Part shown: positions 1 through 48,636 of the stretch, piece by piece
Position numbering within the stretch: the first letter of the stretch is position 1
Layout: each line of letters starts with the position of its first letter
From: Helicobacter cetorum
GTDB lineage: Bacteria > Campylobacterota > Campylobacteria > Campylobacterales > UBA6016
Length of the DNA stretch: 48,636 nt
NCBI GenBank assembly: GCA_022729705.1
Contig: DZAX01000016.1
Location: forward strand, 1 to 48,636
Direction: 5' to 3'
Notes under the pieces: model-generated
The model's database searches: none
What the model saw: only the letters and a program-made list of their open reading frames with translations
Told to the model about the DNA's origin: nothing
Position numbers and translations under genes: made by a program

Positions 1-15
1 TATTGCTTGTATTTA

Positions 16-59
16 TGAAACTAGGCAACTATAACGTGGTGAAACTGGACAACTATAAC
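16..59. repeat. Tandem 20-bp imperfect direct repeat, possible IS21-type end
   Basis: Two copies of TGAAACTRGRCAACTATAAC lie at 16-35 and 40-59 with a 24-bp period, differing at two adjacent positions. Short tandem repeats of this kind, ending ...ATAACA, resemble the multiple terminal repeats of IS21-family elements. The rest of the element, if any, lies left of the window. The repeat is seen directly; the IS21 assignment is a guess from general appearance. Confidence 0.4.
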
Positions 60-84
60 ATTTAACAACTAATTAAGAAATATC

Positions 85-226
85 GTAACCATTCAGCACC
101 CCCTTCTGAAAGCTCAATTTTTGAGATGAAATCCTCAAAAGAGTCGATATTTTTTCTTTTTTCTTATTGAAATAGCCACTTTTCCATGCTAATTTTCATT
201 TTTTTACAGGGGTGCTGAATGGTTAC
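85..226. mobile_element. 142-bp IS66-type MITE with TIRs and 8-bp target duplication
   Basis: The left end at 85-102 reads GTAACCATTCAGCACCCC and the right end at 209-226 is its exact reverse complement, giving 18-bp perfect terminal inverted repeats. The 8 bp outside each end are identical (GAAATATC at 77-84 and 227-234), as expected for a target site duplication. IS66-family elements begin with GTAA and duplicate 8 bp, so this looks like a miniature non-autonomous IS66 derivative. The AT-rich interior has no coding potential. It lies about 60 bp upstream of hydA and may carry or disturb that promoter. Confidence 0.8.
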
Positions 227-286
227 GAAATATCAAACTAAACTCACAGTGTTGGGGCTAACCTATCAAAATCAGGGGGATTAAAT

Positions 287-1525
287 ATGCAAAATAGCTG
301 TCACGAGCCGATAATAACGGCATTCTCGGCTGCGCATTCATATATGGATACAAACAAGGGCGAAAGCTACTATAAAGCTCTTTACGAGAAATGTAAAATA
401 AGACTTGAGACTCTTAAAAGCGAAGAAACATCAAAGTCTGATTCTGACATTTATGAGATACTAGAAGCAAACGACGTAACAAGAAGAGATTTTCTAAAGT
501 GGGTGTCCGCTACGACGGCCACGCTGATGCTTCCGGCTTTTTTTGAGCCTCTAGTCGCAGAGGCGGCTGAGATGATGAATAGAGCTCCGGTGATTTGGAT
601 AGAGCTTCAAGATTGCGCCGGAAACTCCGAGGCTCTTCTTAGAAGCTCCGCTCCAAGCGTGGATGATTTGCTATTTGACATTATCAGTCTTGAATACCAT
701 GAGACGCTTATGGCGGCGGCGGGTCATCAAGCCGAAAAACAACTTGAAGATGGTATGCACACTTTTAAAGGTAAATACATACTTTTCGTAGAGGGTTCTA
801 TCCCGACAAAAGACAAAGGTATATACGGCACTATCGGGGCTAGCGGCGAGACGTTTGAAGAACACCTAAAAAGACTTGCGGCGGATGCGGCGGCGGTTGT
901 AGCGGTTGGTACTTGCGCCACGTTTGGCGGCGTTCCGGCGGCGGCTCCAAACCCTACCGGCGCGGTCGGTGTTATGGATATAGTAAAAGGCAAGCCCGTT
1001 ATAAATATTCCGGCGTGTCCGGCAAATCCGGCAAATATGGTCGGTGTGGTTCTTCACTATCTTCTTACGGGAACGGTTCCTGAACTTGACCATTTGCTAA
1101 GACCAAAATTTGCGTTTGGATATAGAATTCATGACAACTGTGAGAGAAGAGCGCACTTTGACGCGGGCGAATTTGTGGAAAAATGGGGCGATGCAGGCGC
1201 AAAAAATAACTTCTGTCTATATAAAATGGGTTGCAAAGGTCCAATGACTTTTAACAACTGTTCTATTATTAGATACAACGAAGGCACAAACTGGCCAATA
1301 GGCGTAGGACGCGGCTGTATCGGTTGCTCTGAGCCTGATTTTTGGGATAAATACGCATATGAAAGACCAATGGCAGACACGGGCATCAAAGCTCCCGGCG
1401 GCGGCGTAGAAAAGGCTATTGATGAATTTGGTATGGGCATGGTAACCGCTGCGGCGATAGGTATAGGAATTCACGCGGCAATGAGCACTTTTGCCGGTAA
1501 AAAAAGCGGAGAAGGAGATAATTAA
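287..1525 (+). CDS. hydA: Uptake [NiFe] hydrogenase small subunit
   Basis: This is the electron-transfer subunit of the periplasm-facing, membrane-bound hydrogenase, which passes electrons from the NiFe site to cytochrome b through three Fe-S clusters. A twin-arginine signal (RRDFLK, residues 66-71) follows an unusually long N-terminus. Distal cluster ligands are H282, C285, C310 and C316; medial cluster ligands are C325, C344 and C347. The proximal cluster has C110, C210 and C244, but the expected fourth ligand of the CxxC pair is N113 (sequence DCAGNSE). A C-terminal hydrophobic helix anchors it. ATG 287 is chosen because GGGGGA at 275-280 is well spaced before it. The stop overlaps the hydB start (TAATG). 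Confidence 0.95.
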   Translation: MQNSCHEPIITAFSAAHSYMDTNKGESYYKALYEKCKIRLETLKSEETSKSDSDIYEILEANDVTRRDFLKWVSATTATLMLPAFFEPLVAEAAEMMNRAPVIWIELQDCAGNSEALLRSSAPSVDDLLFDIISLEYHETLMAAAGHQAEKQLEDGMHTFKGKYILFVEGSIPTKDKGIYGTIGASGETFEEHLKRLAADAAAVVAVGTCATFGGVPAAAPNPTGAVGVMDIVKGKPVINIPACPANPANMVGVVLHYLLTGTVPELDHLLRPKFAFGYRIHDNCERRAHFDAGEFVEKWGDAGAKNNFCLYKMGCKGPMTFNNCSIIRYNEGTNWPIGVGRGCIGCSEPDFWDKYAYERPMADTGIKAPGGGVEKAIDEFGMGMVTAAAIGIGIHAAMSTFAGKKSGEGDN

Positions 1526-3270
1526 TGAGCAAACACATAGTAATAGATCCAATAACAAGGATTGAGGGACACCTAAGAATAGAAGCCGTAATAGACGATA
1601 ACAATACCGTTGTGGACGCCTTCAGCTCTGCTACAATGTTTAGAGGTATTGAGACAATACTAAAAGGCAGAGACCCAAGGGATGCCGGACTTTTATCAAT
1701 GAGAATATGCGGCGTTTGTACTGGAACACACTACCAAAGAAGTATAGAGGGGGTGGAGCACGCGTTTAAAGTCAAAATTCCTAAAAACGCTAGAGTCGTT
1801 AGAAACCTTATTCAGGGTGCTCTTTATGTGCACGACCATATAGTGCATTTTTATCACCTACACGGGCTTGACTGGGTAGACGTTGTATCCGCTCTTAGCG
1901 CTGATCCAAAAAAAGCGGTTGAGCAAGCCTCAAAAGTATCCGCCAAACCTTGGAATGTAGGCGAAGCAAACTACAAGGCTGTACAAGAGAGAGTCGCTAA
2001 GTTTGTAAAACAAGGGAGACTTGGAATATTTGGAAATGGATACTGGGGAAGCAAAGCTTATAAGCTAAATCCGGAAGAGAACCTTATTATATTGTCTCAC
2101 TACCTTGACGCACTTGAATTACAAAAAGATTTGGCGAAGATGATGGCGATATTTGGCGGTAAAATGCCACACCCGCAAAGCTTTGTCGTCGGCGGTGTGA
2201 CGTGCGTTCAGGATATTCAAAATCCGGCTCGTATAGCGCAATTCAAAGATTGGCTCCAAAAAGGTCAAGACTTTACTAAAAACGCATATATTCCGGATGT
2301 TGTTTTGGCTGGAAAAGCGTATGCGGGCGAGGCTCTTGCTGGTATCGGCGGCGGACTTGGAAGCTTTATGAGCTATGGCGACTTTAGACTTGACGACAAT
2401 GAGTTTTATAAAGCGGCTCTTCTTTTCCCAAGCGGCGTAGTGCTTAATAAAGATTTGAGCAAAGTAATAGAGCTAGATCAGGTAAAAATAGCCGAAGACG
2501 TGGCACACGCATGGTACAAGGGTGCGGCGGCTCTTCACCCGTTCAAAGGCGAGACTGTGCCTGAATATACCGGCTTTGGCAAAAAAGAGAACGGCATAGC
2601 GTATTTGGATACAAAAAACAAATACAGCTGGGTTAAAGCCCCAACATACGCAGACAATAGAGTCGAAGTCGGGCCTTTGGCTAGAATGGTAATAGGATAC
2701 GCAAAAGGCGACCAAAGAATTAAATCTTATGTAGACGGTTTCTTTGCAAAACTAGATGCGCATGTCGGCGCAAAAGTTCCATTGACGGCTCTTTTTTCAA
2801 CCGTGGGTAGAACGGCGGCAAGAGCTGTTGAGACGGAGCTAATGGCGGACGCTATGATGGGTTGGGTAGATGAACTAGCAAAAAATACGGCTAGCGGACA
2901 GCTTGACACATGGACGGAGTTTGATTTTGACAAAGTGGCAAAAGACGCTCAGGGTTACGGTATGGCGGAGGCTCCAAGAGGCGCTCTTGGTCACTGGGTA
3001 AAAATAAAAGACGGTAAAATCGAAAACTATCAGTGTATCGTTCCCTCAACATGGAATGCAAGCCCAAGGGACGCAAAAGGCAGAATGGGCGCTTATGAGG
3101 CTTCTTTGATAGGCACAAAAGTGGCAAACCCTGACCAACCGCTTGAGATTTTACGAACTATCCACAGCTTTGACCCGTGTATCGCTTGCGCCGTGCACAT
3201 AGTAGACACAAAAGGCAAAGAGCTTGCGGTTTACAAAATATCGCCTAGCGCGGGGGTGTGCCATGTCTAA
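1525..3270 (+). CDS. hydB: Uptake [NiFe] hydrogenase large (catalytic) subunit
   Basis: This subunit carries the Ni-Fe active site that splits H2. The N-terminal motif RICGVCTGTH supplies C62 and C65, and the C-terminal motif DPCIACAVH supplies C552, C555 and H558. The 23 residues after H558 are a cleavable tail that the endopeptidase HydD is expected to remove after nickel insertion. RIEGH near residue 13 is the usual N-terminal signature. At 581 residues it has normal length for the family. It has no signal peptide and would be co-exported with HydA by the Tat system. It overlaps hydA by one base and hydC by eight, so translation is probably coupled. Confidence 0.97.
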   Translation: MSKHIVIDPITRIEGHLRIEAVIDDNNTVVDAFSSATMFRGIETILKGRDPRDAGLLSMRICGVCTGTHYQRSIEGVEHAFKVKIPKNARVVRNLIQGALYVHDHIVHFYHLHGLDWVDVVSALSADPKKAVEQASKVSAKPWNVGEANYKAVQERVAKFVKQGRLGIFGNGYWGSKAYKLNPEENLIILSHYLDALELQKDLAKMMAIFGGKMPHPQSFVVGGVTCVQDIQNPARIAQFKDWLQKGQDFTKNAYIPDVVLAGKAYAGEALAGIGGGLGSFMSYGDFRLDDNEFYKAALLFPSGVVLNKDLSKVIELDQVKIAEDVAHAWYKGAAALHPFKGETVPEYTGFGKKENGIAYLDTKNKYSWVKAPTYADNRVEVGPLARMVIGYAKGDQRIKSYVDGFFAKLDAHVGAKVPLTALFSTVGRTAARAVETELMADAMMGWVDELAKNTASGQLDTWTEFDFDKVAKDAQGYGMAEAPRGALGHWVKIKDGKIENYQCIVPSTWNASPRDAKGRMGAYEASLIGTKVANPDQPLEILRTIHSFDPCIACAVHIVDTKGKELAVYKISPSAGVCHV

Positions 3271-3964
3271 AATGGCGCCGGTCAAGAGAATGACCGTCTC
3301 CGGTCGGATAATACACTGGGTCAACGCTATTTCGATACTTGCGTGCGTAATAACAGGGCTTTATATAGGTCACCCGTATTATCAAAGCTTTATAGCCGAC
3401 CCGGCGCTAGATAAGTATGTGATGGCTTACAATAGGCTGATTCACTTTGTGGGGGCGATACTGCTTGATGTGACCTCTATTGTGATAGCCTATCTGTACT
3501 TTTTTAGTAGATTTGAAAAACCGTATAAAAAGCTTATTCCAAACAAAGAAAATCTTTCTGAGTTTTGGGAGGTGTTTGTCAATCTTATGACGCTAAATAG
3601 ACGCAAAAATTTTGATTCAAAACATAACGATAGCTTTAATATCGTTTACTTTACGATATTTCATATTCTCTTAATCATGATGCTTTTAACTGGGCTTCAA
3701 CTCTATGTACACGCTCTTGCGAGCGGCGAGAGTTCTGTTGGCGGATGGTGGCCTCTGTTGCTTCACGTCGCAACTGATTGGACGCTTAGCGTATTTGGCG
3801 GCAATATGGGCGTAAGGGTCGCTCACCATACAATGATGTGGTGGATAATCGTATGGACAATGTTTCACATCTACTACCAAATATGGAGAACTATTTTTTG
3901 GAGAGAGGGAGATATTGACATCGTGTTTAGCGGCGAGAAATTTATAAAAGCTGATAAGGCTTGA
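3263..3964 (+). CDS. hydC: Hydrogenase cytochrome b subunit (membrane anchor)
   Basis: A di-heme cytochrome b that anchors HydAB in the membrane and hands electrons to the quinone pool. Four hydrophobic helices are visible. Candidate heme-ligand histidines lie in RIIHWVN, LIHFVGA, IFHILLIM and MFHIYYQIWR, the usual pattern of Ni-Fe hydrogenase b-type subunits. I take the ATG at 3263 (M-S-K-M-A-P), giving 233 residues and overlapping the end of hydB as ATGTCTAA; a TTG at 3224 would add 13 residues lying entirely inside the hydB 3' end and is less likely. The stop overlaps the next start (TTGA). Confidence 0.93.
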   Translation: MSKMAPVKRMTVSGRIIHWVNAISILACVITGLYIGHPYYQSFIADPALDKYVMAYNRLIHFVGAILLDVTSIVIAYLYFFSRFEKPYKKLIPNKENLSEFWEVFVNLMTLNRRKNFDSKHNDSFNIVYFTIFHILLIMMLLTGLQLYVHALASGESSVGGWWPLLLHVATDWTLSVFGGNMGVRVAHHTMMWWIIVWTMFHIYYQIWRTIFWREGDIDIVFSGEKFIKADKA

Positions 3965-4509
3965 GCGGGCGTAATCTTCTAATCGGCGTAGGCAACGTCC
4001 TCTTTATGGATGAAGGGGTCGGCGTTTACGCCGCCAAGTATCTTGAAAATAACTACTCCTTTGACGACTCCCTCGAAATCATGGACGGCGGCGTACTCGG
4101 CTTTAAGCTAATGGCGCTATTTCAAGAGTATGACAATGTAATAATACTGGACACCGTATCTATTGAAGACGCTCCGGGAAGCGTCTATAGGCTTCCTTCC
4201 GAGGAGCTTTTGGGGCTTGGTTCATATCGCAAGACGGCGCACGAGGTAGAGATAGTAGAGATGCTTGAAATCTGCTCAATGTTGGAAAAAATGGCGAATG
4301 TAGTCATTATCGGCATTGTCCCAAAAGATATAGAGAGCGTCAAAAATGATATGACAAGCGAAATTTTGAGCGGTTTTGAGCTTTTTATCTCAACCGCTTT
4401 AGCCGAACTTAGCGCGCTTTGCGTACAATATGAAAAAAAAGACAACATCCAAATAGAGTGGATAATGGAAAATTTTTTCAAGGAGGGTTCGTTTGGTAAT
4501 CAAATATAA
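3961..4509 (+). CDS. hydD: Hydrogenase maturation endopeptidase
   Basis: A HyaD/HybD/HycI-family protease that cleaves the C-terminal tail of HydB once Ni is inserted. The family pattern is clear: GVGNVLFMDEGVGVYAA near the N-terminus with the Ni-binding acid E18, a second acid in MDGGVLGF (D42) and a histidine in TAHEVEI (H94). The 182-residue length is typical. It starts with TTG at 3961, overlapping the hydC stop codon, which implies translational coupling. Its 3' end overlaps hydE by 17 bases. The reaction is known from the family; its pairing with HydB here is inferred from the operon. Confidence 0.93.
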   Translation: MSGRNLLIGVGNVLFMDEGVGVYAAKYLENNYSFDDSLEIMDGGVLGFKLMALFQEYDNVIILDTVSIEDAPGSVYRLPSEELLGLGSYRKTAHEVEIVEMLEICSMLEKMANVVIIGIVPKDIESVKNDMTSEILSGFELFISTALAELSALCVQYEKKDNIQIEWIMENFFKEGSFGNQI

Positions 4510-5983
4510 GCTTGGATTTGACAATGAGAGCGACGATTACGCTTATTTAATATCACAAATACTTCAAAACACAGACTCAAACGTCATAAAAACAGATAGC
4601 GAAATCATAATTTTTATGCAAGGGGGCGAAGAGAGCATAAAAGCCTCTTTTGCTCTTCTTGGCGAAGAGCTTCCGCTCTCTTTGTATCTATCCGGACAAA
4701 GCGTAGAAGAAGCGGCGTTTATGCCGCCAAACCGTCAACCGCTAAAAGAGGCTTCATATCTTGCTATGTATCCGCGAGTGATGAGAGAGCTTATAGATTC
4801 GCAAAGCAAAACGTATTTTGAGATAGGCGGCGACGTATCTGTAGATTCAAAACCCATAAATGGAGCCGATTCCTTAAAAAGCGCGTTATTTGAGTGTGTT
4901 TGCAAGTTAAAAGAGGGCGGTTCGGTTTTGCTTAAAAACGAGAGCGGAGCTACTCTTTTATCGTGCAAACCGAATGAGGGCGTTTTGCTTACAAACCTAA
5001 ACGAATCCACTTTAAAAGAGTTTGATATTTCCGTTGACGAGGCTTTGACGCTTAGCGCGATGGAGAGACCGTTTGTGATAAAAAGCGGCGAGCGTATGAA
5101 AATTCTGTTTTTAGCAAACGACGCTTTGATGCTACTCCTTTGCAAAACAGCGATGGATGAAGGAATAGACGCCCTATATATAGACGTCGTGGGCGCCGCT
5201 GACATGGTGATAGAGTATACCGGAATAAAAAAAGACGTGCCAAAAAGAAGCGGCGTTTATTTTTGCAAAAACGATAGGTTTTTTGTCAACTTTGATTTTA
5301 CGCCGCATACTTTGACCAATGGCGAAGATTCGCTGTTTTTTGATATGAGCATATCAAATAGTTTTGGCGTGTACGCCATAAAAAGCGGGATAGGGGTCAA
5401 AAAAATAGCCGGAGCTTCATTTTTTACCGCTGATATTTTTGAATCTATTAAGGCGGAGTTTGATTTTGGCGCAAAGCTTGCCGAAAATTTTGAGAGTTCT
5501 TTTAATGAACGCACTTTGGAGCTAAAAAAAATGCGTTTTGAGAACAAAAGCGATATAGAAAACTTCTTTGACGCCGTACAAGCGGCTATTGGAGCAACCT
5601 CTTTTGCCAATATGCTCAAAAAAGCTGACAACGCTGATGTGCAAGGCGGCGTAAAGCTTGACTTCGCGCTAACCAAAAATGAAAACAACGTTGCGCTAAA
5701 TCTCAAAAAATGTTTTGCCTCCCTTCTTAGCTTCAAGCTTGGTGGCGTGGATGACGAAACGCTTGCTTACTCTGTTTTTGAGTCGGCGATAGATTTTTTG
5801 ATACACGGAATGGATGAGGCAAAAAGAAGCTTTGAAGTAAAAAAACTCCACATCGGCGGAGAGTTTTTGTTTTCAAACGTATTTGTGGAAAAACTAAAAG
5901 CCAAAATCAAAAATGTAGATATCGATATGGCTCTCAACTCTCTTCCTGCCGATATTAAAAGCGTGTGTGAGATTGCGAGATAA
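4493..5983 (+). CDS. hydE: Hydrogenase accessory protein HydE-like
   Basis: A 496-residue soluble protein at the hydE position of the epsilonproteobacterial hydABCDE operon; in Helicobacter the equivalent gene is needed for hydrogenase activity, but its biochemical role is unclear. The C-terminal third (KLHIGGEFLFSNVFVEKLKA) resembles the tail of the Kae1-like domain of HypF (compare [20 protein letters not shown] in the downstream hypF). The start is TTG 4493, preceded at 4480-4486 by a strong AAGGAGG. The last three codons, ATT GCG AGA, belong to the 11-bp repeat that also ends the downstream methylase gene, so the native stop was probably TAG and has become TAA through the insertion. Confidence 0.8.
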   Translation: MVIKYKLGFDNESDDYAYLISQILQNTDSNVIKTDSEIIIFMQGGEESIKASFALLGEELPLSLYLSGQSVEEAAFMPPNRQPLKEASYLAMYPRVMRELIDSQSKTYFEIGGDVSVDSKPINGADSLKSALFECVCKLKEGGSVLLKNESGATLLSCKPNEGVLLTNLNESTLKEFDISVDEALTLSAMERPFVIKSGERMKILFLANDALMLLLCKTAMDEGIDALYIDVVGAADMVIEYTGIKKDVPKRSGVYFCKNDRFFVNFDFTPHTLTNGEDSLFFDMSISNSFGVYAIKSGIGVKKIAGASFFTADIFESIKAEFDFGAKLAENFESSFNERTLELKKMRFENKSDIENFFDAVQAAIGATSFANMLKKADNADVQGGVKLDFALTKNENNVALNLKKCFASLLSFKLGGVDDETLAYSVFESAIDFLIHGMDEAKRSFEVKKLHIGGEFLFSNVFVEKLKAKIKNVDIDMALNSLPADIKSVCEIAR

Positions 5984-7757
5984 CCTGATAAGGTTTTTAT
6001 AATGGATAAAAAAATAATAGAAAAAACTTTATTTGAGAGCCAACTTGTAAAATTTGTTCATAGCATAAAGGATAGCATTAGCTATTCTAACGGTCAATGG
6101 ACAATAAAAGGTTTTATAGATATTTTCCAAAATGTCTATACTATCTCTTCGGATACTAAAATAATTTCAAAAATATTGGAAATTCATCTTTATCCTCAAT
6201 TTTCAGAGTTTGCAAAAAATATAGGCTATAAAACCGTTTTGACTAATCACCAAAACTACTATCCAGATATTTCATTTGTAAAAGAAGACGATGAAACGAT
6301 TAAGTTTGCAGTAGATTTAAAAACAACGTATCGGAATAGTCCAACATCGGGCCTATGCAATGGATTTACGCTTGGTTCGCATGGTGAATATTTTACAAAT
6401 CGTAAAAGTGGTAAGAATATACAGTTTCCATACGCATCGTACGGGGGTCATTTTTGTCTTGGAATTATATACGATAGAGCAGATCCAGCAGATATTGACG
6501 GGGCTAAAATACACACCGTTGACAGACTTGATTCCATAACATCAGTAGTAAATAATTTTGATTTTTTTGTTGTTGAAAAATGGAAAATAGCAAGCGATAA
6601 AAAGGGTAGCGGAAACACGGCAAACATAGGTAGCATAAACAACATAGATGATATTATTAATGGTAGGGGAATGTTTTCTAGGCTTGGAGAGACTTGGTTT
6701 GATGAATACTGGATGAACTATAAAAAAATAACCGTTCCCGATAATAATGGCAGCACAAAGATAATCTCTTCATTGAAAGAGTTTGTAGAGTATAAAAAAG
6801 GCGATATCTCCCTTATTGTTCCTAAAAAAAGTGCCAAAATATGAAAATATTTGTGCCTCCTATAAAATCACAAGGCATAAAAACAAAGCTTGTTCCATGG
6901 ATTAAGACGATTATACCAAAAGAGTTTAACGGCAGATGGGTAGAGCCTTTTATGGGAACAGGGGCTGTGGCGTTTAATTTGGCTCCCAATAACGCTCTTT
7001 TGTGCGATATTAATCCGCATCTTATTAATTTCTATAAATCGCTTGCAGATGGATGTATTACAACTATAGAGATTAGGAATTTTTTGGAACAGGAGGGGGC
7101 GACTCTCGCCGCCAAAGGCGAGGGGCATTATTATAGCATTAGAGAGCGTTTTAATAGAGAGCATAATCCATTAGATTTTTTGTTTTTAAACAGGGCGGGA
7201 TTTAATGGTATGATTCGCTTTAACCGGAAAGGCGGATTTAATATTCCTTTCTGCCGTAAGCCTGAGCGTTTTGCAAAAGCGTACATAACAAAAATAGTAA
7301 ACCAATCAGATAGACTCATAAAACTATTTCGCTTAAAAAATTTTACCTTTAAATGTCAAGACTTTATGACGACAATATCCGAAACAGAGATTTCAGATAT
7401 TGTTTATTGTGATCCGCCCTACATTGATAGGCACGTTGATTACTATGGCGGCTGGAATGAGGATAACGAGCTTAGGCTTTTTGACGCTCTTAAAAATAGT
7501 AAATCAAATTTTGTTCTCTCTACATGGCATCATAATGATTTTCGTAAAAACGACTATATTGATAGAGTTTGGAATAATTTTGCGGTATACACGCAAGAGC
7601 ATTTCTATCATGTCGGTGGAAGCGAAAAAAATCGTAACCATGTGGTTGAGGCTTTGGTTACAAATCTTCAATTCGGCATGGTTGCTGACGGTAAAAAAAT
7701 AAATCGCCAAAATGGTTTATTTACCGATAACTGCCAGAGTATGCATATTGCGAGATA
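5972..7757. mobile_element. Restriction-modification cassette bounded by 11-bp direct repeats
   Basis: ATTGCGAGATA occurs at 5972-5982 (end of hydE) and again at 7747-7757 (end of the methylase gene, just before hypF). Between the two copies sit only the EcoRV-like endonuclease and methylase genes. Bases flanking the repeats do not match further. Removing one repeat and the intervening 1,764 bp restores a tight hydE-hypF junction in which hydE ends ATT GCG AGA TAG and hypF can start at the embedded TTG. This is the pattern of an insertion with target duplication. No transposase or integrase lies inside. Confidence 0.75.
6002..6844 (+). CDS. Type II restriction endonuclease, EcoRV family (predicted GATATC)
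   Basis: A double-strand endonuclease closely patterned on EcoRV. The PD-(D/E)xK catalytic residues are D89, D105 and K107 (YYPDI...AVDLK), with the same 16-residue spacing as D74, D90 and K92 of EcoRV; E60 matches E45. The minor-groove Q-loop is H83-Q84-N85, and the recognition R-loop [10 protein letters not shown] (202-211) nearly copies EcoRV GSGNTTNIGS, so the predicted target is GATATC, cut bluntly. At 280 residues it is about 35 longer than EcoRV, mainly at the N-terminus and near the C-terminus. The stop overlaps the methylase start (ATGA). It is more AT-rich than the flanking hyd genes, consistent with transfer. Recognition site is inferred from EcoRV. Confidence 0.93.
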
Positions 7758-7758
7758 G
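6841..7758 (+). CDS. DNA adenine methylase, EcoRV type (protects GATATC)
   Basis: An N6-adenine methyltransferase of the Dam/alpha class and the cognate partner of the upstream endonuclease. It shows the SAM-binding motif [12 protein letters not shown] (residues 35-46) and the catalytic DPPY at 191-194 within [16 protein letters not shown]. Long stretches such as [18 protein letters not shown] and [14 protein letters not shown] match the remembered EcoRV methylase closely. The first codon overlaps the endonuclease stop, so expression of both is coupled, with the nuclease gene first. The final codons ATT GCG AGA come from the 11-bp target repeat. It overlaps the start of hypF. Confidence 0.95.
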
Positions 7759-10003
7759 ATGCGTAAAGATAGAGGTTGGCGGCGTCGTACAGGGGGTTGG
7801 ATTTCGCCCGTATGTCGCAAGACTAGCCTCAAAACTTCTACTTAACGGTTTTGTACAAAACAGCTCCGGCGGAGCCATTATCACGATATGCGGCGACTCT
7901 TTGAGGGTTGAGGAGTTTTTAGCCGCGCTCCAATCCTCTCCGCCGCCGCTTGCAAAAATTGATAGCGTCTTAATAAAAGAGTCGGAATATCAAAATTTTG
8001 ATGGTTTTTTTGTAAAAGAGAGTAGCGACGAAAGCGCTAAGAGGGCTTTTTTCCCGCCTGATTTGACGATATGCGAAGAGTGTGAAAAAGAGCTGTTTGA
8101 CGCAAATGATAGAAGATACTTATACCCCCTAATCAACTGCCAAAACTGCGGACCTAGATTTACCGTCATAGACTCTCTGCCATACGACAGAGCGAGAACC
8201 TCCATGCGCCCCTTTGAGATGTGTCCCTCGTGCAAAAAAGAGTATGAAGATATAAGTGATAGGCGCTTTCACGCCGAACCTGTGTCATGCCCCTCTTGCG
8301 GTCCCTCTTTTTATTTTACCGACGATAGCGGAGTCGTTATCGCATCGTCAAAAAACGGCGATATTTTGTCGCTCGCGGCTGATGCATTAAGAGGCGGCAA
8401 AATAGTCGCTATTAAAGGCGTCGGCGGCTTTCATCTAGTCTGCCGCGCCGATAGTGACGAAGCCGTGCGAAGGCTTAGGGATAAAAAGCAAAGAGTCAGA
8501 AAACCTTTTGCCGTGATGTTTAAAAATTTGGACGCTTTAAGATGCGAATGCGCTCCGACAAGACGCGAAGAGGAGCTTGTAAGCTCAAAAGAGAGACCGA
8601 TAACGCTTATGAGAAAATCAGAGAGCTACTCTCTTAGCTCGTTTATTTCGTTTGAGAGTCCGTTTATCGGCGCTTTTTTGCCCTACAGCGGAGTTTATGC
8701 GACTCTTTTTGGCATGATTGATTTTGCCCTTGTAGCTACTAGCGCAAATATATCGGACGAACCTATCGCGACAAGCGAAGAGGAACTTTTTTTGCGCCTT
8801 GCGGGCGGTTTTGACTACGCTTTTTATTATGACCGCAAAATCTTGCAAGGATGCGATGACTCCGTGGTTCGCGCGTCAGATGAGACTATCATAAAGCTCA
8901 GAAACTCGCGAGGGTTTGCGCCTCTTTTTTTTAAGAGCGACCATATTTTTAAAGAGGGTGTTTTTTGCGCCGGCGCTCACCAAAAAAATAGTTTTGCTAT
9001 TTGCTTTGGGCAAAATATAGTCGTATCGGCGCATATCGGAGACCTTGACTCTTTGGAGGCTGTAGAGTATTACGAAAAGAGCGCGGAGCGTCTACGCTCT
9101 TTGTGGGGCGCGAGCTTTGGGCTTGTCGTGCGAGACTTAAACGCCCGTTACGCCTCTGGTCGTTTTGCCGACTCTATTGGCGCCCCGATTTTGACTCTTC
9201 AGCATCACAAAGCGCATTTTTTGGCGTCTTTGCTTGAGCGACGAGCGCTTCATTCTGACGCTCTTGGCGTTGTATGGGATGGAACAGGTATTGGTGAAGA
9301 TGGAAATGTTTGGGGCGGAGAGTTTTTTGTCAAAAGCGGACACGAAATAACTAGAGAGGCTCATTTGCCATATTTTTGGCTACTTGGAGGCGAGAGGGCG
9401 GCAAAAGAGCCTAGAAAATCCGCCTTTTCGCTGGCTCTATCGTTTTTGACGCAAGAAGAAATGAAGCAAATAGGAGCGCGGTTAGGTTATACCGAAAATG
9501 AAATAGCTCTTTTATGCGAAGCTTTTGACAAAAAACTAAACTGCGTCAAATGCTCGTCAATGGGTAGACTCTTTGACGCTATTGCGGCGCTTATCGGGGT
9601 AGTGGGCGCACAAAGTTTTGACGGAGAGAGCGGGCTTATGCTAGAAGCTCTGTACGAACGCGAGAATGCCTGCTTTTACGATATATTTGAGGGCAAAAAG
9701 CCAAATATCGCCGCCCTATTGCGCCTAGTCTTGCAAGAAGAGAGCCAAAAAGCGGCGGCTACAAAGTTTATCAACACATTGGCGGAGTACATAAAAGTTG
9801 TCGCCGCAAACTACGATTTGCCGATATTTTGCTCCGGCGGCGTATTTCAAAACGCCGCCTTGGTGTTTGCCGCAAAAAGAGCCTTAGGAGCGGATAAGCT
9901 ATTTTTTTGCGAAAAACTAAGCCCCAATGACTCCTCTATCTGCGTGGGTCAGGCGGCTTTTGCTATTATCGCACAAAAGGATAAAGATGAAAAAGAGTTT
10001 TAA
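7748..10003 (+). CDS. hypF: Carbamoyltransferase HypF, hydrogenase maturation
   Basis: HypF makes the thiocyanate group on HypE that becomes the CN ligands of the NiFe centre, using carbamoyl phosphate and ATP. Domains in order: acylphosphatase-like ([22 protein letters not shown] at the N-terminus), two zinc motifs (CEECx18CQNC and CPSCx18CPSC), a YrdC-like nucleotide-binding domain, and a Kae1-like domain with the metal-binding HHKAH and a terminal [12 protein letters not shown] 7748 inside the 11-bp repeat is the likely ancestral start, giving 751 residues and coupling to the former hydE stop. ATG 7712 would add 12 residues encoded by the inserted cassette. No strong ribosome site precedes either. 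Confidence 0.95.
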
Positions 10004-10292
10004 GCTAAAAATACCGGAAAGAAACGACGAGAGAGTGGTCGAAGCTCTAAAGCACGACATAAGACAATATATCAAGAGAGAAAAGAGAAAACCGACGCCT
10101 GAAGGTGTGGATTTTTGGGAGTTTGACTGCAAGTTTGGCAAGAGCGTAGAAAACGTCGAAGTTATTAAGTTTTCTGAGATTTTTAGCTGTATCGATGCCG
10201 CCGCAAAAGAGGGAGACGAGGAGTTTTATATTGAGATTTTGGCGAAAGCGGGATATAAGAGTGCTAAAGGCGAAGTTAAAACGGAAGAATAG
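9987..10292 (+). CDS. Small conserved protein, DUF6172-like
   Basis: A 101-residue charged soluble protein starting M-K-K-S-F-K-L-K. The segments HDIRQYIKREKRKPTPEGVD and FWEFDCKFG resemble a conserved family in Campylobacterota and gammaproteobacteria that I recall as DUF6172; no function is known. The ATG at 9987 lies within the end of hypF and overlaps it by 17 bases, so it is probably cotranslated with hypF. It is the last intact gene of the hyd operon here; hypABCDE are not in the window. Confidence 0.75.
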   Translation: MKKSFKLKIPERNDERVVEALKHDIRQYIKREKRKPTPEGVDFWEFDCKFGKSVENVEVIKFSEIFSCIDAAAKEGDEEFYIEILAKAGYKSAKGEVKTEE

Positions 10293-10340
10293 ATTTGTCC
10301 ATTTGTTATTATAGTCTTCAAAGAAATTCAAACAAAAAAT

Positions 10341-10359
10341 CGTAACCACTCACCTATCC
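10341..10359. repeat. Possible IS66-type terminal repeat
   Basis: GTAACCACTCACC at 10341-10353 resembles the first bases of the intact MITE end at 85-102 (GTAACCATTCAGC), with two differences in 13. An IS66-like transposase remnant follows within 200 bp. No matching opposite end was found, so this is probably one end of a decayed element. Confidence 0.35.
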
Positions 10360-10508
10360 ACAAAACCCCCTCACCGCAAAAGCCTCCCCATTAGCGGCAC
10401 CCAAAAGTGCTGGCATAATATAGATGAGTAGATATTCGTAAAGATTCTACTCAATCTCCTTAAAATGATAGACGTGCGCCGATTGGATAATTGCGTCGTA
10501 CTATGCGT

Positions 10509-10721
10509 TTAGTTTTTTTGAGCAAGAGCCTCTTTTCCTTTCTCTTTTGCGTTATTTACTTGTTTGTTGGCGTATAGTAGTAGTTTGGACATATCCTCGC
10601 TCTGCAGCTGATGGGCGTTACAAAAAGCGTGAGTAAAAGCACCCTCTGCTTTCTCATTGAGTGAGCATTTCAACACGAGAGAGGGCGTCAAGGATGCTTC
10701 CCTCGCTAATTGAATGTCCAA
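10509..10721 (-). pseudogene. IS66-family transposase remnant
   Basis: A 70-residue ORF containing FTHAFCNAHQL followed by MSKLLLYANKQVNNAKEKG. IS66 TnpC transposases carry HxxCNAHxLREL and later a segment like M..LL...K..V..AKEKG, so the two halves are recognisable but the part between them is deleted. The catalytic DDE region is absent. It sits in a 660-bp gap after the hyd operon, next to a possible IS66 end at 10341. Confidence 0.6.
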
Positions 10722-10886
10722 ATAGGTCTCTTATGGATAAAAATATTTACGCAAACGCCGCATAAAGAGCTCTCAGAGCTTGATGACAAGAGTAGAGCGG
10801 TTCTATTTGATGCGGCTTTTTTGATAGAAAAGGAGATACTTTTGTATTTTAAGCCGGATAAAGTAAAGGGACATTTATGTCTTTAA
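10710..10886 (+). pseudogene. Orphan 58-codon ORF, probable gene fragment
   Basis: An open frame from TTG 10710 to TAA 10884-10886 contains the protein-like stretch LSELDDKSRAVLFDAAFLIE and a lysine-rich tail ending HLCL. No ribosome site precedes the TTG, and the start lies within the IS66 remnant on the other strand, so the original 5' end was probably lost. I do not recognise the family. It may be the 3' end of a gene broken by the IS66 event. Confidence 0.3.
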
Positions 10887-10938
10887 GAGTTTTTTTAACT
10901 CTTTTTGGGTTAAATAAGACAAATAAAATCCTATTTAA

Positions 10939-12141
<1,203 letters not shown>

Positions 12142-12162
12142 CACTCTATAAAAAAATCGCCA

Positions 12163-12230
12163 ATATAGCGGGAGAATTGCAGGGTGTGCGAATATCTCTT
12201 GCGACCAATACAGCTTTTACCTGTATTGGC
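12163..12230 (+). repeat. Divergent copy F of the three-hairpin repeat family
   Basis: The stretch between nifS and nifU contains CAGGGTGTGCG, CTCTTGCGACC and a perfect 9-bp hairpin CCAATACAG/CTGTATTGG at 12205-12229. Order and wording (CAGGG..., TTGCGACC, then a terminal hairpin) parallel the better copies at 14766 and 40026. The first hairpin is not conserved. It could also act as a partial terminator between nifS and nifU. Confidence 0.4.
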
Positions 12231-12270
12231 GCATAGTATAAGTAAAATATAGATTTAAAGGAATAAGACT

Positions 12271-13236
12271 ATGGCAAAAGATGATTTAATAGGCGGCTCT
12301 ATTTGGGGGCAATACTCAAAAAAAGTAAGCGATAAAATGAATAACCCTCTCAATAGAGGCGAGATAACCGAAGAAGAAGCGGCGGATATGGGGTGCAGAT
12401 TGATAGTTGCGGATTATGGTGCTGAGTCTTGCGGGGATGCGGTTAGGCTGTATTGGGCTGTGGAGCCGGAAAGTAGCTTAATAAAAACTAGTAAGTTTAA
12501 ATCATTTGGATGCGGTACGGCAATAGCGAGTTCTGATATGATGGCTGAGCTTTGTATTGGCAAGACCGTGGATGAGGCGGTTAAAATCACAAATATAGAC
12601 GTTGAATTTGCACTTAGAGACACCCCAGATGAGCCGGCCGTTCCGCCTCAAAAAATGCACTGTTCCGTTATGGCGTACGACGTTATCAAAAAAGCGGCCT
12701 CTATCTACAAGGGGGTAGACATGGAGAGCTTTGAAGAAGAAATTATTGTATGCGAATGTGCAAGAGTAAGTCTCGCAACGATAAAAGATGTAATTAAAAT
12801 AAATAATTTGAAAACCGTCGAAGAGATAACCGCATATACGAAAGCGGGCGCATTTTGTAAATCTTGCATTAGACCGGGTGGACATGAGGTCAGAGAGTAT
12901 TATCTTGTAGACATACTGGCCGCAACTATGGTCGAAATGAAAGGGGCGGCGCAGGCACATGCGATAGATGCGGAAGACTTTAAATCAATGACGGTTGTGA
13001 AAAAAACAAAATTAATCGAAAAGACCTTGGATGAGCATATAAGACCAATGCTTATCATGGACGGTGGAAACTTAGAGCTTCTTGATATAAAAGATGAAGG
13101 CGAAGAGACGCATGTATTTATCAGGTATGTAGGCGCCTGTAACGGATGCGCAAGCTCTAGCACAGGAACGCTTTATGCAATAGAAGCCGTACTGAGAAGA
13201 GAGCTTGACGTAAAAATAAGAGTCTTACCTATTTGA
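12271..13236 (+). CDS. nifU: Fe-S cluster scaffold NifU
   Basis: A three-domain scaffold on which Fe-S clusters are built before transfer to apoproteins. Residues 1-150 form an IscU-like domain with ligand cysteines C54, C81 and C131. Residues 155-205 form a BFD-like [2Fe-2S] domain with C161, C163, C196 and C199. The C-terminal Nfu domain carries C290 and C293 in GACNGCASS. At 321 residues it matches the full-length NifU of Helicobacter and Campylobacter. It works with the NifS encoded just upstream and would serve the many Fe-S proteins in this window. Confidence 0.96.
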   Translation: MAKDDLIGGSIWGQYSKKVSDKMNNPLNRGEITEEEAADMGCRLIVADYGAESCGDAVRLYWAVEPESSLIKTSKFKSFGCGTAIASSDMMAELCIGKTVDEAVKITNIDVEFALRDTPDEPAVPPQKMHCSVMAYDVIKKAASIYKGVDMESFEEEIIVCECARVSLATIKDVIKINNLKTVEEITAYTKAGAFCKSCIRPGGHEVREYYLVDILAATMVEMKGAAQAHAIDAEDFKSMTVVKKTKLIEKTLDEHIRPMLIMDGGNLELLDIKDEGEETHVFIRYVGACNGCASSSTGTLYAIEAVLRRELDVKIRVLPI

Positions 13237-13256
13237 TGTCATATGTCAAGACGGAT

Positions 13257-13307
13257 CCCATCGCCGACAGGTGATGGGGCGGCTCTAGCTACCCGCATAA
13301 ATGCGGG
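13257..13307 (+). repeat. Partial copy G of the three-hairpin repeat family
   Basis: A 9-bp stem with one G-T pair (13257-13265 with 13270-13278) is followed by CTAGCTA and a perfect hairpin CCCGCAT/ATGCGGG (13292-13307) ending GAGAA, matching the 3' part of the family. It lies between the convergent ends of nifU and der and may double as a bidirectional transcription stop. Confidence 0.6.
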
Positions 13308-13323
13308 AGAAAATTATTAAGGA

Positions 13324-14724
13324 TTAATTTGACTCATCGATATTATTCTCCTCCTCTTCATCTCTCTCGCCGCGTCTTTTGGCGCTGATAATAATAGGCG
13401 TACCTTCAAAATTAAAACTCTCTCTGAGACTGTTTATTAAGTATCTTTTGTAGCTAAAATGTAGGATTGGCAAGTTCATAACAAGCGAAATTTTTGGCGG
13501 TTTTGTGGCGTATTGCGTTGAAAATTTGATTCGCACTATTCTACCGTGATCTCCTGGTAGTTTATGCCTTTCACTTGCGGCTTTGATTGCGTCGTTTAGT
13601 TTCCTAGTTGGAATTTTTTGGGAGTAGTTTGCATAGACTTCGAGCACCTTGTCCATTATTTTGTGCACTCTTTTTCCGCTAAGTGCGCTTACTGTGATGA
13701 TAGGGGCAAAATCCAAAAATTTGAATTTATCTTTTATCTCGTCAAGTATCTCTTTTGGCTCGCGTTTGATTAAATCCCATTTGTTGAGCACGATTATGGC
13801 GCCCGTCTTGTGCTTGTCGATAAATCCGGCTACTCTTTCGTCTTGCTCTATAAAATCTTCACTTGCATCGAGTGTGAGAATAGCTATATCAGCGCTCTCC
13901 AGCGCTTTTTCGCTTCTATCTAGCGCCCATTTTTCTATACCGACTATTTTGCTTCTTTTCCTTATTCCGGCGGTATCGACAAACGTGATGTTGCGCCCCC
14001 CAAACTCTATAGTCTCATCCACAGGGTCAATTGTGGTTCCTGCAATGGGGCTTACTATCGAGCGGTTAATCCCCGTAAGAGCATTTAAAAGAGAGCTTTT
14101 GCCGACATTTACTCGCCCTATGATGGCTACTTTAATATCCGCCGTGTCCTCGACTTCTTCGCTTTCTTCGTCCTCGTCATCCAAAAAATCTTCCAAGCTC
14201 TCATCGTCGTCCGCACTTAGATTAAACACCTGCGGCGCTTCATCCAAATATCCGTCTATCCAGTCAAGCATTTTTGAGATATTGCGATTGTGCGATACTG
14301 AGACCAAAAAGCTCTCTTTTGCCCCAAACTCCAAAAACTGCCATCCAGCTTCGCTCTCTTTGTCGTTGTCTATCTTGTTTACAACTAGTGCAAGAGGCTT
14401 ATTTAACTTTTGAAGTCCAAAAAACAGTCTTTTTTCTTCATCGGTAGGAACCCCTTTTCCGTCGCACACAAAAAGAAGTATATCCGCCTCTTCGGCGGCT
14501 TTCATGGATTTTTCTCTTACTCTATCAAAAAGCTCGTCTCTATCTTCGATACCGCCCGTATCCCAAAGCTCTGCTTCTCCCTTAAAGGTTCTAAAAACGC
14601 GCTTTTTGACGTCCCTTGTAGTGCCCGAGACGTCGCTTATGATAGCGTCTCTAAAGCCCAAAATTCTATTAAATAGCGAGCTTTTGCCCACGTTTGGTTT
14701 GCCTATGATTGCAATTTTTTTCAA
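13324..14724 (-). CDS. der: Ribosome assembly GTPase Der (EngA)
   Basis: An essential double GTPase for 50S subunit maturation. Two G domains are plain: GKPNVGKSS with DTGG and NKID in the first, and GRVNVGKSS with DTAGI and NKWD in the second, separated by an acidic linker (DDDESLEDFLDDEDEES). A C-terminal KH-like domain follows. The 466-residue length is normal. It lies downstream of ftsL-rsmH-bioA on the same strand, separated from ftsL by repeat copy A. Confidence 0.97.
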   Translation of the reverse strand: MKKIAIIGKPNVGKSSLFNRILGFRDAIISDVSGTTRDVKKRVFRTFKGEAELWDTGGIEDRDELFDRVREKSMKAAEEADILLFVCDGKGVPTDEEKRLFFGLQKLNKPLALVVNKIDNDKESEAGWQFLEFGAKESFLVSVSHNRNISKMLDWIDGYLDEAPQVFNLSADDDESLEDFLDDEDEESEEVEDTADIKVAIIGRVNVGKSSLLNALTGINRSIVSPIAGTTIDPVDETIEFGGRNITFVDTAGIRKRSKIVGIEKWALDRSEKALESADIAILTLDASEDFIEQDERVAGFIDKHKTGAIIVLNKWDLIKREPKEILDEIKDKFKFLDFAPIITVSALSGKRVHKIMDKVLEVYANYSQKIPTRKLNDAIKAASERHKLPGDHGRIVRIKFSTQYATKPPKISLVMNLPILHFSYKRYLINSLRESFNFEGTPIIISAKRRGERDEEEENNIDESN

Positions 14725-14765
14725 ATCTGTTATCCGTTTTTTTGGTGAAATGATACTATCTTATA

Positions 14766-14850
14766 CGTTAACACGAGCAAAGCCCGCGTTAACGGCAGGG
14801 ACATAAATGTCCCTTGCGACCCCCTGAAGCTACTCGCATTCGCGAGAGAG
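14766..14850 (+). repeat. Copy A of the three-hairpin repeat family
   Basis: Hairpin 1 is CGTTAACACG/CGCGTTAACG around the loop AGCAAAGCC (14766-14794). Hairpin 2 is GGGACATAAATGTCCC (14798-14813). After the linker TTGCGACCCCCTGAAGCTA comes hairpin 3, CTCGC/GCGAG (14833-14846). It fills most of the 174-bp gap between ftsL and der, both on the minus strand. Confidence 0.8.
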
Positions 14851-14898
14851 TAGAAAATGTCGGTTTTTGCACATATCAAATCGTATATGGCGGCTAAT

Positions 14899-15213
14899 CT
14901 ACTCTGCGGCTTTGGCGTCTAGGGTTGATAAGATGGTGTTTTTGTATTTGGCGCTCTCTAGCTTTTGTGTCAAGTGGCGGTTTTCTTCTTTTAGGGATTT
15001 GTAGCTTGAATAAAGGGAGTCTGTTTCGAGGCTCAAATAGTAGATGTTTGAGGATAGGTATATTTTTGGTGTGGTGATTAAAACGGCGATAAAAAGAGCC
15101 GCCAACGCCTTAAATACCGTCTTTGCACCAAGTCCGTTTTCGGGTTGGTTTATGCTGTCGATTTCATCGAGTAGTTCGTCTTTGTCGTACTCTGTTTCAG
15201 TTGTCTCTTGCAA
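14899..15213 (-). CDS. ftsL: FtsL-like cell division protein
   Basis: A 104-residue bitopic membrane protein: a cytoplasmic acidic N-terminus (1-33), one membrane segment (about 34-50, ALAALFIAVLITTPKIYL), then a periplasmic coiled coil (LYSSYKSLKEENRHLTQKLE). Topology and position directly after rsmH, with a 17-bp overlap, are those of FtsL, which joins FtsB and FtsQ in the divisome. Sequence conservation in FtsL is weak, so the call rests mainly on topology and synteny. Confidence 0.75.
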   Translation of the reverse strand: MQETTETEYDKDELLDEIDSINQPENGLGAKTVFKALAALFIAVLITTPKIYLSSNIYYLSLETDSLYSSYKSLKEENRHLTQKLESAKYKNTILSTLDAKAAE

Positions 15214-16117
15214 ATTTAAAAGCCCTTAGTTTTGCGCTTCTTGATCTTGGATTCTCTTTTAGCTCTGAGGCGCTTGCCAAAAGAGGTTTTTTTGTGATTA
15301 CGTCTCCAAGTTCGTTGTTATTTCCACATGTACACCGAAACGCTTCAGGCGGACAGATACAGCTCTTTGACCACTCTTTAAATGATGTCTTCACAATCCT
15401 ATCTTCAAGTGAATGAAATGAAATAATACCCAAAATTTCACCGTTATTGGAAACTTTTTTTGCGTTTTGAAGCAAATTTTCTAGTTGCTCAAGCTCTGAG
15501 TTTACTTCTATTCTTATCGCCTGAAATGTTAGAGTAGCCGGATTTATCTTGCCCCCTCTAAAATTTGCGCCTATAAGGAAGCTTAACTCTTTAGCACTTG
15601 TTATTCGTGCTTCTTTGCGTTTTTTTACTATCAATGACGCTATTTTTTTTGAAAATCTATCTTCTCCGTAAACCCTTATGATTCTCTCAAGTTCATTTTC
15701 AGAGTAGCCGTTGACCACGTCGTAGGCACTAAACTCTTGCGAAGAGTCCATGCGCATATCAAGCGTCTCAGACTCAAATGAAAAACCGCGCTCTCTTTTG
15801 TCAAGTTGCAAAGACGAGACGCCTATATCCGCCAAGATTGCTATTATGTTCGATGTATCTATTTTTTCAAGAGCGGAGGCGAAGTCGGATTTGATGATTT
15901 TGACTCTATCTCCAAATTTTTTGAGCCTCTCTGAGCTAAAAGCTATCGCCTCATCATCCCTATCTACGCCTATAAGCTCTATATTTGGATGAGCCGACAA
16001 AATAGCCTCTGAGTGTCCGCCGTATCCTAGCGTCGCATCTACAAATACCCCCTCTTTAAGCTCTGCAAAAACTTCTAATACCTCGTTTAAAAGTACCGGT
16101 TTGTGTGGAATATTCAA
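15197..16117 (-). CDS. rsmH: 16S rRNA m4C1402 methyltransferase RsmH
   Basis: Adds the N4-methyl group to C1402 of 16S rRNA. HKPVLLNEVLE opens the protein, VDATLGYGGHSEAIL is the SAM-binding motif, and ISFHSLEDRIVK and RSRSAKLRAFK are family signatures at the C-terminal half. The 306-residue length is normal. It is followed by the overlapping ftsL-like gene, a conserved division-cluster order, and preceded by bioA with a 3-bp gap. Confidence 0.97.
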   Translation of the reverse strand: MNIPHKPVLLNEVLEVFAELKEGVFVDATLGYGGHSEAILSAHPNIELIGVDRDDEAIAFSSERLKKFGDRVKIIKSDFASALEKIDTSNIIAILADIGVSSLQLDKRERGFSFESETLDMRMDSSQEFSAYDVVNGYSENELERIIRVYGEDRFSKKIASLIVKKRKEARITSAKELSFLIGANFRGGKINPATLTFQAIRIEVNSELEQLENLLQNAKKVSNNGEILGIISFHSLEDRIVKTSFKEWSKSCICPPEAFRCTCGNNNELGDVITKKPLLASASELKENPRSRSAKLRAFKFARDN

Positions 16118-16120
16118 AAG

Positions 16121-17407
16121 TTACGCCTTTATAATTGATTTTTTAACGCCGTCAAATAAAGCCTCAAGCTCATTATGAGAAATAACGAGCGGCGGCATTA
16201 TGTATACTGTGTTTGCTAGCGGTCTTAAAAATACGCCGCACCTTAACCCCTCTTTAAAAATTTCAAGAGATGGTCGTTTTTTGTCTGTTTGCAACTCAAA
16301 AGCGGCTATCATGCCTGTTTGTCTTGCGTTTTTGACTCTTTTATCATTTTGCAACCCATCTAAAAACTTTGATATTTGCTCTATTTTTGGAGCCAAACTC
16401 TCTATAATTTTTTCATCGTCAAAAATATCCATAACAGCATTTGCCGCCGCACACCCAAGCGCATTGCCGCTGTATGAGTGAGAGTGCAAAAACGCTTTTT
16501 CTATGCTTTTCTCATAAAAAGCTTCATAAATCTTTTCACGACACATCACAACGGAGAGCGGCATATATCCGCCCGTTATGCCTTTTGAAAGACACAATAT
16601 ATCTGGTATTATACCAGCTTGTTCGTAAGCAAAAAAACTCCCCGTACGTCCAAAGCCGACCGCTATCTCGTCTAGTATCAAATGAACATCGTATTTGTCG
16701 CATATCTCTCTTAGTTTTTTAATAAAAAGCGGCGAGTGCATTCTCATAAATCCGGCGCATTGCACAAGCGGCTCAATGATGACCGCCGCACAGTTTTTTG
16801 CGTTATCTTGAAGAATTTTATCCAAAGAGGCGACGGCGTTTATCGTCTCTTCGTCGCTTTTGTCTTTCGGGGATGGGGCGATAAGAGTTTTTATAAGTAT
16901 CTTTTCAAACGTCTTTTTATACAGTCCCACATCGCCGACGCTAAGAGCGCCAAGCGTCTCGCCGTGATAAGAGTTTTCAAAAGCTATAAACAGCTCTCTT
17001 GTTTCGCCTCTGTTTTTAAAATATTGAAAACTCATCTTAAGAGCCGCTTCCACGGCGCTTGAGCCGTTGTCGGCAAAAAAAACTTTTGTTAGTTTGGAGT
17101 CGCATTTATTGATTAGTTTTTGAGCTAAACTTATCATGGAGGTATGGGTAAAGTTTGCGGTCATGACGTGCGCAAAACTATCAAGTTGCGTTTTTATAGC
17201 GTCGTTTATACGCTTATTTGAGTGTCCAAGATTGTTTACCCACCATGAAGATATTGCGTCTATATATCTGTTGCCCTCATAATCGTAAAGATAGACGCCG
17301 GACGCTTTTTGCACGGGGATTAGCGGCGTATTTTCAAAATCTTTCATCTGCATACACGGATGCCAAACGGCAAGTAAATCGCTCTTTGCCAAAACGGTGT
17401 TAGTCAT
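16121..17407 (-). CDS. bioA: Adenosylmethionine-8-amino-7-oxononanoate aminotransferase
   Basis: A class III PLP transaminase in biotin synthesis that converts KAPA to DAPA with SAM as amino donor. The opening WHPCMQMKDFENTPLIPV is the BioA signature and the PLP lysine lies in LCLSKGITGGYMPL. The 428-residue length fits. It is divergent from the PpiD-like gene, with a 77-bp shared promoter region. No other biotin gene is in the window. Confidence 0.95.
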   Translation of the reverse strand: MTNTVLAKSDLLAVWHPCMQMKDFENTPLIPVQKASGVYLYDYEGNRYIDAISSWWVNNLGHSNKRINDAIKTQLDSFAHVMTANFTHTSMISLAQKLINKCDSKLTKVFFADNGSSAVEAALKMSFQYFKNRGETRELFIAFENSYHGETLGALSVGDVGLYKKTFEKILIKTLIAPSPKDKSDEETINAVASLDKILQDNAKNCAAVIIEPLVQCAGFMRMHSPLFIKKLREICDKYDVHLILDEIAVGFGRTGSFFAYEQAGIIPDILCLSKGITGGYMPLSVVMCREKIYEAFYEKSIEKAFLHSHSYSGNALGCAAANAVMDIFDDEKIIESLAPKIEQISKFLDGLQNDKRVKNARQTGMIAAFELQTDKKRPSLEIFKEGLRCGVFLRPLANTVYIMPPLVISHNELEALFDGVKKSIIKA

Positions 17408-17484
17408 GTTGATGTGACCTTTTTACCGAATTTTAATAGATATATTTATAAAATAGGGTTAACTTACAGCCAAAAGGGCTCTTT

Positions 17485-18975
17485 ATGATTACATGGATGC
17501 AAAAGCATCGAAAATATCTCGTAGCTACAATTTGGGTTTCAACTATCGCATTTGTAGGAGCTGGCTTTGTTGGTTGGGGTAGCTATGACTACGCCTCCAT
17601 GAGCGGTTCCGTGGCAAAAGTCGGAGACATAGAAGTAACCAAAGACGAGTACTCTTCAACGTATGGCAATATATACAACTACTACTCAAAGATGACGGGC
17701 GGAAAACTTGACGAACAAACGTTAAAAACGCTTAATCTGGAGAAAATAGCTGTTCAGACGCTTGTAAATCAAGCTTTGTTGCAAAATTTTGCAAATGAGC
17801 TTGAGATGAGAGTAAGCGATGAGGAAGTAGCCGCAAAAATAGCCTCAATGGAACCATTTTTGAAAAATGGTCAATTTAATAAAGAGCAGTATCTGCTTGC
17901 TCTAAAAAATGTCGGTATGAATCCAAAAGAGTTTGAAAAAGGTCTTAAAAAAGAGCTTTTAATAGAAAAAGTGTATGCTATTTTGGAACCAAAAGCCGGA
18001 AACAGCGAGACGGCGGCGTTGGCTAGTGCGGCTTTCTCAAAAGACAAAGTTGGCGTAAAGATTATAGATGCGGCGGCATTTTTGAAGCCCGCCTCTGATG
18101 ATGAGATAAAAAGCTTCTGGGAAAAAAATAAAGCTAAGTTTAAAACAGAACCCGAATACGACCTTGAAAGTTTAGAGGTTCTATCCTCGGCAATGACTCC
18201 AAACGATGAAGATATGAAAAAAGAGTATTCTGAAAACGGCTCTCTGTATTTTATAGACGGTAAGAAAAAAAGCTTTGAAGAGGCTAAAGCTCTGATAGCT
18301 GAAAATACCAAACTTAAAATGGCTAAAAAAGAGGCACTTAAACAATATGTCGAGCTAAAAGAGGGCAAGATTTCAGGTAAAGTGTCAAAAGGCGTTAGAG
18401 TCTCTCCAAAAACGCCGATGCCGCCCGAGATAAAATCTGAGCTGCTAAAAGCAAAACAGCCGACCACAATTAAGCCTATAGCTTTAAATGGTGTTTATGT
18501 TATTATTAAAGTCGATAAGTTTACCCCCGAGAGAGAGATGGGGGTTGAAGAGGGCAAGCCTATAGCAAAAATGGCGGCTGAGAGAGAAAATGCGATTAAC
18601 GCCATGAAGCTTGAGGCACAAAATACTCTTAAGACAAATTTTGCAACTATAGACATCGGCTTTTTATCTAAAAACCAAAAAAATGAGGTTGCGGGATTAA
18701 ACGAGCAAGAGACAGCTGAGTTGCTTGGCTCAATAGCAGTTTCAAAAGAGGCGACCGGAGCTGTGTATCTGCCTTCAAAAGCAGTATTGTTTAGGATAGA
18801 AAAGCAAGAATCGGCGCAAAGCAAAGAGGGGGATTCTAGCGAAATGCAGGAGTTGTCAAAGGTGTTGGCGAGGTCAAAGCTTTCTCTTGTTAATCAAAAT
18901 GTGCTAGAATACCTGAAGAAAAAGTATGAGGTAAAGCTCTTTATGCGCCAAAACGGCGAAAATGATAAAAAGTAA
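17485..18975 (+). CDS. Membrane-anchored SurA/PpiD-type periplasmic chaperone
   Basis: A 496-residue protein with one N-terminal membrane anchor (about residues 11-33, YLVATIWVSTIAFVGAGF) and a periplasmic body. The N-terminal region matches the SurA_N/PpiD chaperone domain (KVGDIEVTKDEYSSTYGNI, then VNQALLQNFANELEMRVSDEEV). The centre may hold a parvulin-like peptidyl-prolyl isomerase fold, but I cannot confirm catalytic residues. It probably helps fold outer-membrane and secreted proteins. ftsA follows after 10 bp, so it is likely cotranscribed with the division genes. Confidence 0.85.
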   Translation: MITWMQKHRKYLVATIWVSTIAFVGAGFVGWGSYDYASMSGSVAKVGDIEVTKDEYSSTYGNIYNYYSKMTGGKLDEQTLKTLNLEKIAVQTLVNQALLQNFANELEMRVSDEEVAAKIASMEPFLKNGQFNKEQYLLALKNVGMNPKEFEKGLKKELLIEKVYAILEPKAGNSETAALASAAFSKDKVGVKIIDAAAFLKPASDDEIKSFWEKNKAKFKTEPEYDLESLEVLSSAMTPNDEDMKKEYSENGSLYFIDGKKKSFEEAKALIAENTKLKMAKKEALKQYVELKEGKISGKVSKGVRVSPKTPMPPEIKSELLKAKQPTTIKPIALNGVYVIIKVDKFTPEREMGVEEGKPIAKMAAERENAINAMKLEAQNTLKTNFATIDIGFLSKNQKNEVAGLNEQETAELLGSIAVSKEATGAVYLPSKAVLFRIEKQESAQSKEGDSSEMQELSKVLARSKLSLVNQNVLEYLKKKYEVKLFMRQNGENDKK

Positions 18976-18985
18976 CTAGGGAAAA

Positions 18986-20434
18986 ATGGAAAATCAGGCC
19001 AAGCTGGACTTCTCTAAACCGATATTGGCGATAGACGTCGGTTCAACCAAAACATGCGCTCTTATAGCCGAGGTAAAAGGTGGAGAGCCGCATATAACGG
19101 GAACCGGCATATCAAAATCAAACGGTCTTAAAAAAGGTGCCATAACAAATATAGAACTTGCATCAAAATCTATAAAAAGCGCCGTCTCCGACGCTAAGAG
19201 AATAGCGGGTATGGAGCTGACGGAGGCGGTAGTGTCAATATCCGGCGCTTATACCAAAAGTATAAACTCGCACGGTATAGTTAATGTGCCAAGTGGAGAG
19301 ATAACGCTTAAAGAGATGAATAGAGCCATTCAAACAGCTCTTTATAACGCCAATATTCCCACAGAGTATGAGACTATTCATGTGTTGCCGTATGATTTTA
19401 AGGTGGATGAGCAAGACTTTATAGAAGACCCAATCGATATGAGCGGAAACAGGCTTGAAGTAAGCGTGCATATCGTGACAGTCCAAAAATCAAGTCTTGA
19501 GAATTTGCGAAAAGCTGTAAAACTTGCCGGTCTTGAGATAGCAAATATTGTACTTAGCGTATACGCCTCGTCGATAGCGGTGCTCAATAGAGATGAAAAA
19601 GAGCTTGGCGTAGCTGTTATAGACATAGGCGGAGCTACAAGCAATATAGCCGTGCATCTTGGCAACTCTATTAGGTTTAACGACTTTTTGGCGGTTGGCT
19701 CAAACCACATCACAAACGACCTATCTATGGCTTTGCATACGCCGATAAGAGATGCGGAGCAGGTAAAGCTGGAGTATGGCTCTCTTCACTCTTTATCAAA
19801 CGCCATTATTGAGCTTCCGACAGTTGGCAATGAATCTGAAAAACAAGAGGTCTCCTTGGAAATAGTCTCAAATGTTATATACGCCAGAGCCGAAGAGACG
19901 TTGATGATTTTGGCAAAATCTTTGGAAAAAAGCGGTTTTAAAAGCCAAATAGGAGCCGGGGTAGTATTTACGGGCGGCATGACAAAGCTTGAGGGATTGA
20001 GAGATTTAACCGTTAGCATATTTGATAATATGCCTGTTAGATTTGCAAAGCCAAAGGCGATGGGCGGACTTTTTGAAAATCTCAAAGATCCCGCTTACTC
20101 CACCGTTATTGGTCTCGTATTGTATGCGGCTGGTAGAAATGCGCTTTATGAGGTTGATTCTACGAAGCGTCTTAGACTAAAAGAGAGTTTTGCGGCTACG
20201 ACCCCCCCATCAATCACAAAAAAAATTGTGGAAGAGGAAGAGAAAAAGTCGGTAGAACCCGCCGTTTTGCCTCCGCCAAAAACCAACAAAGCTCCGGAAG
20301 AATCGATTAGAATTAGCGACCCAAAAGCGGCGGAGACAAGATATACTAGACCTATTGAACTACCGGGAATAAAATCTGTTAGTGTGGATGCCTACTTTGT
20401 AAAGTTTTGGCGATGGGCGACTCAATTATTTTAA
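18986..20434 (+). CDS. ftsA: Cell division protein FtsA
   Basis: An actin-like ATPase that tethers FtsZ to the membrane. Actin-fold phosphate motifs are visible in ILAIDVGSTKTCALIAEV (residues 11-28) and VAVIDIGGATSNIAVHL. The C-terminus ends in the amphipathic stretch YFVKFWRWATQLF, the expected membrane-targeting helix, after a proline-rich linker. 482 residues is slightly longer than the family average because of that linker. ftsZ follows 21 bp later. Confidence 0.97.
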   Translation: MENQAKLDFSKPILAIDVGSTKTCALIAEVKGGEPHITGTGISKSNGLKKGAITNIELASKSIKSAVSDAKRIAGMELTEAVVSISGAYTKSINSHGIVNVPSGEITLKEMNRAIQTALYNANIPTEYETIHVLPYDFKVDEQDFIEDPIDMSGNRLEVSVHIVTVQKSSLENLRKAVKLAGLEIANIVLSVYASSIAVLNRDEKELGVAVIDIGGATSNIAVHLGNSIRFNDFLAVGSNHITNDLSMALHTPIRDAEQVKLEYGSLHSLSNAIIELPTVGNESEKQEVSLEIVSNVIYARAEETLMILAKSLEKSGFKSQIGAGVVFTGGMTKLEGLRDLTVSIFDNMPVRFAKPKAMGGLFENLKDPAYSTVIGLVLYAAGRNALYEVDSTKRLRLKESFAATTPPSITKKIVEEEEKKSVEPAVLPPPKTNKAPEESIRISDPKAAETRYTRPIELPGIKSVSVDAYFVKFWRWATQLF

Positions 20435-20455
20435 AATCTTAGGCAAGGAAAAGAG

Positions 20456-21595
20456 ATGAACGGTGTATTTCAGGTTGAAGAGTTACGCTCTAAAACTGGC
20501 GCAAAAATAAAAGTTATAGGCGTTGGCGGTGGTGGTTGTAATATGATAAACCATATGATAAGCGAACACGTTTTGGGTATAGAACTGGTAGTTGCAAACA
20601 CCGATGCGCAGGCGTTGGAGACTTCTTTGGCAAATACAAAAATACAGCTTGGAACCAAACTCACAAGAGGTCTTGGTGCGGGCATGAAGCCTGAGGTTGG
20701 CAAAGGAGCCGCCGAGGAGAGTTATCAAGAGATAAAATCGATACTAGAGGGTGCCGATATGGTGTTTGTCGCAGCGGGACTTGGCGGCGGAACTGGTACG
20801 GGGGCTGCCGAGGTTGTAGCGGCTGCGGCAAAAGAGATAGGCGCTTTGACCGTGGCTGTGGTCACGAAACCTTTTATCTTCGAGGGGCAAAAGAGAAGAA
20901 AATACGCTGAAGAGGGTTTGGCGGCTATTAAAAAAATATGCGACTCAATAGTTGTAATACCAAATGACAAACTTCTAGCCGTTGTTGACAAAAATATGGG
21001 CATTAAAGATAGTTTTAGAATAGTAGACAATGTGTTATCTCGCGCCGTAACTGGCATTAGCGGCGTTATACTAAGCCATGGCGAAAATGACATTAATCTT
21101 GACTTTGCCGACTTGAAAACCGTTATGAGTCACAGGGGAACGGCGCTTATGGGCGTTGGCGAAGCTACTGGTAATGATGCGGCGTATCAAGCGGTCAAAA
21201 ACGCTATAGAGTCCCCTTTATTTGACAATATATCTATTAGCGGAGCTATGGGAATTTTGGTTCACGTTAATATGCATCCAAACTATCCACTTGTGCAGAT
21301 TCAGCAAGCTATGTCTATTGTTTATGATAGTGCCGATGCTGACGCCGATGTAATTTTTGGTACCACCACGGATGATACTATTGATATTGATAGGGTTGTT
21401 ATTACTATGGTTGCGACCGGATTTGAAAAAGAGGCTGTTAATAGCTTTTCGGTAAAGCACGTTGAAAAAGAGAGTCCAGTGGTTCACGAGAAGCAACAGG
21501 TGAGAAATATAAGAAAAATAAGCGGCGGTTACGATGTTACGTTTGACGAAGACGAACTACAGGTGCCTACTTATTTAAGAAGACAAATGGACTAA
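20456..21595 (+). CDS. ftsZ: Cell division tubulin homologue FtsZ
   Basis: A GTPase that polymerises into the Z ring. The GTP-binding signature GGGTGTG is at residues 110-116 and the N-terminal IGVGGGGCNMINHM motif is present. The C-terminal tail VPTYLRRQMD is the short peptide that binds FtsA and other partners. Length (379) is normal. It sits between ftsA and a REC-REC-GGDEF gene on the same strand, 14 bp from the latter. Confidence 0.98.
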   Translation: MNGVFQVEELRSKTGAKIKVIGVGGGGCNMINHMISEHVLGIELVVANTDAQALETSLANTKIQLGTKLTRGLGAGMKPEVGKGAAEESYQEIKSILEGADMVFVAAGLGGGTGTGAAEVVAAAAKEIGALTVAVVTKPFIFEGQKRRKYAEEGLAAIKKICDSIVVIPNDKLLAVVDKNMGIKDSFRIVDNVLSRAVTGISGVILSHGENDINLDFADLKTVMSHRGTALMGVGEATGNDAAYQAVKNAIESPLFDNISISGAMGILVHVNMHPNYPLVQIQQAMSIVYDSADADADVIFGTTTDDTIDIDRVVITMVATGFEKEAVNSFSVKHVEKESPVVHEKQQVRNIRKISGGYDVTFDEDELQVPTYLRRQMD

Positions 21596-21609
21596 TAAAA
21601 GGATCTTTT

Positions 21610-22905
21610 GTGAAAACCGCTTTTGACGCTATGTGGCAGGATATTTCCGGTAAAAAAGTTTTATTAAAAACTTTTGATATTCTGTTTGCAAAAGCTATAG
21701 CGGCAAAGATTACTAAAGAGTTAAACTGTCAGATTGATATTGTTCAGTCTCTTAGCGAGTTAAAAATTGCTCTTGAAAACAGCGACTACTTTGTAGGTGT
21801 TTTTGAATACTCCGCCGAAAGTACGGTTGATATGGGAGCACTTGATTATGCTATTTCACGGTCGTTACCTGTTGTGGTTATGACTGAGTCTTTGGACGAT
21901 AACACTAGAGAGGTCTTTCTCTCAAAAAATATTATTGATTATGTTGTAAGTAAAAGCATAGAAGAGATTGACTATTTGGTTAGGTTATTGGGTCAACTAG
22001 GTAGAAACTCCAAAATGGAAGTTTTGGTTGCGGACGATTTTGTCATTGATAGAACCGCTCTTTTTGAGATACTAAAAAGTCAGCTTTTTATTGTGTATGA
22101 AGCCAAAGACGGTGACGAGGCTTTGGAGATTTTATCTTCAAACGACGACATAAAACTACTTTTAACAAATTATCATATGCCAAAAATGGATGGCTTAGAG
22201 CTTGTTAGTAGGCTTAGAAAAATAAAAAATAAAAATGAACTTGCTATTGTGGCTATATCTCACGAAACAGATGAGAGTATAATCTCCAGATTTTTAAAAT
22301 TTGGTGCAAACGACTACATAAAAAAACCTTTTTCAAGAGAGGAGTTTATCTGCCGCATAAACAACACTGTAGAACATATTCAGCTAATTGAACTACAAAA
22401 AAAGCTAACAAGTCTTGATTATTTAACAGGACTTAGTAATAGGCAGTTTTTTATGGACGCCGGAAAGACATTGCATGCAAATGCTGTAAGAGGTAATATA
22501 GAGCTTGTTATCGCAATGATAGATATAGATAATTTCAAGCTGATTAATGATAGATACGGACATGATGTCGGAGATATTGTAATAAAAGATTTTTCTATCT
22601 CTCTTAGGGAGTGCTTTAGAACATCTGATGTTATTTGTAGATTCACCGGAGAAGAGTTTTGTGTGATTCTTGTTGGTGTGGATGATAAATATATCAAATC
22701 TACATTTGACAAACTTTTGCACATGACTAGAAAGCGCGATATATACACAAAAGAGAATAAAATAGCTAAATATACCATCTCTGTCGGCGTATGTACAACG
22801 CTATTTGAAGATTTTGAAGAGATGATAAAAAGATCCGAAGTAATGCTTTTTGAAGCAAAACAAGCTGGAAAAGACCGTGTGGTTACGGATATTCTTCCTT
22901 CATAG
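21610..22905 (+). CDS. REC-REC-GGDEF protein with degenerate receivers
   Basis: A PleD/CbrR-like architecture: receiver-like domain 1 (about 15-125), receiver 2 (137-255) and a diguanylate cyclase domain (265-431). Receiver 2 keeps the acidic pair D142-D143 and the K238-K239 region, but the phosphoacceptor position is N187 (LLTNYHMPKMDG). Receiver 1 shows no acidic pair or acceptor. The active-site loop is T-G-E-E-F (346-350) instead of GGEEF, while the inhibitory I-site R337-T-S-D340 is intact. It may still make c-di-GMP, or act as a binding sensor. The 14-bp gap to ftsZ suggests cotranscription with division genes. Confidence 0.9.
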   Translation: MKTAFDAMWQDISGKKVLLKTFDILFAKAIAAKITKELNCQIDIVQSLSELKIALENSDYFVGVFEYSAESTVDMGALDYAISRSLPVVVMTESLDDNTREVFLSKNIIDYVVSKSIEEIDYLVRLLGQLGRNSKMEVLVADDFVIDRTALFEILKSQLFIVYEAKDGDEALEILSSNDDIKLLLTNYHMPKMDGLELVSRLRKIKNKNELAIVAISHETDESIISRFLKFGANDYIKKPFSREEFICRINNTVEHIQLIELQKKLTSLDYLTGLSNRQFFMDAGKTLHANAVRGNIELVIAMIDIDNFKLINDRYGHDVGDIVIKDFSISLRECFRTSDVICRFTGEEFCVILVGVDDKYIKSTFDKLLHMTRKRDIYTKENKIAKYTISVGVCTTLFEDFEEMIKRSEVMLFEAKQAGKDRVVTDILPS

Positions 22906-22939
22906 TAGAACGCTCTAAATATTTATCTCCCCTGCAGAG

Positions 22940-22970
22940 CCCCTAAAGCTACCGACTTACTGTAAGGGAG
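22940..22970 (+). repeat. Partial copy H of the three-hairpin repeat family
   Basis: CCCCTAAAGCTACC followed by the small hairpin CTTAC/GTAAG matches the linker and third hairpin of the family. It lies between the convergent GGDEF gene and the mlaF-like gene and runs into the last codons of the latter, supplying its stop codon. Confidence 0.5.
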
Positions 22971-23718
22971 TCTTGTCCGGGCTTATTATCTCTCTGCCCT
23001 CTAGGAAGCATTGCACGATAGTGTTTGGATTGTTTTTGAAATTTTCGGCGTCTCCGCTTTCGATTATTACACCCTCATACAGCATTGCGGCGTAATCTGC
23101 ACATTTGAAAGACTCTTTTATATCGTGGCTTATTAGAAGCGACGTAATTTTAAACTCTTTTTGTAACTTAATAATCATTTGACTAATCTGATCGCTTATA
23201 ATCGGATCCAAGCCTGTTGTTGGTTCATCATAAAGAAGTATTTCAGGTTTTAAAATAATTGTTCTGGCTAATCCCGCTCGTTTTCGCATTCCCCCCGAGA
23301 GTTCGTCTGGATATAGTTTTGAAACTCTTGACGGCTCTAGCGCCACCATGTCAAGGGCTGCATACACTTCTTGACGTATTTGTTCCTCTGAAAACGTTGT
23401 GTGTTCTCTTAGCGGGAACGCAACATTTTCATATACATTCATACTATCAAACAAGGCGCCGCTCTGAAATAAAAAGCCTATCTTTTTGCGAAGCTCTAAT
23501 AGTTCTTGCCCGTCAAGGTTGGTTATATTACGCCCATCTACGATTATCTCGCCGGAGTCTGCTTTTAAAAGCCCTACGATGTGCTTAATAATAGTTGACT
23601 TTCCGCTTCCGGAGAGCCCAAATATCACCGTAGTCGCCCCCTTTTTAACCTTGAGGTTTACACCTCTTAAAATCTCTTTTTTTCCAAAGCTTTTGTGTAG
23701 ATTTTTTATTTCAATCAT
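22957..23718 (-). CDS. ABC transporter ATPase, MlaF/phospholipid-transport type
   Basis: A 253-residue ABC ATPase: Walker A GLSGSGKST (34-42), a Q-loop in FLFQSGALFDSMNV, signature LSGGMRKRAGLART, and Walker B ILLYDEPTTGLDP. The FQSGALFDS and PTTGLDPI wording is characteristic of the MlaF group, which powers phospholipid movement between inner and outer membranes. The usual permease and MCE-domain partners (MlaE, MlaD) are not adjacent, so they must lie elsewhere. The extreme C-terminus is encoded within a repeat fragment. Confidence 0.85.
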   Translation of the reverse strand: MIEIKNLHKSFGKKEILRGVNLKVKKGATTVIFGLSGSGKSTIIKHIVGLLKADSGEIIVDGRNITNLDGQELLELRKKIGFLFQSGALFDSMNVYENVAFPLREHTTFSEEQIRQEVYAALDMVALEPSRVSKLYPDELSGGMRKRAGLARTIILKPEILLYDEPTTGLDPIISDQISQMIIKLQKEFKITSLLISHDIKESFKCADYAAMLYEGVIIESGDAENFKNNPNTIVQCFLEGREIISPDKTPLQ

Positions 23719-23724
23719 TTCTCA

Positions 23725-24219
23725 TTAGCCTCTTTTTTGCCAAAAACTACACCCCAAAATCGCCGAAAATCTAATAAAAAATGAGAGTATAAGCGTAAAA
23801 AGTAGGAGTTTAAAATCAATTTCGGCGAGCTTATGAATCACTTCAAAAGCATTGGAGTTTATTGTGTCTTCACCGCTCGCCTGAAACGCTATGATTTTAG
23901 GCGTAAAAATAAAAGCGTAAGCCCCTATCCCAAGCACATTAAAAGCTGAAAGAACCATCATGATAACGCTGTTTTTTTTGTTGACCAACAAAAAACCTTC
24001 AAAAGCGATAGTAATGGCTCCCGTTACTAATAGCGCGTAGTTAAATCTGGAGAAAATCTCGCTCATCATAAGACCCGCATCATATCTAGCAAGCAGTTTG
24101 ACGCCAAATATAGTCTCTGAGTGAAAAATTATCGGAGCCACAAACGCCCCCAGTACAAATATGCCAACAGCGGTTCCGGCAAGACAAAATAGATAAAACG
24201 ATGCAAATAGCTTTAACAT
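23725..24219 (-). CDS. Small membrane protein, DUF4149-like
   Basis: A 164-residue integral membrane protein with about four hydrophobic helices (LFASFYLFCLAGTAVGIFVLG, ALLVTGAITIAFEGFLLV, MMVLSAFNVLGIGAYAFIF, LLLFTLILSFFIRFSAIL). The arrangement and the PKI-plus-H region resemble DUF4149 proteins of unknown function. The ATG at 24219 overlaps the prmC stop (TAATG), so an earlier in-frame start inside prmC is unlikely. Position suggests cotranslation with prmC. Confidence 0.65.
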   Translation of the reverse strand: MLKLFASFYLFCLAGTAVGIFVLGAFVAPIIFHSETIFGVKLLARYDAGLMMSEIFSRFNYALLVTGAITIAFEGFLLVNKKNSVIMMVLSAFNVLGIGAYAFIFTPKIIAFQASGEDTINSNAFEVIHKLAEIDFKLLLFTLILSFFIRFSAILGCSFWQKRG

Positions 24220-25034
24220 TAGAAACTTTCCTTTATAATCCAAAAACCCCTATCAAGACCGGAATAATCTTTATAGAAATCATATTTAATATTTTTTTGT
24301 TCGCTCAGTTTTTGCAATAGTTTTTCCTTTTGGTCAAAGCCTATTTCGCAGATAAAAGCTTTAAAGTCCCTCTTCAAAAAACCGTCAATCACAGCCTCTA
24401 CAATCTCGCTTCCGCTTTCGCCGCCAAAAAGCGCATTATGCGGCTCATGTAGCACATTGGCTTTTAGTTTGTAACTATTTTGTATATAAGGCGGATTTGC
24501 GGTAAGTATATCAAAACTATTATCTTTTATATTGACAAAAAGGTCTGATAAGAAAAAATCTATATCGACGCAAAGGTTGTTTGCGTTAATTTTTGCGACC
24601 TCCAAAGCTTTGGGGCTAATGTCAGACGCCGCGACTCTCAAATGCGGAATCTCTTTTTTGAGCGTACATGCGATAGCTCCGCTTCCGGTGCATATATCCA
24701 AGACGGATGAAGCTCCTAGTTTTTTTATTATCCCCGATGCGGCGTCAATCAAAAGCTCCGTCTCTGGTCTTGGGATAAGACATCTTTCATCTACAAAAAA
24801 GCTATATCCATAAAATCCGGCTTCGTTTACGATGTACTCAAACGGAATATCATTTTTTCGCTTTTCTAAAAAATTTTCAAAAATAGCGTCGTCTATCTCT
24901 GTTGTATCGTTTGCAAGCAAGCTAGCAACGCTTTTGCCGCTATATTTTGCATATAGCCAAAGCGTCTCTTTTGCCGCACTTTCTATCTCTAAGAGCTCTA
25001 GCTTTGCGATTTTTATCGCTTCTTTTAGCCTCAT
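24219..25034 (-). CDS. prmC: Release factor glutamine methyltransferase PrmC
   Basis: Methylates the glutamine of the GGQ motif in RF1/RF2. The catalytic NPPY is in ILTANPPYIQNSY, and the SAM motif is DICTGSGAIACTL. An N-terminal helical domain precedes the Rossmann fold, and RPETE is the family marker. Length (271) is normal. It overlaps the protease gene upstream by 4 bp and the DUF4149-like gene downstream by 1 bp. Confidence 0.95.
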   Translation of the reverse strand: MRLKEAIKIAKLELLEIESAAKETLWLYAKYSGKSVASLLANDTTEIDDAIFENFLEKRKNDIPFEYIVNEAGFYGYSFFVDERCLIPRPETELLIDAASGIIKKLGASSVLDICTGSGAIACTLKKEIPHLRVAASDISPKALEVAKINANNLCVDIDFFLSDLFVNIKDNSFDILTANPPYIQNSYKLKANVLHEPHNALFGGESGSEIVEAVIDGFLKRDFKAFICEIGFDQKEKLLQKLSEQKNIKYDFYKDYSGLDRGFWIIKESF

Positions 25035-26236
25035 ACGCTTTTTAGCTTCTCGATTCTTTTGGTAATCGGCGGGTGAGTGTAGTCAAAAAATATCTTTATT
25101 TTTGAGGCGTATGGAAACGCTTTATTCTCTTTTGAGAGCGTCCTGAGAGCCTCTATCATCTGCTCTTTATATCCCATTGAGGCGGCGTAAGCATCAGCCT
25201 CATACTCATTTTTTTTGTAGATAAAGTTGATTATCGGCATAGCAAGATAGAGAGCCGGAGATGAGAAAATCAAAAATATTATGACGGCTCCCGCACCATT
25301 TTGATGAAGTCCTAAGGATGAGTAAAACATTTCGCCAAGAGAGCCCAAAATATAAGTGAGGGCAAAAAAAGCGGCAAGCATAGAGCCCATCGCCAAAAAA
25401 ATATGTTTGTGCTTAAAGTGTCCAAGCTCGTGCGCTACAACGGCAAATATCTGCTCTTTTGAGAGCTTTTGAAGCAGCGTATCATAAAGCGCCACTCTTT
25501 TTGTGCGCCCAAGACCGGCAAAGTATGCGTTTAGCCTAGCGTCTCTTTTGCCCGCATCCACTCTGTATATCTCGTTTAGCTCAAAGCCGCTTTTGTGGGC
25601 GAGCTCTTTTAGTCCGCCGGTTATCTCGGCGTCTTCTAATTTTTCAAACTTATTAAAAAGAGGAGCGATAAAGTTTGGGTATAAAATATTTGCGCCAACC
25701 ATAAAAAATGCTATAAGCAAAAAGACAAAAAACCACCAAAGCTTAAAAGAGGATATAAAGTAGATAGCCGCAAAAGACAAGGCGCCGCCTACAAGCAGTG
25801 TAATTAAAAGCTCTTTTAGTTTGTCCACGGCAAATAGAGACGGCGAGCTTGAAGTAAAGCCAAATCTCTTGTCAAGCCCAAAAGTGAGCCAAATTTTCAT
25901 CGGTACTTCAAGTATAAAGCCGATAAGTAAAAATAGCGTCACGCCAAGAGTTTGGGTCAAAATAGAGTCCGCCGCGAGCATGTCGGATAGAAGCGATAAT
26001 CCTGCAAATATCCAAAAACAAAAAAGCACTAAATCGTAGATATTCTCCATAATAGCAAATCTCTCTTTTGCTAACGCATACTCTTTTGCTTTGTCTAGTT
26101 CATCTCTCTCAAACTGTTTGTCTTCACCCGAAAAGCTCTTTAAAAAACTAATTTGTGAGACATTTACAGATAGTTTGGCAAGTATATGCGCAACATAAAA
26201 TAGTAAAATTAATATAAAAATGACGCCTTCATTCAT
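25031..26236 (-). CDS. M48-family membrane metalloprotease (Ste24-like)
   Basis: A 401-residue zinc protease of the CAAX-prenyl-protease 1/Ste24 type. HELGH is at residues 269-273 and the third zinc ligand is the glutamate in KKNEYEADAYA. Several membrane helices precede the catalytic domain (for example 101-119 and 167-184). Bacterial homologues are thought to take part in membrane protein quality control rather than prenyl processing. It is the first gene of a four-gene minus-strand operon. Confidence 0.92.
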   Translation of the reverse strand: MNEGVIFILILLFYVAHILAKLSVNVSQISFLKSFSGEDKQFERDELDKAKEYALAKERFAIMENIYDLVLFCFWIFAGLSLLSDMLAADSILTQTLGVTLFLLIGFILEVPMKIWLTFGLDKRFGFTSSSPSLFAVDKLKELLITLLVGGALSFAAIYFISSFKLWWFFVFLLIAFFMVGANILYPNFIAPLFNKFEKLEDAEITGGLKELAHKSGFELNEIYRVDAGKRDARLNAYFAGLGRTKRVALYDTLLQKLSKEQIFAVVAHELGHFKHKHIFLAMGSMLAAFFALTYILGSLGEMFYSSLGLHQNGAGAVIIFLIFSSPALYLAMPIINFIYKKNEYEADAYAASMGYKEQMIEALRTLSKENKAFPYASKIKIFFDYTHPPITKRIEKLKSV

Positions 26237-26399
26237 CTGTATTTCTCTGTCTTTTTTGGGCGATTATACAAAATAGAGACTTCGAAATAAATCAACAACC
26301 GCACGTCCGTCAGCCATTTTTTTTGGTAAATTTTACAAAACATAACAAGGAACACACCGTGGAGGGTGGTAATGACCTGTTGGTTTTTTTGCGGATTTT

Positions 26400-26504
26400 T
26401 TGACTAATAATATTAAAGATGCGCCAATATTTAGAATTTGGGGTGACCGTTTTGCGATAGCCGATTTTAATGGTGATATAAAAGAGACGCTTCTTGAAGC
26501 GTAA
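26400..26504 (+). pseudogene. 34-codon coding remnant
   Basis: An open frame from TTG 26400 to TAA 26502-26504 contains the protein-like string FRIWGDRFAIADFNGDIKE. It has no good start or ribosome site and is preceded in frame by TAA and TGA. The family is not recognised; it may be the tail of a lost gene. Confidence 0.2.
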
Positions 26505-26641
26505 GGATGAGATTTTTTAAGGAATTACTGATTTTGCGAACTTAGCAATAGATTGTTATATGATATATTAGTAATAGTGATTATAAAGAAGTTTAATTTT
26601 CAGTTACGATTAAAACTTGATTGTGTAGAATGCTTATCTCT

Positions 26642-26684
26642 TGCTATACTTGGAAACCTCATATTTATAAGGCTTCCAAGTATA
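26642..26684 (+). promoter_or_regulatory. Extended -10 promoter with 14-bp inverted-repeat operator or attenuator
   Basis: TGCTATACT at 26642-26650 reads as an extended -10 element. It overlaps the left arm of a near-perfect inverted repeat: TATACTTGGAA (26645-26655) pairs with TTCCAAGTATA (26674-26684), and inner bases CC/GG extend the stem to 13 of 14 pairs around a 12-nt loop. CCCTTTTT follows. It could be a repressor/activator site or an RNA hairpin controlling the molybdoenzyme operon, whose ribosome site AAGGAG starts 24 bp downstream. Confidence 0.45.
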
Positions 26685-26717
26685 AGACCCTTTTTAAAAA
26701 CTATAAAAGGAGATTAT

Positions 26718-27353
26718 ATGAAACTAGGCTTCCTAGTTGATCTAAGTTTGTGCATAGGATGTAAAGCGTGCGAAGTTGTCTGTAAAGCAGAAAACGTCGT
26801 GCCTTTGTCTATGTGGAGACTTAGAGTCAAATATGTCGATTTCGGCGTCTTCCCCGAGGTTAAGAGAGCGTTTACGCCTCTTAGATGTAATCACTGCGAA
26901 AGCGCTCCCTGTGCTAGGGTTTGCCCTGTAAGCGCGCTTCACTATCTTGATAACGGTATAGTAAATATCGATAAAAATAGATGTATTGGTTGTGCGGCTT
27001 GCGTGCTAGCCTGTCCTTATGGGGCTATCTATATCGATCCTGAGACTAATACGGCCGATAAGTGTACTTATTGCGCTCACAGAGTGGAAGCCGGACTTGC
27101 TCCATCGTGCGTTGTTGTGTGCCCGACTGAGGCGAATATATTTGGAGACCTTGACGATCCGACAAGCAAGATTAGCCATTATATAGCTTCGCACAGAGAC
27201 ACAAGAGTAAGAAAACCTGAAAAAGGCACAATGCCGAAGCATTTTTATGTGGGAGCCGGCGATATTCACCTAAATCCGCTAGCAAGCACAAGAGCCGAAG
27301 GATTTAACCTGTTTAATGAAATCGGACACCTAAATCATGTAGGAGGCCACTGA
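26718..27353 (+). CDS. Four-cluster ferredoxin subunit of a respiratory molybdoenzyme
   Basis: The electron-transfer B subunit, 211 residues, with four [4Fe-4S] motifs: CIGCKACEVVC, CNHCESAPCARVC, CIGCAACVLAC and CTYCAHRVEAGLAPSCVVVC. It carries electrons between the membrane subunit (next gene) and the catalytic subunit, as in PsrB, TtrB and DmsB. It lacks a signal peptide and would be co-exported with the Tat-dependent catalytic subunit. ATG 26718 is chosen for its AAGGAG; the frame extends upstream but that part reads through the inverted repeat. The 3' end overlaps the next start by one base. Confidence 0.93.
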   Translation: MKLGFLVDLSLCIGCKACEVVCKAENVVPLSMWRLRVKYVDFGVFPEVKRAFTPLRCNHCESAPCARVCPVSALHYLDNGIVNIDKNRCIGCAACVLACPYGAIYIDPETNTADKCTYCAHRVEAGLAPSCVVVCPTEANIFGDLDDPTSKISHYIASHRDTRVRKPEKGTMPKHFYVGAGDIHLNPLASTRAEGFNLFNEIGHLNHVGGH

Positions 27354-28264
27354 TGATATTTGAATCACTCGTAGCCAATGTTCCGGTTCTTAAATCGGCT
27401 ATTGTAACCCTAGACGTGCTTTTTACGCAAGTGGCGTGGGGTTGGATAATCGTCATGAATATGTGGGCGAAATCTATTGCGACGGGCGTATTTTTTGTTG
27501 GTATTTATATGATGAAAAAGTATCCGACAAACGAAAATTTCTATAAATACTTGATTCCTATCATAGCTATCGTATTTGTCGGGATTACATTGCTGTTTAC
27601 GGTTATTGACCTTCATAAGCCGTTTCGCGCGTTTTATATATTCCTTCACTCGCACTTTACGTCGGCGATTACTTGGGGCGCATGGTTTATCAACCTCTAT
27701 TCGCTAGTTCTTGTGTTGTGGCTTTGGGCTGTTGTCAAAAAAGATGAAAAGCTCTTCTCAAAGCTTATTATTCCGGGGATTGTTATAGCGTTTATGACTA
27801 CCGTCTATACAGCCGGACTTATGGGTCTTTCAAATGCCAGAGAGATATGGCAAGCTCCGACAGAGATAGTTCAAATGTTGCTTTCAGCCGCCTTAGCGGG
27901 AAGCGCCGTACTGTTGCTTGCCGGAAAATTCAATCTTGACAATGAGCAAAAATTAAAGCTAGGAACAATCCTTGGCTCCGCCGCCTTACTTTCGCTTATT
28001 GTGTATGTCTCAGAGCTTATTTTTGCGCCTATAAAATCTGAAGAAGCCGAGTGGGTTGTTCACTATATAACAAGCGGCGGTATGGCCGTTTATTTTGCGC
28101 TAGGGCTTACGCTTGCATTTTTGGTTCCCGCAGCGTTGGCGTTTGTATCAAATAAAACAAAAAATTCAATGTTCCTGCTTCCCGCCGCCGTGTTAGCGCT
28201 TGTAGGACTTTGGATGGTAAAACATGCGTGGCTGATAGCTCCGCAGATGATGCCTTTGAGTTAA
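27353..28264 (+). CDS. NrfD/PsrC-family membrane quinone-reacting subunit
   Basis: The membrane anchor (C subunit) of the molybdoenzyme, 303 residues with about eight to nine hydrophobic helices, for example LIPIIAIVFVGITLLFTVID and LILVLWLWAVV-like segments. NrfD/PsrC proteins exchange electrons with quinone without heme. The helix order and the DLHKPFRAFYIF segment after helix 3 fit this family. The gene order B-C-A matches tetrathionate reductase (ttrBCA) rather than psrABC. Confidence 0.88.
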   Translation: MIFESLVANVPVLKSAIVTLDVLFTQVAWGWIIVMNMWAKSIATGVFFVGIYMMKKYPTNENFYKYLIPIIAIVFVGITLLFTVIDLHKPFRAFYIFLHSHFTSAITWGAWFINLYSLVLVLWLWAVVKKDEKLFSKLIIPGIVIAFMTTVYTAGLMGLSNAREIWQAPTEIVQMLLSAALAGSAVLLLAGKFNLDNEQKLKLGTILGSAALLSLIVYVSELIFAPIKSEEAEWVVHYITSGGMAVYFALGLTLAFLVPAALAFVSNKTKNSMFLLPAAVLALVGLWMVKHAWLIAPQMMPLS

Positions 28265-28278
28265 GGGAGTAAAGAAGA

Positions 28279-31200
28279 ATGATAAAAAGAAGAGACTTTC
28301 TAAAACTATCCGTTGTAGGAGCGGGCGTTGGCGTTGTGGCGAGCGGAGCCATAAAATCGTTTATCCCAACGCTTGAAGCGGGAGCGGATGTTAAAACGTT
28401 TGACAAACTGCCGGTATCAAATGGAAACTTTGCATACTATCCGCCGTTTGATAAGTGGGGCTCGTGGAAAGAGATGGACGGCGACGATTGGAAAAACGGC
28501 GGCATAGCTAGACACGACGTAAAAGTACATGATTATATGCTGGTTCCAACGGCGTGTAACAACTGTGAAGCGGCTTGCGGCCTTCTTGCATATGTAGACA
28601 AAGAGACGATGACGGTCAAAAAAATCCTTGGAAACCCACTACACACAGCGTCTCTAGGGCGAACGTGTGCTAAAGGCGTGGCGTCGTATAGCCAGATGTA
28701 TGACCCTGATAGAATCCCTTTTCCAATCAAAAGAGCCCCGGGCTCAAAAAGAGGCGAGGGCAAGTGGGTCAGAACTACATGGGATGAAGCGCTTACGACT
28801 ATTGGTAAAAAAATAAGCGATACGCTAAAAAGTGGAGACGCAACTAGCAAAAAATCTATCATGTATCACGTCGGTCGTCCAAACGAGAATGGCTTTACGC
28901 CAAGAGTGTGGCATACGCTAGGTCAAGATTGTACAAATTCACACACAAATATCTGTTCGGGCAACGGCAGGTCGAGCAATCTTATGTGGACAAACGACGA
29001 CAGAACCGCACCGGATTGGGCAAACTCAAAGCTTATACTTCTTGCCTCTTCTCATGCGGCGGATGCGGGTCACTACTTTCAACAATCAGCCGGACAGATA
29101 GCAAAAGCTAGAAAAGCGGGCGCAAAACTTGTAGTTATCGACCCTAGGATGTCAAACTCCGCAGGTATTGCAGACCTATGGATAGCGGCGTGGCCTGGTA
29201 CTGAAGCGGCTATCTATATGGCTATTGTAAATAGACTTCTAACAGAAAACAAATTTGACGCAAAATTTGTCAAAGATTGGTACAACTGGCAAACTCTGAT
29301 GGACGACAAAGCGTATTTGGAGTTTATCAAAAAAGAGGGCTTTATCACCGAGTTTCCAAAAGACGGAAGCTTTGAGAGTTTTGTAGAACTAATGAAAGAT
29401 ATGTGCAAAGACTATACGATGGAGTGGGCTTCAAAAGAGAGCCACGTTCCCCTTGATAGACTTGAAAAACTATACGAGTACTTCATTTGGGCGGGTAGTC
29501 AAATTACCGCATTTAACTGGAGAGGTCCATCGGCTGGAAACAGAGGTGGATGGATGTATGGCAAAAATATGATATTTGCTCTCTCCCTTGTCGGCTCTAT
29601 GCAAGGCAAAGGGCAACTCGGCTTTGAGCATCTAAAAGCCATATCTATCGCCGGAAAAGGCGGCAAATCATGCGTAGGCGAAAAAGCTCCAAATGTAGAT
29701 GAGTGGAATGAGCTTAGCTGGCCGCCTGAGTGGCCTCTTGCGAGCTTTGAGCCGTCTATGTGTCTTCCACATCTTTTGGCTGATACTGCATGGCAAGAGA
29801 AGTGGAAAGCAAAAGGGCTTACTGTGCCTAGTAAACTATCCATTTGGTTTCCAAGGATGTACAATCCGGCGTGGATAAATCCAGATGGCTTTAGATGGAT
29901 CGATGTGCTAAAAGATGAAACTAAGATGGAGCTAACGGTAAACCCATCTCCAACATGGTCTGAAACAAACTGGTACATGGACTACATCTTACCGACTGGT
30001 CTTGCCGCCGAGAGACACGATCAACACTCTGAGGCGTCAAAGCCTGAAGCGTGGACGAGCTTCCGTCAACCGGTTTTAAGGGTAATGCTAGAAAAAAATG
30101 GCTGGAAACCAAAAAATCCGGCAAGGGCAACTCTTGAAGCGCACATGAAAGCAGGTCTTGGCGAAATTTGGGAAGAAAACGAGATGTGGATAAACCTTGT
30201 GTTTGCCGCAGACCCTGACGGTAGCCTTGGCATTAGAAAATATTGGGAGTCGCTAGCAAATCCGGATAAACCTGTTACGATAGCGGAGTATTACAACGCC
30301 GCATTTGCAAACTTACCAAACCTTGTAAAAGCATCTGCCGCCGCGCTTGAGCAAAAAGTCAAAAATGCAAAAACTCCTCTTGAAAAAGAGCTTGCCGAAT
30401 TTGCTCAAAAATTCCCGCACTATGACTTTATGAGAGATAGAGGCACATGGACGGAGAGAACCAACGTATATGACATATACAAAAAAGAGCTTCACACAGA
30501 TCATGAAAAGCATACGTTAAAAACAAGAGCGATGCAGTTTTGGCAAGCGCCTGTAGAGTATCCGGTTGCAAATATCAAAGTAGATCCTAGAACAAACGTC
30601 GCTTACGTACAAACGCCTGAGGGCAAACACAATGTGGGCGTACAGTACGAGGGCAAGCTAGTGGATGGCTTTGAGACTCCGAGCAAAAAACTTGATTTTT
30701 ATGTTGATTGGATGAAGGATTGGGGATGGCCTGAGTACGCTATTCCTATGTATCCGAAAAACGACGAGCAGAAGAAAAAGTATGAACATGTGACAAGCCA
30801 TGTAAATCACATGTACATGAAAGAGCCAAACGCATTTGCGCTTAATCCAATATTTAGACTTCCGTACAATATCCATACGAGAAGCGTAAACTCAAAATGG
30901 CTTATGGAAATCAGCCAAAACCATAATCCGGTATGGATGGCTCCCGGCGACGCTAAAAAACTTGGCGTAAAAACGGGCGACGCTATAAAGGTAAAAATAC
31001 AAGATGTTGTAACAGGTCTTGAGGGCGGCTACTTTGTCGGTATGTGTGTTGTTACGGAGGGCATATTGCCGGGGACGCTCACATGCTCGCACCATGCGGG
31101 AAGATGGAGACTTGTTGATAATGTGCAAATTCCAGGCTTTGAACAACCGCTTGTGGTTATGGGCGCGGGAGCCCCTATTGCTGAACTTAAAAAAGAGGGC

Positions 31201-31611
31201 GAAAACTACTCTTTAAAATACAAAGACGGTATTAAACCGCAAGATGTAAAAGAGTCAAAAGAGTTTGGCGCGCACGGTTGGCCGTATGCTGAATTTAATA
31301 AAGATATGAAACATGTTCACTGGAACGGTCTAAGCGGCACATTCCAAAATGCGACATTCTCTTCAAATCCAGACCCGGTAAGCGCCGCGCAATGCTGGCA
31401 CAAAAAAGTACTTGTTGAAAAAGCGGGTTCAAACGATAAGATTGGCGATGTGAAAGTAAACATCGAAAATAATATGAAAATATTCCAAGGCTGGAGAGAC
31501 AAACTAACTCGTCCGGCTCCAGGACCAGGCGGTCTAAGAAGACCAGAGCATCTTAAACGCCCATGGGTTCCTCTAACAAGAGAAGCCTATAAAATGCCTA
31601 CAAAAGCGTAA
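28279..31611 (+). CDS. Molybdopterin (bis-PGD) oxidoreductase catalytic subunit
   Basis: A 1110-residue DMSO-reductase-superfamily enzyme. A Tat signal opens it (RRDFLKLSVVGAGVGVVAS). The N-terminal [4Fe-4S] motif is CNNCEAAC with a fourth Cys in RTCAKG. HTNICSGNGRSSN probably supplies a cysteine Mo ligand, as in polysulfide and thiosulfate reductases. The C-terminal molybdopterin-binding domain starts near PNAFALNPIFRLPYNIHTRS. With the NrfD-type anchor this places it near PsrA/PhsA/TtrA/SoeA enzymes acting on inorganic sulfur compounds; the substrate and direction cannot be fixed by eye. It is longer than typical PsrA (about 760 residues). Confidence 0.9.
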   Translation: MIKRRDFLKLSVVGAGVGVVASGAIKSFIPTLEAGADVKTFDKLPVSNGNFAYYPPFDKWGSWKEMDGDDWKNGGIARHDVKVHDYMLVPTACNNCEAACGLLAYVDKETMTVKKILGNPLHTASLGRTCAKGVASYSQMYDPDRIPFPIKRAPGSKRGEGKWVRTTWDEALTTIGKKISDTLKSGDATSKKSIMYHVGRPNENGFTPRVWHTLGQDCTNSHTNICSGNGRSSNLMWTNDDRTAPDWANSKLILLASSHAADAGHYFQQSAGQIAKARKAGAKLVVIDPRMSNSAGIADLWIAAWPGTEAAIYMAIVNRLLTENKFDAKFVKDWYNWQTLMDDKAYLEFIKKEGFITEFPKDGSFESFVELMKDMCKDYTMEWASKESHVPLDRLEKLYEYFIWAGSQITAFNWRGPSAGNRGGWMYGKNMIFALSLVGSMQGKGQLGFEHLKAISIAGKGGKSCVGEKAPNVDEWNELSWPPEWPLASFEPSMCLPHLLADTAWQEKWKAKGLTVPSKLSIWFPRMYNPAWINPDGFRWIDVLKDETKMELTVNPSPTWSETNWYMDYILPTGLAAERHDQHSEASKPEAWTSFRQPVLRVMLEKNGWKPKNPARATLEAHMKAGLGEIWEENEMWINLVFAADPDGSLGIRKYWESLANPDKPVTIAEYYNAAFANLPNLVKASAAALEQKVKNAKTPLEKELAEFAQKFPHYDFMRDRGTWTERTNVYDIYKKELHTDHEKHTLKTRAMQFWQAPVEYPVANIKVDPRTNVAYVQTPEGKHNVGVQYEGKLVDGFETPSKKLDFYVDWMKDWGWPEYAIPMYPKNDEQKKKYEHVTSHVNHMYMKEPNAFALNPIFRLPYNIHTRSVNSKWLMEISQNHNPVWMAPGDAKKLGVKTGDAIKVKIQDVVTGLEGGYFVGMCVVTEGILPGTLTCSHHAGRWRLVDNVQIPGFEQPLVVMGAGAPIAELKKEGENYSLKYKDGIKPQDVKESKEFGAHGWPYAEFNKDMKHVHWNGLSGTFQNATFSSNPDPVSAAQCWHKKVLVEKAGSNDKIGDVKVNIENNMKIFQGWRDKLTRPAPGPGGLRRPEHLKRPWVPLTREAYKMPTKA

Positions 31612-31620
31612 AAGTTTTTT

Positions 31621-31664
31621 CCAAAGCCGTGTAATAGCGGTTTTGGATTAATTTTTATTTTTTT
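31621..31664 (+). terminator. Rho-independent terminator after the molybdoenzyme gene
   Basis: A 9-bp stem, CCAAAGCCG (31621-31629) with CGGTTTTGG (31638-31646), one G-T pair and an 8-nt loop, is followed by a T-rich run to 31664. It lies 9 bp after the stop codon and before the chaperone gene, so the accessory genes are probably expressed at a lower level by read-through or from their own promoter. Confidence 0.65.
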
Positions 31665-31713
31665 AAGCCGTAATCGCTTACGATTTACAAAAATAAAAGG
31701 GGGTGTATGAAAA

Positions 31714-32340
31714 TTGCAAAATAGCGAACGATTGAGAGAGTTTTATTATACCCTCATCTCAAGACTCCTTGTCTCAGAGATAGATAAAGATACGATAGAG
31801 GCTATAAAAAGCGACGACGGACTTTTGGAGCTTTTTGTTTATTCAAAAGAAGCGGATGATTATTTGAGCGCTGATACGCAAAAGATAGTTGAGGATTTAG
31901 CGGCTCATTATGTTGATTTGTTCTTAATACGTCTTATTTCATATGAGAGCTTTTTCACCTCAGAAGATCAAATGGTAAATTCCGGCACTGAGAATGAAAC
32001 GCTTATTTTTTACACCAAATATGGCTTTGAAGTAGAGCTTCTAAAAGCTAGAGTTGTATCTGGTGATCATATAGGCGTTGAGTTTGAGTTTTTGATGAAC
32101 CTAATTAAAAGCGAAAGAGACGCTTTGGCGGACGGCGACGACGAGTATGCAAAACAGATAAGAAACGTTCAGCAAGAGTTTATGCAAAAACACTTATTGC
32201 CTTTTGCGCTTATGTTTTTACCGGCTCTTGTCGAGGCGTCAAAATCGCCGTTTTATAAAGATGTTGCGGAGATTGCGTTGGAGTTTTTGCTTACCGATTA
32301 TGAGGAGCTTTGCCGTTATGAGCATAACTGTAGCTCATGA
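31714..32340 (+). CDS. TorD/DmsD-like molybdoenzyme chaperone
   Basis: A 208-residue all-helical protein with the family pattern LREFYYTLISRLL at the N-terminus and HIGVEFEFLMNLI in the centre (compare the usual HIxxELEFM). Such chaperones bind the Tat signal of their molybdoenzyme and hold it until the cofactor is loaded; the partner here is presumably the 1110-residue subunit upstream. The only in-frame start after a stop is TTG 31714. A mini-ORF, ATG AAA ATT GCA AAA TAG at 31707-31724, overlaps it and sits closer to the ribosome site AAGGGGG, so initiation may be indirect or weak. Confidence 0.83.
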   Translation: MQNSERLREFYYTLISRLLVSEIDKDTIEAIKSDDGLLELFVYSKEADDYLSADTQKIVEDLAAHYVDLFLIRLISYESFFTSEDQMVNSGTENETLIFYTKYGFEVELLKARVVSGDHIGVEFEFLMNLIKSERDALADGDDEYAKQIRNVQQEFMQKHLLPFALMFLPALVEASKSPFYKDVAEIALEFLLTDYEELCRYEHNCSS

Positions 32341-33343
32341 GAGTTGCGTAAGGCTTCTTAGTATAAAAAGCGAGTGTACTAAATGTGTGGAGGCTTGCTT
32401 TTTTGATGCGCTCTCGTTTGCAAACTCAATTTTAAGGCTCAAAACTCCGTCTTGCACAAGTTGCGGCGCATGCGTCGGCGTTTGTCCGACAGGGGCTATA
32501 ACGCTTTTTTCATTTGAGGGGCTTGCGTCTATAGTCGCAAGTAAAGATGAATTTACGTTTGGGGCAAATGAAGATGGTTTTTTGCCTGAAGCTTTTTCGT
32601 CCGATGAGTTTTTTGCGCTTGCCGCTATCTCAAAAAATGGCTTTTTTGCGGAACTTGAAGATGGCTCCTCAGCTCTTAGCCGAATAGAAGAGGCAAATCG
32701 TCTGCTAGGCTCGTTTGGAGTTCACAAAGAGATACAGATAGTCGAGGCGCCGCAAAAAATGCCAAAAGAGAGTTTGCAAGACGACTCCAAAAGAGCTTTG
32801 TTTAGACTTTTTACCAAAGAGGGCGTTAAAGAAAAAAGCGACAGCTTAAAAAATAACGATGAGTTTATAAACGAAAATGAGCTAACGGTAGATTATGCAA
32901 GACTAAGAGCCAAAAAAATACCGTTTAAAAGAGAGCTTTTTTTGGGTGTTGTGGAGAAGCTTGAAATTACCGATAAAAACGCTGACTACGCTCTCTCTTT
33001 TGCAAGCGATAAGCACATAGACGACACATGCGACAACTGCTCTCTTTGCTACAACCTTTGCCCAAGCGGAGCTTTGGAAGTTACGGGTATGAAAAACGCG
33101 ATAGTTTTTAGCCCGCATTTGTGCCTTAAGTGTCGTCTTTGCGAAGATGTATGCGAGACAAAATCGATTAGTTCGCTTCCATCCTTTACACTTTTGGCGT
33201 TTAAAGAGAAGCAAAAAAAACTACTCAAAAAATTTAAAGCAAGACTTTGCGTCTCATGCGGCGCCGTATTTAGCGGGGACGATGAAGAGTGCAATAGATG
33301 CAAAGCCGAGAGTGAAGACGCAAGGGAGCTTTTAGGATTATGA
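32318..33343 (+). CDS. Polyferredoxin-like 4Fe-4S protein with zinc ribbon
   Basis: A 341-residue soluble protein with paired Fe-S motifs at both ends: CTKCVEAC and CTSCGACVGVCPTG near the N-terminus, CDNCSLCYNLCPSG and CLKCRLCEDVC near the C-terminus, then CVSCGAVFSGDDEECNRC, a zinc-ribbon-like CxxC pair. The middle (about 70-225) is charged and has no recognised domain. Proteins of this kind accompany formate dehydrogenase and other molybdoenzyme operons in Campylobacterota, function unknown. ATG 32318 overlaps the chaperone gene by 23 bp; the frame is open further upstream, but that part is inside the chaperone. Confidence 0.8.
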   Translation: MSITVAHESCVRLLSIKSECTKCVEACFFDALSFANSILRLKTPSCTSCGACVGVCPTGAITLFSFEGLASIVASKDEFTFGANEDGFLPEAFSSDEFFALAAISKNGFFAELEDGSSALSRIEEANRLLGSFGVHKEIQIVEAPQKMPKESLQDDSKRALFRLFTKEGVKEKSDSLKNNDEFINENELTVDYARLRAKKIPFKRELFLGVVEKLEITDKNADYALSFASDKHIDDTCDNCSLCYNLCPSGALEVTGMKNAIVFSPHLCLKCRLCEDVCETKSISSLPSFTLLAFKEKQKKLLKKFKARLCVSCGAVFSGDDEECNRCKAESEDARELLGL

Positions 33344-33792
33344 TAGCCAAAACGACAAGACTATTCGCATTAGTCGGCGCAGACCTCGCCGCAAATAGGC
33401 TTTATCAGATGTACAACTATATTTTTGAGTCAAACGGTGTTGATGCGTCTTTTGTGAATATCAGCGTACCAGATTCAAAAATGCGCTTTACGCTTGAAAA
33501 CATAGCAAATAGCGAGATAGAGTCTGTACTGCTTACCCAATCAGCGGCAAACCTGAAAGAGGTTAGAGAGTTTTTTAGTGTTGAGGACTTTGTAGTTAGA
33601 ATAGATATAAAAAACGGTAAAGCTGAGCCGATATGCGCCAAAATTGCGCCTTGCGAAGATGAAGACAGCTTATTAGAGACCGCAAGACTAAACTTTTTTG
33701 AGTGGTTCGGCTTTTTCCCACTGCTGCCGGAGGATACGCTAAAGACATTAAAAGAGAGTGCCCCAAGAAATAGCATATTGACAAGGGAGTAG
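33340..33792 (+). CDS. Unknown 150-residue protein of the molybdoenzyme operon
   Basis: Starts inside the stop codon of the polyferredoxin gene (ATGA), so translation is coupled. The first 75 residues (RLFALVGADLAANRLYQMYN, then VDASFVNISVPDSKMRFT) faintly resemble the N-terminal substrate domain of shikimate dehydrogenases, but the NADP-binding domain is absent and this could be coincidence. It has no signal peptide and no membrane segment. The operon position suggests a maturation or regulatory role for the molybdoenzyme. The family is not recognised with confidence. Confidence 0.7.
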   Translation: MIAKTTRLFALVGADLAANRLYQMYNYIFESNGVDASFVNISVPDSKMRFTLENIANSEIESVLLTQSAANLKEVREFFSVEDFVVRIDIKNGKAEPICAKIAPCEDEDSLLETARLNFFEWFGFFPLLPEDTLKTLKESAPRNSILTRE

Positions 33793-33804
33793 CATTAAAA
33801 ATCT

Positions 33805-33830
33805 GCCGCTTTATGCGGCTAGCTTTGCCC
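33805..33830 (-). repeat. Partial copy I of the three-hairpin repeat family (reversed)
   Basis: On the minus strand GGGCAAAGCTA precedes the hairpin GCCGC/GCGGC (33805-33819), matching the family linker end AAGCTA and third hairpin. It lies in the 71-bp gap between two genes of the molybdoenzyme accessory operon. Confidence 0.5.
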
Positions 33831-33863
33831 ATCCTTCGTACAATCAAATAAAGGAGTTAAAAA

Positions 33864-34214
33864 ATGGAAGAAGACTCAAAACTAACTAAATATATATTAT
33901 CGCCAAGCCTAAGCGGCGTTTATGTCTCAAAATCAGATTTGCAGCTTGTAGCCGCTATATGCGGTTACTCTTTGCAGGTGCAAGAGCGAAAGAGAATGCT
34001 AAAAGAGCTGTTTGCTCTTGTTCATAATGTCGATGATTTTTGCAAGATTATTGATGCGTTTGTCGGCTTTTTTGAGTATAAAAAAGATATGTACAAAGGT
34101 GTGGCACATGAATATCCGGGGACAACCCTTGTGGTAAACTCTCTTTTAAGCAGAGCCGACGAAGCTTTGGTCGAGCTAAAAAAGGCAAAAGAAGAGGCGG
34201 AGTTAATCTCTTAA
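33864..34214 (+). CDS. Unknown small helical protein, 116 residues
   Basis: A charged, largely helical soluble protein without recognised motifs. The frame begins M-E-E-D-S-K-L-T-K after AAGGAG at 33851-33856. A TorD-like helical character (LVAAICGYSLQVQERKRMLK, then KDMYKGVAHEYPGT) is possible but not convincing. It closes the plus-strand molybdoenzyme accessory group and is separated from it by a repeat fragment, so membership in the operon is inferred from spacing only. Confidence 0.65.
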   Translation: MEEDSKLTKYILSPSLSGVYVSKSDLQLVAAICGYSLQVQERKRMLKELFALVHNVDDFCKIIDAFVGFFEYKKDMYKGVAHEYPGTTLVVNSLLSRADEALVELKKAKEEAELIS

Positions 34215-34371
34215 CCTTTCGCAAATATATCTTTTCTCCATCTATCTCAATAAAGTCTCTCTTAAATAGACAAAGACTACACCCAACTCCTAGCAATATG
34301 AGTCTGGCGGAGTATAAAAAGCGATACTTTAAAAGAGAGAACTTGAGTGGAAACGAAACAAAGGTTAAGCT
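34215..34371. other. Intergenic stretch with an ambiguous coding trace
   Basis: A 27-codon frame (ATG 34298 to TAA 34381, beginning M-S-L-A-E-Y-K-K) overlaps the next small gene out of frame. The opposite strand also reads protein-like (FIEIDGEKIYLRKVKRL). Either could be the remnant of a lost gene; neither has a supported start. Confidence 0.25.
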
Positions 34372-34548
34372 ATGCGCTTAAATGAAATCCGTTTGATTGG
34401 GAAAGGGGTTGACATTTCAATTGCAAAAAGAGTAAAAGTTTCCAATCGAACAGTCGAAGAAGATTTAAAATATCTTATCAGGTTTGAATTGGTCAAGATA
34501 AAAAAAATTGGACAACATAAGTTTTATAACTTGAATGTAGAGTTTTGA
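34372..34548 (+). CDS. Small winged-helix-like DNA-binding protein or fragment
   Basis: A 58-residue frame with a helix-turn-helix pattern: ISIAKRVKVSNRTVEEDLKY followed by a wing-like KIKKIGQHKFYNLNVEF. It ends 2 bp before the cobS ATG. It may be an intact small regulator, or the C-terminal part of a larger one, because the preceding frame (stop at 34381) overlaps it by 10 bases in a shifted phase. Position suggests control of, or coupling with, the cobalamin gene cobS. The DNA-binding role is inferred. Confidence 0.5.
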   Translation: MRLNEIRLIGKGVDISIAKRVKVSNRTVEEDLKYLIRFELVKIKKIGQHKFYNLNVEF

Positions 34549-34550
34549 CA

Positions 34551-35282
34551 ATGATAAAAACCCATATATCCGGCTTCAAAATAGCCTTTTCAATGCTGAC
34601 CATCTTGCCATTTTTTAGACTTTACGAGTTCAAAGAGGGTGCTAACGGCGCAGCGGCGGCGTATTATCCGATAGTCGGGCTATTTCTTGGCGCTCTCGTT
34701 TGCACTATTTATGCGCCCCTTCACGGTGTATTGCCGGAAAACTTCTTGCGCGTAGGGCTTTTTGCGCTTTTTGTCTCTCTTTACGGTGCGCTTCATTTGG
34801 ACGGTTTTGTGGATACGATAGACGGACTTTTTGCGCCGCCTCATCGCGCTCTTGATGTGATGAAAGAGCCTACTATCGGGGCGATGGGGGCGATATATGG
34901 GTTTTTATTTTTATCGCTCAAACTCGCCGCTTTTTTGACTCTTGCGGACTTCGCACTTTTTTTGCTCGTTCCGATGTTGTCTCGTTTTGGCGGAACGCTT
35001 GCGATATACGGCTTTTTGTATGTACGCCCTAGCGGTATGGGGTATATGGCAAAAAAAGAGCTAACAACGCCGCTTTTTATATACTCCGCCGCTCTTGTAT
35101 GCGCTGTTATCGCCCTTGTAAATCCGCTGTTTTTTGTATTTTTGGTAGTTGCCATTGCGGCGTCTATCGGGGTTTCAAAATATCTAGTAAAGCGCTTTGG
35201 CGGTCTTAGCGGGGATATGTACGGGTTTGTTATTGAGGTTGTGGAGTTTGCGCTACTGATTGCAATAATAGACCTCTCCTAA
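34551..35282 (+). CDS. cobS: Adenosylcobinamide-GDP ribazoletransferase
   Basis: The membrane enzyme that joins adenosylcobinamide-GDP and alpha-ribazole in the last part of cobalamin synthesis. LHLDGFVDTIDGLFA is the diagnostic Mg-binding motif, followed by MKEPTIGAMGAIYG. Six to seven hydrophobic helices follow. ATG 34551 gives 243 residues; TTG 34545 would add two. It faces cobU, encoded on the other strand about 150 bp away, so the two cobinamide-assembly genes converge. Confidence 0.94.
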   Translation: MIKTHISGFKIAFSMLTILPFFRLYEFKEGANGAAAAYYPIVGLFLGALVCTIYAPLHGVLPENFLRVGLFALFVSLYGALHLDGFVDTIDGLFAPPHRALDVMKEPTIGAMGAIYGFLFLSLKLAAFLTLADFALFLLVPMLSRFGGTLAIYGFLYVRPSGMGYMAKKELTTPLFIYSAALVCAVIALVNPLFFVFLVVAIAASIGVSKYLVKRFGGLSGDMYGFVIEVVEFALLIAIIDLS

Positions 35283-35326
35283 AACCTATTCGTTTTTAGT
35301 GGCGTTTGTATCGTTGTGGTAAATGT

Positions 35327-35437
35327 TTACAAAATTTCTTTAGAGAGAAACGCTACCACTTTATAGATATTTTCTATAGGAGCCCCAAAATCATCGTCAT
35401 GTAAAAACTCATAGAGCCTATCTAGCGACTTTATCAT
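35327..35437 (-). CDS. 36-residue small protein coupled to cobU
   Basis: An ATG that overlaps the cobU stop codon (ATGA, 35437-35434) opens a frame of 36 codons ending TAA at 35327. The peptide begins M-I-K-S-L-D-R-L-Y-E-F and contains the acidic HDDDFG and a helical IENIYKVVAFLSKEIL. The overlap and amino-acid make-up suggest a translated small gene; no family is recognised. It lies in the convergent gap with cobS. Confidence 0.45.
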   Translation of the reverse strand: MIKSLDRLYEFLHDDDFGAPIENIYKVVAFLSKEIL

Positions 35438-35937
35438 TTCATCCTAATCCCAAGCCCCACAGCGCACAAATACACCTCTTCACACGCCGCCGCCGCCGTT
35501 TGCCCGACTCTGCCGGATATATCGACAAATCGTCTTGCAAGCGGATTTTCAGGGATTATACCGCCGCCTACTTCGTTTAGCACAAACACTATCGTCTTAT
35601 CGAGGGCTAGTACTCGCTCAAGCTCCCTATATATCACCGCTTCGTCTTTACCGTAATAAAGCATATTGTTTATCCATACACTCAGACACTCTACGAGTAT
35701 GACGCCGTCAAGTTGCGACAACGTATCATATAGAGCCGTTGGAGCTTCTATGCTGGTGAAGTTGTCCGCCCTTTGCGCTTTGTGCCGCTCTATCCGCTGC
35801 GTCATCTCAGCATCCATCGCTTCGCTAGTCGCAACATAATAAGGTTTTTGGTTGTTTGCTAGCGATAGTGCTTTGGCTTCAGCGAGACGGCTTTTACCGC
35901 TTTTTTGTCCGCCCGTGTACAATATTTTCAACCGCAT
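35434..35937 (-). CDS. cobU: Bifunctional adenosylcobinamide kinase/guanylyltransferase
   Basis: Phosphorylates adenosylcobinamide and adds GMP to make adenosylcobinamide-GDP, the substrate of CobS. The P-loop is TGGQKSGKS near the N-terminus, with RIERHKAQRADNFTSIEAP and VLNEVGGGIIPENPLARRFVD as family signatures. ATG 35937 gives 167 residues; the TTG at 35949 is a weaker alternative. It diverges from the ArsC-like gene. Confidence 0.95.
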   Translation of the reverse strand: MRLKILYTGGQKSGKSRLAEAKALSLANNQKPYYVATSEAMDAEMTQRIERHKAQRADNFTSIEAPTALYDTLSQLDGVILVECLSVWINNMLYYGKDEAVIYRELERVLALDKTIVFVLNEVGGGIIPENPLARRFVDISGRVGQTAAAACEEVYLCAVGLGIRMK

Positions 35938-36063
35938 TTCTCCAAGCAATCCTATCCAATTAATTCTCTTTTTTTGGATTATACAAAATATACAATGATT
36001 GCAACCATTAGGTAACCAAAACCGGATACACTAGCAAAAATCTTAGGCATTAAGGAGTATAAA

Positions 36064-36534
36064 ATGGCACTAAAAAAAAGAGTTTTGTTTTTGTGCGGTA
36101 AGAATGAGGCTAGAAGCCAGATAGCTGAGGCTTTTTTGAACTCTTTGGCGGGTGATACTTTTGAAGCCTACAGCGGCGGACAAGAGATTGGCGAGCTAAA
36201 TCAATTTGCTGTTAGAGCGATGAATGAAATAGGTATTGATATATCCAAAAATGAGAGTAAAAAAGCAATTAAGTTTTTTCGAGACAGCAGAACATACAAC
36301 TATGTAATTACGATTTGGGATAACAAAAAAGACTCAAATCACCCTATATTTCCCGGCGTTACACAAAGAAGACACTGGATTATCGACGACATAGCCAAAT
36401 TTGACTCGCTTGGCGAAGAGGGGCAGATGGAGAAGATGAGGAGTATTAGAGACCAAATCAAACAAAAAGTAGTCGAATGGGTTGCAAATCCTCAGGAAGA
36501 AGACTATATAGATCCTATAATACTTATTGGCTGA
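36064..36534 (+). CDS. ArsC/low-molecular-weight phosphatase-fold protein lacking redox cysteines
   Basis: The catalytic P-loop CGKNEARS (C11, R17) and the general acid region HWIIDD are those of thioredoxin-coupled arsenate reductases and low-molecular-weight tyrosine phosphatases. In ArsC two further cysteines form the disulfide relay in a segment like TLCxxxxxxCP; here it reads TIWDNKKDSNHP (83-94) with no cysteine. The protein therefore should not work by the classical ArsC relay, and may be a phosphatase or a glutaredoxin-independent variant. 156 residues is slightly long. It has its own upstream region, divergent from cobU, with AAGGAG before ATG 36064. Confidence 0.8.
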   Translation: MALKKRVLFLCGKNEARSQIAEAFLNSLAGDTFEAYSGGQEIGELNQFAVRAMNEIGIDISKNESKKAIKFFRDSRTYNYVITIWDNKKDSNHPIFPGVTQRRHWIIDDIAKFDSLGEEGQMEKMRSIRDQIKQKVVEWVANPQEEDYIDPIILIG

Positions 36535-36541
36535 TGGTATG

Positions 36542-36602
36542 CGCTAAGATCGGCAAAAGCCAGTCTTAGCGGCGGGGACATAAATGTCCCTTGCGACCCC
36601 CT
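36542..36602 (+). repeat. Copy B of the three-hairpin repeat family (3' truncated)
   Basis: Hairpin 1 is CGCTAAGA/TCTTAGCG (36542-36549 with 36564-36571) around a GGCAAAAGCC loop. Hairpin 2 is GGGACATAAATGTCCC (36575-36590), followed by TTGCGACCCCCT. The third hairpin is missing. It lies 7 bp after the ArsC-like gene in a convergent gap. Confidence 0.75.
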
Positions 36603-36648
36603 AATTCCGTCTGCCAAAACAACAATCAAAATATTCAAAAAGCATAAA

Positions 36649-36682
36649 AAAAGCCTTATCTCCGCAAGGAGATAAGGCTTTT
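36649..36682 (-). terminator. Strong Rho-independent terminator of the cytochrome c gene
   Basis: A perfect 15-bp stem (36649-36663 with 36668-36682) with a GCAA tetraloop on the plus strand. On the minus strand the stem ends in a run of T, so it terminates the cytochrome c transcript, and its A-T flanks would also stop plus-strand transcription from the ArsC-like gene. Confidence 0.9.
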
Positions 36683-36703
36683 AGGAAATTTTTGTTTTAT
36701 ATT

Positions 36704-37021
36704 TTAGCAAGCAGGTACATTGCCGCTATCAGAGCTGTACTCCTTCAAAAAGTCGTGAAGATCTTTCGCATGTCCTTTGAATGCACCGTCAAAGTATGGT
36801 TTTGATTTTGGATCTTTTTGGTGTTTGTCTATAAGCGTTTTAGCACCGTTTGCAAACATTTTATCCCAGCCCGCTTGAGTATTCATAGCAGCACCCTTTA
36901 CACCATTGCCGTGGCAAGATTTACAAGCTTTTAGGTAAAGTTTTTGTCCTTTATCTACGCTCGCATTAGCGCTCATAGCAAGTACAGCAGCGCAAGCGCC
37001 CAAAAATAGTAACTTTTTCAT
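36704..37021 (-). CDS. Periplasmic c-type cytochrome, 105 residues
   Basis: A secreted monoheme cytochrome c. A Sec signal peptide (about 1-20, MKKLLFLGACAAVLAMSANA) precedes the heme motif CKSCH (C33, C36, H37). Downstream methionine M46 or M55 could be the distal ligand. It belongs to the small class I cytochromes common in Campylobacterota electron transport. It is monocistronic, with its own upstream region containing TATAAT on the minus strand near 37055 and a strong terminator. Confidence 0.92.
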   Translation of the reverse strand: MKKLLFLGACAAVLAMSANASVDKGQKLYLKACKSCHGNGVKGAAMNTQAGWDKMFANGAKTLIDKHQKDPKSKPYFDGAFKGHAKDLHDFLKEYSSDSGNVPAC

Positions 37022-37171
37022 TTCTACATTCTCCTTTTGATTTTATAAGCATTATAATATGCTAATAAAACTAAAAGTAACTTTAAAAAATCAAAAAAAA
37101 CTGAATTTTATTATATAATTCTCTTATATTTGTGAAGTTAGTGTGAAGTTTTGGGGAAGCCTAGAAATAGG

Positions 37172-37729
37172 CTATTCGCTAATTACTCTTCTAGCCCCCG
37201 TGACTCTACCTTGAAACGAAGAACTCATGAGATTATCTATTGCGACAGATCTACCTGTACTTGGGGCATGAACAAATTTATTATTGCCTATATATATGCC
37301 GACATGTGAAGTGTTGATGCTAAAAAATATCAAATCGCCGGGTTTTAGAGATTTTATATCAACGCCTTTGCCGACGCTTCTCATATCTCTTGAACTTCTA
37401 GGGAGTTTAATATCAGCGCCCTCTTTAAACACATACCCCACAAAACCGCTACAATCAAAACCGGTACTTGGATTTGAGCCGCCGGGCTTATATTTTGTGC
37501 CTATCAGCTCTTTTGCTACGGCTGATATTTTTTCAAACCTCTTGGAGAGATAATCCGTATCTTTTCTCTCTTGCACAGATAGCTCCGTTTCATCTTTTGT
37601 CTTTACAACTATGAACTCGTTTTCACCTACACTCTCCGTCTGTGAAGTTAGCGGAGTAGCTAGCAATGAGCCTGCAAACAGAAGAGATGAAATGTAAAGT
37701 TTAAGTAAATTATTGGCTTTAATCATCAT
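37172..37729 (-). CDS. NlpC/P60-family cell-wall peptidase
   Basis: A secreted or membrane-tethered cysteine endopeptidase for peptidoglycan stem peptides. An N-terminal signal (about 1-25) precedes a linker and the NlpC/P60 domain with catalytic C93 (FDCSGF), H142 (SHVGIYIG) and a third polar residue H154 (KFVHAPSTG). Length (185) is typical of Spr/YdhO-like enzymes. It is monocistronic on the minus strand and divergent from holA. Confidence 0.92.
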   Translation of the reverse strand: MMIKANNLLKLYISSLLFAGSLLATPLTSQTESVGENEFIVVKTKDETELSVQERKDTDYLSKRFEKISAVAKELIGTKYKPGGSNPSTGFDCSGFVGYVFKEGADIKLPRSSRDMRSVGKGVDIKSLKPGDLIFFSINTSHVGIYIGNNKFVHAPSTGRSVAIDNLMSSSFQGRVTGARRVISE

Positions 37730-37840
37730 ACGGAGATTATAGTTGATTTAAAATCGTTTGTCAAGTTTTAGAGAATATTTTTTGTAAAAAATATTCATAT
37801 TTGAAGTATTTGCAGCGTCTATTTGTTGTATAATGGCATA

Positions 37841-38827
37841 ATGGATAAAAGAGAATTAGACTCGCTTCTTAAATCAAACAAACAAATCAATTCCGCCCTG
37901 CTCTTTGGGGCGTGCGACTATTTGGCGGAATTGTATAGCGAAGATATTATCAAAACCGCCGGAGAGGGGTTTGATGTATTAAAAATGTATTTTGACGAGT
38001 ACTCATTTGCCGAGGCAAAAAATTTTATCTCCCAAAGCTCTCTTTTTGGCGACAAGTTGGTTCTACTCATCAAAAGCGACAAAAAAATACCAAAAAACGA
38101 CGTAAAAGAGCTAATAACGATAGCGGATAAAAACGATGCACTTTTTGTATATAGATTTTTTGGAGATATGAGTGCCAAGGATAAAGAGTATTTTGAGCTT
38201 TTTTCATCGGAGCGCCACGCCCTATTTGTCAGGTTTTTTAACCCAAATTCAATATATGAAGCGGCGGCTTATCTAAAAACAGAGTCGGATAAAAGAGGGC
38301 TTACAATCTCCAAAGATGCGGTTGAAGAGCTATTGATACTAAAAAATATGGATCTTGAAGCCGCCGCAAAAGAGTTTGACAAATTTGAGCTATTAGGTAA
38401 AGAGATTACGTTAAAAGAGATTAGAAGTCTGGTTGACGAATCAGATGACATGGCTCTTGAAAAGCTCTTTGAAGACATTATGGATAAAAAAGAGTTTTAC
38501 AAAAACCTATTAAAAGTCTTGGAAAAAGCTGAGTTTGACGAAGTGCGTATCATACTTTTTTTTGAGTACTATATACAAGAGCTTTTTTTGTTTTTACTAT
38601 ACTCAAAAGCACACGGAAGTTATGACGCAAAAAAAATCACAGGCAAACCGCTTCCTGATTTTGTGGCAAAAGCAAAAGCGGCAAAAGCTATCAAAATAAA
38701 ATACTCAGGCTACGCAAAAATATTTGAAACCCTGCTGGAGGCTGATTTGGCTCTGAAAACGTCAAAATGTTCTGACAAGCGAGCGGTTCTTATTCATTAT
38801 TTAATAAAACTTCAAAACAATTTATAG
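37841..38827 (+). CDS. holA: DNA polymerase III delta subunit
   Basis: The clamp-loader delta subunit that opens the beta sliding clamp. The sequence is divergent, as usual in Campylobacterota, but LLFGACDYLAELYSEDI, the FSQSSLFGDKLVLLIKSD-like segment and the LEKLFEDIMDKKEFYKNLL helix pattern fit the three-domain delta fold. Synteny supports it: in this phylum holA is commonly followed by rpsF-ssb-rpsR. I use ATG 37841 (328 residues); the earlier TTG 37823 has no better ribosome site. Confidence 0.85.
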   Translation: MDKRELDSLLKSNKQINSALLFGACDYLAELYSEDIIKTAGEGFDVLKMYFDEYSFAEAKNFISQSSLFGDKLVLLIKSDKKIPKNDVKELITIADKNDALFVYRFFGDMSAKDKEYFELFSSERHALFVRFFNPNSIYEAAAYLKTESDKRGLTISKDAVEELLILKNMDLEAAAKEFDKFELLGKEITLKEIRSLVDESDDMALEKLFEDIMDKKEFYKNLLKVLEKAEFDEVRIILFFEYYIQELFLFLLYSKAHGSYDAKKITGKPLPDFVAKAKAAKAIKIKYSGYAKIFETLLEADLALKTSKCSDKRAVLIHYLIKLQNNL

Positions 38828-38899
38828 TAAAATTCCCCTCCCAAAATCCTTACCTGAGAATTAAGAGTCTTGGGTTAAATCCAGAAGGAGCTTTCAATA

Positions 38900-39265
38900 A
38901 TGGCGCAAAATCTATACGAGACAATGTTTGTCTTAAAACCAATACTAACACCTGAAGAAACACAGGCAAGAATCGCTTTCATAAAAGAAGTTATCACGTC
39001 TCAAGGCGGCGAAATAGTAGCTGTAGAAGATTGGGCTAGCAAAAAACTAGCTTATAAAGTAGAAAAATTTGATAGAGGCTACTACTATGTCATATATTTC
39101 AAGGCCGAGGGCAAATCACTTCTTGAGCTAGAGAGAATCTATACGATTACTGAAGACGTTATGAAGTTTATGACGCTTAAATATGAAAAACAAGCTGAAG
39201 TAAAAGCTTTCAACGGTATGGTTGAAAAAGCTAACGCCAAGCTAGTAAAAAAGCAAGAAGCCTAA
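38900..39265 (+). CDS. rpsF: 30S ribosomal protein S6
   Basis: A 121-residue S6 protein; YETMFVLKPILTPEE and VEDWASKKLAYKVEKFDRGYY are typical. It dimerises with S18, encoded two genes downstream. AAGGAG at 38885-38890 precedes ATG 38900. It forms an rpsF-ssb-rpsR operon with 3- and 14-bp gaps. Confidence 0.97.
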   Translation: MAQNLYETMFVLKPILTPEETQARIAFIKEVITSQGGEIVAVEDWASKKLAYKVEKFDRGYYYVIYFKAEGKSLLELERIYTITEDVMKFMTLKYEKQAEVKAFNGMVEKANAKLVKKQEA

Positions 39266-39268
39266 GAA

Positions 39269-39739
39269 ATGCTTAACAAAGTTCTACTAATCGGCAACAC
39301 GACAAGGGCGATTGAACTTAGGTATTTGCCGAGCGGTTCGGCTGTCGCAAAGACGGGTCTGGCCGTCAATAGAGCTTGGAAAGACAAAAATACCGGAGAG
39401 AAAAAAGACGAAACTATGTTTATCGACATAGTAATCTACGGAAAATCCGCCGAAATAGCCAATCAATATCTACTCAAAGGCAAAAAGGTACTCGTAGAGG
39501 GTAGACTTGTGCTAGAACAGTGGATGGATCAGCAAAGCGGGCAAAAACGTAGCAAACACGTCCTCTCCGTCGAAAGCTTCCAGTTTTTGGACTCAAAATC
39601 AGCTGAGGGCGGATATGACGCACCGGCTGATGGCGACTTTGAAGCTCCAAAAGAGGCTGGTTACTCTAAGCCTGCGGCAAGCCCTGCGGCTCAAAGAGCA
39701 CCCCAAATAGATATTCAAGATGACGATATACCGTTTTAA
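39269..39739 (+). CDS. ssb: Single-stranded DNA-binding protein
   Basis: An OB-fold protein that coats single-stranded DNA ([33 protein letters not shown]) with a flexible glycine/proline-rich linker and the acidic C-terminal tip DIQDDDIPF used to recruit repair and replication partners. 156 residues is normal. It lies between rpsF and rpsR, the usual bacterial order. Confidence 0.97.
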
Positions 39740-39753
39740 TAAAGGAAAATAAA

Positions 39754-40005
39754 GTGGCTGAAAAAAGAAAATATGCAAAAAAACACTGCAAATACTCTGA
39801 ACTAAAATTAGAGTTTATAGATTATAAAGACGTAAAGCTTCTTAAGCATACGCTATCTGAAAGATACAAAATCATGCCAAGACGTCTTACTGGAAACAGC
39901 AAAAACGCTCAAGAGATGGTAAGTCAAGCTATCAAAAGAGCAAGACACATGGCTCTTATACCATACATCGTAGACAGAAAAAACGCTGTTAGCGGCGGGT
40001 TTTAA
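39754..40005 (+). CDS. rpsR: 30S ribosomal protein S18
   Basis: An 83-residue basic protein starting with [23 protein letters not shown] and [14 protein letters not shown] are the S18 signatures. The single CKYS near the N-terminus shows a mostly cysteine-poor, non-zinc form. It ends the operon; repeat copy C starts 20 bp later. Confidence 0.97.
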
Positions 40006-40025
40006 TAAAATACATTGATGTTACG

Positions 40026-40110
40026 CGCCAAGACGAGCAAAGCCCGTCTTGGCGGCAAGGACATAAATGTCCCTGCACCCCCTAAAGCTACCCGCATTTG
40101 CGGGAGAAGT
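40026..40110 (+). repeat. Copy C of the three-hairpin repeat family (best preserved)
   Basis: Hairpin 1 is the perfect CGCCAAGACG/CGTCTTGGCG with the loop AGCAAAGCC (40026-40054). Hairpin 2 is GGACATAAATGTCC (40059-40072). The linker TGCACCCCCTAAAGCTA leads to hairpin 3, CCCGC/GCGGG with an ATTT loop (40091-40104), then AGAAGT. It lies between convergent rpsR and a methyltransferase gene. Confidence 0.85.
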
Positions 40111-40151
40111 TTTAGGAGCAGCTAGCTGCGAGAGCCGTCTGCTGAAGACCT

Positions 40152-40174
40152 CATTTTGGGCTTTGCCTAAAATG
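40152..40174 (-). repeat. Isolated first hairpin of the repeat family (copy J, reversed)
   Basis: On the minus strand CATTTT and AAAATG pair around AGGCAAAGCCC, which contains the family loop motif GCAAAGCC. It is inverted relative to copy C 42 bp away, so the two form a head-to-head pair at the rpsR end. Confidence 0.5.
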
Positions 40175-40192
40175 TGAGAATTAATAAGATGC

Positions 40193-40885
40193 TTATATTT
40201 TTTTGAAAATATATAGATACTTATCCGCCTCATCACCATAAAGCCCTATTTTTACAATCCGCACTACTTTCATACCAGATAGCTTTTCTATACTTTTTTT
40301 ATCGTGATAGTATTGGATTATTTCGCCCTCTTCTCGTTCATATAGCCCGTTTTCTTGCTTTGAGAAAAGATTTATTGTAGTGGTCAATATCTCTTCGTCA
40401 AATCCGGCCTCAACAACGGCGTACCTATCGTCTTTTTCCATAGAGATAACGCCCTGGGCTACTTCGTCAAAGCCGTAAAAGCTATTTATATCAGCCAAAA
40501 AGTATCCGTTGTCATTTAGCGCATTTCTTACGCAAGCAAAAAACTTTTCTAGCTCATCTTTGTTCATATAGTTTAATACGTCAAAGACGGCGGTCGCTGC
40601 GTCAAATTTTTCATCTAAATCACATACGTCTATATGTTTTGCGTTTAGTCCGGCGTTCGATGCGTTTTCAACCATTTTTGCACTAATGTCAACGCCTAAG
40701 ACGCTGTAGCCATCGCGAACTAGTCCAAGCCCAAATGTGCCGCTTCCGCAACCTATATCTACAACGCTACTTACGCTAAACTCTTTTAACTCCTTGTAAA
40801 ACGCATCGTAGAGCTTGCGAATAGCGTCTGCAAAATCAAGCATATCCTCTATTTTTGCGTATAACTCAAGCCCGTTTGATTTCAT
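40193..40885 (-). CDS. Class I SAM-dependent methyltransferase of unknown target
   Basis: A 230-residue methyltransferase. The SAM-binding motif I is SVVDIGCGSGTFGLGL, followed by VLGVDISAKMVENA (motif II acid) and DAATAVFDVLNYMN. The substrate is unknown; related proteins are usually annotated as methyltransferase domain 25/11 type. It overlaps hisG by 20 bp, so it is cotranslated with it. Confidence 0.85.
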   Translation of the reverse strand: MKSNGLELYAKIEDMLDFADAIRKLYDAFYKELKEFSVSSVVDIGCGSGTFGLGLVRDGYSVLGVDISAKMVENASNAGLNAKHIDVCDLDEKFDAATAVFDVLNYMNKDELEKFFACVRNALNDNGYFLADINSFYGFDEVAQGVISMEKDDRYAVVEAGFDEEILTTTINLFSKQENGLYEREEGEIIQYYHDKKSIEKLSGMKVVRIVKIGLYGDEADKYLYIFKKI

Positions 40886-41483
40886 GCTCTATGAGCTCCG
40901 TTAGTTTTAAAATCTCTTTTTTTCGTGTGACAAAACTATTTTTATTTGCCACAAGTCTTGCCGAGGAGTGCATTATCGTCTCGACCTCGTGAAGCCCGTT
41001 TTGCTTCATCGTAGCGCCGGTCTCCACAATATCAACTATCGCATCAGAGAGCCCCACAAGCGGAGCTAGTTCGATAGAGCCGTAAAGCTTGATAATCTCA
41101 ACCGCCATCGCTTTTTTTGCAAAAAAGTTTTTTGCCACATTTTCCATTTTCGTCGCTATGATGATTTTGTGCTTTGTGTAGTCTAGTTTTTCCGTGTTTT
41201 TCATACCAACTACAACTTTGCACCTTCCAAGACCAAGGTCAAGCAAGTGCGCAAGGTCAAGTCCTTTTTCTTCCAATACGTCAAGCCCGACAACGCCCAT
41301 ATCGCAAGAGCCATAATAAACGTATGTCGGAACGTCTTGATTTCGCACAAGCAAAAACCTAAATCCATCTTTTTCTAAAATAAGCTTTCTATCTTCAAAC
41401 TTAAAATCGCTATTAAATATTTTTGAAAAAAGCCTTAGCGTCTCATCGGCTATTCTGCCTTTTGGCAGCGCAATCGTTAACAT
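40866..41483 (-). CDS. hisG: ATP phosphoribosyltransferase, short form
   Basis: First enzyme of histidine synthesis. It opens with LTIALPKGRIADETLRLF and carries the PRPP-binding segment AIVDIVETGATMKQNGL. At 205 residues it lacks the C-terminal regulatory domain, so it is the short form, which in other bacteria needs the HisZ subunit for activity and feedback control. No hisZ is in the window. It sits in an unrelated operon with coaX and a methyltransferase. Confidence 0.95.
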   Translation of the reverse strand: MLTIALPKGRIADETLRLFSKIFNSDFKFEDRKLILEKDGFRFLLVRNQDVPTYVYYGSCDMGVVGLDVLEEKGLDLAHLLDLGLGRCKVVVGMKNTEKLDYTKHKIIIATKMENVAKNFFAKKAMAVEIIKLYGSIELAPLVGLSDAIVDIVETGATMKQNGLHEVETIMHSSARLVANKNSFVTRKKEILKLTELIEHEIKRA

Positions 41484-41486
41484 CTT

Positions 41487-42104
41487 CTATTCTCCATTTA
41501 TCAGTTTTAACATTCCCTTAAAAATAAGCGTATCATCCACAGCCGACCTATCCTCAAAAAATCGAGACAAAAATTTGCCGTCGCCTCCGGTAAAGTAGAC
41601 AAACTTGCTTCTTGAAACCTCTTTTATAGCCCCTACAACAGAGATAAGTGCGCCGTAGCTTATCGCATCTTTTGTATTTTGGGGCAAAGATTCAAGGCAA
41701 ACCCCCATATTAAAACCGACATTTAGTTTGTTTGAGATTAGCGGATACGAGTTTATAAAGGTTTGGATTCCCGGCAGTATGAAACCGCCAAGATGAAAAC
41801 CCTCTTGCATAATATCCACGGTAATAGCGCTTCCCGCATCCACAACAACACCGTCATTTGCGGCAAAACAAGCAAAAGCCCTATCGGCACCTAATGTTGT
41901 ATAATCAGAGCTTAAACGTAGCTCGTTTGACAAATCAACGGTATGGTATTTTTGAGACAGTCTAACCAAAGCGTTGTCGTTGACGCTAACAACATATATC
42001 GTTTCGCTTTCGTCAAGCGCAAAAGAGTCTTTTAACCCTTGCTTCCAAACTCTGCCGTTTTTGTAAAAATGGTAATAACTATTGCCAATATCGCACAATA
42101 TCAT
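41487..42104 (-). CDS. coaX: Type III pantothenate kinase
   Basis: Phosphorylates pantothenate in the first step of coenzyme A synthesis. The ASKHA-fold markers are DIGNSYYHFY at the N-terminus, GADR at 72-75 and VVDAGSAITVDIM. At 205 residues it is on the short side of the CoaX family, as in Helicobacter and Campylobacter. It lies 3 bp upstream of hisG on the same strand. Confidence 0.92.
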   Translation of the reverse strand: MILCDIGNSYYHFYKNGRVWKQGLKDSFALDESETIYVVSVNDNALVRLSQKYHTVDLSNELRLSSDYTTLGADRAFACFAANDGVVVDAGSAITVDIMQEGFHLGGFILPGIQTFINSYPLISNKLNVGFNMGVCLESLPQNTKDAISYGALISVVGAIKEVSRSKFVYFTGGDGKFLSRFFEDRSAVDDTLIFKGMLKLINGE

Positions 42105-42135
42105 AATTTAATTTCGCTCCTCAGCGGATAATAAG

Positions 42136-42663
42136 TCAAAACTGTATCGCGCAAATTTTGTTTTTTATATGTGTATATATCTGTGTCGTATTAATCGACG
42201 AATGCCCCAAAAGCTCCTGCACCACAATCAAATCAGCTCCGCCAACAATAAGGGAAGTCGCAAAAGAGTGCCTTAAAACATGGGGAGAGACACCGAGATG
42301 GGCGTTTGTTATCTTAAAAGCCGATATTCTGCTAAGTCTTGCACCTTTATAGTTGAGCCATAAAGTATCATCTTTGAAACTTCTCGCCGCTAGATACATC
42401 TCAACCGCCTCTATCGCCCTTGGAGCCAGCGGAACCATTCTCTCTTTATCACCTTTTGCGGAACGGATTTTGAGCCAACCATCCTCAATAAGCGTATAGC
42501 TATTGCCAAAACAACCAAGAAAAGCCAAAACAGAGTTTGTATCAGCCTCAATGCATGGCTTTTTCAAAAATTTCTCAAAATCGGTTAGGTCATTTTGATA
42601 CGCTAAAACTGTATTTTTGCTAAGAGCTTTTATGATTGCGATATGCTCCAAAAAAAGCTTCAA
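42136..42663 (-). pseudogene. Xer-type tyrosine recombinase with internal deletion
   Basis: The N-terminal SAM-like core-binding part (KALSKNTVLAYQNDLTDFEKF) and the C-terminal catalytic part are both recognisable: K70 (AKGDKER), H128-x-x-R131, H154 and the nucleophile Y163 (TTQIYTHI). The frame jumps from AFLGCFGNSYTLI directly to EDGWLKIRSAKG, so roughly 90 residues holding the rest of the DNA-binding domain and the first catalytic arginine (normally in ATGARISE) are missing. The total is 175 residues where XerC/D-like proteins have about 270-300. It is in frame but should be catalytically dead. Confidence 0.8.
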
Positions 42664-42681
42664 GCTCAGGGCTTTGCTTCA

Positions 42682-43710
42682 CTATTTCGCCAGTTTGAAC
42701 TGCTTATCGTCATAAAATATCGAGTCGCCGCTTGTATACAAAACACCTTCAAACTTATTCTCAAGTAATCCATAAAGCGGAGCCGTAAACTTAAATGTGT
42801 TGCTTGTCGCCAAGTTTACATCGGTGGCAATCAAATACCCCTCTTTTTCAATCGCATAGATATATTTTCCGTATATTACGCCGACAAAACGGGCAAACGG
42901 AAATTTTTTCTCTTTTAATACTTTTAAATCTGCGTCAGTCAAAATAATTTTGCCGTCTTTTGTAAACACATAAACGCCATCTTTAATAAATATAATATTT
43001 GTAACATCAGCTTCCAAAAAGTTTACATATTTTGGGTTGATAGATACCACTTTCGTCGGTGTAGCCGCTATAAGCCTATTGTCTATAACACCCAAAAATA
43101 TTACGTTGTTAAAGTTTTTTTCACTGCTTAGCACAACGTCTTTAACTACTTTTTTCTCATTTGTATCGACTACAAAAAGTTTTCCGTCAAGAGTTGGAAA
43201 TATTACAAGCTCATTTAAAAAATATGGAGCCGCTATTTTTGCGTCAACCGCAAACGAAGATTCGTTTTTTTGCTTAAAGAGTAGTTTTGAGCTGTTTGTG
43301 TCCACCAAAATAGAGCTATTATCGGATGTGACAACGGCTAGCAGACCATCTCCAACGCTACTGGCGGTCGCCGCTTTTGAGTCAAATTTGTACTTTGCGA
43401 CCTCTTTTCCGGCTCCGTCAAATACGGACACATCCCCAAAGTCGTTGCCGGCTGTTACAAAAGAGCCGTTTTTTGAGAAAAACAGATAACCGGTCGGAAG
43501 CGAGAATGTCCCTATGCCGTCTTTTGAGACAAACTGTCCGTTTTTCATAGTAGCGCCCTCGGCGTTTGCGGATATGAGCTTAGAGCCTATTTTTGAATCA
43601 AAATCAACCTTCCCGTCAATTTTTTTTGGCTCAAAATAGCTTTTTGAAGAGCATCCTCCAAAAATAGCCGCCGCAAGCAGAATAGTAATGGCTAGATAGA
43701 CTTTTTTCAT
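42682..43710 (-). CDS. BamB-like outer-membrane beta-propeller lipoprotein
   Basis: A 342-residue lipoprotein: the signal ends in the lipobox AIFGGC, so Cys20 would be lipidated. The body is a series of beta-propeller blades with repeats such as DGKLFVVDTNEKKVVKDV and DGKIILTDADLKVLKEK. A YfgM-like gene lies upstream on the same strand, the same neighbour as in gammaproteobacterial yfgM-bamB, supporting a role in the BAM outer-membrane assembly machine. Sequence similarity to BamB is low, so the call combines fold and synteny. Confidence 0.7.
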   Translation of the reverse strand: MKKVYLAITILLAAAIFGGCSSKSYFEPKKIDGKVDFDSKIGSKLISANAEGATMKNGQFVSKDGIGTFSLPTGYLFFSKNGSFVTAGNDFGDVSVFDGAGKEVAKYKFDSKAATASSVGDGLLAVVTSDNSSILVDTNSSKLLFKQKNESSFAVDAKIAAPYFLNELVIFPTLDGKLFVVDTNEKKVVKDVVLSSEKNFNNVIFLGVIDNRLIAATPTKVVSINPKYVNFLEADVTNIIFIKDGVYVFTKDGKIILTDADLKVLKEKKFPFARFVGVIYGKYIYAIEKEGYLIATDVNLATSNTFKFTAPLYGLLENKFEGVLYTSGDSIFYDDKQFKLAK

Positions 43711-43782
43711 ATAATATACTTCTCCGTTTGCTTAATACCTAATTTTACACCAAAGTTACTTGCAAGCAAAAATGATGCTACA

Positions 43783-43866
43783 CGCAAACACGAGCAAAGC
43801 CCGTATTCACGGCAGGGGCTAATCGCCCCTTGTATCCCCCTAAAGCTACCGGCTTCGCCGGAGACA
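43783..43866 (+). repeat. Copy D of the three-hairpin repeat family
   Basis: Hairpin 1 keeps the loop AGCAAAGCC with a partly decayed stem (43783-43811). Hairpin 2 is replaced by GGGGC/GCCCC (43815-43829), a different but paired stem. After TTGTATCCCCCTAAAGCTA, hairpin 3 is CCGGC/GCCGG (43849-43861). It faces copy E across a tiny ORF. Confidence 0.75.
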
Positions 43867-43901
43867 TAGCTGGTCATTGCGTTTTTGGCGCTTAAGGTCA
43901 G

Positions 43902-43994
43902 TTAAAAACCAAAGCCGCCGGACATGACGACTAGCAAAAGACAAACGCTCAAATAGTAGACACCCACAGTTTTAGCAAGCTCTTTTGTACCCAT
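43902..43994 (-). CDS. 30-residue membrane micropeptide candidate
   Basis: A frame from ATG 43994 to TAA 43902 encodes M-G-T-K-E-L-A-K followed by a hydrophobic helix (VYYLSVCLLLVVMSGGFGF). AGGGAG lies 11-12 bases before the ATG. It sits alone between inverted repeat copies D and E, between the yfgM-like and bamB-like genes. It looks like a one-helix membrane protein; no family is recognised. Confidence 0.45.
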   Translation of the reverse strand: MGTKELAKTVGVYYLSVCLLLVVMSGGFGF

Positions 43995-44020
43995 AAAAAC
44001 ATCAACTCCCTCATAACTCT

Positions 44021-44100
44021 CCCACAAATGCGGGTAGCTTCAGGGGGTCGTAAGGGACATTCATGTCCCTACCACCAATACGGGCTTTGCTCGTATTGGT
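44021..44100 (-). repeat. Copy E of the three-hairpin repeat family (reversed)
   Basis: Read on the minus strand: hairpin 1 ACCAATACG/CGTATTGGT with the loop AGCAAAGCC (44074-44100), hairpin 2 GGGACATGAATGTCCC (44054-44069), linker TTACGACCCCCTGAAGCTA, and hairpin 3 CCCGC/GTGGG with one G-T pair (44021-44034). It ends 8 bp before the yfgM-like gene stop. Confidence 0.85.
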
Positions 44101-44108
44101 GTATAACA

Positions 44109-44708
44109 TCACAATGTGACTATAGAGTGAAACAAATAGTTTGAATACTCTTTAAGCTCAGATGTCGCGCTTATTTTGTTTAGCGTCTCTCTAGCTTTTT
44201 TATAATCTTTTTTCTCTATATATTTATTTGCAAGCACAAAAAGAGCTAAATCTTTGTACATATTCTCTTTATTTGCAGAGTATGCGCTTAGTTTTTCTAT
44301 GTTTTCAGACGCTAGCGCTAGTTCGTATGCCGCCATATCCGCCACAACTCTATTTTTTGAGGTTGCGACGCTCTCATAAGCTTTTTTATCGTTTGTTTTA
44401 TGTGCGGTTTGCAACATATACGCCTCATAAAGCGGGGCGCTTTTGTCTTTAAGCGTCTCTAATGCCGCTTTGTCGTTTGAGTTTTTGATTAGCTTTGCAT
44501 AAGCCTCATTGGCACTTGCTACCCTAGCTTCCTCATAAAATCCATATCCAATATATCCGGCAAAAGAGAGAGCGGCAACGCTTGCGATAGAGATAAGAGC
44601 TATTTTATATTTTGAAACAAACTTCTCAGTTTTTACATATGCCGTCAAAAATCTCTCTTCGTTTCCTATCTCTTCTTTTACGGCTATTACATCCTCTTTT
44701 AAGCTCAT
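44109..44708 (-). CDS. YfgM-like TPR membrane protein
   Basis: A 199-residue bitopic protein: a cytoplasmic N-terminus, one helix (about 34-53, IALISIASVAALSFAGYIGY), then a periplasmic helical-repeat domain (TPR_21-like; LALFVLANKYIEKKDYKKA). YfgM in E. coli associates with the SecYEG translocon and periplasmic chaperones. The BamB-like gene is the next conventional gene downstream, as in yfgM-bamB operons. Confidence 0.72.
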   Translation of the reverse strand: MSLKEDVIAVKEEIGNEERFLTAYVKTEKFVSKYKIALISIASVAALSFAGYIGYGFYEEARVASANEAYAKLIKNSNDKAALETLKDKSAPLYEAYMLQTAHKTNDKKAYESVATSKNRVVADMAAYELALASENIEKLSAYSANKENMYKDLALFVLANKYIEKKDYKKARETLNKISATSELKEYSNYLFHSIVTL

Positions 44709-44736
44709 TTGATTCCTCGTTTTTATTGATTTTACA

Positions 44737-45678
44737 CTAACTAGCTTGATTTTTCATACCGTAAAAGCCAAATTTATTCGCAAGCTTTGCCCCTAACGAG
44801 TCGTAAAAGCTCTTTTTGATATACAGCTTAAGACCTATCTCTTCAAAATAGACGCCGAGTTCTCTTAGCTTTACCCCATCTTTTTGCGTGCAAAGAAGGA
44901 CGGCGTTTGGATGCGCGGCGATTATTTTGTCAACGTCTAATTTTGTGAAATAGTAGTGATCTAAAAAATAGTATTTACCGACCACGTTGTCGCCTAGATA
45001 AGCGTCCAGCCTTTTTGGATTTGATATAGCGGTTATTAGCGCATACTCTTTGCCGACGGGTGCCTCGACAATTCTCGTGAAATCATCGCCCTCATAAACG
45101 CAAAAGTCGGCGAACTTGGCAAAAAACGGTGGAAATCTAAAAGGACCGGAGGGGAGGCAAAAGCGGTTTTTCAGACTTTTTGCGCCAAAAAGCAAAATAT
45201 CAACTTTTTTGATTGCGAATTTGCCAAAGCCGTCATCTAGTATCACAACGTCACACCCTATCTTTTTAGCCTCTTCTATCCCTTTTTTTCTATCTTCGCT
45301 TACTATCACCGATGCGTTAAGCGCTTGCCCGGCTATCAAAGCCGCTTCGTCGCCGCTTATACCCACGCCCTGCTCCACCTTGCCAAAGCGACTTACGACA
45401 AACAAGCCTTTTGAGCTTCTACCATACCCGCGCATCACCACGCAAGGCTTATCAAAGCTCTCGCAAAGCTCTATCGCAAAAGGGGTCTTACCGCTTCCAC
45501 CGACTGTGAGATTGCCTATTGAGATTATTGGAATACCAAAATCTTTTGGCGTTGAAAATAGCTTATTCAACACTCCAACGGCGCAATACAAAAAACTAAA
45601 CGGAAGAAGCAAAAAAGCAAAAAGTTTATGCCATTTTGAGTCAAACAAAAATAGCATATCCTCTATTTTTTGCGTCAT
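44737..45678 (-). CDS. lpxK: Tetraacyldisaccharide 4'-kinase
   Basis: Phosphorylates the lipid A precursor at the 4' position on the inner membrane. One N-terminal membrane helix (LFAFLLLPFSFLYCAVGVL) is followed by the P-loop GNLTVGGSGKTPF and the DDGFGKFAIKKVDIL motif (usual DDGxQ). Length (313) is normal. It overlaps nadE by one base. Confidence 0.94.
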   Translation of the reverse strand: MTQKIEDMLFLFDSKWHKLFAFLLLPFSFLYCAVGVLNKLFSTPKDFGIPIISIGNLTVGGSGKTPFAIELCESFDKPCVVMRGYGRSSKGLFVVSRFGKVEQGVGISGDEAALIAGQALNASVIVSEDRKKGIEEAKKIGCDVVILDDGFGKFAIKKVDILLFGAKSLKNRFCLPSGPFRFPPFFAKFADFCVYEGDDFTRIVEAPVGKEYALITAISNPKRLDAYLGDNVVGKYYFLDHYYFTKLDVDKIIAAHPNAVLLCTQKDGVKLRELGVYFEEIGLKLYIKKSFYDSLGAKLANKFGFYGMKNQAS

Positions 45679-46433
45679 TAAAGCTCGGCAATCTTTGGCG
45701 GTTGTGATTTGAATAGATTTGCCATATATCTTGATACGATAAAATCCACCATCACTTCATCGTGACCTTTTTTGACAACATCCTCTTTTGAAAGTCCGCT
45801 CTCAAAAAGATCAAACATAGCCGCATCAAGGTCTTTGTATTTGTGACCAAGCTCCTCTTCATCGCTTTGTCCTTCCCATAGGTCGGCGCTAGGGGCTTTG
45901 TTGATTATCGCATCTATTACCCCAAGATGTTTTGCAAGGGAAAAAATCTGTGTTTTATACAGCGAACCTATCGGATTGACGCCGCACGCCGTATCGCCGT
46001 ACATTGTGCCGTATCCCAGTATTATCTCGCTTTTATTGCTTGTACCGACCACTATCGCTTTGTCTCGCGCAGATATATCGTATAGTACCGCCATTCTGAG
46101 TCTAGCCGCTAGATTGCCTTTTCTAAGCGGGGTGCGAAGCTCCAACGGGTAGGCGTGAAGCATATTTTTGATGGAGACGTGCTCCGCTTCTATATCAAAC
46201 TTTTCACACAGCATAAGTGCGTGGCTCATGTGCACCGAATTTGTCGTATCGCTTGGTATCATAACAGCCAGCATATTTGCACCAAACGCCTTTTTGCAAA
46301 GCGTCGCAACCACAGCCGAATCCACGCCGCCGGATAGCCCGAGAACCACCCTGTCAAATCCGGCTCTCTCAACCTCGCCCTTTAAAAACAAAACAAGCTT
46401 TTTTTCTATTAGTTCATAATCCATTCTCATCAA
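45678..46433 (-). CDS. nadE: NAD synthetase, ammonia-dependent
   Basis: Amidates nicotinic acid adenine dinucleotide to NAD. The PP-loop is LGLSGGVDSAVVATL, and GTSNKSEIILGYGTMYGD and PSADLWEGQSDEEELG are family motifs. It has no glutaminase domain, so it uses ammonia. 251 residues is typical. It is transcribed upstream of lpxK on the minus strand; a 61-bp gap separates it from the toxin gene. Confidence 0.95.
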   Translation of the reverse strand: MMRMDYELIEKKLVLFLKGEVERAGFDRVVLGLSGGVDSAVVATLCKKAFGANMLAVMIPSDTTNSVHMSHALMLCEKFDIEAEHVSIKNMLHAYPLELRTPLRKGNLAARLRMAVLYDISARDKAIVVGTSNKSEIILGYGTMYGDTACGVNPIGSLYKTQIFSLAKHLGVIDAIINKAPSADLWEGQSDEEELGHKYKDLDAAMFDLFESGLSKEDVVKKGHDEVMVDFIVSRYMANLFKSQPPKIAEL

Positions 46434-46494
46434 TTTGACCTCGCCAAAAAATTTTTAGTGATTTTATCTAAATTCTTTGAGTTTAAATAGTATT

Positions 46495-47142
46495 TTAAGC
46501 TCTTTTTATCTCATCAATTATTTGCGTATACTTTTTATCAAAATCATCCAAGAAACTTTTATCAACTAACTTTATTTTTTTGAGCATAGTTTTTGGAAAT
46601 GTGTCCAATCTATATAACAAATCTTCTTTTTGAAAAGTCAATTTTTCCTTGGCGTATCCCAATATCTTTACCCAATCAACGCTCTCAAACGAAGCAATCA
46701 TATAAATATCAAATACGTCTTTTGGTTCGTCTCTACCGATTATGGCCGTTAGCTTATTGGACAATATATTATCCAATGTGTCTATTTTATAGCCATTTAT
46801 GACAAGCGGAACACCGATACGCTTCACTCTATCGTTTACAAAGTCTATTTGCAGAGGCTGCCCATGCTCGTAAACAACAAAACGCACAAAGTCTTTGCCG
46901 TCAACACTCCTTGCAAAGTCGAGTCTACGCTCGCTGAAAGCGTCAAAAACATCATTAACGGCAAACCTAAATAAATCAGAGTTGTTGGTAAAAAAATCTA
47001 AATCATCGGAATATCTTTTTTCATAATAAAAACGGTTTAGGCATGTCCCGCCCGTAAGATAAAACTCATCAGTTGCGCCAAAAACAGCGTCTAGCGCCAT
47101 GTCTTGCGTTATATATAAATTTTTATAGTCTAAGTCCGCCAT
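46495..47142 (-). CDS. AbiEii-like nucleotidyltransferase toxin
   Basis: A 215-residue nucleotidyltransferase of the AbiEii/AbiGii toxin group. LTGGTCLNRFYYEKRYSDDLDFF (29-51) contains the GG-T...D-x-D motif (D47, D49), and NKLTAIIGRDEPKDVFDIY is motif II (K...R...KD..D). Such proteins act with an antitoxin in abortive infection or plasmid stabilisation, by transferring nucleotides to RNA. It overlaps its partner gene by 13 bp. Confidence 0.88.
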   Translation of the reverse strand: MADLDYKNLYITQDMALDAVFGATDEFYLTGGTCLNRFYYEKRYSDDLDFFTNNSDLFRFAVNDVFDAFSERRLDFARSVDGKDFVRFVVYEHGQPLQIDFVNDRVKRIGVPLVINGYKIDTLDNILSNKLTAIIGRDEPKDVFDIYMIASFESVDWVKILGYAKEKLTFQKEDLLYRLDTFPKTMLKKIKLVDKSFLDDFDKKYTQIIDEIKRA

Positions 47143-47438
47143 CTAAGCTCTTTTATGTCGTTGTTTTCAAAAAGTATAAAATGCTTCAAAATATCATATC
47201 TCCTCTGAAGACGAGATTTTGAAAAAGAGGATAGATTATAATTTTTTAGAAGCGTCCGCTTTGTCTGTTCGTCAAAAATATCTAAATCGTTTATAGCGTC
47301 GCTTGAATGCTCAAAAATTTTTGCAAAAAGAAAGCTTTTTTCGACATCGATACCTTTTGAGGCTATTTGTAACAACTCTTCCTCATCAAACTCATAATCC
47401 CAAAAGCACTCTTTTTTTATCCGTTTCAAATTATACAC
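47130..47438 (-). CDS. Putative antitoxin partner of the AbiEii-like protein
   Basis: A 102-residue soluble protein beginning M-Y-N-L-K-R-I-K-K, immediately upstream of and overlapping the nucleotidyltransferase gene. It contains FDEEELLQIASKGIDVEKSF and KNYNLSSFSKSRLQRRYDIL, with no obvious winged helix, so it is not a standard AbiEi antitoxin (normally near 180-280 residues). The pairing implies an antitoxin or regulatory role; that is inference from context. Confidence 0.7.
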   Translation of the reverse strand: MYNLKRIKKECFWDYEFDEEELLQIASKGIDVEKSFLFAKIFEHSSDAINDLDIFDEQTKRTLLKNYNLSSFSKSRLQRRYDILKHFILFENNDIKELRWRT

Positions 47439-47467
47439 TTAGTAAAAATCCTCGCCAATTTTAGATT

Positions 47468-47566
47468 TTATCTCTTCTTCGCCCTAGACTTAACAAACTT
47501 CTCAGTCATAATATAAAGAATAAAAATAGCCCCGCTAATCATCAAAACATCTATTACTTCGCCCAT
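47468..47566 (-). CDS. 32-residue membrane micropeptide coupled to trmL
   Basis: ATG 47566 lies inside the last codons of trmL in another frame. The frame runs M-G-E-V-I-D-V-L-M-I-S-G to a helix (ISGAIFILYIMTE) and a basic tail KSRAKKR, ending TAA at 47468. One hydrophobic helix plus a basic tail and translational overlap suggest a real small membrane protein; the family is not recognised. Confidence 0.5.
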   Translation of the reverse strand: MGEVIDVLMISGAIFILYIMTEKFVKSRAKKR

Positions 47567-48024
47567 AAAAAAGCCCCCTTATTTTGTCTAAACGCCTCAT
47601 AACTCACTATGGAGACGGCGGCGGCGAGATTGAGGCTTCTAAACTCTTCTCTCATATCTATCGTCACCATCCCCTCTTCTCTTTTTTGCATTAGAGTCTC
47701 AGGCAATCCGGCGTCCTCGGAACCAAAATATAGATAATCCTTAGGTGCAAAAGAGGCGTTAAAAAACGAGTTTTCGGTTTTTGTCGTCAAAAAAAAGTGT
47801 CTATCGCTTATAGGATTCGCCGTCAAAAACTCCTCCAAACTCTCCCACACAAAAAGGTCAAGATGAGGCCAATAATCAAGCCCCGCTCTTTTTATCTTCG
47901 TATCGTCAAGCTCATAAGGTATCGGTTTTACAATATGCAGAGTAAGCCCAAGAGCCACGCAAGTGCGCCCTATGCTACCCGTATTTTGCGGTATTTTTGG
48001 AGAGACAAGCACAATATTAAACAA
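47554..48024 (-). CDS. trmL: tRNA (cytidine/uridine-2'-O-)-methyltransferase TrmL
   Basis: A SPOUT-fold enzyme that 2'-O-methylates the wobble base of certain leucine tRNAs. The knot motifs are NTGSIGRTCVALGLTLH, LYFGSEDAGLP and SLNLAAAVSIVSYEAFRQ. At 156 residues it is the minimal TrmL form. It starts with TTG 48024 (M-F-N-I-V-L-V-S); no ATG is in frame nearby. Confidence 0.93.
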   Translation of the reverse strand: MFNIVLVSPKIPQNTGSIGRTCVALGLTLHIVKPIPYELDDTKIKRAGLDYWPHLDLFVWESLEEFLTANPISDRHFFLTTKTENSFFNASFAPKDYLYFGSEDAGLPETLMQKREEGMVTIDMREEFRSLNLAAAVSIVSYEAFRQNKGAFLWAK

Positions 48025-48262
48025 AGCGTTCCACCATTCAAACTTAGTCGATTTTTCGATATAGTTAATAAAATTTTATGTAATTATAGAAGATTGTAGC
48101 TTTTTGACGGCGTCAAATCACGACTAATTCATCATTGACTCGTATTGGATAATTTCTTTGCAAGAAGTCTATTACAATCCAAACCAACAAACTTAATTTA
48201 GACCGTAATATGGCCAAAAAAACACAGCTTATCCAAAAAATTGTTTTATTGCGTCCCCTATT
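48025..48262. other. Intergenic region between trmL and the IS5 remnant
   Basis: AT-rich sequence divergent between trmL and the transposase fragment. I see no clear gene, terminator or terminal inverted repeat; a T-rich stretch at 48047-48085 may hold the trmL promoter. Confidence 0.4.
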
Positions 48263-48636
48263 ATGCCTGAAGAATGGGGGACTAAACAATTGCAAAGATA
48301 CTACAACTTATCAGACGAACAAACAGAGTTTCAGATAAAAGATAGATTCTCTTTTATGGATTTCCTTGGATTATCGCTTGGAGATAAAGTTCCCGATAAG
48401 AAGACCATTTGGGTATTCAAAGAGAATATATCCAAGAATGGATTATCACAAAAGCTATTTCTTCTCTTTGACTCCGCTCTTTTATCTAACGGTATCATCG
48501 CAAAAGAGGGCTATCTTGCGTCTATTGGGTGTGAAAGCTTTATTCATGAAAAAGGTTATCGTAACAATCCCTTGACCGATGCTCAAAAAGAGTCCAACAG
48601 TAACAAGTCAAAGATTAGAGCTAGGGTTGAGCATAT
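48263..48636 (+). pseudogene. IS5-family transposase remnant with internal deletion, cut by window end
   Basis: The open frame reads LQRYYNLSDEQTEFQIKDRF, LGLSLGDKVPDKKTIWVFKE and later IHEKGYRNNPLTDAQKESN then KSKIRARVEH, all typical of IS5/IS1182-type transposases. The usual N-terminus (about 60 residues) is missing. Between GIIAKEGYLASIG and ESFIHEKGYR roughly 100 residues, including the first two catalytic aspartates, are deleted. The final VEH is just before the region of the catalytic glutamate. It runs past the right edge of the window. Confidence 0.85.

Follow-up and report, generated by a model that had tools for sequence, protein, structure and literature searches.

The window, which is the whole stretch of 48,636 nucleotides analysed here (Helicobacter cetorum, contig DZAX01000016.1), carries on its forward strand a compact operon of seven co-directional genes, most of which touch or overlap (positions 26718-34214). 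A purine-rich stretch resembling a Shine-Dalgarno sequence precedes each of the seven genes. The operon begins with an iron-sulfur subunit (B), a membrane anchor (C) and a large catalytic molybdoenzyme subunit (A), followed by accessory genes (Table 1). This iron-sulfur-anchor-catalytic (B-C-A) operon, recognised in a first-pass annotation, is real and its coordinates are exact.

Table 1. Features of the operon in the window. Unk names follow the family assignment made below.
Feature	Position	Strand	Description
Subunit B (UnkB)	26718..27353	+	211 aa, ferredoxin-type, electron transfer; 16 Cys for four 4Fe-4S clusters
Subunit C (UnkC)	27353..28264	+	303 aa, NrfD/PsrC-type quinone-interacting membrane anchor; PF03916, E=6.8e-19
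Subunit A (UnkA)	28279..31611	+	1110 aa, molybdo-bis-PGD catalytic subunit, Tat; PF00384, PF04879, PF01568
Tat motif RRDFLK	28288..28305	+	A residues 4-9; R4, R5, F7 and K9 invariant in 30 orthologs
4Fe-4S site C93-x2-C96-x3-C100 ... C130	28555..28668	+	in A; invariant columns in 30 orthologs
Pocket motif HVGRPN	28867..28884	+	A residues 197-202
Cys226 codon	28954..28956	+	in A, within S-H-T-N-I-C; invariant in 30 orthologs
TorD/NarJ-family maturation chaperone	31714..32340	+	208 aa, TTG start; PF02613, E=1.6e-16
Polyferredoxin	32318..33343	+	341 aa; three CxxCxxCxxxC motifs and one N-terminal cluster
150-aa protein	33340..33792	+	lone N-terminal (substrate-binding) domain of shikimate dehydrogenase fold, without NADP domain
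116-aa accessory protein	33864..34214	+	last gene of the operon; orthologs equally placed in many operons

Subunit B is devoid of a Tat signal and starts with MKLGFLVDL, which is kept in its orthologs. Subunit C has multiple hydrophobic segments, and its Pfam match agrees with the NrfD-type anchor proposed at first reading. In subunit A, Pfam identifies Fe4S4, molybdopterin and dinucleotide-binding domains. Cys226 of A aligns with cysteines of PsrA and ArrA that we take to be the molybdenum ligands of these enzymes; it is probably the ligand in A as well, as had been suggested. The pocket of A contains HVGRPN and SHTNICS...R motifs, which are absent from TtrA, ArrA and PhsA in the alignment. 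HVGRP and SHTN[IV]CS are common to A and to homologs from Rhodococcus, Thermomicrobium and Natrinema that are associated with a fused B subunit, and S-H-x-x-[IV]-C is common to A and ArrA. The positions equivalent to PsrA His145 and to ArrA Arg165/Tyr166 are not conserved in the aligned A family. A predicted model of A, built on its orthologs (mean pLDDT 71.7, pTM 0.76), is of low confidence precisely where the loops around the cofactor lie (198-202 and 220-233). In the PDB, its closest folds are ArrA (TM 0.65 by target) and PsrA (0.69), at 18% identity.

The TorD-like chaperone occupies an equivalent position in orthologous operons, where orthologs of the polyferredoxin and of the 150-residue protein are also present. 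For the polyferredoxin, the likeliest start is the ATG at 32318, which aligns with the sister species, and the C-terminus of this protein indeed carries a zinc-ribbon-like CxxC...CxxC. The 150-residue protein, whose best PDB match is 2hk9 (E=7.6e-10, profile against PDB), is probably an accessory factor. A lone shikimate dehydrogenase N-terminal domain is thereby conserved as an accessory gene in a molybdoenzyme operon. Beyond the operon, positions 36064-36534 of the window encode a protein resembling low-molecular-weight phosphatases and thioredoxin-type arsenate reductases (87 bits against an ArsC cut-off of 174).

Family and distribution of the operon

In a search of curated models, no NCBIfam model came near its cut-off for A. 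The best named model, PhsA, gave 155 bits for a cut-off of 694, followed by DmsA (140/778), ArrA (84/1600) and TtrA (64/1750). In a tree that included TtrA, ArrA, PhsA, DmsA/YnfE and DMSO reductase type II sequences, the A family forms its own clade (SH-aLRT 100), outside TtrA, ArrA, PhsA and DmsA. Its sister is a group from Rhodococcus, Thermomicrobium and Natrinema, and an Azoarcus branch lies outside both; the deeper joins are less sure because some branches are long. The sister proteins have no Tat signal and adjoin an FeS-NrfD fusion (shown with Pfam for Rhodococcus and Natrinema). Cut-offs, gene order, the absence of Tat from B and the tree together rule out that the operon belongs to Ttr, Psr/Phs or Arr. 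DMSO reductase type II enzymes have an aspartate as molybdenum ligand; A, with a cysteine at this position and 112 bits for a TIGR03479 cut-off of 985, is not one of them. Nor is it a formate dehydrogenase (Fdh-alpha models, 102 bits versus 666 and 84 versus 814).

A clade with the B-C-A order was labelled unkA/B/C, its function being unknown (Duval et al., 2008; PMC2500031), and the enzymes were still named "UnkA, unknown reductases" in 2019 (PMC6896113). The lack of an assigned substrate, pointed out in the first-pass annotation, is thus that of a whole family. In the available text of the 2008 study, the clade has a subgroup with a 60-kDa B and without C and Tat, as well as Azoarcus and Dechloromonas outgroups. 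The window operon is almost certainly a member of this Unk (unkBCA) family, an identification that relies on shared defining features (order, Tat pattern, subgroups). Indeed, the B-C-A order, the Tat signal on A, a B subunit of about 26 kDa, the separate C, the Cys molybdenum site and the FeS motif near the N-terminus are all found in that text, together with a neighbouring subgroup having a large fused B without Tat or separate C, and with the Azoarcus outgroup. The operon adds a member to a family that is named yet uncharacterised, and its enzyme is neither of a new kind nor itself characterised. Its placement is clean, in a clade that is itself uncharacterised; no clean placement within a characterised clade was found.

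Full-length orthologs of A (53-89% identity, a few matches being split or partial) are present in 44 of 120 Campylobacterales genomes (G000-G119, the window's genome included), and nothing in these genomes lies between them and local matches of about 34%. With so many related genomes having such orthologs, and with B-C-A-TorD-polyferredoxin as a recurrent order in three phyla, the operon is not a chance arrangement. Full-length orthologs are also found in Aquificota and Myxococcota. GTDB contigs gave 416 relatives, the best 80 of which come from Campylobacterota, Hydrogenothermaceae/Persephonella and Myxococcota. Plasmids supply the relatives of full length that come next: 38% for Rhodococcus jostii RHA1 and Thermomicrobium roseum, 35% for haloarchaea and 27% for Azoarcus KH32C. 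Other plasmid matches were discarded as SoeA references: those annotated (H52, H62, H70, H74) are without the SoeABC arrangement, and H76 is unannotated. In the genus of the window, A groups with Myxococcota (support 100/100) and not with other Campylobacterota, its identity being 63-65% to the former versus 56-61% to the latter (L026-L030, L036); this grouping suggests lateral transfer of at least A.

The B-C-A order is near-universal among the loci examined. Downstream, TorD is found at 38 of 81 loci, the polyferredoxin at 39, the 116-residue protein at 26 and the shikimate-like protein at 13. The accessory set described at first reading (a TorD-like protein, a polyferredoxin with a zinc-ribbon-like end and two more proteins) is conserved in orthologous operons and belongs to the family; the operon is one of a widespread group and no isolated oddity. 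On the plasmid of Sulfurovum mangrovi ST1-3, the catalytic gene is broken up into two ORFs (L106, 8001-11145) with no annotated feature, intact copies occurring elsewhere; a malic-enzyme-like gene and sulfate adenylyltransferase lie downstream. The conserved genes upstream of the operon in Sulfurimonas are housekeeping-like and were judged uninformative.

B-C-A directly follows a type II molybdoenzyme at three loci in Myxococcota and at eight in Aquificota, as well as at one more of the latter that is truncated by the end of its contig. In this adjoining complex, the alpha subunit scores 833 bits for a cut-off of 985 and the beta subunit 546 for 481, while gamma is a fusion with cytochrome c. 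At an annotated Aquificota locus, two rhodaneses and a YeeE/YedE-type sulfur transporter lie upstream of the type II genes. The fused-B homologs adjoin DsrE, TusA and MBL hydrolases, or rhodanese and TauE. Another contig of the window's genome carries a type II cluster homologous to this one, accompanied by a rhodanese, a TorD and a polyferredoxin of its own. There (G000:C40, L136:6210-14430; homologs L143-L147), the order is rhodanese, type II alpha, beta and gamma (cytochrome c), a small protein, TorD and polyferredoxin. A similar TorD/polyferredoxin pair serves the type II partner, and the link with formate dehydrogenase initially drawn from the accessory set is therefore unneeded. The type II cluster adjoins soxB in one Campylobacterales genome or family.

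Co-occurrence with sulfur-oxidation genes and proposed function

By Fisher tests that ignore relatedness, in a panel where MAGs are incomplete and with SoxY, SoxB and SoxC models that may miss diverged forms, Unk (44 genomes) and the type II complex (42) occur together in 31 of the 120 genomes (OR 14, p=1e-9). Type II or SoxC is present in 42 of the 44 genomes with Unk versus 29 of the 76 without it (p=1e-10). SoxC above cut-off is found in none of the 31 genomes having both Unk and type II versus 11 of the 13 having Unk without type II (p=1e-8). This switch is not a single event because it is repeated inside three families (f6, f7, f17). Among genomes with SoxB, type II is present in 10 of 11 without SoxC versus 1 of 24 with SoxC, and the type II cluster is a candidate replacement for SoxCD. 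Across the 120 genomes, Unk is not associated with SoxB (p=0.21) or, overall, with SorA (p=1). A SorA-like sulfite oxidase also occurs in 7 of the 44 genomes with Unk; among those with type II it is found in 3 of 31 having Unk versus 5 of 11 lacking it (p=0.02), a weak result. Both Unk and type II are present in the window's genome, whose listed completeness is 100%, and model searches detected no SoxB, SoxC/SorA or SoxY in it. Its lack of AprA is weak evidence because AprA gave no match in any genome searched, controls included.

From the neighbours of Unk and of its homologs in four independent settings (Aquificota, Myxococcota, Rhodococcus and haloarchaea), the substrate is very probably a sulfur compound. 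The enzyme probably works in the oxidative direction, in view of its co-occurrence with SoxC or type II and of the pocket shared with cytoplasmic homologs of Rhodococcus, Thermomicrobium and Natrinema, which are aerobes. On the other hand, many NrfD-type BCA relatives are reductases. Sulfite as the specific substrate (sulfite:quinone) can be put forward tentatively. Indeed, sulfite is what a sulfane-oxidising partner linked to cytochrome c would leave behind, and its low potential is well matched to the reduction of quinone. In addition, type II genomes less often carry SorA-like enzymes when they have Unk.

We tentatively favour a reading in which UnkBCA is a periplasmic, quinone-linked complex of sulfur oxidation that oxidises sulfite alongside a type II or SoxCD partner. 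Subunit A would be exported to the periplasm, as its Tat signal indicates, B would carry electrons through its four clusters and C, being an NrfD subunit, would exchange them with the quinone pool. TorD, the polyferredoxin, the shikimate-dehydrogenase-like domain and the small protein would take part in maturation. The partner, either type II with its gamma cytochrome c domain or SoxCD, would oxidise sulfane sulfur and send electrons to cytochrome c. This would yield an intermediate of low potential, most probably sulfite, which UnkBCA would oxidise (sulfite to sulfate) while reducing quinone, energy being conserved through the NrfD subunit. A more speculative possibility is that Campylobacterota, Aquificota and Myxococcota share a periplasmic route from sulfur to sulfate that is independent of Sox and so far undescribed, made up of UnkBCA together with the rhodanese-linked type II complex. 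Type II would replace SoxCD and feed cytochrome c, and Unk would pass electrons from sulfite to the quinone pool.

The main rival is reductive polysulfide/thiosulfate respiration. UnkBCA would then be a periplasmic quinol-dependent reductase of polysulfide/S0, thiosulfate or tetrathionate, serving anaerobic respiration of sulfur or the reductive side of sulfur disproportionation. The strong association with SoxC or type II, which are oxidative, the matching pocket motifs in fused-B homologs of aerobes and the unconserved PsrA His145 and ArrA Arg165/Tyr166 positions make this less likely, even if ArrA and PsrA are, among characterised enzymes, the closest in both sequence and fold, NrfD anchors serve mostly reductases (PMC8076601) and an operon carrier, S. 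mangrovi ST1-3, is listed among sulfur disproportionators (PMC12998232). An enzyme that passes electrons to quinone from sulfane sulfur itself (as polysulfide, thiosulfate or rhodanese-bound persulfide) instead of from sulfite would fit the rhodanese and YeeE/YedE neighbours, as well as the presence of Unk in genomes with SorA, where a second sulfite oxidase would be redundant; this reading is nonetheless improbable, since type II or SoxCD already resembles the sulfane-oxidising partner in those genomes. Finally, an Arr/Arx/Srd-like arsenic or selenium oxyanion oxidoreductase, which the ArrA fold match, the shared S-H-x-x-[IV]-C and the arsA/arsB genes beside the distant Azoarcus branch would favour, is highly improbable given the clade separate from ArrA and TtrA, the low ArrA score and the inspected Campylobacterota, Aquificota and Myxococcota Unk operons, which adjoin sulfur genes and no ars gene.

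This most distant Unk-like branch, on plasmid pAZKH of Azoarcus sp. KH32C (L110), has the order B-C-A-TorD-three hypotheticals-polyferredoxin and also adjoins a PhnD-like binding protein and a two-component system; it is possibly an arsenic enzyme.

Comparison with characterised enzymes

The first-pass match with TtrBCA holds for the gene order, and both systems have a large Tat-exported A and an NrfD anchor. Membership in Ttr fails: TtrB carries a Tat signal whereas the window B does not, the pocket motif differs, A is far below the TtrA cut-off and the clade is separate. Campylobacterales TtrA-like proteins (887-982 bits, below the TtrA cut-off) also form a clade separate from A. As regards the lineage of TtrA and of the SrdBCA selenate reductase, two diverged TtrA-like proteins of 1060 and 1155 residues join TtrA and not the A clade. 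As a side observation, a TtrA-like protein of 1155 residues with a ferredoxin-like start (L132:4159-9954, G048:C1) is flanked by two homologous 198-residue proteins with a TusA-like start, an unusual gene set.

PsrABC/PhsABC are similar in subunit types, Cys ligand and fold, and PhsA is the best named sequence model. However, their order is ABC, the position of PsrA His145 is unconserved in the window family and PsrA is about 350 residues shorter than A, a difference in length already noticed at first reading. Sulfurovum indicum PsrA1-4 were rejected as equivalent enzymes, being without Tat and with different Cys positions, and so was the MOLY cluster, which in its full form is confined to Desulfobacterota. 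ArrAB(C) gives the top fold match and has a His-x3-Cys motif beside the molybdenum, but differs by its order (CAB or AB), its clade and the score of A. SoeABC resembles UnkBCA in how it works, through the proposed activity and the NrfD-type quinone coupling. In contrast, SoeA is cytoplasmic and without Tat, and the Tat motif invariant in 30 orthologs of A counters a catalytic subunit of this type; SoeABC is set apart here by these described properties. Unk genes should not be annotated psrA or ttrA.

The Unk family has been without a function since 2008, and the co-occurrence data, together with its presence in apparently Sox-less genomes, now give this orphan a precise hypothesis, open to testing, on how bacteria of vents and sulfidic water oxidise sulfur. 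Compared with the available text of the 2008 study (PMC2500031), in which accessory genes and a type II partner go unmentioned, what is new here is the adjacency and co-occurrence of Unk with a type II complex bearing rhodanese and YeeE/YedE genes, the near-mutually exclusive presence of type II or SoxC in almost all genomes with Unk, and the combination of Unk and type II in the window's genome without detected SoxB, SoxC, SoxY or Sor.

Follow-up and report, generated by a model that had tools for sequence, protein, structure and literature searches.

Fusion to reading frames and effects at the RNA level have been described for bacterial MITEs (PMC2229807), and in E. coli REP elements are known to lie near stop codons (PMC12306157). 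The repeats described here are of the same class as the bacterial MITEs outlined in PMC2229807, among them Correia/NEMIS, RUP and RPE: on the points covered by that outline they share a length of about 100–170 bp, the absence of a coded protein, a high copy number, terminal inverted repeats, target-site duplications, stable RNA folds and occasional fusion to reading frames. In contrast to these families as outlined there, our repeats have a 7-bp duplication and ends of the form CTGATG..., consist of several separate covarying hairpins instead of one end-to-end stem, often supply the stop codon of the upstream gene, and could not be linked to a parent transposase. With the REP elements of E. 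coli, as presented in PMC12306157, they have in common that hairpin repeats cluster at the 3’ ends of genes, some within 15 nt of the stop codon. They differ from the REP elements presented there by their terminal inverted repeats and target duplications, by the use of their own TGA as stop codon and by the lack of any visible association with RAYT.

We analysed a stretch of 48,636 nt (the window), which corresponds to contig C33 in a draft genome of 2.19 Mb and 75 contigs (G000). On the minus strand the genes are arranged in the order nadE-lpxK-yfgM-[gap]-bamB-integrase-coaX, and the gap between yfgM and bamB contains two facing repeat copies, D and E, together with one short ORF (Table 1). 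In all likelihood this arrangement is best explained by two separate MITE insertions at the ends of neighbouring genes and by the decay of a DUF4010 gene.

Table 1. Features of the window discussed in the text.
Feature	Position	Strand	Description
Family copy	14756..14851	+	
Older, 3’-truncated copy	36532..36604	+	its TGA serves as stop for the ORF upstream (36064-36531)
Copy C with inverted, diverged partner module	40016..40187 (end approximate)	+	insertion absent from G001 and G002
bamB-like gene	42682..43710	-	342 aa
Repeat copy D	43772..43901	+	5’ terminal repeat TGATGCTACACGC, hairpins H1, H2 and H3, 3’ terminal hairpin, 3’ terminal repeat GCGCTTAAGGTCAG
Gene remnant ("micropeptide")	43902..44000	-	3’ tail, ~27 codons long, of a gene for an MgtC/DUF4010 membrane protein
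TTAAAAA (minus-strand TTTTTAA)	43902..43908		presumed 7-bp insertion target of D; contains the stop codon of the gene remnant
Repeat copy E	44011..44111 (inner end ~44011)	-	5’ terminal repeat, H1, H2, H3, outer arm of H3; on the deletion junction
TGA	44109..44111	-	first three bases of copy E, stop codon of yfgM
yfgM-like gene	44109..44708	-	199 aa; 200 aa in G001 and G002

Gene order in related genomes

A bamB match was present in 37 of 40 genomes, and loci were obtained for 30 of these, three of them from within the genus. At all 27 out-of-genus loci yfgM abuts or overlaps bamB with a gap of -16 to +34 nt, a count that stands beside seven further out-of-genus genomes with a bamB match that were left out. 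The other two genomes of the genus that we compared (G001, which is 84% complete, and G002) show the order yfgM-DUF4010-bamB with no such repeat in between. For this locus the closest genomes found are UBA6016 (L009) and Campylobacteraceae 2016_B01_C_14 (L010, with the order found in G002:C18). Here a gene for a 414-aa protein with both an MgtC (PF02308) and a DUF4010 (PF13194) domain starts 3 and 2 nt, respectively, behind yfgM, and bamB comes next. The L009 protein is 100% identical to that of G001, the G002 protein 71% identical. Counting the remnant in G000, the 414-aa protein is matched in 20 of the 40 relatives.

Since yfgM abuts bamB at all 27 out-of-genus loci, the ancestor most likely had the two genes side by side; the genus would then have gained the DUF4010 gene between them, and the genome of the window would have lost most of it again. 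The initial annotation had proposed that the repeats split a gene pair adjacent in other proteobacteria. Comparing the spacing in relatives confirmed that the pair is adjacent elsewhere, but it was apparently the DUF4010 gene that parted it, before any repeat was present. When the 27 loci and those of G001 and G002 were searched with the family model described below, a single repeat was found; it lies upstream of yfgM in G005, which is a complete genome from a different family.

Further differences were noticed in the surroundings. The tyrosine-recombinase gene at 42136-42663 (minus strand) is missing ~255 bp that are present in G001 and G002, with an alignment jump at 42490/42491; at 175 aa its product is therefore probably a shortened or dead Xer-like enzyme. 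Beyond nadE lies an AbiEii-type nucleotidyltransferase gene (PF08843; 46495-47142, minus strand), and the region around it (46431-47543) gave no alignment to G001. One contig from the NadE search, L020, is titled ‘Helicobacter pylori PMSS1’. Its NadE is 50% identical to the query and the linked LpxK has the spacing seen in Arcobacter-like records from that search; the title is probably a misnomer.

Origin of the short ORF

The space between the repeats had been given as 43867-44020, holding only a lone micropeptide ORF. The short ORF is indeed there, but as copy D reaches 43901 the true interval extends only from 43902 to about 44010 and is nearly all gene remnant. On the minus strand the ORF covers 43902-44027 (41 aa from a TTG); the shorter form, 43902-43994, begins at an inner ATG. 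It aligns to the C-terminus of the 414-aa protein with 64% identity over 25 residues, and with 63% over residues 385–411. A search of G000 with the whole protein returned one match, to residues 385–411, and no other part of the DUF4010 gene was found in this protein search of the genome. The matching stretch has kept the native position and frame of the parent gene. No Pfam match was obtained for the 41-aa ORF, and both domains are present in the parent, so that by sequence comparison we regard the ORF as a remnant and not as a member of the MgtC/DUF4010 proteins: it resembles their C-terminal ~27 residues and differs from them in retaining only the last ~7% of the gene. Compared to L009, the window is missing everything from the yfgM stop codon to about base 11485, i.e. 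~1.16 kb or 387 of 414 codons, and copy E occupies the junction of this deletion.

The idea of an independent micropeptide gene could thus not be maintained. Searched for elsewhere, the peptide has a single occurrence in the genome. G001 and G002 encode it within the intact parent gene and have no repeats there, which is the outcome named in the initial annotation as refuting its interpretation. The first 17 aligned codons contain 7 silent and 3 replacement changes between the window and G001, compared to 4 and 7 between the intact pair G001–G002. The last codons of the remnant are diverged and lengthened (31 vs 27 codons). Because the frame is open and the codon differences show no decay, the loss of the DUF4010 gene may be recent.

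Structure of the facing repeats

The initial annotation correctly recognised D and E as an inverted pair. A repeat search identified arms of 45 nt at 43773-43817 and 44067-44111 that are 80% complementary, and both copies fit the family covariance model with 114.6 bits (E, 44016-44111, minus) and 85.2 bits (D, 43773-43866, plus), both being among the 35 sequences from which the model was built. Copy D starts at 43773, or one base earlier, at 43772, when the 12-bp terminal repeat is taken in full. The large hairpin that had been suggested for a transcript across the pair is supported in silico: the transcript is predicted to fold into one long hairpin with -172.5 kcal/mol (z -13.7), and as none of 100 shuffles was as good, the pairing is far from chance. 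Plus-then-minus pairs within 200 bp are found 3 times among the 104 G000 copies, against 1.45 pairs of any orientation under a uniform model that disregards the clustering of copies in intergenic DNA, and these numbers do not show facing pairs to be a recurrent device.

The second target copy of D matches at only 4–5 of 7 positions and is decayed or unclear. Copy E lacks a target duplication and any recognisable 3’ terminal repeat, and the 7-mer upstream of it is unlike TTNNNAA, the target form derived from the G005 copies.

Distribution and covariation of the repeat family

The covariance model from 35 copies (R1), whose own structure holds hairpins H1 and H2 only, matched all 104 scored candidates in G000 and gave 21 matches in G001, 14 in G002, 72 in G005 and 40 in G029. 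Elsewhere among the 40 genomes there were 6 matches in four more genomes, and 31 of the 40 had none. At 1e-6 and with stricter filters, a match was found in 52 of 298 sampled Campylobacterales genomes, belonging to 18 of 81 genera. In H1 and H2 96.1% of cells are paired and 31 cells are changed on both sides, compared to 6.9 in shuffles (0 of 500 as high) and at most 6 in slid controls; the alignment behind these values was not fitted to the structure, the structure itself being derived from the alignment. H3 is fully paired in 30 of 35 copies, with stems such as CCCGC/GCGGG, CCGGC/GCCGG and CTCGC/GCGAG. Its variable loop was misaligned by MAFFT, so that the covariation of H3 is based on this small script count.

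Rfam yielded no match in the window at gathering scores and none in six element-bearing loci with E up to 1, and a known structured RNA family was rejected on these grounds. Plasmid or viral carriage was likewise rejected: copy E matched none of 72,556 plasmid records, and one exact 38-base pattern was absent from viral contigs. No description of the family was found in titles and abstract openings of open-access papers, which is weak evidence of absence.

Several variants were noticed. After the third hairpin a second module, an H1-like hairpin in reverse orientation, is present in the window at 40110-40187 and in L005, L097, L103 and L109, giving inverted composites of ~170 bp. Tandem arrays occur in L105 (G000:C16:15878-16146), L094 and L097; in their inner copies the third hairpin is partly or wholly missing, and the copies join at CATT or CCATTC. 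In G001, beside the flank syntenic to the copy at 36532, lies a diverged element (L206:10382-10468, 27 bits).

Terminal repeats, target duplications and empty sites

In G005 the element mostly measures 123–125 bp (range about 110–135 bp) and has the ends CTGATGTTACGC / GCGTAACGTCAG. Terminal inverted repeats of 12 bp are present there and also in the G000 copies D, L006 and L311; in most G000 copies the 3’ terminal repeat is decayed or not clear. The G005 elements are flanked by target duplications of 7 bp, mostly TTNNNAA, which match at 6 or 7 of 7 positions in 23 of 31 elements, four spurious terminal-repeat pairs being left out of this count. Mean identity of the duplication is 0.794 at k = 7 (n of 66, with each element on both strands and the spurious pairs included) compared to a control maximum of 0.494, and is near control at k = 5, 6, 8 and 9. 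In G000 the full-length copy L311 is flanked by TTAAGAA / TTAGGAA, a duplication at 6 of 7. Empty sites were found as well: copy C is absent from G001 and G002, where its flanks align, and D and E are absent there too.

With their short length, repetition and lack of coded protein, terminal inverted repeats, target-site duplication and an empty site in a relative, the D/E repeats look like copies of a MITE-like mobile element. A transposase acting on these ends presumably exists. Neither such a gene nor an autonomous parent with the same ends was found at 20 stretches around mostly unpaired G005 ends, and no autonomous parent appeared among 19-bp end matches in 18 genomes of the G005 family. 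G005 also harbours a 269-bp sibling MITE (L230-L237) with the same 12-bp ends, 7-bp duplications and the extended ends CTGATGTTACGCAGTATAT, of which there are 8 clear copies and a 239-bp variant (L238).

Position of the repeats at gene ends

The first bases of the element are TGA. We placed 122 distinct copies in G000. For 77 of them an ORF of 70 codons or more runs in the same direction and ends no more than 200 nt away; for 46 of the 77 the ORF ends within 15 nt. In 28 of the 122 copies, all among these 77, the first triplet of the element is the stop codon of the upstream ORF (TGA 24, TAA 4), yfgM being one such case. A TGA triplet ends such an ORF in 24 of 66 elements compared to 61 of 1729 other nearby TGA triplets, counts in which copies of one family are non-independent trials. 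In G005 the supply of stop codons is weaker (27 elements; 4 of 19 five-prime and 2 of 18 three-prime ends with a nearby ORF).

The count at position -3 is by itself inflated, as any in-frame insertion inside a gene scores -3, and upstream ORFs were hence compared to protein family models (20 of the 30 listed). A match was obtained for 18 of the 20 and none for the other two. Of the 18, 16 reach to within 8 positions of the C-terminal end of their best or near-best model. Most of these genes are hence apparently complete, with the element placed at natural ends of genes as a result of selection, of target choice or of both. Complete by this measure are, among others, PurU, UppP, PurC, HemC, WbaP, RNase HI and ProC-like and RsmD-like ORFs; the Hpt and Esterase ORFs end 13 and 44 positions short of the model.

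History of the locus and alternative explanations

According to the preferred explanation, a non-autonomous MITE with a core of three covarying hairpins would have inserted twice into the nadE-lpxK-yfgM-DUF4010-bamB cluster. Copy E would have entered the last codon of yfgM and supplied a new TGA stop codon; yfgM is one residue shorter in the window than in G001 and G002. Copy D would have inserted in the DUF4010 stop codon, where TTTTTAA fits the target. As yfgM and the DUF4010 gene are separated by only 2–3 nt in the relatives, E would have detached the start of the DUF4010 gene from the sequence preceding it, and translation of that gene was presumably cut. The useless gene may then have lost ~1.16 kb, from the 3’ end of E to codon ~387, leaving a tail of 27 codons. 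A misjoin of the 75-contig draft assembly at a ~100-bp repeat is possible.

Instead of an insertion followed by decay, homologous recombination between same-orientation copies at the yfgM stop and inside the DUF4010 gene might have removed the segment in one step and left E as a hybrid copy. The location of E exactly at the junction and the abundance of similar copies in the genome agree with this route; however, it requires a second copy inside coding sequence near codon 387, and the ~10 nt from the end of E to the start of homology match neither, so we consider it possible but unlikely. REP/BIME elements are described as short hairpins bearing a GTAG or CGTC tag, and mobilisation of the present repeats as such elements by RAYT (Y1 transposase) is very unlikely: although the hairpins, the position at gene ends, the inverted and tandem pairs and the presence of Y1-transposase genes in the high-copy genomes G000, G005 and G029 are reminiscent of such a system, a DDE-type transposase is suggested by target duplications of 7 bp and by terminal inverted repeats of 12 bp, and G001 (84% complete) and G002 have copies while no Y1 gene was found in them. 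We rejected this mobilisation as not one element copy lies beside the 11 Y1 loci scanned (mostly ~1.5 kb on each side).

Two further readings give the short ORF a role of its own. It is highly improbable that 30–41 codons of DUF4010 tail, starting in or next to copy E, now encode a functional one-helix membrane peptide. The frame is open without a stop, a purine-rich GGGAG precedes the ATG, and the silent and replacement changes relative to G001 are no worse than those between G001 and G002, but this codon sample is tiny, the final codons are altered and more numerous, the helix is nothing more than the hydrophobic C-terminal end of the parent protein and there is no independent occurrence in the genome. 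Still more remote is the composite unit of the initial annotation, in which D and E would form a single mobile element with the peptide as cargo. Both outer ends of the pair are 5’ terminal repeats, and there are two other plus-then-minus pairs within 100 bp of each other; yet D has two terminal repeats of its own, no duplication is common to the DNA outside D and outside E, and the supposed cargo sits where the parent gene sits in G001 and G002. Gene order in the relatives together with the single occurrence of the peptide led us to exclude a cargo-bearing unit, and D and E read as separate insertions.

Discussion

Insertion plus gene decay at this locus is an ordinary finding, and the element family is the more interesting part. 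For the annotation of the window, the result at this locus removes a false small-protein candidate, and a one-helix ‘micropeptide’ can come from the tail of a deleted membrane gene. One could speculate that the family, which carries a stop codon of its own, is kept at gene ends in Campylobacterales since the termination of translation or the 3’ ends of mRNAs are under the control of its covarying hairpins. The D:E pair would then act as a double-stranded processing site between the envelope genes yfgM and bamB; we regard this as unlikely. The repeat itself is structured, mobile and widespread in Campylobacterales, and its first codon is often a stop codon of the host, which makes effects of mobile hairpins on termination testable outside E. 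coli.
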